A DNA stretch of 35,016 nt from the NCBI RefSeq assembly GCF_005930495.1, contig NZ_SJEX01000055.1, positions 1-35,016 of the forward strand, written 5' to 3'. The DNA comes from Modestobacter excelsi (GTDB lineage Bacteria > Actinomycetota > Actinomycetes > Mycobacteriales > Geodermatophilaceae). Each line of letters opens with the position of its first letter. The stretch's first letter is position 1. The notes beneath the pieces are model-generated. The model did no database searches. It worked only from the letters and a program-made list of their open reading frames with translations, and was not told the origin of the DNA. The position numbers were made by a program, and so were the translations under genes. Below, piece after piece: positions 1 through 35,016 of the stretch.

Positions 1-32
1 GCGCTGGTCCGGGCGGGGTCAGGGCTGGTCAT
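1..32 (-). CDS. Start of a probable mgsC (glutamate-synthase FMN domain), partial
   Basis: Only about ten codons are inside the window. An ATG at 32-30 begins a frame (M-T-S-P-D-P-A-R) that stays open to the left edge, with a GAGGGG ribosome-binding site 8-9 nt upstream, just past the mgsB stop. The gene order gmaS-mgsA-mgsB is normally followed by mgsC, the FMN- and Fe-S-containing synthase subunit of N-methylglutamate synthase. The identity is therefore inferred from position alone. The residues themselves show nothing diagnostic. Confidence 0.45.
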   Translation of the reverse strand, partial: MTSPDPARTS

Positions 33-43
33 GACGTGTCCCC

Positions 44-775
44 TCAGTACGCCGAGGCGTTGTCGACGTGGAAGTTGTAGAGGCTGCGGGCCGAGCCGAA
101 GCGCCTGAAGCCGGCAGGGTCGGCGTCCATCCCGGCGGAGGTGAGGAGCCCGGTCAGCTCGGCGAGGTGCTCGGCGCGCATCTCCTTCTCCACGCAGTCG
201 GCCCCGAGCGACTTCACGGTCCCCTGCACGTAGATGCGGGTCTCGTACAGGGAGTCCCCGAGGGCGTCCCCGGCGTTCCCGCACACCACCAGTCGGCCGG
301 CCTGGCCCATGAACGCGCTCATGTGCCCGACGTCGCCGCCGACGACGATGTCCACGCCCTTCATCGAGATCCCGCATCGTGCTGCGGCCGATCCCTCGAC
401 CACCAGCAACCCGCCGTGCGCGGTCGCGCCGGCCGACTGCGAGGCGTTGCCCCGCACCCGGACGGTGCCGCTCATCATGTTCTCGGCGACGCCCACCCCG
501 GCGTTGCCGCTCACGGTCACCGTCGCGGTCTTGTTCATGCCGGCGCAGTAGTAGCCGACGTGGCCGTCGATCTCGACGGTGAGCGGGGCGTCCAGACCGA
601 CGGCGATGCTGTGCCGGCCGTCGGGGTGCTGCACCTGCCAGCGCGGTGAGGCGGCCGCGACGTCGGCGGCGTGCAGCGCGCGGTTGAGGGCCCGGACGTC
701 GGAGGTGGCCAGGTCCACGACGGTCGGCTCCGGGCCGATCGGGACCTCGATCAGGACGTCGCTCAGCGCTGCCAT
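44..775 (-). CDS. mgsB: N-methylglutamate synthase subunit B-like (GXGXG domain)
   Basis: The 243-residue protein corresponds to the GXGXG beta-helix domain at the C-terminus of glutamate synthase large subunits, encoded here as a separate gene. The Gly-rich turns of the right-handed helix are visible through the middle of the protein (G-N-A-G-V-G, then V-R-G-N-A-S, V-V-E-G-S-A, V-V-G-G-D-V-G-H, V-C-G-N-A-G-D-A-L-G-D). In the mgsABC complex this subunit links the glutaminase and FMN subunits. The ATG at 775 has AGAGG seven bases upstream and lies 13 bp inside the end of mgsA, so the two are probably translationally coupled. The family match is clear. Assignment to N-methylglutamate synthase instead of a split glutamate synthase rests on the adjacent gmaS and the demethylase genes nearby. 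Confidence 0.85.
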   Translation of the reverse strand: MAALSDVLIEVPIGPEPTVVDLATSDVRALNRALHAADVAAASPRWQVQHPDGRHSIAVGLDAPLTVEIDGHVGYYCAGMNKTATVTVSGNAGVGVAENMMSGTVRVRGNASQSAGATAHGGLLVVEGSAAARCGISMKGVDIVVGGDVGHMSAFMGQAGRLVVCGNAGDALGDSLYETRIYVQGTVKSLGADCVEKEMRAEHLAELTGLLTSAGMDADPAGFRRFGSARSLYNFHVDNASAY

Positions 776-1662
776 GCGTAGACCTCTTCCGGCTCGGGCT
801 CGAAGATGCGGGCGGACTCCACGCCGGGCAGGCCGGCCAGAGCGCGGTACTCCGACGCCATCGCCACCCACTGCGGGGTCTCGGCGACGACGGCGGGCTT
901 GCAGGCGATCGCGTCGCGGACGACGGCGAAGCTGTCCCGGTTGGCCACCAGCAGCGTGTAGAAGCCGTCGAACCGCTCGCACAGCAGCTTCAGCGACTTC
1001 TCCAGGTCGTAGCCGGAGGCGAGCTGGGCAGCCACGAACCGGGCACCGACCTCGGAGTCGTTCTCGCTGTCGAAGGTCATCCCGGCGGCGACCAGCTCGC
1101 GGCGGATCGTGGCGTGGTTGGCGAAGGAGCCGTTGTGCACCAGGCACTGGTCCGGCCCGACCGAGAACGGGTGGCTCCCTTGCGGGGTGACCGCGGACTC
1201 GGTGGCCATCCGGGTGTGCGCCACACCCTGCCAGCCCTGCGCCGCGGCCAGGCCGACCTCGGCGGCCAGCAGCTGCGGGTGGCCGACGCCCTTGAGCACG
1301 GCGAGGTCCTCGCCGAACCCGATGACGACGATGCCCGGCAGCGACGCCCGGACCGCGGTGACGAGGGCGTCGACGTCGGTGGGCGCGGAGACCAGGACGG
1401 TCTGCCCGGCGTCCACAACGGCCACGTCGATCCCGAGCAGCTCGGCGGCGACCGTCGCCCGCAGCTCCTCGGCCGGCCGTCCGCCGGGCAGCACGGAGAC
1501 GGTGGCCCAGCCGGGCGGGGACCAGCGGGGATCCCCGTAGACGGCCATCCCGGCGGAGTCCGGTCCGCGCTCGCAGACCTGGCTGAGCATCCCGGTCAGC
1601 AGCTCGCCGAGCCGTGGGTACAGCGAGGGCTCCCGGAGGTGGAGCCCGACGATCCCGCACAT
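763..1662 (-). CDS. mgsA: N-methylglutamate synthase subunit A-like (class II glutamine amidotransferase)
   Basis: This 299-residue protein is a stand-alone class II (Ntn-type) glutamine amidotransferase. It starts M-C-G-I-V-G, so Cys2 becomes the N-terminal nucleophile after Met removal. The family signatures E-R-G-P-D-S-A-G near residue 32, H-T-R-M-A-T and the N-G-S-F motif of the glutamine-binding site are present. In N-methylglutamate synthase this subunit would act on gamma-glutamylmethylamide and release methylamine to the synthase site. It lies 37 bp downstream of gmaS and overlaps mgsB by 13 bp, consistent with a gmaS-mgsABC operon. A GAGAGGA ribosome-binding site lies about 11 nt before the ATG. 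A split glutamate synthase amidotransferase is the alternative reading. Confidence 0.85.
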   Translation of the reverse strand: MCGIVGLHLREPSLYPRLGELLTGMLSQVCERGPDSAGMAVYGDPRWSPPGWATVSVLPGGRPAEELRATVAAELLGIDVAVVDAGQTVLVSAPTDVDALVTAVRASLPGIVVIGFGEDLAVLKGVGHPQLLAAEVGLAAAQGWQGVAHTRMATESAVTPQGSHPFSVGPDQCLVHNGSFANHATIRRELVAAGMTFDSENDSEVGARFVAAQLASGYDLEKSLKLLCERFDGFYTLLVANRDSFAVVRDAIACKPAVVAETPQWVAMASEYRALAGLPGVESARIFEPEPEEVYAWQR

Positions 1663-1699
1663 GTCAGCGGTGTCCTCTCAGCGGATGGGACGGTCGAGG

Positions 1700-3079
1700 T
1701 CAGAACGCGGTCACGTAGCGGTCGACCTCCCAGGGGGTCACCTGCCCGTGCCACTCGAAGAACTCCTCGCGCTTGAGGTCGGCGAAGTAGCTGCAGACGC
1801 CGGGGCCGACCGCGTCCAGCGCGCCGCCGACCACCGGGTCGGCCTCCAGCGCCTCCACCGCGTGCAGCAGCGTGGGGGGCAGGGTCGGCCGGTCGGTCGA
1901 CGACCCAGGGGCCCCCGGGTCGAGGCCGCGCCGGAGGCCGTCCAGCCCGGCGGCCAGGGCAGCGGCGGCCGCCAGGTAGGGGTTGGCCGACCCGTCGCCG
2001 CCGCGCAGCTCGACCCGGTGGTGGTCGGGCACCCGCAGGAAGTGGGTGCGGTCGTTGCCGCCGTAGGTCGCCGTCCGGGGGGACCAGGTGGCGCCGGACC
2101 GGGTCGAGGTCGCCCCGGTGCGCTTGTAGGAGTTCACCGTCGGGCCGAGCAGCGCCTGCAGCCCGGCGGCGTGCTCGAGCAGCCCGGCGATGAACGAGTA
2201 GGCCGTGGCCGACAGGCCCAGGCCGCGGTCGTCGTCCGGGTCGGGGAAGGTCGGCTCGTCGCCGCGCCATAGGGACAGGTGCATGTGCAGCCCGGTGCCG
2301 GTGCGGTCGGTGAACGGCTTGGGCATGAAGGTGGCGACCATGCCGCGCTCCTCGGCCATCACCGAGAGCAGGTAGCGCAGGGTCACGACGCGGTCGGCGG
2401 TGGTCAGTGCGTCGGCGTAGGCGAAGTTCTGCTCGAACTGGCCGTTGCCGTCCTCGTGGTCGTTGGCGTAGTTGCCCCAGCCGAGGCTGTTGATCGCCTT
2501 GGACACCGACGTGAGGTGGTCGTACATCCGGGTCAGGTCCCGGGCGTCGTAGCAGGGACGGCTGGCGACGTCCTTGGCGTCGGCGACCCGCAGACCACCG
2601 TCGGGGCCCCGCTGCACCAGGAAGTACTCGACCTCGGCACCGACCTTCATCGTCAGGCCGAGCTCGGCGGCGCGGGCCAGCTGCTCCTTGAGCAGCACGC
2701 GCGGCGCGAAGCGCCACGGCCGGCCCTCGACGTGCGGGTCGCAGTGCACGATCGCCAGCCCCGGCCGCAGGAACGGGACCGGCATGTAGGAGCTGGCGTC
2801 GGGGACGGCGACGAGGTCGGGGTCCTTGGGCTCCTGGCCCATCGCGCCGACGGCGTAGCCGGCGAAACCCACCCCCGCCGTCTGCAGCTCCTCGACGGCC
2901 TCGATCGGCACCAGCTTGGCGCAGGGCTTGCCGGTGAGGTCGACGAACAGCGCGAGGATGAACTGCGTGCCGTCGGCACGGGCGCGGGTGGCCAGGTCCG
3001 GCGCGGCGGCCGCGACCGGCGCCGGGACGTCGGCGGCCGGCGCAGGAGCTGCGTCGGGGCGGGCGGCGGTGAGTGACAC
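1700..3079 (-). CDS. gmaS: Gamma-glutamylmethylamide synthetase (glutamine synthetase family)
   Basis: The 459-residue enzyme is of the glutamine-synthetase fold and would ligate methylamine to glutamate using ATP. Visible motifs are G-A-E-V-E-Y-F (147-153, metal ligands), G-N-G-Q-F-E (211-216), F-M-P-K-P-F (251-256), G-T-G-L-H-M-H (261-267), N-S-Y-K-R (316-320) and the C-terminal R-V-E-L-R (355-359). The run S-G-A-T-W-S-P-R followed by Y-G-G-N-D-R-T resembles GmaS/GlnT proteins more than housekeeping GlnA. The start is the GTG at 3079, which has GGAGG eight bases upstream. A longer reading frame continues past it but lacks support. The first 30 residues are Ala/Pro rich. The gene leads the mgs operon and is divergent from the XRE-cupin regulator, with a perfect palindrome 25 bp upstream of its start. 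Confidence 0.88.
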   Translation of the reverse strand: MSLTAARPDAAPAPAADVPAPVAAAAPDLATRARADGTQFILALFVDLTGKPCAKLVPIEAVEELQTAGVGFAGYAVGAMGQEPKDPDLVAVPDASSYMPVPFLRPGLAIVHCDPHVEGRPWRFAPRVLLKEQLARAAELGLTMKVGAEVEYFLVQRGPDGGLRVADAKDVASRPCYDARDLTRMYDHLTSVSKAINSLGWGNYANDHEDGNGQFEQNFAYADALTTADRVVTLRYLLSVMAEERGMVATFMPKPFTDRTGTGLHMHLSLWRGDEPTFPDPDDDRGLGLSATAYSFIAGLLEHAAGLQALLGPTVNSYKRTGATSTRSGATWSPRTATYGGNDRTHFLRVPDHHRVELRGGDGSANPYLAAAAALAAGLDGLRRGLDPGAPGSSTDRPTLPPTLLHAVEALEADPVVGGALDAVGPGVCSYFADLKREEFFEWHGQVTPWEVDRYVTAF

Positions 3080-3103
3080 GGGGGAGACCTCCAGAGCGGG
3101 GTT

Positions 3104-3119
3104 GTTCACCGAGGTGAAC
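3104..3119. promoter_or_regulatory. Palindromic operator between gmaS and the XRE regulator
   Basis: GTTCACC-GA-GGTGAAC is a perfect 16-bp inverted repeat in the 180-bp divergent intergenic region, 25 bp upstream of the gmaS start codon. The 9-mer TGTTCACCG within it recurs at 5525-5533, upstream of the cupin/demethylase operon. The position and symmetry suit a binding site for the neighbouring XRE-cupin regulator. No binding is shown here. Confidence 0.55.
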
Positions 3120-3131
3120 CGCTGTCGCATC

Positions 3132-3140
3132 TGAGTAGAC
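3132..3140 (+). promoter_or_regulatory. TGAGTAGAC motif shared with the amt promoter
   Basis: TGAGTAGAC occurs here, 53 bp upstream of gmaS, and again on the opposite strand at 5348-5356, immediately upstream of amt. It is part of a small dyad, AGAC-N5-GTCT (3137-3149). This is a candidate shared operator for the methylamine genes, seen only as a repeated word. Confidence 0.35.
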
Positions 3141-3247
3141 AGGCCGTCTGTTTCCCCGGCGTTTCGGCGCGGTGCGATTCGTGTTGCCGAGCCCCCCGGA
3201 CGGACGATGCGTGCCCGCGTCCGGGCCGCGACGACGGCCGTCGTGCC

Positions 3248-3260
3248 TATGCTGCCCGCG
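3248..3260 (+). promoter_or_regulatory. Candidate -10 box for leaderless transcription of the XRE regulator
   Basis: TATGCT (3248-3253) fits the actinobacterial TANNNT -10 box and is followed by six bases before the GTG start at 3260. No Shine-Dalgarno sequence precedes that GTG. The geometry is typical of leaderless mRNAs in which transcription begins at the start codon. No convincing -35 box was found. Confidence 0.45.
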
Positions 3261-3874
3261 TGGAGTCCACCCCGGCCGCGGGGCCGAACGACGAGCCACC
3301 CAGCGGGCATCTCGAGGACGTCATCGCCCTCCGGGTGCGGGAGTTCCGACTGGCCAAGGGCATCTCGCTGGCAGAACTGGCCCGGCTCACCGGGATGAGC
3401 AAGGCGATGCTGTCCAAGATCGAGAACGCGCACACCTCGTGCAGCCTGTCCAGCCTGGCCCGGCTCGCCGAGGCTCTGCAGGTGCCGGTCACGGCGCTGT
3501 TCCGCGGGGTGGACGCCGAGCGCGAGGCCGTCTACACACCCGCCGGGCACGGTGCGCAGATCGTCCGCCGCGGGAGCAACGTGGGCCACCTGTACCAACT
3601 GCTGGGCGCACTGCGCGGCGAGCACAAGAGGCTCGAGCCGCTCCTGGTCACCCTCGACGAGGCCAGCGAGGTCTTCCCCCTCTTCCAGCACGCCGGGACC
3701 GAGTTCCTCTACATGCTCGAGGGCGTGATGGTGTACGGCCACGGCGAAGCCCGGTACACCATGCGCGTCGGTGACTCGCTGATCTTCGACGGTGAGGGCC
3801 CCCACGGTCCGGCCGAACTGCTCGAGACCCCCGTCCAGTTCCTGACCGTCACCGGTTTCGGCCACGTCGTCTGA
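3260..3874 (+). CDS. XRE-family regulator with C-terminal cupin sensor
   Basis: The 204-residue protein has an N-terminal XRE helix-turn-helix (about residues 23-78, with M-S-K-A-M-L-S-K-I-E-N as the recognition region) and a C-terminal cupin_2 barrel (about 130-197). Proteins of this design bind DNA as dimers and sense a small ligand in the cupin. The gene is divergent from gmaS and convergent with amt, so it most likely regulates the methylated-amine genes, and possibly itself, through the palindrome at 3104-3119. The GTG start lacks a ribosome-binding site but lies six bases after a TATGCT -10 box. Neither the ligand nor whether it represses or activates can be told from sequence. Confidence 0.85.
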   Translation: MESTPAAGPNDEPPSGHLEDVIALRVREFRLAKGISLAELARLTGMSKAMLSKIENAHTSCSLSSLARLAEALQVPVTALFRGVDAEREAVYTPAGHGAQIVRRGSNVGHLYQLLGALRGEHKRLEPLLVTLDEASEVFPLFQHAGTEFLYMLEGVMVYGHGEARYTMRVGDSLIFDGEGPHGPAELLETPVQFLTVTGFGHVV

Positions 3875-3937
3875 CGAAGGACCCACCTGCCCCACCGCTC
3901 GCACGCTCGCGGCGGGACCCTGCAGATGGGCCGAGGA

Positions 3938-3964
3938 GGCCGGCCCCACGAGCACGGGCCGGCC
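3938..3964. terminator. Hairpin between convergent regulator and amt genes
   Basis: A perfect 9-bp stem (GGCCGGCCC / GGGCCGGCC) with a 9-nt loop sits in the 108-bp gap between the two convergent stop codons. There is no T-run, as is usual in high-GC actinobacteria. It could serve transcripts from both sides. Confidence 0.5.
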
Positions 3965-3982
3965 CCGGTGGTGCAGCTGTGA

Positions 3983-5335
3983 TCAGTCGGGCCTGGCGGC
4001 TCCCTGCGACGCGGACCCGGCGACCAGCCGCTCGGCCGAGGCGATCACAGCCTCCGGCGTGGGCCGCGTGCCGGGGGGGTGCGGCCCGCCCTCGAGGTCG
4101 TAGGCCGCCTCCGCGTGCTCGGCCAGGTCGATCCCGCCGACCTCCGCCTCCTTCGACACCCGCAGGCCGATCGTCTTGTGCACGGCCAGGGCGAGCAGCA
4201 GGGTGACGACGAACGAGTAGCCCAGCACGGCGAGCACCGCGACCGTCTGCACCCCGAGCAGTTCCAGACCGCCGCCGTAGAGCAGCCCGTCGCGTCCGCT
4301 TGGCGCCTCTGCCGAACCGAGCAGCCCCACCAGCAGGGTGCCGATGACGCCGCCCACCAGGTGCACGCCGACGACGTCGAGGGCGTCGTCGTAGCCGAAC
4401 CGGTACTTCAGCGAGATCGCCAGCGGGCAGATGGCGCCGGCGACCGCGCCGACGGCGAGTGCGCCCATCGGGGTGACCGCCCCGCAGGCGGGGGTGATCG
4501 CGACGAGGCCGGCGATCAGGCCGGACATGGCGCCCAGCGTGGTCGGGTGGCCGTCCCGCAACCGCTCGACGAGCAGCCAGGCCAGCAGGCCGGCGCAGGC
4601 GGCGTTGAAGGTGTTGAGCATGACCACCGAGGAGGCGTTGCCGGCTGCCAGCGCCGAGCCACCGTTGAAGCCGAGCCAGCCGAAGAAGAGGATGCCCGCA
4701 CCGAGCACCGTGAACGGCAGGTTGTTCGGCTTGGACTGCCGGGGCCAGCCCGACCGCTTGCCGAGGACCAGGACGAGGGCGAGCCCGGCCACGCCGGCGT
4801 TGACGTGCACCGCCGTCCCGCCGGCGAAGTCCACCGCCTTCAGGTCGTTGGCGATCCAGCCGCCCACCGTGCTGCCGTCGGCCGAGTCGAAGGCGAACAC
4901 CCAGTGCGCGACGGGGAGGTAGACGAACACCGACCACAGGCCGGCGAACAGCAGCCACGGGCCGAAGCGCACCCGGTCGGCGACGGCACCGGCGATGAGG
5001 GCCGTCGTGATCGTGATGAAGAGGGCCTGGAAGACCGCGACGAGCGCGGGCGGGAGCGGGGCGTCGGGACTGCCGGCGACCAGCTGGCCGAGGCCGAGGT
5101 ACTCGGTCACGTTCCCCAGCAGGCCGAGGCCGCCGTAGGAGGTCCCGAACACGGCCGAGTAGCCGAAGACGGTCCAGAGGACGCCGACGACGGCGACGGC
5201 ACCGAACACCATCATGATCATGTTCAGCATGCCGCGCGAGCCCACCATCCCCCCGTAGAAGAGGGCGAGGCCCGGGATCATGAGCGCAACCGCCATGGTC
5301 GCCGCCAGGATGAATGCGGTGCTTGCTGCGTCCAC
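3983..5335 (-). CDS. amt: Amt-family ammonium/methylammonium transporter
   Basis: This 450-residue membrane protein has about eleven transmembrane segments and the Amt/Mep/Rh signatures. The pore twin histidines are His144 in L-P-V-A-H-W-V and His325 in G-V-H-L-V-G-G. The family segment N-T-F-N-A-A-C-A-G-L is near 241, and Y-G-D-A-L-D is replaced by Y-D-D-A-L-D near 315. The start is the GTG at 5335, with AAAGG six bases upstream. No glnK/glnB gene follows, which is unusual for amt. Its place between the regulator and the demethylase operon suggests it imports ammonium or methylammonium for, or escaping from, this pathway. The promoter shares the TGAGTAGAC word with the gmaS region. Confidence 0.93.
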   Translation of the reverse strand: MDAASTAFILAATMAVALMIPGLALFYGGMVGSRGMLNMIMMVFGAVAVVGVLWTVFGYSAVFGTSYGGLGLLGNVTEYLGLGQLVAGSPDAPLPPALVAVFQALFITITTALIAGAVADRVRFGPWLLFAGLWSVFVYLPVAHWVFAFDSADGSTVGGWIANDLKAVDFAGGTAVHVNAGVAGLALVLVLGKRSGWPRQSKPNNLPFTVLGAGILFFGWLGFNGGSALAAGNASSVVMLNTFNAACAGLLAWLLVERLRDGHPTTLGAMSGLIAGLVAITPACGAVTPMGALAVGAVAGAICPLAISLKYRFGYDDALDVVGVHLVGGVIGTLLVGLLGSAEAPSGRDGLLYGGGLELLGVQTVAVLAVLGYSFVVTLLLALAVHKTIGLRVSKEAEVGGIDLAEHAEAAYDLEGGPHPPGTRPTPEAVIASAERLVAGSASQGAARPD

Positions 5336-5347
5336 AGAAGGCCTTTC

Positions 5348-5384
5348 GTCTACTCAACGTGTCCGATGTTGCGTGTCAGTAGAC
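5348..5384. promoter_or_regulatory. Dyad upstream of amt (GTCTACT ... AGTAGAC)
   Basis: Seven-base inverted arms GTCTACT (5348-5354) and AGTAGAC (5378-5384) flank 23 bp, with a nested CAAC/GTTG pair at 5355-5358 and 5368-5371. The left arm is part of the TGAGTAGAC word also found near gmaS. The element begins 13 bp upstream of the amt start codon, where a repressor could block initiation, or an mRNA hairpin could form in the leader. The function is inferred. Confidence 0.4.
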
Positions 5385-5473
5385 GGACGACATGTTGCAT
5401 CCGACCACTCCGGCGGATGACGTTCGCGTGACGCGGCGGGCGACCGGCGACCGGCGCCGATCGAGGTGGACAC

Positions 5474-5533
5474 CTACTCGTTACATCGCCGGAACCATCT
5501 CGACTGTTTCCTCCAGTTACATGGTGTTCACCG
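5474..5533 (+). promoter_or_regulatory. Promoter region of the cupin-demethylase operon with repeated words
   Basis: This stretch holds CTACTC (5474-5479), two copies of GTTACAT about 35 bp apart, and TGTTCACCG (5525-5533). The last of these matches one arm of the gmaS palindrome. The words lie 50-110 bp before the cupin start codon. They suggest control by the same regulator as gmaS and amt. No -35/-10 pair could be assigned with confidence. Confidence 0.35.
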
Positions 5534-5581
5534 CCAGGAGCCAGCACGGCTCCACCGGCGCAACCCCGAGGAGACCTCCCC

Positions 5582-5941
5582 ATGGACACCAGCACCATCG
5601 TCTTCGGCCACGCCAGCGGCACCTACGAGGGCCTCCCGAGCATGGACGTCCCGGGCGTCAACGCCTTCATCGGCGACACCTTCGCCAACCCGAAGGGCTC
5701 CGAGCTCTGCTCCGGGTTCTTCGAGCTCCAGGCCGGCGAGCCGCTCGAGTACACCTACACCTACGACGAGATGAAGGTCGTCGTGGAGGGCGAGTTCCAC
5801 CTCACCGACCTCGACAGCGGCCAGCAGGTCGTGGCCCGGCCGAAGGACGTGCTCTTCTTCCCCAAGGGCTCGCGGATTCGGTTCGAGACCCCCGAGCGGG
5901 CGCTGGGCTTCTACACCGGTCAGCGGTCCTTCGCGCCCTGA
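5582..5941 (+). CDS. Small single-domain cupin (EutQ-like)
   Basis: The 119-residue protein is a single cupin barrel resembling the EutQ-like/cupin_3 group. The core runs from about residue 40 (F-F-E-L-Q-A-G) through Y-D-E-M-K-V-V-V-E-G-E-F to K-G-S-R-I-R-F-E-T near the C-terminus. It lacks the classical three-His metal set, so metal binding is uncertain. It is the first gene of the demethylase operon, 5 bp upstream of the first DmmA-like gene, with GAGGAG about nine bases before its ATG. It may be an accessory or sensor for the demethylase. Its specific role is unknown, but its leading position suggests it is made together with the six genes that follow. Confidence 0.8.
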   Translation: MDTSTIVFGHASGTYEGLPSMDVPGVNAFIGDTFANPKGSELCSGFFELQAGEPLEYTYTYDEMKVVVEGEFHLTDLDSGQQVVARPKDVLFFPKGSRIRFETPERALGFYTGQRSFAP

Positions 5942-5946
5942 CCCGC

Positions 5947-6486
5947 ATGACCCTCGAGCACACCAGCGTCCCGCACTGGGCAGCGACCCCACCCGCTGTC
6001 CCCGCCACCGCCCGCCAGGTCACGGTGCTCGGCATCGGGTCGGCGGCGGGGCCGGTCGTCCGCGGGTGGGAGTTCGCCTGCCGTGAGCTGGGCCTGCGGC
6101 CGGCCGTCCTGCTCGCCGGGTCGGCCGAGGAGGCGATGCCCCGGTTGGCCGTGCAGCTCCAGGGCGCGTCGGTCGGCTGGCGGCTGCTCGTGGCGGGCCC
6201 GGAGGCCGACGTCCTCCGGGCCCGCTCCCGGGCCCTCGAGGCCGGCGCCGTCCCGGCCGAGGTGCTCACCTTCGTGACCGGGGTGCCGGTCCGCCGGGTG
6301 CACTGCGCCCACTGCCGCACCGAGACCGAGACCGGCGCAGCGGTGGGCGGCACCTGCCCCTGCGCCGGCTGCGGCCGGACCCTGCACGTCTACCACCACG
6401 TGTCCCGTCGCCTGGGCGCCTACCTCGGCTACATGATCGACGCCGAGGACGCCGCCCCGGCCCACGTCTCGGGAGGCCCCGCATGA
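5947..6486 (+). CDS. DmmA-like dimethylamine monooxygenase subunit, copy 1
   Basis: The 179-residue protein resembles the DmmA family found with heme-dependent secondary-amine demethylases. The N-terminal part contains V-A-G-P-E-A-D-V-L (82-90). This recalls the C-G-P segment of NAD-binding modules in ferredoxin reductases. The C-terminal part has a four-cysteine cluster, C120-x2-C123 and C139-x2-C142 with an extra Cys137, as in a zinc ribbon or rubredoxin-like knuckle. It starts 5 bp after the cupin stop and its stop overlaps the ATG of the reductase by 4 bp. The same fold is repeated at 8454-9008. The metal and exact role cannot be told from sequence. Confidence 0.8.
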   Translation: MTLEHTSVPHWAATPPAVPATARQVTVLGIGSAAGPVVRGWEFACRELGLRPAVLLAGSAEEAMPRLAVQLQGASVGWRLLVAGPEADVLRARSRALEAGAVPAEVLTFVTGVPVRRVHCAHCRTETETGAAVGGTCPCAGCGRTLHVYHHVSRRLGAYLGYMIDAEDAAPAHVSGGPA

Positions 6487-7469
6487 CGACTCTCTCCCCG
6501 TCCGCCCTGGCACCGACGCGAGCACCCGCCGACCGCGGGGCGCTGCGCCTGCGCGTCACCGACCTGCACGAGGCGGCTCCCGGGATCCGCTCGGTCACCT
6601 TCGTCGCCGCGGACGGCGGACCGCTCCCGGGCCACCCGGCCGGCAGCCACCTGGTGCTGACCTGCGGCGACCGCCGCAACGCCTACTCCCTCACCGGGCC
6701 CGGCGTCGCACCGGAGAGCTACACGATCTCGGTGCTGTTGCTGCCTGCCGGCCAGGGCGGCTCGCAGTTCGTCCACCGGCTCGAGGTGGGGGACGTCGTC
6801 GACGCCGATCGGCCGCGCAGTGCCTTCGCCCCCGTGTCGACCGCGCGGCACCACCTGCTCGTCGCCGGCGGGATCGGCATCACGCCGATGCTGTCGCATG
6901 CCCGGGAGGCCGTCCGCTGGGGCCGCGGCTTCACCCTGCTGTACGGCCACCGGGCGGGGGCAGCGGCACACCTGCACGAGCTGCGGCAGTTGTGCGGCGA
7001 CCGCCTCGAGGAGCATCCCGACCGGGAGGTGTTCCTCGCCCGCATCAGCCAGGCACTGGCCACCGCCCGGCTCGGCACGCACCTCTACGTGTGCGGGCCG
7101 GCGCCGCTGCTGGACGCCGTCCTGCAGCGTGCCGAGCAGCTCGGCTGGCCTCCGGAGCGGGTGCACACCGAGCGGTTCTCCGCAGCCGACCTCGACCCGG
7201 GCGAGCCGTTCGTGGCGTCACTCGTCCGGTCCGGAGGCCAGGTCGTCGTCCCCTCCGGGGTGAGCCTCCTGGCGGCCCTCGAGGGCGAGGGCGTCCGGGT
7301 GCCCAACATGTGCCGGCAGGGCGTCTGCGGCGAGTGCCGGGTGCCCGTGCTCGCCGGCCTCCCGCTCCACCGCGACCTCTTCCTCAGCGAGGCGGAGCGG
7401 GCCGCCGGCGACAGCGTCATGTGCTGCGTCTCCCGCAGCACCGGTCCGACCCTGGAGCTCGATCTGTGA
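6483..7469 (+). CDS. PDR/VanB-type reductase of the amine demethylase, copy 1
   Basis: The 328-residue electron-transfer protein follows the phthalate dioxygenase reductase order: flavin domain (R-N-A-Y-S-L at 65-70), NAD-binding domain (G-G-I-G-I-T-P at 129-135, Y-V-C-G-P at 202-206) and a C-terminal plant-type [2Fe-2S] domain with C277, C282, C285 and C315. It should pass electrons from NAD(P)H to the heme demethylase encoded next. Its ATG overlaps the preceding stop by 4 bp, and its own stop overlaps the GTG of the demethylase by 4 bp, so coupled translation is likely. It corresponds to the reductase subunit (DmmB-like) of dimethylamine monooxygenase. Confidence 0.87.
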   Translation: MTTLSPSALAPTRAPADRGALRLRVTDLHEAAPGIRSVTFVAADGGPLPGHPAGSHLVLTCGDRRNAYSLTGPGVAPESYTISVLLLPAGQGGSQFVHRLEVGDVVDADRPRSAFAPVSTARHHLLVAGGIGITPMLSHAREAVRWGRGFTLLYGHRAGAAAHLHELRQLCGDRLEEHPDREVFLARISQALATARLGTHLYVCGPAPLLDAVLQRAEQLGWPPERVHTERFSAADLDPGEPFVASLVRSGGQVVVPSGVSLLAALEGEGVRVPNMCRQGVCGECRVPVLAGLPLHRDLFLSEAERAAGDSVMCCVSRSTGPTLELDL

Positions 7470-8457
7470 CCACCACCCACCCGCGCACCGGTGCACTGCC
7501 CGGGCGTATCGCCTCCTTCCCCTTCCCGTTCCCCACCGACCAGTACCGGTACAGCACCAACGTCGAGCCCGCCGGCGGGCGAACCGCACCGTCGCCGGCA
7601 GTTGGGGAGAGCACGTCCTGCACGTGGACGAGTCCTACGAGTCCGACAGCGCCGAGTGCCTCGCCCTGCTGGCGACCGACCCGTCGCGGTGCCAGGAGCT
7701 GCCGCACATGCGGCCGGCGTGCTGGGACGCCATGACGTTCGTGATGTCCGAACTGCAGGAGGCCCGGCCCGACGCCTTCAACCTGGAGCGGCTCGACGTA
7801 GACACCTGGCGGTGGCGCAACCAGCTGCTGGGCATCGAGCAGGAGTTCGTGTACGGCGACGACCGGACGCTGCCGACCGACCCGCTGCGGTTCATCGCAC
7901 CCCAGGTGCAGGACGACCTGGTGCTGCTCGACCAGCGCGAGGGATCCCTGTGGGCGGACGCCGGGGTGGTGACCGCGGCCGCCGACTGGTCGATGCGCTT
8001 CGACGTGGGCATGAGCTTCCTGGAGATCCACGGACCGGTTCCCCGGGTGCACCCGGCCGGCGTGGTCGACCGGGCGCAGGAGTTCCTGATGCGCCTGCAA
8101 CCGGGGGAGGCCTACCGCCGCACCAACTGGACGATGACGGTCGGCCGGCGCCTGGACACGGCCACCGAGACCTATCCCGAGTGGGGACCGGACCGGCGGC
8201 TGGTGCTCGGCCAGGACATCGGCACCCGGCTCCACCTGCGGGTCGAGGTCCAGCACCTGGTCCGGCTGCCCAGCTCCGGTGCGGTGCTGTTCCTCATCCG
8301 CACGTACCTGCTCCCGCTCCAGGACATCGCCCGGGTGCCCGCCTGGAGGGACCGTCTCGCGGCCGTGCTGGCGGAGCTCCCGCAGGACATGGCCGACTAC
8401 AAGGGCATCGCCCGCTACCGGCACGCTGCGGTGGACTGGCTGCGGAGCGCGGCATGA
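7466..8457 (+). CDS. Heme-dependent oxidative N-demethylase (DUF3445), copy 1, apparent frameshift
   Basis: This is a paralogue of the protein at 9946-10929. The first 35 or so codons from the GTG at 7466 (ending Y-S-T-N-V-E-P) are in one frame, and the rest (from about V-A-G-S-W-G-E-H-V) is in another. Compared with the second copy, 32 nt instead of 33 separate the V-E-P and W-G-E-H codons, so one nucleotide is missing within about 7571-7590. Everything after that is intact, including E-I-H-G-P-V-P, R-R-T-N-W, V-Q-H-L-V-R-L-P, I-R-T-Y and Y-K-G-I. A GTG at 7624 could restart translation but would omit conserved N-terminal residues. The enzyme should oxidatively remove a methyl group from a secondary amine. 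The shift may be a real mutation or a sequencing error. Confidence 0.78.
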
Positions 8458-9008
8458 CCGCACTGCTCCCCGCACCGGCACCCGCGGCGGCGGACCGGCA
8501 GACCAGCGTCCCGGTGTGGCCGGTGGCAGCCCCGGCGCTGGACGCGACAGGGCGCGCGTTCCTGCTGGTGGCCGTCGGCCCGGCCGCGGAGCCCGTCGTC
8601 GCCGACTGGGCGGCTGGAGCAGTCGACCAGGGCCGCCCGGTCCAGCGGATGACCGTCGACGGACGGACCGACGACCGTGCCCTCGCCGACCTCGTCCGGC
8701 GGCTGGACCAGCTGGGCGTCGGGGCACGGCTGGCGGTCTGCGGCCCGGAGGCCGACGTCCTCGCCGTCGCCGCGGCGGCCCGGCGGGTCGGCCTCCTCCC
8801 CGAGGAGATCGCGACGTTCGCCGTCGACCGAGGCGACCTCAGCGTCTTCTGCGTGCACTGCGAGGTCACCTCGCGCATGGCCGCGGCACCCGGCGCGGAG
8901 GTCACCTGCCCGGGTTGCCGGCGGCGCATCGAGGTGCACGAGCACGTCTCCGGTCACCGGGGCAGCTACCTCGCCTCGGCGATCGCCCTCCCGGAGGGCG
9001 ACGCATGA
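8454..9008 (+). CDS. DmmA-like dimethylamine monooxygenase subunit, copy 2
   Basis: The 184-residue paralogue of 5947-6486 has the same layout. V-C-G-P-E-A-D-V-L at 95-103 is even closer to a ferredoxin-reductase C-G-P motif than in copy 1. A Cys4 knuckle follows, C133-x2-C136 and C152-x2-C155. The shared tail H-V-S followed by R-G-S-Y-L matches R-R-L-G-A-Y-L in copy 1. The first 30 residues are Ala/Pro rich. The ATG overlaps the stop of the first demethylase by 4 bp, and the stop overlaps the next reductase by 4 bp. The divergence between the copies shows the duplication is old. Confidence 0.8.
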   Translation: MTALLPAPAPAAADRQTSVPVWPVAAPALDATGRAFLLVAVGPAAEPVVADWAAGAVDQGRPVQRMTVDGRTDDRALADLVRRLDQLGVGARLAVCGPEADVLAVAAAARRVGLLPEEIATFAVDRGDLSVFCVHCEVTSRMAAAPGAEVTCPGCRRRIEVHEHVSGHRGSYLASAIALPEGDA

Positions 9009-9949
9009 GCGGCTCCCCGGCGGTCTGCCTGCGGGTGGCCCAGATCGACCAGGTCACCGCCGGCGTCCGGCAGATCGTGCTGCAGGACCCAGACGGGCGC
9101 CGGCTGCCCGGGTACGCGCCGGGCAGCCACCTGACCGTCACCGCCGGCGGCAAGCGCAACGCCTACTCGCTGACCGGGTCGGGCATCGCCCCCGACGACT
9201 ACCGGATCTCCGTCCTGCGCACCCGCGGCGGCGAGGGGTCCGGTTGGCTGCACGACAGCCTCCGGGTGGGCGACCTGCTCCCTGTGGAGGGCCCGCGGTC
9301 GGCCTTCCCGTTCGAGCTGGCATCGACGCGTTCACTGCTGGTCGCGGCCGGGATCGGGGTCACCCCGATCCTGTCGCACCTGCGGGCCGCCCGGATCTGG
9401 GGCCGGCCGGTCGAGGTGGTGTACGGCTACCGCCCCGGTGCGGCGGCGCACCTGGACGAGGTGCGTGAGCTGGCCGGGCCCGACCTGGTCGAGGCCCCCG
9501 GTCGGGCCGCTCTCGCGCAGGCCCTGCTGGAGCGGCTGGCGTGCCAGCCGTGGGGGACGCACGCCTACGCGTGCGGCCCGACCGCCGTCCTGGAGCTGTT
9601 CACCGCCACGGCGCGGGACGCCGGCTGGCCGCCGGTCCGGCTGCACGTCGAGCACTTCCAGGCGCCCGAGCTGGCACCCGGCCGGCCGTTCGCGGCGTTG
9701 CTGCGCCGCACCGGCGTGCAGCTGGCCGTACCCAGCGGCACCAGCCTGCTCGAGGCGGCCCTGGACGCCGGCGTCGACGTCCCCAACCTGTGCCGTCGAG
9801 GCGTCTGCGGCCAGTGCCTGGTGCCGGTCGCCGGGGGCCGGGTCGACCACCGGGACCTGGTCCTCGACGAGACCGAGAGACAGGCCCACACCAGCATGCT
9901 GGCCTGCGTGTCGCGGGCCGCCGACGACCACCTGGAGCTCGACCTGTGA
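9005..9949 (+). CDS. PDR/VanB-type reductase of the amine demethylase, copy 2
   Basis: The 314-residue reductase is paralogous to 6483-7469. Its flavin-binding R-N-A-Y-S-L is at 51-56, NAD-binding A-A-G-I-G-V-T-P at 114-121, A-C-G-P at 189-192, and the C-terminal [2Fe-2S] ligands are C263, C268, C271 and C301. It lacks the 14-residue N-terminal extension of copy 1. It is coupled by 4-bp overlaps to the DmmA-like gene before it and the demethylase after it. Each triad therefore carries its own electron supply, and cross-feeding cannot be judged from sequence. Confidence 0.87.
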   Translation: MSGSPAVCLRVAQIDQVTAGVRQIVLQDPDGRRLPGYAPGSHLTVTAGGKRNAYSLTGSGIAPDDYRISVLRTRGGEGSGWLHDSLRVGDLLPVEGPRSAFPFELASTRSLLVAAGIGVTPILSHLRAARIWGRPVEVVYGYRPGAAAHLDEVRELAGPDLVEAPGRAALAQALLERLACQPWGTHAYACGPTAVLELFTATARDAGWPPVRLHVEHFQAPELAPGRPFAALLRRTGVQLAVPSGTSLLEAALDAGVDVPNLCRRGVCGQCLVPVAGGRVDHRDLVLDETERQAHTSMLACVSRAADDHLELDL

Positions 9950-10929
9950 GTGACCTCTCCCGCCTGCCGTGGCCCTTCGCCCCCGGCGAGACCACGTTCC
10001 GCTACGCGGTCAACGTCGAGCCGGCGCGACGCCGGATCGAGACCCCCGCCGGCCACTGGGGCGAGCACGTCATCGACCTCGGCGACGACTACCTCGAGCA
10101 GATGTCGCTGCGCCGTGAGCTGCTGGCCCGCGACCCCGGACGGCGCCAGGTGCTGCCGCACATGGAGCCGGCCTGCTGGGACATGCTCCTGTTCCTGCTC
10201 CGCGAGCTGGTCGCGACCCGGCCCGATGCCATGCACCTGTCCGCGGAGGGCCGCGCGTTCCACTGGCGCAACGACCTGTTGGGCATCGAGCAGGCCTTCG
10301 TGCTCGGGGACGCCACCACGCTGCCCACCGACCCGCTCACCTGGATCGGCTGCCAGGTGCCCGACGACGTCCTCATGGTCAGCGACCGCGGGGGGCGGTT
10401 GTGGTTCGACGCCGCGCTGGTCACCTGGGCCGCAGCGTGGTCGGTGAAGTTCGACGTCGGCATGCACCTGGACGAGATCCACGGACCGGTGCCCCGGCTG
10501 AACGAGCAGGGTGTGACCAGCCGGGCCACCCGGTTCATGCGCAGCCTGACCTCCGACGTGGTCTACCGCCGGGTCAACTGGACCTTCTCCGCCCACGGCT
10601 CGCCGCGGCGGGACATCAGCCTGGAGACCAAGCCGGACTGGGACGCCGACATCCCGCGGCTCATCCGGGACGGCGACTGGCCCCGGCTGCAGCTGCGGAT
10701 CGAGCTGGAACACCTCACGCGACTGCCGCTGACCGGCACGCTCACGTTCAACATCCGGACCTACATGGCCCCCCTCGGGGAGATCGCCCTGATCCCGGAG
10801 TGGCGCGACCAACTGGCTGCGGTCGTCGCCGAACTGCCCGAGGACATCGCGGGCTACAAGGGCATCGCGCCCTACCGTGACGACGTCGTCGCGTACCTGA
10901 CCGGGGCAGCCCGCTCGGCCGTCGCCTGA
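9946..10929 (+). CDS. Heme-dependent oxidative N-demethylase (DUF3445), copy 2
   Basis: This intact 327-residue member of the heme-dependent oxidative N-demethylase family (DUF3445) starts at a GTG that overlaps the reductase stop by 4 bp. Conserved blocks include W-G-E-H (38-41), P-H-M-E-P-A-C-W-D (71-79), L-L-G-I-E-Q (111-116), L-P-T-D-P-L (126-131), E-I-H-G-P-V-P (177-183), R-V-N-W (209-212), L-E-H-L-T-R-L-P (254-261) and Y-K-G-I (304-307). Characterised relatives convert dimethylamine to methylamine and formaldehyde using O2 and electrons from the reductase. It is the last gene of the operon. With copy 1 frameshifted, this may be the only functional demethylase of the pair. Confidence 0.87.
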   Translation: MSDLSRLPWPFAPGETTFRYAVNVEPARRRIETPAGHWGEHVIDLGDDYLEQMSLRRELLARDPGRRQVLPHMEPACWDMLLFLLRELVATRPDAMHLSAEGRAFHWRNDLLGIEQAFVLGDATTLPTDPLTWIGCQVPDDVLMVSDRGGRLWFDAALVTWAAAWSVKFDVGMHLDEIHGPVPRLNEQGVTSRATRFMRSLTSDVVYRRVNWTFSAHGSPRRDISLETKPDWDADIPRLIRDGDWPRLQLRIELEHLTRLPLTGTLTFNIRTYMAPLGEIALIPEWRDQLAAVVAELPEDIAGYKGIAPYRDDVVAYLTGAARSAVA

Positions 10930-11284
10930 GCCGGCCTGGCCGACCAGCCCGTCCTGTCTGTGTACGAGCGGGTCACGGGATCGGCCGCGGCCTGGCCGGG
11001 GACGAGCTGAACCAGGCGCGGACGTCGTGGCTGCGGCGTGGCGAGTCTGGGGACATGGGGCACTGCGCTCGATCGAAGGGGGCCGAGCGCTCTCCCCGGG
11101 GGATCGGTGTTGTCTGGCTCTCCCAGTGCGCAGCAGTCCGGCCGAGGAGCTCACGCCCACCGTGCCTGGGCATCCCTCGATCTCCTGTAGGTGTCCACCT
11201 GATCCGGTAGCCCGCTCGGGCGGGCTGCAACCAGCCCGCCCGCCGGCCGCCAGGTCAGTTGCGCGACGGCCAGGGCCTGGACGA
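10930..11284. other. 355-bp intergenic region between convergent operons
   Basis: The region separates the demethylase operon from the convergent serine hydrolase. No plausible gene was found. A short GC-rich self-complementary stretch (CGGCC ... GGCCG) lies about 60 bp after the demethylase stop, and a clear terminator hairpin occupies 11217-11242. The rest shows nothing recognisable. Confidence 0.6.
11217..11242 (-). terminator. Terminator hairpin after the serine hydrolase
   Basis: A perfect 10-bp stem (CGGGCGGGCT / AGCCCGCCCG) with a 6-nt loop begins about 43 nt downstream of the stop codon at 11285 on the minus strand. There is no T-run. Confidence 0.6.
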
Positions 11285-12466
11285 TCACCAGGTCGGCAGG
11301 CTGCCGGGGTACAGCAGCGTGACGATCCCACCCCAGAGGTCGGCCGCGGGGACGGCCTCACCGTCGGCCGCATCGACCATCACCACCACGCTCGCCTTCT
11401 CCTCCGGCAGGTGGAAGACCATGTCGCTGTAACCGAAGATCGAGCCGTTGTGGCCGACCCAGTTCCCGAGCTGGATCACGCCGAGGCCGTACTGCGCCCG
11501 GATGCCGGTGGAGGTGAGCGGCGTCCACTCCTGGCGCAGCCGGGCGGTCCCCGGGGCGAGGCCCGCTCCGGTCGCCAGCTGCTCGGCGTAGCGCATCATG
11601 TCCGGCACCGTGGAGATGACCGCACCGGCGGTGAACGGGACCACCGGGTTGCTGAGCGTGACGTCCCGTGGCTCATCCGCTGCAGGGTCCGCGGGCGCCA
11701 GCTGACTGTCGGTGTTCATGTACCCGTGGCTGAAGGGCTCCGGCAGGGCCGCGGTCGTGGGATACGACGTCTCCTCGAGGCCGAGGTCATCGATGACCGA
11801 GGTGATGGCCTGCTGTGCCGAGCGGCCGGTGACCCGCTCGATGACCAGCCCCAGCAGCACGTACTCCGAGTTGGAGTACACGGTCGCCTGACCGGGTGCG
11901 GCGGCCTCGTCGGCGTGCGCGCGGATGATGTCGAGGACGTCGTAGGGGGACCATCCCGGCAGGAGCGGATCCGCCACGTACCGCGCCAGGAAGTGCTCGT
12001 CCGCGACGAAGTCGTACACGCCGCCGCGCATGCCCAGCAGGTCGTGGATCGTGATCTCGTCCCCGTGGGGGATGTCGGGGACGTACTCCTCCAGGGTGTC
12101 GTCGAGGGACACCTTCCCCTGCTCGGCGAGGCGCAGCACCGCCTGGGCGGTGAAGGTCTTGGTCACGCTGGCGATGCGGTAGTGCATGTCGGGAGTCATC
12201 GGGGTCCCCGCGGTGTCGGCGGTCCCGTAGGCCTGCAGGTAGTCCCCCCGGACCGGGTCGGAGATGCCGACCACCGCACCGGTGATGCCGTTGGTCAGCG
12301 CGGCCCGGGCCAGCTCGTCGACCTGTGCGGCGAGCTCCGGGTCGAGGGTCGCGGCCGGGGGAGGAGCGGACTCGGCGAGGGCCGCGGGGGTGGTCGTGAA
12401 GCCCGTCGTACCGGCCCCGGCGAGCAGGGCGAGTGCGAGGGCGGCGGGGCGCATCCATCGGCGCAT
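11285..12466 (-). CDS. Exported serine hydrolase (class C beta-lactamase/DD-peptidase family)
   Basis: The 393-residue protein belongs to the beta-lactamase/R61 DD-carboxypeptidase superfamily. The active-site triad motifs are S100-V-T-K103, Y197-S-N199 and H339-N-G341. An N-terminal signal peptide (M-R-R-W-M-R then an Ala/Leu-rich core, cleavage near residue 32) indicates export. The ATG at 12466 was chosen because GGAGGAG precedes it and the signal peptide starts there. A longer frame upstream would bury the signal. Ninety bp separate it from the homologous gene upstream on the same strand. Substrates may be cell-wall peptides or esters. A true beta-lactamase is possible but not implied. 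Confidence 0.85.
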   Translation of the reverse strand: MRRWMRPAALALALLAGAGTTGFTTTPAALAESAPPPAATLDPELAAQVDELARAALTNGITGAVVGISDPVRGDYLQAYGTADTAGTPMTPDMHYRIASVTKTFTAQAVLRLAEQGKVSLDDTLEEYVPDIPHGDEITIHDLLGMRGGVYDFVADEHFLARYVADPLLPGWSPYDVLDIIRAHADEAAAPGQATVYSNSEYVLLGLVIERVTGRSAQQAITSVIDDLGLEETSYPTTAALPEPFSHGYMNTDSQLAPADPAADEPRDVTLSNPVVPFTAGAVISTVPDMMRYAEQLATGAGLAPGTARLRQEWTPLTSTGIRAQYGLGVIQLGNWVGHNGSIFGYSDMVFHLPEEKASVVVMVDAADGEAVPAADLWGGIVTLLYPGSLPTW

Positions 12467-12556
12467 GGGGAACAGCTCCTCCCGTGGAGGTGACGGTGTG
12501 GTGTCCCCGTGGCCGAGGGGCCCGTCCGTGCTGACCCGGTCTGCCACGGGTGCCGA

Positions 12557-13825
12557 TCAGTCGGCGTAGAGCTCGGCGATCACCGCCTTGGCGAGCTCGA
12601 CGGCCGGGCCTTCGCCGTTGGGTGCGGGGGCGGTGGAGGCCCAGGTGACGACGGTGATGTCCCGGACCGGGTCGTAGCCCATGAAGGAGTTGGTCCCGGG
12701 CAGCTCACCGCTGTGTCCGTACACGGGGCCGAAGCTGGCCAGGCCGAGCCCGTAGCCGGGGCTGGCCGGGTCGTCCGGGTCCAGCGGCTGGACGCTGGCG
12801 ATCCGCTCCTGTTGCAGCTGCGGGCTGAGCAGGCCCCCGCCGACCAGTTCCTCCACGTAGTCGGCGAGGTCCGGCGCGGTGGAGATCCCGGCGCCCGCGG
12901 TCCACCCCCAGGAGGGGTTGGCGTCGGTGACGTCCATCGGCTCCAAGGTGCCGGCGCGGGCTGCGGCCTGGACCTCCGGTGGCAGCACGAGGCTGTCGAT
13001 GGTCTCCACGTTCGTGCCGAAGGTGTAGGTCCGCGGGTGCGGCTCCGGGATCGAGGCGTCGGTCAGCGCCGGGAAGGAGGTCTCGCCCAGGCCCAGCGGG
13101 TCGAAGATCCGCTCCTGGAAGGCCTGCTCCACCGGGACCCCGGTGAGCTGTTCGATGATCACGCCCAGCAGCACGTAGTTGGTGTTGGAGTACAGGAACC
13201 CCTCGCCCGGAGGGAAGGCGGGAGGCTCGGCGAGGCCGATCGCGAGCAGTTCCTCCGGGTTCCACACCCGGCCGGGGTTGCTGTCCATCTGCTCGTTCAG
13301 TTCCAGGTCGGTGGTGTAGTTGGCCAGCCCGCTGCTCATGTCCAGCAGCTGGGCGATGGTGATGTTCTCCCCGTTGGGCACGTCCGGGCGGTACCACGAC
13401 ACCGGGTCGTCCAGGCCGATCCTGCCCTCGTCGACCAGCTGCAGGATCACCGTGGCGGTCATGGTCTTGGTGTTGCTGCCGATCCGGACGTGGTCGGCGA
13501 GCGTGACCGGCTCGGTGCCGTGCCAGGTCCGGGTGCCCATCGTGGTGGCCCAGTCGCCGAGCTCCGGCGACCGCACCAGGACGACGGCGCCGGTGATCGC
13601 GAGGTCCGTCATGAGCCGGTCGAGCTCGGGCTGGACCGCCGCGGCGTACGCCGGGACCTCCCACGGCGCCGGACCCTCCCACGGCGCCGCCGCACCACCC
13701 GGCCACGCGTTCGCCGGGGTGGGAGCCGCGACCAGCAACGCGACCGCCGTGGTCGCCATCCAGGCGGCCCGTGCACCGGGCGGCCGGCGACGGTACGACC
13801 CGCGCGAGCGCTCTGCAGCTGTCAT
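12557..13825 (-). CDS. Exported serine hydrolase, paralogue (class C beta-lactamase/DD-peptidase family)
   Basis: The 422-residue paralogue of the downstream gene has S117-N-T-K120, Y212-S-N214 and H371-S-G373. Basic residues 8-19 followed by a hydrophobic stretch and A-N-A near residue 40 form a signal peptide. A short Pro/Trp-rich linker (A-P-W-E-G-P-A-P-W-E) precedes the catalytic domain and is encoded by a small duplicated DNA word. GGAAGG precedes the ATG. Together with the gene at 11285 and the PBP4-like gene upstream it forms a run of three same-strand penicillin-recognising enzymes. The substrate is unknown. Confidence 0.85.
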   Translation of the reverse strand: MTAAERSRGSYRRRPPGARAAWMATTAVALLVAAPTPANAWPGGAAAPWEGPAPWEVPAYAAAVQPELDRLMTDLAITGAVVLVRSPELGDWATTMGTRTWHGTEPVTLADHVRIGSNTKTMTATVILQLVDEGRIGLDDPVSWYRPDVPNGENITIAQLLDMSSGLANYTTDLELNEQMDSNPGRVWNPEELLAIGLAEPPAFPPGEGFLYSNTNYVLLGVIIEQLTGVPVEQAFQERIFDPLGLGETSFPALTDASIPEPHPRTYTFGTNVETIDSLVLPPEVQAAARAGTLEPMDVTDANPSWGWTAGAGISTAPDLADYVEELVGGGLLSPQLQQERIASVQPLDPDDPASPGYGLGLASFGPVYGHSGELPGTNSFMGYDPVRDITVVTWASTAPAPNGEGPAVELAKAVIAELYAD

Positions 13826-13907
13826 GGTCGACCTTCCGATGGGCAGCCGGTCAGGGGGTGTCCGTGCGTCCGCACCACGTGGCTCACCTGCCGGTTCACC
13901 GCCGGTG

Positions 13908-15512
13908 TCACAGCGCCTGCTGGAACGCCGCGGCGACGGCCGCCACGTCCTCGTTGGCGTCGTGCAGACCGGTGGGCAGGTCGGGGTACGTCGCCCCGCT
14001 CATGGACAGGGAGAACACCAGCCGCTCGCCCCGCTCGGTCGTGAGGTAGCCGGCGAGGCTCTGCACCTTGTAGTACATGCGGCCCGTGGTGGGGTCGAGG
14101 TCCACGCTGGTTCCCGTCTTGGCCGCGACCTCGCCCGCGGCGGGACCGTCCTGACCCGTGCTCGCCAGCGTCCCGCTCACCCCGAGGACGGGTTGGTCAG
14201 CCGCGAACTCCCCGCCCCAGGGTTGCGTCTGCGCCCACCTCATCCAGGCGACCATCTGATCGGGGGTCGTCGAGGCGGGGTCGGCGCCCTGCCCGTCGAA
14301 CAGCACCACGTCGTCGGTGTCGACGCCGGCCCGGTCGAGCTGGTGGTGCACCGCCTCCAGCCCGTCGAGGCAGTCCCGCGAACCGCCGTGCGCCGCGAGC
14401 AGGCACATCAGGGCGTTCGCACCGGTGTTGTAGCTGGTCTCCAGGATCATGCGACCGAAGACCTTCATCGGCGGGGAGGTCAGGGCGGCCACCCGGTCCT
14501 CGGCCGGGTAGGAACCCGTGGGCGGCAACCCGGTCTGGTCGTTGGCTCCCTCGGCGGGGGAGGTGACCGTGACCCCGGCGCGACCGAGTGCCTCGATGAA
14601 CAGGGTCCGCGCCCAGGAGGCCGGGTCAGGGATCCGGTAGATGGTGAGCTGGGAGGCGCCGGCCGCGATGGTGCCGCTGACCGTCACCGATGTGGGATCG
14701 TCCGGATCGGCGGTGACCGTGAGCGACGTCGGCGTGCCCGCGTCCGTGGTGGTCACCGTCGACTCCACGGTGACGGCCTGGGTCTGCGGCCGGAGGTCGA
14801 GGACGGCGGGCTGACCGATCCCGGCCGATGCCACGGTGATGTCCAGGATGTTGTCGTTGACGTAGATCGACGGTGCAGGCCCCTCCTGGCCGTCGAACGT
14901 GTCCCACAGCCGGGTGTCGATGACCACGTCGCCGGCGATCTCGGTGACGCCTGAGGCGGCCACCTGCCGGGCGAGGTCGTCGAGGCCGGCCAACGGGTCG
15001 TCCGGGACGAACGCCGCGTTCGGCGCGATGTCGCCGTAGACGTGGTCGATCGTGCTGGCGGTGAACGCGTGGTCCACGCGGCCGCTCATGGCGCCGCGGC
15101 CGCCCATCGCGAGGTCTCCCGACGCCACCAGCACCAGGTTCCCGGCGAGAGAGCCACCGGCCGGCTCGGCCGTTGCGTACACCGGCGTGGTGAGGGTGGC
15201 GTCGGTGCCCAGCGTCGCGTACGTGGTACCGACAGTGAAGTTCTTCGCGGTCGACGCGGTGAAGACCAGCTCCCCGGCACGGCCGGCCAGGACGACCCGC
15301 CCCGTGTCCGCCTCGGCGACGGAGTAGAGCCACCGGGCTGTCTCGAACTCCGGCTTGGACATGATGGCGGCGGCGGCGGCGGGGAGCTCGCCGACCTGCG
15401 CCTGGATGCCCGGCCCGGCGCCCGGCGAGGCGGACGACTCGGTCGACGCGGTGAACGCGGTGAGCACGACGGTCGACGCGATCAACGGGACGGCGGCCGC
15501 TCCGCGGTTCAT
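13908..15512 (-). CDS. dacB: D-alanyl-D-alanine carboxypeptidase/endopeptidase (PBP4, peptidase S13)
   Basis: The 534-residue exported penicillin-binding protein of the PBP4/S13 family trims or cuts peptidoglycan stem peptides. The catalytic motifs are S87-T-A-K90, S360-Y-N362 and K465-T-G467. The approximately 270-residue gap between the first two motifs is the PBP4 insertion domain. The N-terminus is a signal peptide (hydrophobic 5-20, S-A-S near 29). The ATG at 15512 has only a weak ribosome-binding site. The gene is divergent from a two-component system and 82 bp upstream of two other serine active-site hydrolases. Lipoprotein or membrane anchors were not seen. Confidence 0.88.
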   Translation of the reverse strand: MNRGAAAVPLIASTVVLTAFTASTESSASPGAGPGIQAQVGELPAAAAAIMSKPEFETARWLYSVAEADTGRVVLAGRAGELVFTASTAKNFTVGTTYATLGTDATLTTPVYATAEPAGGSLAGNLVLVASGDLAMGGRGAMSGRVDHAFTASTIDHVYGDIAPNAAFVPDDPLAGLDDLARQVAASGVTEIAGDVVIDTRLWDTFDGQEGPAPSIYVNDNILDITVASAGIGQPAVLDLRPQTQAVTVESTVTTTDAGTPTSLTVTADPDDPTSVTVSGTIAAGASQLTIYRIPDPASWARTLFIEALGRAGVTVTSPAEGANDQTGLPPTGSYPAEDRVAALTSPPMKVFGRMILETSYNTGANALMCLLAAHGGSRDCLDGLEAVHHQLDRAGVDTDDVVLFDGQGADPASTTPDQMVAWMRWAQTQPWGGEFAADQPVLGVSGTLASTGQDGPAAGEVAAKTGTSVDLDPTTGRMYYKVQSLAGYLTTERGERLVFSLSMSGATYPDLPTGLHDANEDVAAVAAAFQQAL

Positions 15513-15613
15513 GCAGGGGACCCTGGCGACGTCGTGACCGCCGGGCAATGGACCGGGGTGGCCCGCCCACCTGGACCTGGGTACAGGGCCTCGCAGGATC
15601 CGTGGGCGGAGCG

Positions 15614-15673
15614 ATGCTGCACCGAGCGCGCGTCGCCGGTGCCATGCTGCACCGATGGCGCATCGCGGAGGTG
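15614..15673 (+). repeat. Imperfect 30-bp tandem repeat at the sensor kinase start
   Basis: Two adjacent 30-bp units start at 15614 and 15644. The first 12 bp (ATGCTGCACCGA) are identical and the remainder is partly conserved. The second unit contains the kinase start codon at 15655, preceded by CATGCT and six bases, a -10-like spacing for leaderless transcription. The repeat may be a double regulator site or a duplicated promoter element. Confidence 0.5.
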
Positions 15674-17412
15674 CGCGATCGGCGCTGGGGCGGGCGCTGA
15701 TGGTGAGCCTGGCGCTGATCGGCGCGTTCGGTGCCGTCGTCGCCGGTGTCGAGATCGCCCTCTTCGCCGAACAGGACGTCGCGTTGTGGTGGCTGCTCGC
15801 CCTGTTCCCGGCCGGGGGGTGCGTCCACCTGGCGGCAGGTCTGGAGGCGTGGCGGCGCCGACCGAGCAACCGGACCGGCCCGATCATGGTCATCGGGGCT
15901 CTGTCGTGGTTCGTGGTCGCCCTCGCCAACACGGTGACACCCGTCCTGGTGGCGGTCGGTGTCGTGCTCGCCACCACCCCCCTCGCCGTGGTCGTGTGGT
16001 TGCTGCACGCCTTTCCGTCCGGCCGCCTCCGCTCGCGCACCTCCCGGCTGACGGTGGTCGGCGGCTTCGTGGTGTCGCTCGTCCTGGAGGTCCCGGGTTA
16101 TCTCTTCGACCCGGGTGCCAGCCCGGGCGGCATGCTCTCCGTCGGTCACCGGGCGGATCTCCTCCGCGCCGGCACCTGGCTGCAGCGAGGCGCGGGGATC
16201 GTCGTCATGCTCGTGACCGCGGGCGTGCTCATCGACCGGCTGCTCACCGCGAGGCCCAGCCAACGTGGGGTCCTGCTGCCGCTGTACGCCTACGGGATCC
16301 TGGCTGTCCTCGCGACGCCGCTCGGTCCCCTCCTGGGGCCGTCCGCCGGTCTCTCGGTCGCCCAGGTGGTCGGGCTCCAGATCGTCCTGCTGGCCGGGGT
16401 GCCCGTCGCCTTCGCGGTGGCGATGCTGCGCGGCGGGTTCGCGAGGACGGCCGAGATTCAGGAGCTCAGTGCCTGGCTGGCGTCGTCCGCCGCCACCCCG
16501 GAGCCGCTCGCCGATGCCCTCGGGCGCACCCTCGGGGACCCGTCGTTGCAGGTCGTCTACGCGTCGCGGGACGGGCGCGCCCTCGTGGACGGCGACGGCG
16601 CCCCGTTCGACACCTCGGCGCTGGGCGAGCACCGCGGCCTGGTCGACATCCAGCTGGGATCGCGACGGATCGGCGCCGTCGTCTACGACGCGACGGTCAT
16701 CGACGACGCCGAGCTGGTCCGCGGGGCGGGTCAGGTGGCCGCCCTCGCCATCGACCACGACCGGTTGACGGCCGAGCTGCGGGCCAGCCATGCCGACCTG
16801 CAGCAGTCGCGCGCCCGCCTGGTCGAGGCAGGCGACCGGGCGCGGCAGCGCATCGCCCAGGACCTGCACGACGGTCTGCAGGTGGAGCTCGTCCTGCTGG
16901 CGTTGGAAGCTCAGCAACTGGCTCGCCTCGACGGGGCGGCCGATCTCCCCGACGCGGCGACACGGCTGCGTGTCGGCATCGACGGTGCCGCTCAGCACCT
17001 CCGGGGGATCGTGCACGCCCTGATGCCGGCCGCCCTCGTCGAGCGGGGCCTGACCGCGGCGATCGAGGACCTGGTCGACCGCATGCCGCTGCCCACCCGG
17101 CTGGCGGTGGCCGAGGTCGACGGGCGTCTGCCGGCGACGGTGGAGAGGACGGCCTACTTCGTCGTCGCAGAGGGGCTGACCAACGCGGTCAAGCACGCCG
17201 CGGCCGACACGTTGACCGTGACGCTCGAGCAGGCGCCGGCACGCCTGGTCATCGGCGTGAGCGACGACGGCGTCGGCGGTGCGCGCCAGGAGGGTGGTGC
17301 GGGGCTGCACGGCCTCGCCGATCGTGTCGACGCCCTCGGCGGCCGGTTCACCATCGAGAGCCCGGCCGGCGGAGGCACACACCTGGTCGTGGAGCTGCCG
17401 TGCGGATCGTGA
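15655..17412 (+). CDS. NarL-type membrane sensor histidine kinase
   Basis: The 585-residue protein has an N-terminal membrane half with about seven hydrophobic segments (residues 12-260), a GAF-like linker (about 270-370), a HisKA_3 dimerisation domain with the phosphoacceptor in D-L-H405-D-G, and a HATPase domain (N510 in G-L-T-N, D-D-G-V-G-G at 537-542, G-L-H-G-L at 550-554). It should phosphorylate the response regulator whose GTG start overlaps its 3' end by 13 bp. No ribosome-binding site precedes the ATG. The signal is unknown, but the divergent neighbour is the PBP4-like gene, so cell-wall status is a reasonable hypothesis. Confidence 0.9.
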   Translation: MAHRGGARSALGRALMVSLALIGAFGAVVAGVEIALFAEQDVALWWLLALFPAGGCVHLAAGLEAWRRRPSNRTGPIMVIGALSWFVVALANTVTPVLVAVGVVLATTPLAVVVWLLHAFPSGRLRSRTSRLTVVGGFVVSLVLEVPGYLFDPGASPGGMLSVGHRADLLRAGTWLQRGAGIVVMLVTAGVLIDRLLTARPSQRGVLLPLYAYGILAVLATPLGPLLGPSAGLSVAQVVGLQIVLLAGVPVAFAVAMLRGGFARTAEIQELSAWLASSAATPEPLADALGRTLGDPSLQVVYASRDGRALVDGDGAPFDTSALGEHRGLVDIQLGSRRIGAVVYDATVIDDAELVRGAGQVAALAIDHDRLTAELRASHADLQQSRARLVEAGDRARQRIAQDLHDGLQVELVLLALEAQQLARLDGAADLPDAATRLRVGIDGAAQHLRGIVHALMPAALVERGLTAAIEDLVDRMPLPTRLAVAEVDGRLPATVERTAYFVVAEGLTNAVKHAAADTLTVTLEQAPARLVIGVSDDGVGGARQEGGAGLHGLADRVDALGGRFTIESPAGGGTHLVVELPCGS

Positions 17413-18047
17413 TCGGCGAGGACGAGGCGCTGTTGCGAACCGGGCTCACGCACGTGATGCAGGCGGCCGGCTTCGACGTCGTCGCTTCGGTCGGTGATGC
17501 ACACGAGCTGGTCCGCAGCGCGGGGGAGCACCTCCCCGACGTCGTCGTCACCGACATCCGGATGCCGCCCGACCACAAGGACGCGGGCCTGCGGGCGGCG
17601 TTGGAGATCCGCCGGGAGCATCCCGGGATCGCCGTCGTCGTGCTGTCGCAGCACCTCCAGCGCGCCTACGCCGTCGAACTGTTGGGCGATGGCTCGTCGG
17701 GCGTCGGCTACCTCCTCAAGCAGCGGATCGCCGACATCGACACGTTCACGGACGATCTCCGGCGCGTCGCTGCCGGCGGCACCGTCCTCGACCCCGAGGT
17801 CGTGAGCCTCATGGTCGCCCGCGCCAGGGGGCACCACGATGCGCTCGATCGGCTGACGCCCCGTCAGCAGCAGGTGCTGGCCCTGATGTCGGAGGGCCGG
17901 ACCAACGCGGCGATCGCCCGGACCCTGTCGATCACCGAGCGGGCGGTCGTGCAGCACACGTCCCACATCTACGACGAGCTCGACCTGGCGCTCAGCGACG
18001 ACGACCATCGCCGGGTGCTGGCGGTGATCCGCTACCTCTCGTCGTGA
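17400..18047 (+). CDS. LuxR/NarL-family response regulator
   Basis: The 215-residue protein has a receiver domain with E7/D8, phosphoacceptor D52 in V-V-T-D-I-R-M-P and the conserved Lys in G-Y-L-L-K (about 104), then a C-terminal LuxR helix-turn-helix (about 150-195: L-T-P-R-Q-Q-Q-V-L-A-L-M-S-E-G, N-A-A-I-A). The GTG at 17400 lies 13 bp inside the kinase gene, so the two are co-translated. The recognition helix reads T-E-R-A-V-V-Q-H, where many family members have V-x-x-H. A small 6-bp hairpin (18046-18062) overlaps its stop codon. Confidence 0.9.
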   Translation: MRIVIGEDEALLRTGLTHVMQAAGFDVVASVGDAHELVRSAGEHLPDVVVTDIRMPPDHKDAGLRAALEIRREHPGIAVVVLSQHLQRAYAVELLGDGSSGVGYLLKQRIADIDTFTDDLRRVAAGGTVLDPEVVSLMVARARGHHDALDRLTPRQQQVLALMSEGRTNAAIARTLSITERAVVQHTSHIYDELDLALSDDDHRRVLAVIRYLSS

Positions 18048-18173
18048 GCCGTCACCCGGCTCCTCCGCGCGACCGTGGTCGACACTCCACCAGCCCTCGG
18101 CACCCTCGCCCGCTCCGACGCGCGGCGGCGCCCGGACGACGCGGCGGGGGCCACCTCCTCGCCGTGGGCCAGC

Positions 18174-19091
18174 TCAGCTGACGGGCAGCGCTGCGAGCCG
18201 GGCGGCCAGGTCCGCGTTGCGACGCAGGAAGGGCACCCATCCGTCGGGCGCCCGGGTGCCGGGCACCGACCGGGTGCAGGTCTCCTGCTCCCAGGCACGC
18301 AGTCGGCCGTTCCGGATCCGCAGCCGGACCAGGACGTCGTCCCCCCAGGCGGTGACGTCCTCATCGCCTTCCCCGCCAGGCGCGGTGACCCGCTGCGGCG
18401 CGACCACCCACTCGACCGCCTCGATCTCCTGCTGGAGCCGGGCCGCGGCCTCGTAGGCCTGCGCCCCGGCCGCGGCGTCGCGCCGGGCGGTCAGCGCCGC
18501 CAGCGCGGCGGCGACCGCCGTCGGCTCGCGGTCCAGCACGGACGCCACGGCGCTCGCCAGCTGCGCGACGGGGGTGTCCTGCCCGCCGCGCAGCCGCGCC
18601 AGCTCGCGCTCGCCGGCGGTGCGGGTCGGGCCGGCGTGGCCGAGCGGGTACAGCCGTTCCAGTCCGGACACGGCCAGCCGCACCTTGCCGGCCCCGAGGT
18701 ACGGCCCGAAACAGCGGACACCCGGTGCCGGCCGGTGCGGGGAGGCGAGGCCGAGGCGCGGCGCCTCCGGCGAGGCGTCCAGGCCGATGCTGACGGGCAC
18801 CTCCAGGCCGCCGACGATCCGGTTCCACGGTGGCAGCGACCGCTCGAGCAGGTTGCGCTCGGCCCAGGCCGCCTCGTGCGCGGAGTCGCAGACCAGCGCC
18901 TCGATCCGGGCGACCCGGAGCATCATCCGCCGTAGGTGGCGGCGGTCCCGCAGTTCGCCCCAGTAGGAGCTGACCCGGCGGCGCAGCTCCGCCGCCCGCC
19001 CGACGTACAGCACGCGGCCGCTGTCGTCCCGGAAGCGGTACACGCCCGGAGCGGCCGGCAGCACGGCGACGGCGTCCGGTCGGGCGGGCAT
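18174..19091 (-). CDS. GIY-YIG endonuclease with UVR motif (UvrC-like)
   Basis: The 305-residue protein has an N-terminal GIY-YIG nuclease domain (G-V-Y-R-F at 16-20, V-L-Y-V-G-R at 27-32) and a helical UVR-like motif (about 210-232) that in UvrC contacts UvrB. It is half the length of UvrC and lacks the RNase H-like 5' nuclease and HhH domains, so it resembles Cho-type stand-alone 3' incision proteins. It may act in excision repair or in processing other DNA. It has no ribosome-binding site. CACGAT six bases before the ATG could be a -10 box for a leaderless message. It lies downstream of msrA, separated by a strong hairpin. Confidence 0.82.
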   Translation of the reverse strand: MPARPDAVAVLPAAPGVYRFRDDSGRVLYVGRAAELRRRVSSYWGELRDRRHLRRMMLRVARIEALVCDSAHEAAWAERNLLERSLPPWNRIVGGLEVPVSIGLDASPEAPRLGLASPHRPAPGVRCFGPYLGAGKVRLAVSGLERLYPLGHAGPTRTAGERELARLRGGQDTPVAQLASAVASVLDREPTAVAAALAALTARRDAAAGAQAYEAAARLQQEIEAVEWVVAPQRVTAPGGEGDEDVTAWGDDVLVRLRIRNGRLRAWEQETCTRSVPGTRAPDGWVPFLRRNADLAARLAALPVS

Positions 19092-19203
19092 GCCCCCATC
19101 GTGCGCACGGCGTGCGCGCCGGTGGTGGCGCCGCGCCCCACGGCCCCCAGGTGCCCCACCGTCACCACAGGGTCCGGCGCGGAGGGGCGAGGCCGGCAGG
19201 GAG

Positions 19204-19245
19204 CGTCGAGGGGGACGCCCCCTCGCAGGGACGTCCCCCTCGACG
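19204..19245 (-). terminator. Strong hairpin downstream of msrA, with competing pairing
   Basis: A perfect 14-bp stem (CGTCGAGGGGGACG at 19204-19217 with its complement at 19232-19245) lies about 70 nt past the msrA stop. The first arm can also form an 8-bp, 3-nt-loop hairpin with the CCCCCTCG immediately after it, so two exclusive structures are possible. It most likely terminates the marR-msrA transcript before the nuclease gene. Confidence 0.6.
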
Positions 19246-19314
19246 TCGTCGTACCGATGGCCTCGATGAGCGCCCCGGCTGGTCCGTCCGGGACGCGCCG
19301 GCCGGGACCTCAGG

Positions 19315-19830
19315 TCATCGGGTGGTCTGCGCCTCGCGACGCGGCAGCACCCAGTCAGGCCGCACGTAGTGGCAGGTGTAGCCGAACGGGATCTTCTGCA
19401 GGTAGTCCTGGTGCTCCTCCTCGGCCTCCCAGAACGGGCCGGCCGGCACGACCTCGGTGACGACCGGGCCGGGCCACAGGCCCGAGGCGTCGACGTCGGC
19501 GATGGTGTCGAGCGCGACGCGCTGCTGCTCCTCGCTCGTGTAGAAGATCGCCGAGCGGTAGCTCCGGCCCACGTCGTTGCCCTGCCGGTCCTTCGTCGAC
19601 GGGTCGTGGATCTGGAAGAAGAACTCCAGCAGCTCCCGGAACGAGATCACCTCGGGGTCGAAGACGATCTCGACCGCCTCGGCGTGGTCACCGTGGTCCC
19701 GGTACGTGGCGTCAGGTGTGTCGCCGCCGGAGTACCCGACCCGGCTGGAGAGCACCCCCGGGCGCTTGCGCAGCAGCTCCTGGGCCCCCCAGAAGCAACC
19801 GCCGGCGAGGATCGCGGTCTCAGTGGTCAC
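19315..19830 (-). CDS. msrA: Peptide-methionine (S)-S-oxide reductase MsrA
   Basis: The 171-residue enzyme reduces methionine-S-sulfoxide in proteins. The catalytic motif G-G-C12-F-W-G, the Y-S-G-G-D-T segment, H-A-E-A-V and D-P-S-T-K-D-R-Q are all present, with a further Cys in G-Y-T-C-H near the C-terminus. The start is the GTG at 19830 with GAGGGAGG upstream. It lies 11 bp inside the end of marR, which indicates a marR-msrA operon. A longer frame exists but lacks conserved residues. Regulation is presumably by the upstream MarR protein through the palindromes near 20366-20410. Confidence 0.93.
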
Positions 19831-20368
19831 GTGTGCCTCCCTCTGTGTGTCCAGCACGACGGGTGAACACCGCGACCCGTCCCGGTGTTTCCTCCTCGCC
19901 TGGCGACGTCAGCGCGGGCCCGCTGCGCGCCCGCCCACTCCGGAGCGCCTCCGCGCAGCGGACGAGGTCGCGGTGCAGTCGGCGCTGGTCATCGGCGGAG
20001 AGCCCGTCGAGCATGCGGTGCTCGACCTCTGCGACAGCCCGGCTGGCCCGGCGGAGCAGCGCGCGCCCGTCCGCGGTGAGCTCGGTCGGCAGCGCGCGCC
20101 CCTGCGGCGCGGCGGCCGGCCGGGTGAGCAGGCCGCGGGCCGCCAGCCCCTGCAGCACACCCTGCATCGACTGCCGGGTGACGAAGGTGCGCCGGGCGAG
20201 CTCAGCGGCGGAGAGCCCGGGGTGCTGGCCGAGGACCTCCAGCGAGGAGTACTGCGGGACCGACAGCTCCAGCGGCCGGAGCGCGTCGTCCATGGCCCCG
20301 CGCAGCGCGGCGGACGCCTCCTTCATGGCGTAGCCGATCGACGCGGCCAGGTTCCCCACGTGCTGCAT
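19820..20368 (-). CDS. MarR-family transcriptional regulator
   Basis: The 182-residue winged-helix regulator has its DNA-binding domain at about 37-100: [11 protein letters not shown], then [17 protein letters not shown], then the wing. The ATG at 20368 overlaps a palindrome and has no ribosome-binding site. An alternative GTG 33 bp upstream would extend the protein through the operator. The gene overlaps msrA by 11 bp and is divergent from a VOC protein and an AlkA-like glycosylase. Two TGTCAG-N4-CTGACA sites in the 61-bp divergent region suggest autorepression and control of both sides. A single Cys139 is far from the helix-turn-helix, so redox sensing of the OhrR type is not obvious. Confidence 0.88.
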
Positions 20369-20385
20369 GTCAGGATGCTGACATG
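20366..20385. promoter_or_regulatory. MarR operator 1
   Basis: A perfect inverted repeat with 8-bp arms CATGTCAG / CTGACATG around GATG. It overlaps the marR start codon, so bound repressor would block transcription of marR-msrA. Confidence 0.7.
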
Positions 20386-20394
20386 TGGTCACAA

Positions 20395-20410
20395 TGTCAG
20401 GAACCTGACA
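20395..20410. promoter_or_regulatory. MarR operator 2
   Basis: A second perfect inverted repeat, TGTCAG-GAAC-CTGACA, with the same arms as operator 1 and its centre 27 bp away. It lies 20 bp upstream of the VOC gene start and is well placed to control the divergent promoter. Confidence 0.7.
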
Positions 20411-20429
20411 CGACCCGTCGGAGGAACGC

Positions 20430-20705
20430 ATGACCGTGACTGGACCGGAGTCCATCGCCGTGCAGGTGCGGGACGTCGAGGCCGCCGCCACCTGCTACGA
20501 GGAACGGCTCGGCCTGCGCCGCGCCCGGACGGCACCGCCCGGTGCAGTCGTGTTCGCCACCGAGCCGATCGCCTTCGCCGTCCGGACGCCGCTGGCCACC
20601 CCCGGCGTGCCGGTGCTCGCCGCGCCATCCGACAGCCCGTTCGGGCGCACCTCCACCTTCGCCGACCCGGACGGCTACGCCATCACCGTCCACGACCAGC
20701 ACTGA
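20430..20705 (+). CDS. Short VOC (glyoxalase/bleomycin-resistance) family protein
   Basis: The 91-residue protein has the two ends of a vicinal-oxygen-chelate domain: an N-terminal V-R-D-V-E-A-A-A-T-C-Y-E-E-R-L-G-L and a C-terminal S-P-F-G-R-T-S-T-F-A-D-P-D-G-Y-A-I-T. The usual domain is about 115-125 residues. Here the linker-helix section between the two half-motifs seems to be missing, with R-T-P-L-A joined directly to T-P-G-V-P-V-L. GGAGG precedes the ATG. It is the first gene of a plus-strand pair with the AlkA-like gene 12 bp away, under the MarR operators. Activity is uncertain given the short length. Confidence 0.78.
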   Translation: MTVTGPESIAVQVRDVEAAATCYEERLGLRRARTAPPGAVVFATEPIAFAVRTPLATPGVPVLAAPSDSPFGRTSTFADPDGYAITVHDQH

Positions 20706-20717
20706 GGGGCCGGCCAG

Positions 20718-21587
20718 ATGCCGCGCCACAGCGTCTCGCTCCCGCTCCAGGGGCCGTGGTCGCTGGCCACCAGCAGGCAGTTCTGGGAGGGCTTCGCCCC
20801 CGCCGCCCTTCCCGGAGCCGCCGCGGACGACCGGCTCCGCACGGTGTTCCGCGTCGAGGGCGACTGGACCCGCGCCGAGGTCAGCGTCGCCCAGGCCGGG
20901 GACACCGCGTCCCTGGAGCTCGACGGCGACGGGGACCTCGACGCCGCAGCGGCACAGGTGGCGCGCTTCCTGTCCCTGGACGTGGACGCCCGGGGATGGC
21001 CGTCGGTCGGTACCCGGGACCCGGTGATCGGGCAGGCCCAGGAGGCGCTGATCGGACTCCGGCCGTGCGGCTTCCACTCGCCGTACGAGGCCGCTGCCTG
21101 GGCGGTGCTCTCGCAGCGAGTGCGGATCGTCCAGGCCGCCCGCCTGCGTGGCGACCTCATCGACCGGTACGGGGACGACGGCGCCTTCCCCGCGCCGGCG
21201 GTGCTCCGGACGCTCGACCTCGACCTGCCCGGCCGCAAGGCCGAGTACCTGCGGGCCGTCGCCGAGGCCGCCCTGGACGGCGTCCTGGACGGCACCCGGT
21301 TGCGCTCGGTCGAGCCGTCCGACGCCGTCGTCGCCGTGCAGCAGGTCCGGGGCATCGGGCCGTTCGCCGCCGAGCTGGTCGTCCTCCGCGGGGCCAACGC
21401 GCCCGATGGACTGCCCGGCCACGAACGCCGGTTCGACGCCGAGATCGTCGAGCAGTACGGGCCTGGTGCCACCCGGAGCGAGGTGTCCGAGCAGTGGCGC
21501 CCCTACCGCACCTGGGCGGTGGTGCACCTGCGCGCGCTGCGGGAGCGGCGGACGCAGGAGATCGGCGGCTCGCGACGGGAGCAGTGA
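20718..21587 (+). CDS. AlkA-like DNA-3-methyladenine glycosylase family protein
   Basis: The 289-residue HhH-GPD protein resembles AlkA. It has an N-terminal AlkA-type beta domain and a helix-hairpin-helix V-R-G-I-G-P-F-A-A-E-L near residue 212. The segment that should carry the catalytic Asp reads P-D-G-L-P-G-H-E-R-R-F. At the place where AlkA has Asp238, His or Glu seems to stand, so base-excision activity is doubtful or uses another residue. GAGGGG precedes the ATG. It follows the VOC gene by 12 bp and is likely co-regulated by the divergent MarR, which would link it to a chemical-damage response. Confidence 0.8.
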   Translation: MPRHSVSLPLQGPWSLATSRQFWEGFAPAALPGAAADDRLRTVFRVEGDWTRAEVSVAQAGDTASLELDGDGDLDAAAAQVARFLSLDVDARGWPSVGTRDPVIGQAQEALIGLRPCGFHSPYEAAAWAVLSQRVRIVQAARLRGDLIDRYGDDGAFPAPAVLRTLDLDLPGRKAEYLRAVAEAALDGVLDGTRLRSVEPSDAVVAVQQVRGIGPFAAELVVLRGANAPDGLPGHERRFDAEIVEQYGPGATRSEVSEQWRPYRTWAVVHLRALRERRTQEIGGSRREQ

Positions 21588-21611
21588 GTTCCTCGAGCGC
21601 CCCGGGCGAGG

Positions 21612-21750
21612 GTGGGCGTCTCGCTGTCCCCGGGAACCGGGTCGGGTCGGCCGTGTTGTGCGTCTCGGGTCCCGGCGGAATGCTCCTGCGTGGGAGAGGT
21701 TCCCCCTGGCGGCAGGACACGGACCTGCTGGACGCCGAACACCCGACCCG
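21612..21750 (+). promoter_or_regulatory. Structured leader with a cysteine-codon-rich upstream frame before the ABC transporter
   Basis: The 163-bp leader of the transporter operon folds on paper into a long interrupted helix: CGGGTCGG (21643-21650) with CCGACCCG (21743-21750), GTGTT (21653-21657) with AACAC (21738-21742), GCGTC (21660-21664) with GACGC (21731-21735) and GGTCC (21668-21672) with GGACC (21721-21725). A frame from GTG 21612 contains C-C (TGT TGT), C-S-C and a further Cys within about 26 codons, and runs across the transporter start. It could be a riboswitch-like element or a translation-sensing attenuator. No known riboswitch consensus was matched. Confidence 0.4.
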
Positions 21751-21768
21751 ATGAACCCGGAGCCCACC

Positions 21769-22557
21769 GTGCGTACGCGCCTGCCCCTGACCGTTGCCCT
21801 CGCCACCGCCCTGCTGCTGACGTCCTGCGGCGGGGACTCCGACTCCGCGGGAGGCGGCAGCGCGAGCGGCTCGGACGACGTGCTGCGGGTAGCGACCGAG
21901 GGCACCTACGCGCCCTTCTCCTTCCACGACCCGAGCAGCAACGAGCTGACCGGCTACGACGTCGAGGTGGCCGAGGCCGTCGGTACGGAGCTCGGTAGGG
22001 AGGTCGAGTTCAGCGAGACGCAGTTCGACTCGATCTTCGCCGGCCTAGAGGCCGACCGGTACGACGTCATCGCCAACCAGGTCACGATCAATCCCGAGCG
22101 CGAGGCGAAGTACCTGTTCTCCGCGCCGTACACCGTCTCGACCGGCGTGGTCGTGACGCGCGCGGACGACAACAGCATCACCTCGCTGGCGGACGTGAAG
22201 GGCAAGCGCAGCGCGCAGTCGACCACCAGCTCGTTCGCCGAGGTCGCCACCCAGGCCGGGGCGCAGGTCGAGGCCGTCGAGGGCTTCACCCAGGCCATCA
22301 CGCTGCTCAAGCAGAAGCGCGTCGACGTCACCATCAACGACAGCCTGGCCTTCCTGGAGTACCAGAAGACCACCGGCGACCAGGACGTGAAGATCGCCGC
22401 CGAGATCGACCAGCCCAGCGAGCAGGCCCTGGTCTTCCGCAAGGACAGCGCCGACCTGCAGACCCAGGTCGACGAGGCCATCGAGACGCTGCGCGCCGAC
22501 GGCACCCTGGCCCGCATCTCCGAGAAGTACTTCGGCGAGGACGTCAGCGGCACGTGA
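21769..22557 (+). CDS. Polar amino acid ABC transporter substrate-binding lipoprotein (cystine-like)
   Basis: The 262-residue extracytoplasmic binding protein belongs to the type 2 periplasmic fold (SBP_bac_3). It carries a lipoprotein signal ending L-L-T-S-C20. Family segments are [37 protein letters not shown] and S-T-T-S-S-F-A-E. The N-Q-V-T-I-N-P-E-R pattern resembles cystine-binding members. The GTG at 21769 has GGAG six bases upstream and starts directly at the signal peptide. An ATG at 21751 would add six residues and is the alternative. The stop overlaps the permease start by 4 bp. The substrate is inferred. Confidence 0.87.
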
Positions 22558-23222
22558 GCGCGATCGACTGGGACCTGGTCCGCAGCAGCCTGGGCCCCCT
22601 GCTCGACGGGCTGCTCCGCGGGACGCTGCCGCTGACCGCGGTGAGCTTCGTGCTGGGGCTGGCCCTCGCGCTGGTGCTCGCGCTGATGCGGCTGTCGGGG
22701 CGGCGGCTGGTGTCGGCGGTGGCCCGGGCCTACGTCTCGATCATCCGGGGCACGCCGCTGCTGCTGCAGCTGTTCATCGTCTTCTTCGGGCTGCCCTCGC
22801 TCGGGATCACCCTCGACCCGTGGCCGAGCGCGATCATCGCCTTGTCGCTCAACGTCGGGGGCTACGCCTCCGAGGCGGTGCGGGGGGCGATCCTCGCGGT
22901 GCCGCGCGGGCAGTTCGAGGCGGCGATGACCGTCGGGATGGGCCGGACCACGACCCTGCGCCGGGTGGTGCTGCCCCAGGCCGCGCGGATCGCCGTGCCG
23001 CCGCTGAGCAACACGCTCATCTCGCTGGTCAAGGACACCTCGCTCGTCTCGACCATCCTGGTCACCGAGCTGCTGCGCAAGGCCCAGGAGATCGCGTCGC
23101 CGACCTTCGAGTTCTTCACGCTCTACGGCGTCGCCGCCGTCTACTACTGGGTGGTGTGCCTCGTGCTGTCCTTCGGTCAGACCCGGCTGGAGACCCGGCT
23201 GTCGCGGCACGTGGCCGCATGA
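22554..23222 (+). CDS. Polar amino acid ABC transporter permease
   Basis: The 222-residue membrane protein of the HisM/GlnP family has the N-terminal [10 protein letters not shown] motif (65-74) and the EAA loop (E122-A-A-M-T-V-G-M-G, then R-V-V-L-P-Q-A) that docks to the ATPase. About five transmembrane helices are visible. GTG start; 4-bp overlaps with both neighbours give a strictly coupled operon. Only one permease gene is present, so the channel is likely a homodimer. Confidence 0.93.
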
Positions 23223-23974
23223 CCGCGCCGCTGCTCGAGGCCCGCGGGCTCGTCAAGTCCTTCGGCGCCAACCGCGTGCTGCGTGGCGTCGACGTGGCGG
23301 TGCCCTCGGGGTCGGTCACCTGTCTCATCGGGCCGTCCGGCTCGGGCAAGACGACGGTGCTGCGCAGCCTCAACGGGCTGGAGACGCCGGAGGTCGGGAC
23401 GGTGCGGATCGGCGACGTCGAGCTCGACTGGGCGACCGGGCCCGACGCCCGCGCGGTGTCCCGGCTGCGCGGCCAGAGCGGCATGGTCTTCCAGGCGCAC
23501 AACCTCTTCCCGCACCTCTCCGTGCTGGACAACGTGACGGCCGGGCCGGTCTTCGCGCAGGGCCGGCCGCGCGCGGAGGCGCAGGAGGAGGCCCGGGCAC
23601 TGCTGGCCCGCGTGGGTCTGGCCGACAAGGCGGACGACTACCCGGTGCAGCTGTCCGGTGGGCAGCAGCAGCGCGTCGGCATCGCCCGCGCACTGGCCAC
23701 CCGGCCGCAGGTGGTGCTGTTCGACGAGCCGACCAGTGCCCTCGACCCCGAGCTGGTGGGCGAGGTGCTCCGGGTGATGCAGTCGCTGGCCGCCGAGGGT
23801 TGGACGATGGTCGTGGTGACCCATGAGATGCGGTTCGCCCGGCAGGTGGCCGACCAGGTGCTCTTCCTCGACGGCGGCGTGGTGGTGGAGCAGGGCCCGC
23901 CGGCGGAGGTGCTCGTCGAGCCGCGCGAGCCCCGCACCCGGCAGTTCCTGCAGCGCCTGCTCGAGCCCCTGTAG
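23219..23974 (+). CDS. Polar amino acid ABC transporter ATP-binding protein
   Basis: The 251-residue ATPase has Walker A G-P-S-G-S-G-K-T (38-45), the Q-loop at Q92, signature L-S-G-G-Q-Q-Q-R (145-152), Walker B V-V-L-F-D-E-P (165-171) and the H-loop His202. It is of the GlnQ/TcyN class that powers amino acid uptake with the preceding permease and lipoprotein. Its ATG overlaps the permease stop by 4 bp. The 3' end runs directly into a decayed amidohydrolase on the opposite strand. Confidence 0.95.
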
Positions 23975-24655
23975 CCGGCCCGGATGACGCCCGCGTCCGC
24001 TTCGCCGAGCAGTTCCCCCGCCGTTCCGGGTGGCGGCCGCGAGCGCCTGCCACGGCTCGAGCGCGGCCTCCACCAGGCACTCCACCTCCCAGGCGAGCTG
24101 GTTGGCGCGCGTGGAACCGCCACCGAAGTCGGTGCCGGCGGCGATGAGGACCCCGGCTCGGCTCGCCAGCCGCACGCTCTCGTGCGCCCGCTCGCGCCGC
24201 TCGGCGATCTGCTGCTCGCGCTCCCGGCCGGCGAACCGGGGGAGCGTGGTCGTCCGCGAGATGGAGTGGGCAGCGACCCGGGCGCCCCGCTCGCCGGCAG
24301 CCGCCACGGTGCGGCGCACCTCACCGGCCGTGAACGGTGACGTCTCCGCGTCCGGGCCGTTGAGGTAGATCTTCACCAGGTCCGCGCCGTCGTCGAGCTG
24401 TGCCAGGGCAGCGGCGAGCAGCCCGTCGCCGTCCGCCACCTCCACCCCCAGGCCGGTGGGCAGGGCCCCCTGCCGCGAGATCCACGTGCCGGCCGCCCGG
24501 ACGTAGGGGTACTCGCGCCGGCCCGCCCATCGCTCGCGCACCCCGAGCGCGAGGCCGCTGACCCGGCCGTCCACGGGGTCCGTGCCGACCGGGGAGCCCA
24601 CGTCCCGGGCCCAGCGGACGCCGGGGGCGCCGACAGGTCCCGTTCCTCCATCCCG
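23975..24655 (-). pseudogene. Remnant of an imidazolonepropionase-like amidohydrolase
   Basis: Translated on the minus strand, this stretch contains the middle of a metal-dependent amidohydrolase: R-D-V-G-S-P, D-L-V-K-I-Y-L-N-G, A-A-H-S-I-S (a His metal ligand), I-A-A-G-T-D-F-G-G and A-L-A-A-A-T-R-N-G. It then shifts frame at a run of five G (minus strand, near 24014-24018) into [16 protein letters not shown]. An in-frame TAG near 24655 precedes the fragment. The N-terminal H-x-H metal motif is absent, and the C-terminus is cut where the ABC transporter gene ends. It is truncated at both ends and frameshifted, so a dead gene. Confidence 0.75.
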
Positions 24656-24807
24656 CCTCTACCATGGCCGGGTCAGGAGCAGCCGCCGGGGTGTGGCGCC
24701 GATCGACCCGGAGCCACCCCGGTCGTCGCAGCAAGAGGGACCCACCCGATGCCCACGAGATCTGCGTTCACATCGTTCGCGGACCCCCGATCAGGAATCG
24801 ACTCCCG

Positions 24808-26586
24808 ATGACCCAGACCTTCGCCGCTCCGCGCATCGAGTCCGAGCCGCTGGCCGACGGCCGGCTGGTGCTGCGTTCGACCGAACTCCTCGCCGAGCAC
24901 CCGATCAGCGTCGTGCACTCCTTCCGGTCGCGCAGCGAGGTGCATCCCGACGCGGTGCTGGTCGCCGAGCGGGTTGACGACGCGTGGGCGCGCTCGACGT
25001 GGGGTGAGATGCGGACCCTGGCCGACCGGCTGGCCCAGGGACTGCTCGACCGAGGGCTGGCCGACCGGCCGGTGATGGTGCTGTCCGGCAACAGCCGACT
25101 GCACCTGGCCGTCATGCTGGCGGCGATGACGGTGGGTGCGCCGGTCGTCCCCACCAGCGTCGCCTACTCACTGCTGAGCGCCGACCACGCCAAGCTGCGT
25201 GCGATGGTGGATCTGGTGGAGCCCGGCCTCATCGTGGCCGAGGACACCTCGTTCGACCGAGCCGTCACTGCGGTGCGGGGACAGCGGGTCGTTCTCAGCC
25301 GGGACGGCGACATCGCGGGGTCGATCCCGTTGGCCGGGTTCGGCGCGGACCCCACCGCCGAGGTGGACCGCCGGTGCGCGGCCCTGGGCCGCGGTGACCT
25401 GGCGAAGATCCTCTTCACCTCCGGCTCGACCGGTACGCCCAAGGGCGTCCTCACCACGCACGGGATGCTGTCGGCCAACCAGCAGCAGATGAGCCAGGCC
25501 TGGCCGTTCCTCGCCGAGGAGCCGCCGGTGCTGCTCGACTGGCTTCCGTGGAGCCACACGTTCGGCGGGAGCTGCTGCCTGGGTCTGGTGCTCACCCACG
25601 GCGGCTCCCTGTGGATCGACGACGGCCGTCCTGCGCCGCCGCTGATCGGCCGGACGGCGCGGAACGTCCTCGATGTGCATCCGACCGTCTACCTCAACGT
25701 GCCGGCGGGCTGGGCTGCGCTCGTGCCGCTCCTGGAGCAGGACACGGACGCGGCGGCATCGTTCTTCGAGCGGCTGCGGATCGGCTTCTTCGCCGCGGCG
25801 GCGCTGCCCCAGCAGCTGTGGGACCGAATCGAGAAGATGGCCGCAGAGCACGGCGCGCGGATGCAGATGACCACCGCGTGGGGGCTCACGGAGACCTCGC
25901 CGGCCGCCACCGCGGCGCACTTCGCGATCACCCGCAGCGACGTGCTGGGTGTGCCGCTGCCCGGACTGGAGCTCGCGCTGGTCCCGGTGGGGGAGAAGAC
26001 GGAGATCCGGGTACGTGGGGTGAACGTGACACCGGGATACCACCGGCGTCCGGACTTGACCAGGGCCGCGTTCGACGCGCACGGCTTCTTCCGCACCGGC
26101 GACGCCGGCACGCTGGCCGATCCGGAGGACGTGACAGCCGGCCTGCTGTTCGACGGCCGGATCGCAGAGGACTTCAAGCTGGCCACCGGGACCTTCGTGA
26201 GCGTCGGGACCCTGCGACCCACGTTGCTCTCGGCGGCACAGGGCCTGCTGACCGATGCGGTCATCTGCGGTCAGGACGGGGACTGGGTCACTGCCATGGT
26301 CTGGCTGGCTCCTGCGCACGCCGCACGCGTCGACCGAGCGGGCGTTCCCGAGGAGTCGCTGCGGGAGGAGCTGGTCGCCACGATGCGGCGGCTGGCCTCC
26401 GATGGTGGGGGGTCCTCCCGGTGCGTCGAGCGCCTCCTGGTGCTGACCGAGCCGGCGCAGCTGGACGCCGGCGAGATCACCGACAAGGGCTACGTGAACC
26501 AGGCCGCCGTCCGGGGTCGCCGCACGGACCTGGTGGCCCTGCTCGCCCAGGAGCCGCCCCCGCCGCAGGTCGTCGTCCGCAGCTGA
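24808..26586 (+). CDS. Feruloyl-CoA synthetase-like acyl-CoA ligase
   Basis: The 592-residue AMP-forming ligase has the P-loop T-S-G-S-T-G-T-P-K-G-V (204-214), the A5-type T-A-W-G-L-T-E-T-S-P, the A7-type F-F-R-T-G-D-A and the C-terminal E-I-T-D-K-G-Y-V-N-Q with the catalytic Lys. The segment V-T-P-G-Y-H-R-R-P then F-D-G-R-I-A-E-D-F-K-L is typical of feruloyl-CoA synthetases, which activate hydroxycinnamic acids. No enoyl-CoA hydratase/aldolase (ech) or vanillin gene is adjacent, so it is an orphan and the substrate is uncertain. The ATG at 24808 has only a weak AGGA upstream. A longer frame to 24664 exists but is not supported. Confidence 0.83.
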   Translation: MTQTFAAPRIESEPLADGRLVLRSTELLAEHPISVVHSFRSRSEVHPDAVLVAERVDDAWARSTWGEMRTLADRLAQGLLDRGLADRPVMVLSGNSRLHLAVMLAAMTVGAPVVPTSVAYSLLSADHAKLRAMVDLVEPGLIVAEDTSFDRAVTAVRGQRVVLSRDGDIAGSIPLAGFGADPTAEVDRRCAALGRGDLAKILFTSGSTGTPKGVLTTHGMLSANQQQMSQAWPFLAEEPPVLLDWLPWSHTFGGSCCLGLVLTHGGSLWIDDGRPAPPLIGRTARNVLDVHPTVYLNVPAGWAALVPLLEQDTDAAASFFERLRIGFFAAAALPQQLWDRIEKMAAEHGARMQMTTAWGLTETSPAATAAHFAITRSDVLGVPLPGLELALVPVGEKTEIRVRGVNVTPGYHRRPDLTRAAFDAHGFFRTGDAGTLADPEDVTAGLLFDGRIAEDFKLATGTFVSVGTLRPTLLSAAQGLLTDAVICGQDGDWVTAMVWLAPAHAARVDRAGVPEESLREELVATMRRLASDGGGSSRCVERLLVLTEPAQLDAGEITDKGYVNQAAVRGRRTDLVALLAQEPPPPQVVVRS

Positions 26587-26882
26587 GCGGTGCACATGGC
26601 GAGTCGGCCCGGCGAAGCGTCTTCGAGCTGCAGCACGGTGTCCGCCGCCCGGCGGGTCACTGGGCTGCACACCGTCCCGTGCGGTCCCGCTGTTGGACGA
26701 ACGCGGCGAGCTCATCGAGTGACTCGGTGCCGCGGTTGGACGTGAGAGCCGACCGACGCGCCGGCGGGGCGCCGGCTCCGGGCGTTGCGTGACACCGTCC
26801 GTCGGGCGGCGGAGCGCAGGTCGGAGGTGGCCGCCGTCCCGCTGATCCGAGGCGTGCCCGGGCGGCGTGCCAGTCTGAGCGG
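26587..26882. other. 296-bp intergenic region
   Basis: No gene was found between the ligase and the MFS permease. A 6-bp GCCGGC/GCCGGC hairpin (26760-26776) could terminate the ligase message but is weak. CAGTCT (about 26871-26876) lies six bases before the MFS GTG and could be a -10 box. Confidence 0.45.
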
Positions 26883-28163
26883 GTGGACGGGGGAGGGGAA
26901 CGGCGCGCGTCGACGCTGCTGCTCGCCGCCGTCCTGCTGGTCGGCGTCAACCTGCGCGGGGCGATCGCCGCGGTCTCGCCGGTACTGCCCGAGATGCGCG
27001 CCGACCTGGGCCTCTCGCCGTCGCTCGTCAGCCTGGTGACCACCCTGCCGGTGCTCTGCTTCGCCGCCGCGGCACCGGCCGCGGCCTGGTTCGGACGGCG
27101 GGTGGGCGCCCGCCCGTCGATCCTGGCGGCGTTGCTGCTGCTCGCCGTCGCGACCGTGGCGCGCGTGCTCGGCGGCTCGGCCGTGCTGCTGGCCGGCACC
27201 GTGGCGATCGGTCTGGCGATGACGGTCGGCAACGTGCTGCTGCCGCCGGTCGTGAAGGGCCAGTTCGGTGCTGACGCCGGCCGGGTGACCGGCCTGTACA
27301 CCGCCGCCCTGGCCGCCGGCGCGGCCCTGACCGCCGCGCTCACCGCCCCGATCGCCCAGCTCTGGGGGTGGCGGGGGGCGCTGGCCTGCTGGGCGGTGCT
27401 GGCGCTGGTCGCGGCCGTGCTGTGGCAGGTCGCCGCCGTCCGGGCCGGGCGGGCGAGGCCCGTGCGGGTCGCACCCGCGTCGACGGTCGGGGAACGCGGG
27501 GCGGCCGCCGGGCCATCGGTGTGGCGGCACCCGGTGGCGTGGGCGGTGGGACTGCTGCTCGCCCTCCAGACGATGCTCTACTACGCGGTCACCACCTGGC
27601 TGCCGACCGTGCTCGCCGACCGGCTGCACGCCAGCGTCTCGACGGGGGCGGCTGCCGCGTCGCTGTTCCAGCTGGTCGGGATCGTCGGGGCGCTGCTCGT
27701 GCCTGCGCTGATCGGGCGCTGGCGCGGGCAGGTGGGCCTCGGGCTGGTCGTGGGCGCCGCCTGGGTGGTGCTCTTCGCCGGCTTGCTCGGCTGGCCGGCT
27801 GGCTGGGGGCTGTGGGTGACCGTCGGCGGTCTGGCGCAGGGGGCCGGCGTCGCCCTGTCGTTCACCGTGATCGTGTTGCGCGCCCACGACGAGGGCGCCG
27901 CCCGCCGGATCTCCGGGATGGCCCAGCTGGTCGGCTACGGGATCGGCGCGACGGGACCGTTGCTCGCCGGTGGTCTCTACGGCGCGACCGGAGGCTGGGT
28001 GGTCCCGTTGGCGACGCTGGCCGGGATCGGCGTCGGCTGGACCGCGGTGGCGGCCGTGGCCGGGCGACCGGTCACCATCGGCGGACCTCCGGTCACCCGG
28101 GACGACGGCTCGGCGCCGGCCGGCGCCGACCTGGGAGGAACGCGCGCACGACGCTCCCGGTGA
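26883..28163 (+). CDS. MFS transporter, CynX/NimT family
   Basis: The 426-residue protein has about twelve hydrophobic helices in two halves and the N-terminal signature V-N-L-R-G-A-I-A-A-V-S-P-V-L of the CynX/NimT (cyanate/2-nitroimidazole) branch of the major facilitator superfamily. The helix 4-5 region N-V-L-L-P-P-V-V-K also fits this branch. The last 35 residues are hydrophilic and Gly/Arg rich. No ribosome-binding site precedes the GTG, so a leaderless message is possible. It converges with the aldo/keto reductase gene. The substrate is not inferable. Confidence 0.87.
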   Translation: MDGGGERRASTLLLAAVLLVGVNLRGAIAAVSPVLPEMRADLGLSPSLVSLVTTLPVLCFAAAAPAAAWFGRRVGARPSILAALLLLAVATVARVLGGSAVLLAGTVAIGLAMTVGNVLLPPVVKGQFGADAGRVTGLYTAALAAGAALTAALTAPIAQLWGWRGALACWAVLALVAAVLWQVAAVRAGRARPVRVAPASTVGERGAAAGPSVWRHPVAWAVGLLLALQTMLYYAVTTWLPTVLADRLHASVSTGAAAASLFQLVGIVGALLVPALIGRWRGQVGLGLVVGAAWVVLFAGLLGWPAGWGLWVTVGGLAQGAGVALSFTVIVLRAHDEGAARRISGMAQLVGYGIGATGPLLAGGLYGATGGWVVPLATLAGIGVGWTAVAAVAGRPVTIGGPPVTRDDGSAPAGADLGGTRARRSR

Positions 28164-28283
28164 GGCGGCGAGGGCCGCGGACCGGACGACGACCTCGGGC
28201 GGGCATCACCGGCCCCGCGCGTCGCGAGTGCGGTGGAGCGGCGCCCGGACGACCGGCAGCGGTGGCTGTCGCTGACGAGGAGG

Positions 28284-29303
28284 TCAGAGGGTGCCGCCGG
28301 ACGGGGCGGCGCAGCGCTCGACGGCGGCCACCTCCTCGGCGGTCAGGTCGGCGCCGGTGAGCGCCTGCAGGTTGGCCTCCAGCTGGGCGACCGAGCTGGC
28401 GCCGATGATGGCGGTGGTGACCCGCGGGTCGCGGAGCACCCAGCGCAGCGCCAGCTGAGCCAGGGTCTGGCCGCGCGTGCCGGCGATCTCGTCCAGTGCC
28501 CTGGCCCGGCTGACCAGGTCCTCGGTGACGTCGTCGGAGGACAGGTAGGCGCTGCGGGTGGCTCGCGAACCCTCCGGGACCCCGTGCAGGTAGCGGTCGG
28601 TGAGCCTGCCCTGGGCCAGCGGGGAGAACACGGCGACCCCCGCCCCGGCGGCGGCGGCCGCGTCGAGGACGCCGGCCTCCACGTGCCGGTCGAAGATCGA
28701 GTAGCGGGGCTGGTGCAGCGTCAGCGGGGTGCCCAGGTCGGCCAGCAGCTCGGCGGCGCGGGCGGTGTCGGCGGGGGAGTAGTTGGAGATGCCGACGTAG
28801 AGCGCCTTCCCGGCCCGGACGACGGCGTCCAGCGCGCCCATCGTCTCCTCCAGCGGGGTGTCGGGGTCCCGGCGGTGGGAGTAGAAGACGTCGACGTGGT
28901 CCAGGCCGGTCCGGCGCAGGGACTGGTCCAGACTGGCCACCAGGTACTTGCGCGAGCCGCCGTCGCCGTAGGGGCCGGGCCACATGTCGTAGCCGGCCTT
29001 GGTGGAGATGAGCAGTTCGTCGCGGTACGGGCGCAGGTCGCTGGCCAGCACCGCCCCGAAGGTGGTCTCGGCCGCGCCGTAGGGCGGACCGTAGTTGTTG
29101 GCCAGGTCGATGTGGGTGACCCCGAGGTCGACAGCCCGCCGCAGGATCGCCCGCGGGGTGCACAGCGGCCGGTCGGCACCGAAGTTCTGCCACAGCCCGA
29201 GGGAGATCGGCGGCAGCAGCAGGCCGCTGCGCCCGGCCCGCCGGTACTCCGTCGTCGCGTAGCGGTCGACGGCGGGGGTCCAGGTCCGGTCGTCGGTGAT
29301 CAC
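28284..29303 (-). CDS. Aldo/keto reductase (YghZ / Kv-beta-like)
   Basis: The 339-residue NADPH-dependent reductase has the catalytic tetrad D66, Y71 (L-A-N-N-Y-G), K102 (S-T-K-A-G-Y) and H143 (Y-S-H-R-R-D). The sequence G-G-S-R-K-Y-L before the third helix and I-I-G-A-S-S near the C-terminus fit the YghZ L-glyceraldehyde-3-phosphate reductase/Kv-beta group. Start GTG. It is the last gene of a minus-strand set with the amidase (33 bp upstream) and the DinB protein. The physiological carbonyl substrate is unknown. Confidence 0.9.
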   Translation of the reverse strand: MITDDRTWTPAVDRYATTEYRRAGRSGLLLPPISLGLWQNFGADRPLCTPRAILRRAVDLGVTHIDLANNYGPPYGAAETTFGAVLASDLRPYRDELLISTKAGYDMWPGPYGDGGSRKYLVASLDQSLRRTGLDHVDVFYSHRRDPDTPLEETMGALDAVVRAGKALYVGISNYSPADTARAAELLADLGTPLTLHQPRYSIFDRHVEAGVLDAAAAAGAGVAVFSPLAQGRLTDRYLHGVPEGSRATRSAYLSSDDVTEDLVSRARALDEIAGTRGQTLAQLALRWVLRDPRVTTAIIGASSVAQLEANLQALTGADLTAEEVAAVERCAAPSGGTL

Positions 29304-29336
29304 GCGGCGATGATGGCAGCCCAGAGGTCGAGCAGC

Positions 29337-30689
29337 TCAGCGACCCAGGGCTGTCTCGACCTGGTGGGCGCTCGCCAGCAGGGTGACGTCCTCGCCCGGC
29401 AGGCCCTCCAGCGAGAGGCCGATCGGCAGCCCGGCGCCCGTCGTCCCGGCCGGCAGGGAGAGGGCCGGCATGCCCGCGGTCGAGCCGGGACCGGTGTTGC
29501 GGATGGTGGTGAGGAAGACCGGCACCTGCCGGCCGTCGAGCTCGGTCGTCTCGTCGTCGCCGATCGGTGGAGCGGGCAGCGGCACCGTCGGGTACACGAG
29601 GGCGTCCAGCCGCGCGGCGCCGGCGGGCCGGAGCGCGGCCGTGTAGGCGGCGCGCAGGCGGTCCCTCGTGGCCATCGCCTGCCGGTAGAGCTCGTCGGTG
29701 ACGGCCCCGCTCGCCGCGGCCTCCAGGGCGCCGCGGACGTCCGGCGAGGCCACCTGGGCCAGCACGTCGGCCAGGGTCAGTGCGCTCTCCGGTCCGGGCA
29801 GCGTCGCCAGGTAGGCCGGCAGGTCCCGGGCGACCTCGAAGAAGACGATGGGGAAGCCGCACTCCGCGTCGAGCGCATGGGCGTCCACGACCTGGACCTC
29901 GACCAGCTCGACGCCCCCGGCGGCCAGCCGCTCCAGTGCCTGCTCGGTGCAGGCGGCGACCTCGGGATGGAGGTCGTCGTAGAACCCGGCGCGCGGGACC
30001 CCCAGCCGCAGCGGTCGGCCGGACGGCGCCGGGGCGGTCTCGCCGGTGACGATCTCGTCGACGAGCACCACGTCGGCCACCGAGGTCGCGAGCACCCCGG
30101 CCGTGTCCCGCGTGCGCGAGATGGGCACGGTGCGGCCGGTGCCCCAGCGGCCGGTGGTGGGGCGCCACCCCACGACTCCGCAGTGCGCCGCCGGCACCCG
30201 GAGCGATCCACCGGTGTCGGTGCCCAGCGCCAGGGGCACGACGCCGGTCGCGACGGCGACGGCCGACCCGCCCGAGGAGCCCCCGGCCGAGCGGGTGGTG
30301 TCGTGCGGGTTGCGCACCGGCCCGAAGGCGGCGTTGTTGCTGGTGATGCCGAGCGCCAGCTCGTGCAGGTTCGTCTTGCCGATCACCGCCGCCCCGGCCG
30401 CGCGCAACCGCGCCACCGCGTGCTGGTCGCGACCCGGTCGGGAGGCGCGGAGGGCGGGCGTCCCGCCGGTGGTGGGCAGGTCGGAGGTGTCCAGGTTGTC
30501 CTTGACCGCGAGCGGGACGCCGGCGAGCGGACCGGCTCCCGGGTCCACGTGCTCGGCGACCGAGATGAAGGCGCCGAGGTCGGCGACGTCGCGGGCCGCC
30601 TGGATGCTGGCGGCGATCACCGCCTCCGCCGAGGACGAGGCGATCCGCTGGCGCACCTGGTCGACTCCGGAGGGCTGCACGGACGGCAT
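29337..30689 (-). CDS. Amidase-signature family hydrolase
   Basis: The 450-residue amidase has the Ser-cisSer-Lys triad: K63 (A-V-K-D-N), S138 in G-G-S-S-G-G-S and nucleophile S162 in T-D-T-G-G-S-L-R. The motif E-L-A-L-G-I-T-S-N-N with G-P-V-R-N-P is typical of indoleacetamide hydrolase- and GatA-like amidases. No GatB or GatC is near, so it is not the tRNA amidotransferase. It is 18 bp downstream of the DinB gene and 33 bp upstream of the aldo/keto reductase, indicating one operon. The substrate is not known. Confidence 0.88.
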   Translation of the reverse strand: MPSVQPSGVDQVRQRIASSSAEAVIAASIQAARDVADLGAFISVAEHVDPGAGPLAGVPLAVKDNLDTSDLPTTGGTPALRASRPGRDQHAVARLRAAGAAVIGKTNLHELALGITSNNAAFGPVRNPHDTTRSAGGSSGGSAVAVATGVVPLALGTDTGGSLRVPAAHCGVVGWRPTTGRWGTGRTVPISRTRDTAGVLATSVADVVLVDEIVTGETAPAPSGRPLRLGVPRAGFYDDLHPEVAACTEQALERLAAGGVELVEVQVVDAHALDAECGFPIVFFEVARDLPAYLATLPGPESALTLADVLAQVASPDVRGALEAAASGAVTDELYRQAMATRDRLRAAYTAALRPAGAARLDALVYPTVPLPAPPIGDDETTELDGRQVPVFLTTIRNTGPGSTAGMPALSLPAGTTGAGLPIGLSLEGLPGEDVTLLASAHQVETALGR

Positions 30690-30707
30690 CCTGGCACGTC
30701 CCGGGGA

Positions 30708-31220
30708 TCAGCCCATCGTCTTCTGGCCGTCGATCGACTCCCGCAGGATGTCCGCGTGACCGGCGTGCTGGGCGGTCTCCGCGATGATGTGCAGGAACAC
30801 CCGGCGGGCCGACCACCGGGCGCCCGGCTCGAACCACGGTGCCTCCGGCAGGGCGTGGTCGGCGTCCAGGTCGGGCAGGCCGGCGACCAGGTCGTCCGTG
30901 CGCTGCGCGACCGTCTCGTACTCGGCCAGCACACCGGCCAGCGTCTCCCCGGGGGCCAGGTGCCAGTGCCGGCTGAAGGCATCGGGACCCCAGTTGCGGT
31001 TCATCGCCTCCGCGCCGCCCTCGGCGAACCGTGCCCAGCCCGCCTCCGTGCCGGCGACGTGCTTGATGAGCCCGGCGAGGTCCAGCGCGCTGACGGTCGG
31101 TCGCCGCTGGGCCTGCTCGTCGGTCAGGTCGCGGACGGTGAACCGGAGGAAGGCCCGGTGCCGCCGCAGCGACTCGAGCAGGTCGGCGCGCTCGCGGGTG
31201 AGGGTGGTCAGGGCGGTCAT
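30708..31220 (-). CDS. DinB-family protein
   Basis: The 170-residue four-helix-bundle protein of the DinB/DUF664 type has candidate metal ligands His54 (L-I-K-H-V-A), His152 and His155 (E-T-A-Q-H-A-G-H). This family includes metal-dependent thiol S-transferases using mycothiol or bacillithiol. GGAAGG precedes the ATG by seven bases. It is the first gene of the DinB-amidase-reductase operon. A role in detoxification is plausible but unproven. Confidence 0.85.
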   Translation of the reverse strand: MTALTTLTRERADLLESLRRHRAFLRFTVRDLTDEQAQRRPTVSALDLAGLIKHVAGTEAGWARFAEGGAEAMNRNWGPDAFSRHWHLAPGETLAGVLAEYETVAQRTDDLVAGLPDLDADHALPEAPWFEPGARWSARRVFLHIIAETAQHAGHADILRESIDGQKTMG

Positions 31221-31256
31221 CGGGTCGCCTTCCGTCGTCCTCCGGCAGGTCGGTGC

Positions 31257-31302
31257 CGACGCTAGGGGCAGGAGCTCCCCGGTGGGGGCGATCCCTGCGT
31301 CG
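31257..31302 (-). terminator. Terminator hairpin after the DUF2332 gene
   Basis: CGACGC-T-AGGG (31257-31267) pairs with CCCTGCGTCG (31293-31302), ten base pairs with a single bulged T. The loop contains an inner GCTCCCC/GGGGGC pairing. It starts 10 nt after the DUF2332 stop on the minus strand and separates it from the DinB operon. Confidence 0.5.
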
Positions 31303-31311
31303 TCGCGGAGG

Positions 31312-32376
31312 TCAGGAGTCGGCCAGCCAGGACAGCAGGCGGCCCCGCGACCAGCAGCGGCCGAGGGCCTGGACGCGCAGGGTCGACCGGTCGAGCACGG
31401 CCAGGCCGACGATGCTGTGGCCCGACGCGCGGCGGTCGCCCAGCGTCGGGATCTCCGGTGCCACCCCGACCCCCTCAGCCGACACCCACGCCACCGGCCG
31501 GTCGGCGGCCGCGTCCTGCAGGCGGTGCAGGACGCGCAGCCGACCCGCGGGCGGGAGTCGGGACAGCGCCCACGTGGTGGTGACGACGGGCAGCGCGTCG
31601 GCGGGCACCCGGGCCAGGGCGTCGGGGAGCAGCTCGACGGCGCCGCCGCGGAGCAGCTGCGGTGGGTCGGTGGCCGCCAGGGCCAGCTCGGAGTCGAGCC
31701 GCGCGGCCCGCTCCGGCTGGTCGGGCGCCAGGCAGGCGCGCAGCCACCGGACGTCGTCGGCGTCGGTCACGTCCACCGGGTCGCGGTCGATCCCGACCCG
31801 GGCGACGACCGCGGGCACCGCGCGGGCCGGGACGGGCCGGGCCCCCACGAGCGAGGCCGACAGCTGCACCGGGGACGACGGGTCGCCCAGCGTCCGGCCG
31901 TCGCTGTAGCTGATGCCCACCCGGCCGACGTCCAGGTCGAGCCCGGCGCCGCAGCCCAGGCTGATCAGGCCGAGGGCGTCCGCGCCGACCCGGCGGGCCG
32001 CCTCGGCGACGGCCGGGTACAGCACCGGGCTGTGCCCGGTCTCCTCCGGCCGGGTCCGCCGGCGGACGGCGAGGGCCACGACCGCGTCGGTGCTGCGCAG
32101 CAGCGTGTCGACCGCCGCGACGGCGGCGGCGTCGCCGTCCGCGGCGGCGTAGGCCGCCGCCAGCGCCGGAGCGCGTCCGGCGAGGGCGAGGTCGTGCAGC
32201 GCGGCGAGCACCACCGTCGGGTGCCGCCTGCGCGCCGGGACGGCCGCGACCGCGCGCAGCGCGTCGTCGGACCCGCTCACCGCGACGGCGATCCGTGCGT
32301 GCAGGGGCGAGGTCCCGGCGGTGTCGGCGGCACCGAAGCTCCGGTACACCTCGGCGAGGGTGTGGGCCCTGCCCAT
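31312..32376 (-). CDS. DUF2332 family protein
   Basis: The 354-residue protein matches the DUF2332 family. It has R-R-H-P-T-V-V-L-A-A-L-H-D-L-A-L-A-G near residue 50, I-S-L-G-C-G-A-G-L-D-L near 138 (a Gly-rich, SAM-binding-like segment) and the central D-R-D-P-V-D-V-T-D-A-D-D-V-R-W-L-R-A-C-L with a following A-R-L-D. The G-C-G-A-G loop and the D-A motifs suggest a methyltransferase-like fold, but no function is established for the family. The ATG has a G-rich ribosome-binding site. It is divergent from the SnoaL-like gene. Confidence 0.8.
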   Translation of the reverse strand: MGRAHTLAEVYRSFGAADTAGTSPLHARIAVAVSGSDDALRAVAAVPARRRHPTVVLAALHDLALAGRAPALAAAYAAADGDAAAVAAVDTLLRSTDAVVALAVRRRTRPEETGHSPVLYPAVAEAARRVGADALGLISLGCGAGLDLDVGRVGISYSDGRTLGDPSSPVQLSASLVGARPVPARAVPAVVARVGIDRDPVDVTDADDVRWLRACLAPDQPERAARLDSELALAATDPPQLLRGGAVELLPDALARVPADALPVVTTTWALSRLPPAGRLRVLHRLQDAAADRPVAWVSAEGVGVAPEIPTLGDRRASGHSIVGLAVLDRSTLRVQALGRCWSRGRLLSWLADS

Positions 32377-32548
32377 CCCGACCCCCGCTCGCCGTCACCG
32401 CTCCCTCGACGAGGTGGCGAAGGGCCTCCACACTGCACCCCTTCCGCGGGGTGGCTGCGGGGTGGGCCATCGGACCCTGGCCGACCCGTGCGGCCGCGAG
32501 GACCGTCGACGGTGTCGGCGGCTCTCCGCACGGCACCGAGGAGGAGCG

Positions 32549-32977
32549 ATGGGCGTCGAGACGACTCGTCCGGTGATGGACGAGTACCTGCACGCACTGA
32601 TCGGTGGTCAGGACTTCGGGCGCTTCTTCGCACCCGACGTCGTCTGGACCACCATGGAGACCGGGGAGACGGTCCGTGGTCGGGAGGCGGTGCGCGACCT
32701 CATCGTCGCGATCCACACGCAGGCCTTCCGAGCGAGCCCCGAGCTGGTCCAGCTGATGACCGGTGAGGGGTCCGCGATGGTGGAAGCGGTGTTCGACGGC
32801 ACGCACGTGGGGGACTTCGGGGGCGTGGCGGCGACGGGTCGGCACGTCCGGATGCCGTACTGCATGGCGTACGACGTGTCCGGGGACGTGATCACCGCGT
32901 TGCGCTCCTACTTCCCGATGGCGGCGATCAGCGCCCAGCTCACCGCGGCCAGCCGTTCCGCCGGCGCACCGGCCTGA
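32549..32977 (+). CDS. SnoaL/NTF2-like protein
   Basis: The 142-residue protein has the cone-shaped NTF2/SnoaL fold pattern: helix (V-M-D-E-Y-L-H-A-L), F-F-A-P-D-V-V-W-T, G-R-E-A-V-R-D-L-I and the C-terminal strands with R-M-P-Y-C-M-A-Y-D-V-S-G-D-V-I-T. Members are isomerases, hydrolases or binding proteins for small molecules. The ATG at 32549 is preceded by GAGGAGGAG, a very strong ribosome-binding site. It is alone on its strand and ends 15 bp from the convergent sigma factor gene. Confidence 0.82.
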   Translation: MGVETTRPVMDEYLHALIGGQDFGRFFAPDVVWTTMETGETVRGREAVRDLIVAIHTQAFRASPELVQLMTGEGSAMVEAVFDGTHVGDFGGVAATGRHVRMPYCMAYDVSGDVITALRSYFPMAAISAQLTAASRSAGAPA

Positions 32978-32992
32978 GCGGGCGCCGTGCGG

Positions 32993-34150
32993 TCAGGTGG
33001 TCCGGCGGGCGTTGAGCCGGGCGGCCTGGCGGGTCAGGTGGTCCCGCTCGGCGAGGGCGGGCGCCGCACGGGCCGCCTCGACGTACAGCCGGGCCGCGGT
33101 CGCGAGATCGCCGTCGCGCTCGTGCAGGTACGCCGCCACGGCGACGTACCGCGGCACTGCGTCGTCCAGCTCCGCGAGCGCGGCCAGGCCGGCGCGCGGG
33201 CCGTCCGCCTCGCCCACCGCCACCGCGCGGTTGAGCCGGACGACCGGGCTGCCGGTCAGCCGCACCAGCTCGTCGTACCACTCGACGATCTGCACCCAGT
33301 CGGTCTCCTCGGCGGTCCGCGCGTCCGCGTGCAGGGCGGCGATCGCGGCCTGGGCCTGGAACTCACCGAGCCGGTCCCGGGCCAGTGCGGCCTGCAGGAC
33401 CTCGACGCCCTCGGCGATGGCCCGGGTGTCCCACCGGCTGCGGTCCTGCTCGGCCAGCGGCACCAGGCTGCCGTCGGGGGCGGTCCGGGCCGGCCGCCGG
33501 GCGGCCGTCAGCAGCATCAGGGCGAGCAGCCCGGCCACCTCGGGGTGGTCGACCGCGGTGGCGAGCTGCCGGGTCAGCCGGATCGCCTCCGCGACCAGGT
33601 CGACGTCGCCGGAGTACCCCTCGTTGAACACCAGGTACAGGACCCGCAGCACGGTGGCGACGTCGCCGGGGGAGTCGAACCGCACGCCGGAGACGGTGCG
33701 CTTGGCCCGGCTGATCCGCTGCGCCATCGTCGCCTCGGGCACCAGGTACGCCTGCGCGATCTGGCGGGTGGTCAGCCCGCCGACGGCGCGCAGCGTGAGC
33801 GCCACCGCGGACGACGGGGTCAACGAGGGGTGCGCGCAGAGGAAGTACAGCTGCAGCGTGTCGTCGACCGCGGGCACCGGCCCGGGCGGCGGCTCGACCT
33901 CGACGACGTCCTCCCGCCGGCGGCGGGCGGCGTCCGCCCGGGTCGCGTCGAGGAACCGGCGCCAGGCGACGGTGACCAGCCAGCCCCTGGGGTCCCGCGG
34001 CGGGTCGGCCGGCCAGACCCGGAGCGCCTCCACCAGGGCGTCCTGCACGGCGTCCTCGGCCGCCGCGAAGTCGGCTCCGCGGCGGCCGAGGACGGTCAGC
34101 ACGCCGGGCGTGAGGCTCCGGAGGAGGACCTCGTCCACCCGACCGCTCAC
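32993..34150 (-). CDS. ECF42-type RNA polymerase sigma factor
   Basis: The 385-residue sigma factor has region 2 (E-D-A-V-Q-D-A-L near 30, R-G-W-L-V-T-V-A-W-R-R near 55), region 4 (L-T-T-R-Q-I-A-Q-A-Y-L-V-P-E-A-T-M-A-Q-R-I-S-R-A-K near 140) and a C-terminal helical, TPR-like domain of about 200 residues. The long C-terminal extension and an adjacent DGPF gene define ECF42 sigma factors, in which the extension replaces an anti-sigma factor. The GTG at 34150 overlaps the DGPF stop by 4 bp. Target promoters and inducing stress are unknown. Confidence 0.9.
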   Translation of the reverse strand: MSGRVDEVLLRSLTPGVLTVLGRRGADFAAAEDAVQDALVEALRVWPADPPRDPRGWLVTVAWRRFLDATRADAARRRREDVVEVEPPPGPVPAVDDTLQLYFLCAHPSLTPSSAVALTLRAVGGLTTRQIAQAYLVPEATMAQRISRAKRTVSGVRFDSPGDVATVLRVLYLVFNEGYSGDVDLVAEAIRLTRQLATAVDHPEVAGLLALMLLTAARRPARTAPDGSLVPLAEQDRSRWDTRAIAEGVEVLQAALARDRLGEFQAQAAIAALHADARTAEETDWVQIVEWYDELVRLTGSPVVRLNRAVAVGEADGPRAGLAALAELDDAVPRYVAVAAYLHERDGDLATAARLYVEAARAAPALAERDHLTRQAARLNARRTT

Positions 34151-34554
34151 TCGGTGGTGGTGGCTGCCTCGGTCAGGAACGGCCGCAGCTCGAGCCACTC
34201 GTGGATCGGCTTCCCGCCTGCTCCCGGAGCGGCCGAGAGCTCCCCGGCCAGCTCGAGCGCCCGCTCGTAGGAGTCGACGTCGATGGCCATCCAGCCGGCG
34301 ATGAGGTCCTTGGTCTCGGCGAACGGGCCGTCGGTGACCGGCGGCCGGCCCTCGCCGTCGAAGCGGACCCAGGTCCCCTCGGCGGAGAGCGCCTGGGCGT
34401 CGACCAACTCGCCGGTCTGCTCGAGCTCGGCCGCGAAGTCGTTCATGTACTGCATGTGGGCGGAGATCTCCTCCGGCGTCCACTGGTCCATCCGCACGTC
34501 GTTCACCGCAGCCGGTGCGCCGCGGTAGTGCTTGAGCAGCAGGTACTTGGCCAT
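34147..34554 (-). CDS. DGPF (YCII-related) protein, partner of the ECF42 sigma factor
   Basis: The 135-residue YCII-related protein carries the hallmark D-G-P-F-A-E-T-K-D-L-I-A-G-W near residue 75, which names the DGPF group, and an N-terminal M-A-K-Y-L-L-L-K-H-Y. Such genes accompany ECF42 sigma factors and are often their targets. AGGAGG precedes the ATG by seven bases. It is the first gene of the pair and overlaps the sigma factor gene by 4 bp. Its biochemical activity is not known. Confidence 0.9.
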   Translation of the reverse strand: MAKYLLLKHYRGAPAAVNDVRMDQWTPEEISAHMQYMNDFAAELEQTGELVDAQALSAEGTWVRFDGEGRPPVTDGPFAETKDLIAGWMAIDVDSYERALELAGELSAAPGAGGKPIHEWLELRPFLTEAATTTE

Positions 34555-34647
34555 CGTGGTCCTCCTCGGTGTGGGCGACCCATCCTGGTCGCTCCACCCC
34601 GGGGACGGAGCCGGCCGGCGGTTCTCGACATCGCCGTGCCGCGGACG

Positions 34648-34687
34648 CCAGAGGGCCCGCCGACCCCGTGGTCGGCGGGCCCTCTGG
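34648..34687 (-). terminator. Strong hairpin after the HTH gene
   Basis: An 18-bp perfect stem with a 4-nt CCGT loop (arms 34648-34665 and 34670-34687) starts about 30 nt past the HTH stop codon on the minus strand and upstream of the DGPF gene. It is the strongest intrinsic-type structure in the window, without a T-run. Confidence 0.75.
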
Positions 34688-34717
34688 CTCAGCTGGTGCT
34701 GCGGGTCGACCCGGTCG

Positions 34718-35016
34718 TCACGCCACGTCGGTGCGGGCGTCGGCGAGGTACTCGCGCACTGCCGGCTCCGGGACCCGGAAGGAGCGGCCGACGCGGACGG
34801 CGGCCATCTCGCCGCCGTGCACGAGGCGGTACACGGTCATCTTCGACACCCGCATGATCGCCGCGACCTCGGCCACGGTGAGGAAGGAGACGGCCGGCCG
34901 CGGAGCGGGCCGCTGCACGACGGGACCCGCGGCCATCGGGCGCTGGCCCATGGGACGCTGGACCATCGGGCCGCCGCCGGGCACGGCGGGACGGGTGTAG
35001 GGACGCTGGCCGTAGG
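34718..35016 (-). CDS. Excisionase/BldC-like HTH protein (Rv0500A-like), partial
   Basis: The C-terminal 55 residues form a MerR-like/excisionase-type helix-turn-helix: F-L-T-V-A-E-V-A-A-I-M-R-V-S-K-M-T-V-Y-R-L-V-H-G-G-E, then V-G-R-S-F-R-V-P. This closely resembles the conserved small actinobacterial DNA-binding protein represented by mycobacterial Rv0500A. Upstream the frame is open to the window edge and encodes a Pro/Gln/Arg/Met-rich repeated tail (several Q-R-P units). The GTG at 34984 could be the start, but the repeats continue beyond it, so the true start probably lies outside the window. Confidence 0.8.
   Translation of the reverse strand, partial: YGQRPYTRPAVPGGGPMVQRPMGQRPMAAGPVVQRPAPRPAVSFLTVAEVAAIMRVSKMTVYRLVHGGEMAAVRVGRSFRVPEPAVREYLADARTDVA

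Follow-up and report, generated by a model that had tools for sequence, protein, structure and literature searches.

Two diverged heme-PAS N-demethylase gene sets in a single operon of Modestobacter excelsi

HODM was reportedly described in a 2016 Nature paper as the first PAS-domain enzyme. Its holoenzyme binds folate and, to our knowledge, it is known solely as a dimethylamine enzyme. The window analysed here, which is the whole stretch of 35,016 nucleotides from Modestobacter excelsi (contig NZ_SJEX01000055.1, positions 1 to 35,016), carries an operon in which the genes of such a system occur twice. The genes concerned are the following, the cut-off for the A calls with NF041259 being 60 bits.

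44..1662, minus strand: probable mgsB (GXGXG) and mgsA (class II amidotransferase), N-methylglutamate synthase; PF01493, PF13522
1700..3130, minus strand: glutamine-synthetase-type enzyme, probable gamma-glutamylmethylamide synthetase (gmaS); PF00120 6.7e-80
3260..3874, plus strand: XRE-cupin regulator; HTH_3 and Cupin_2
3983..5335, minus strand: Amt ammonium-transporter family protein, divergent neighbour; TIGR00836 422.1 bits, cut-off 343.3
5582..5941, plus strand: small EutQ-like cupin, first gene of the operon; PF06249 3.5e-13, PF05899
5947..6486, plus strand: A1, DmmA-family subunit of the canonical (type 1) set; NF041259 113.9 bits; stop overlaps the B1 start
6483..7469, plus strand: B1, flavin/[2Fe-2S] reductase, type 1; Fer2, NAD_binding_1, DmmA-like_N; 4-base overlaps at both ends
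7466..8457, plus strand: C1, HODM alpha (heme PAS), type 1, frame-broken in the assembly; PF11927 6.7e-65 on 7624-8457
8454..9008, plus strand: A2, DmmA-family subunit of the second (type 2) set; NF041259 96.7 bits; AlphaFold2 pLDDT 94.7
9005..9949, plus strand: B2, flavin/[2Fe-2S] reductase, type 2; Fer2; phthalate dioxygenase reductase among the PDB matches
9946..10929, plus strand: C2, HODM alpha (heme PAS), type 2; PF11927 E 6.4e-54

The cupin is followed on the same strand by A1-B1-C1-A2-B2-C2 (5947-10929), and profile matches for every part agreed with the head-to-tail order given in the first-pass annotation. The 4-base stop/start overlaps that it had placed from 6483 onward were read directly at all five junctions (6483, 7466, 8454, 9005 and 9946); computed junction scoring gave an overlap at four of the five; at B1>C1 the frame break led it to record a gap, even though GTG is present at 7466. 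Its description of two complete triads was right as to the six subunit genes and their order, but not as to C1, so that in this assembly five subunit genes are intact and one is broken. In a genome-wide search, C1 and C2 were the only PF11927 matches of this organism.

Over the aligned parts, copy 1 and copy 2 were 37% identical for A, 49% for B and 52% for C, in line with the earlier view that they are clearly diverged. Each of A2, B2 and C2 formed a separate old actinobacterial clade ("type 2") in the trees, with 26 rows and SH-aLRT 100 for A2, and 21 rows (two of them being pieces of a single gene) and SH-aLRT 99 for B2. A recent tandem duplication was rejected on these identities and clades. 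Trees had been proposed as a check on co-inheritance of the copies; the loci and genomes compared indicated that the pair has been inherited together in several genera. A duplication of the whole HODM/dimethylamine monooxygenase set, which would have occurred long ago, is supported by the separate clades together with this co-inheritance.

The C1 frame that opens with GTG 7466 breaks off somewhere between about 7575 and 7620; what follows, 7624-8457, lies in another frame. The closest relative fetched, Blastococcus sp. MG754426 (locus L010), has an intact C1 of 330 aa, and dN/dS between the window and this relative came to 0.185 in what remains of C1, against 0.239 in C2. Since C1 is intact there and its remainder is under purifying selection, the break reflects either a recent lesion or an error of the assembly, and not old decay. 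A programmed frameshift was thought unlikely, as the relative reads through in one frame. The N-terminal motif is in frame in 82 of the 84 C1-type rows (a script gave 81; L089, scored as a miss, has the motif by direct reading), the exceptions being the window and L086, which shows an apparent break at the same end of its C1-type gene. This count and the dN/dS value ruled out old decay of copy 1; decay of that copy in most relatives, named in the first-pass annotation as a refuting finding, was not observed. The same data bear on simple gene dosage or redundancy, according to which both sets would demethylate dimethylamine, C1 would be in the process of loss here and set 2 would carry the activity. 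The broken frame and its apparent counterpart in L086 are consistent with such redundancy, but the dN/dS of the C1 remainder is lower than that of C2, the motif is almost always kept and identities of 37-52% with separate clades are far from those of dosage copies, which together make it highly doubtful.

Set 2 has the features of a HODM-family member. C2 matched PF11927 with 183.6 bits (cut-off 25), its predicted fold is that of HODM alpha over nearly the whole chain, and it keeps the family-invariant residues (judged on columns with 97% or more invariance across 117 rows). Only at one invariant column do C2 and 5LTE differ (Y212 in 5LTE, F197 in C2); F is the common residue at that column, and is also present in all five rows of a smaller alignment. 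As to its partners, B2 carries Fer2 (8.5e-14), with 2PIA among its PDB matches, and A2 lies well above the cut-off of the DmmA family, in which C133, H135, C136, C152, C155 and H164 are invariant (30 rows). Type 2 also has clade-specific changes of its own.

Among the 80 loci fetched, type 1 was alone in 55, and type 2 was found in 25, 22 of them with type 1 in the same stretch. Of the 27 genomes or records known here to carry type 2, 25 had both types; a PF11927 search of 23 genomes or records gave two with type 2 only (G099 and G100, with one PF11927 gene each). The two-set pair is conserved in several related genera. The cupin was present in all 22 two-type fetched loci and, within the fetched stretch, in none of the four type-2-only loci. 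The two sets are divergently transcribed in four Cryobacterium loci, and they lie apart in R. jostii and on the M. methanotrophicum plasmid. This nested distribution, with type 2 nearly always accompanied by type 1 and type 1 often alone, favours, together with the kept invariant residues, a second active enzyme.

Coupling of the two sets is also seen at gene level. C1 is fused to A2 in a single reading frame in all six Gordonia loci, and the two genes are fused or overlapped in 17 of 17 adjoining loci, the 11 non-fused ones having a 4-base overlap. B2 is absent from all five two-type Rhodococcus loci, and searches of those whole genomes gave no B2-like match above 41% identity. The fusions and the B2-less operons favour a shared assembly. 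A single B subunit can probably serve both sets, which would probably be joined in one assembly through their A subunits. A stricter version of this arrangement is one obligate heteromer, in which both alpha chains would be needed, together with A1, A2 and either one reductase or two, C2 being perhaps a regulatory or second catalytic chain. The C1-A2 junctions and the missing B2 are compatible with it, as is the tree, whose C1 and C2 portions, judged by eye, broadly correspond for the two-type genomes, but the many type-1-only loci, the type-2-only genomes G099 and G100, and the loci with divergent or detached sets argue against it, and we consider it rather unlikely. The signs of a C1-C2 association are divided, six fusion loci and five B2-less loci pointing toward it and the type-2-only genomes away from it.

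The genes beside the operon suggest a methylamine pathway. The gene at 1700..3130, whose start codon is provisional, is probably gmaS, a name given by context, since this gene is a dmm neighbour in relatives; the mgs names are also by context, and an mgsC-like gene was found at a contig start (G000:C14:35-1327). Most two-type stretches also contain gmaS/mgs-like genes or Amt. On the other hand, type 2 of R. jostii is located apart from gmaS, beside genes for 2-hydroxyglutaryl-CoA-dehydratase-like proteins, a BadF-type ATPase, an SDR and an AMP-ligase, and the type-2-only genomes G099 and G100 gave no gmaS match at E 1e-60; both cases are a poor fit to a plain methylamine pathway. They favour a reading in which set 2 acts on an N-methyl compound unrelated to trimethylamine (such as an N-methyl amino acid, a longer N-alkylmethylamine or a natural-product intermediate) and is linked to set 1 by shared origin and regulation only. 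We hold this to be improbable, given how regularly type 2 occurs with type 1, mostly in one stretch, and the gmaS/mgs-like or Amt genes that usually accompany the pair.

Old and differing versions coupled in one operon, as a pair conserved in several genera, suggest a two-step or two-substrate machine. The reading that we prefer on these comparisons, with a probability of about 0.5, is that of two heme-PAS N-demethylases, the second with a substrate of its own, which would share electron supply and probably assembly, and would feed gmaS/mgs. Set 1, the canonical one, would most likely convert dimethylamine to methylamine, and set 2 would most likely demethylate another small N-methylamine; a different substrate is suggested by the ancient divergence, the kept invariant residues and the clade-specific changes. 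Each alpha subunit would use O2 to oxidise a single N-methyl group, yielding formaldehyde, electrons presumably passing from NAD(P)H via flavin and the [2Fe-2S] cluster of a B subunit to C, and methylamine would be passed on to GmaS/MgsABC.

The leading guess for set 2 is trimethylamine to dimethylamine, which would make the sets consecutive steps. A fuller and unlikely version is a two-module demethylase in Actinobacteria, in which the type-2 alpha would demethylate trimethylamine directly, bypassing the N-oxide (Tmm/Tdm), and would hand dimethylamine to the type-1 alpha in the same assembly, DmmA subunits holding both and one reductase being able to feed both. The difference in occurrence of Tdm and of Tmm was not significant (Fisher p 0.097 and 0.137, respectively, kinship being ignored), with the same result without the query's own genome; Tdm and Tmm were also absent from 18 and 17, respectively, of the 24 chosen type-1-only genomes. 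If type 2 takes trimethylamine, actinobacteria would have a direct aerobic route around Tmm/Tdm. A second clade that is conserved and has A, B and C partners of its own offers a natural experiment on substrate change in the HODM fold. The architecture of the subunits can be tested directly through the fused C1-A2 of Gordonia and the Rhodococcus operons that lack B2.

With respect to formaldehyde, one proteobacterial DmmD query (1e-6) detected no DmmD/GcvT folate subunit in the fetched stretches of the 26 type-2 loci, contig ends cutting some of these short, and the window has no open gene for it. In four of five chosen proteobacterial plasmid loci, an annotated aminomethyltransferase adjoins the set. 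Because no such subunit was found nearby, formaldehyde would probably be released and taken by the mycothiol route. The GcvT-type matches within this organism (one in C129 and two in C146) belong to reading frames that are 933 to 1251 residues long. By gene starts only, the C146 stretch resembles a sarcosine oxidase cluster.

In comparison with HODM alpha (PDB 5LTE/5LTH/5LTI, 5LTH being the dimethylamine-bound form), C2 has 38% identity, in addition to the common invariant residues and the same predicted fold; the system differs in its two full sets per operon, the clade-specific type-2 changes and the lack of a GcvT/DmmD gene found nearby. According to PMC5520151, DmmDABC of Ruegeria pomeroyi and the related sets of Methylocella and Paracoccus have a three-gene oxygenase core, dmmABC alone is active in E. 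coli, and amtB and gmaS are shown in the legend of the pathway figure. That system, as presented there, has one set with DmmD, whereas here two sets and a cupin occur, with no DmmD in the fetched stretches. Searches of open-licence papers, including PMC5520151, PMC9800807, PMC8875376, PMC13390433 and PMC11647477, gave no description of two sets in one operon. Single operons of other Geodermatophilaceae (L035, L053, L081, L084) and of Streptomyces (L066) have the same cupin-A1-B1-C1 order, also with gmaS/mgs-like or Amt neighbours but without A2-B2-C2, and in L066 Tmm and Tdm lie beside the operon instead. The operon of Blastococcus sp. MG754426 has the same cupin-A1-B1-C1-A2-B2-C2 order, with C2 84% and C1 83% identical to those of the window, and differs in its unbroken C1 and in an Amt only 50% identical to that of the window.

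In the window, two sets of genes, each comprising a DmmA-family subunit (A), a flavin/[2Fe-2S] reductase (B) and an HODM alpha subunit (C), follow a small cupin gene.

Genes of the operon, from sequence reading and family scans
5582–5941, + strand, EutQ-like cupin
5947–6486, + strand, A1, DmmA family (NF041259)
6483–7469, + strand, B1, flavin/[2Fe-2S] reductase
7466–8457, + strand, C1, HODM alpha subunit (PF11927), frame-broken
8454–9008, + strand, A2, DmmA family (NF041259)
9005–9949, + strand, B2, flavin/[2Fe-2S] reductase
9946–10929, + strand, C2, HODM alpha subunit (PF11927)

The first-pass annotation described a tandem of two complete sets. The gene order was confirmed, as were the 4-base stop/start overlaps, read at all five junctions from A1/B1 through B2/C2, but the first set is not complete as assembled: the C1 frame opened by GTG at 7466 breaks off somewhere from about 7575 to 7620, beyond which C1 continues in another frame. 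At the equivalent place C1 is intact (330 aa) in L010 (Blastococcus sp. MG754426, the nearest relative fetched). dN/dS between the window and L010 was 0.185 for the remaining C1, 0.239 for C2, 0.292 for B1, 0.293 for B2, 0.724 for A1, 0.505 for A2 and 0.171 for the cupin. Given the low value for C1 and the intact relative, either purifying selection acted on C1 until recently or the draft assembly (178 contigs) introduced the break in error. The N-terminal motif is in frame in 82 of 84 C1-type rows (the window included, L089 counted by reading), the exceptions being the window and the relative locus L086.

Family scans placed an Amt transporter, an XRE-cupin regulator, a glutamine-synthetase-type enzyme, probably gamma-glutamylmethylamide synthetase (gmaS), and mgsA/mgsB-like genes (N-methylglutamate synthase) 5' of the operon. 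The window takes up its entire contig (35,016 bases), and an mgsC-like gene lies at the start of a different contig of this genome; the N-methylglutamate cluster is thus probably split by a contig break. The pair GTCTAC...GTAGAC (31-base offset), which may resemble a nitrogen-regulator (GlnR-type) box, lies upstream of Amt in the window (5348–5386) and at three (L035, L053, L081) of the four Geodermatophilaceae loci examined; it was not found in L010. Single copies of the repeat precede gmaS in the window (3134–3142) and in L081. The window has three occurrences of AGTAGACRG, where 0.14 would be expected. Two adjacent beta-lactamase-fold (PF00144) proteins on the opposite strand 3' of the operon (11288–13825) are probably serine hydrolases with no link to it.

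Some Actinobacteria share this two-type HODM operon, which is ancient and conserved; searches of open-licence literature found no published description of such an operon. Over aligned parts, identity between copies 1 and 2 is 37% for A, 49% for B and 52% for C. In a tree of 116 alpha rows, which has no sure root and in which type-1 rows may not be one clade, 27 C2 rows group as a single clade (support 100/100; stem length 0.85 changes per column). In trees of 73 rows each, covering two-type genomes and a selection of others, A2 (26 rows, SH-aLRT 100) and B2 (21 rows, SH-aLRT 99, one gene entered as two pieces) are also single clades, except that the reductase adjoining A2-C2 in R. jostii and a Rhodococcus MAG groups with Rhodococcus B1. 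The earlier view that the copies are diverged and not recently duplicated is borne out by these identities and separate clades. DmmA-type subunits (5947–6486, 8454–9008) resemble a flavin-reductase NAD-binding domain with a Cys/His-rich knuckle, and A and B may therefore share an ancestor.

A scan of 84,980 species (one genome each), queried with five aligned alpha subunits and limited to exact occurrences of either of two peptide patterns, gave 121 relatives; counts are therefore lower bounds. Among the best 80 of the 121 loci, 25 had a C2-type alpha and 55 the C1 type only. Both types lay inside the fetched stretch in 22 of the 25 (Gordonia 6, Rhodococcus 5, Nocardioides 5, Cryobacterium 4, Blastococcus 1, Mycobacterium 1). 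The search for PF11927 covered 23 type-2 genomes or records and gave two or more genes in 21, a Rhodococcus MAG (G099) and Nesterenkonia sedimenti (G100) being the exceptions; with the two-type loci L020, L023, L024 and L031 counted as well, both types occur in 25 of 27. In R. jostii and on the Candidatus Mycobacterium methanotrophicum plasmid, typing showed the second gene to be C1; on the plasmid, cupin-A1-B1-C1 lies about 25 kb from A2-B2-C2. On this plasmid (L094:10436–13296) the B2 match is split, and B2 and C2 are absent from an incomplete gene table; its type-2 set may be decaying.

PF11927 was present in 26 of 396 genomes drawn from the phylum (the window's own included). The pair is rare within the phylum, since two complete neighbouring genes were found only in the window's genome and in G394 (not typed); the remaining double entries are pieces of single genes, as read from adjacent coordinates. 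PF11927 was absent from all 22 other genomes of the genus that were scanned, five of them at most 80% complete; the operon is thus accessory here, and possibly acquired.

The most telling results are a gene fusion and a gene loss. C1 runs on into A2 through a linker, in a single reading frame, in all six Gordonia loci (both domains were recognised in the 525-aa product of L025); of the 17 loci having A2 after C1, the other 11 join the two genes by a 4-base overlap. All five two-type Rhodococcus loci read cupin-A1-B1-C1-A2-C2, without B2; the top match to B2 in these genomes was the operon's own B1 (48–53% identity) and the next best reached at most 41%, most B2-type genes of other genera being 46–55% identical to B2. 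Judged from gene content, B1 or a less related reductase would have to serve C2 there, unless C2 is idle. Fusion, overlaps and B2 loss are three gene-order signs of a functional union. Against an obligate heteromer built from both sets stand the type-2-only genomes G099 and G100, the 55 type-1-only loci (among them L070, whose genome also has the pair) and four Cryobacterium loci with divergently transcribed sets.

Type-1-like sets stand alone beside gmaS/mgs-like genes in several genera, which points to dimethylamine as the likely substrate of set 1. Trimethylamine is a tentative candidate for set 2 and would make the sets consecutive steps. Genome content supports it weakly: full-length TMAO demethylase (at least 68% identity to the protein of L066, a Streptomyces locus, itself above the NCBIfam cut-off) was found in 1 of 24 type-2 versus 6 of 24 type-1-only genomes; the counts for trimethylamine monooxygenase were 2 and 7 of 24 (Fisher p 0.097 and 0.137, genomes taken as unrelated; unchanged without L066, the query source); L013, L031 and 31 of the 55 type-1-only loci were omitted by choice. 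Against trimethylamine, no gmaS match was found at E 1e-60 in G099 or G100, and the type-2 genes of R. jostii have neighbours unusual for an amine demethylase: B-A2-C2 stands next to a pair of 2-hydroxyglutaryl-CoA-dehydratase-like genes and genes for a BadF-type ATPase, an AMP-ligase and an SDR. Judged from gene starts, the surroundings in a Rhodococcus MAG are similar (loci L011 and L013 for R. jostii and the MAG). In L080 (Mycobacterium sp. NAZ190054), a Rieske oxygenase (top PDB match carnitine monooxygenase 6Y8J) and reductase (2290–4380) lie 5' of the two-set operon, with a transporter giving weak NCS1/CytX matches farther upstream. Which substrate is used can be tested directly.

An S-(hydroxymethyl)mycothiol dehydrogenase gene follows C2 in L080, and one above cut-off lies on another contig of the window's genome. 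An aminomethyltransferase (DmmD-like) gene adjoins the set in four of five proteobacterial plasmid loci examined, and had no match in 26 type-2 loci as fetched, some ending at contig ends; with the mycothiol dehydrogenase present, formaldehyde is therefore likely released free and then taken through the mycothiol route. DmmABC lacking DmmD is reported to be active in E. coli (PMC5520151).
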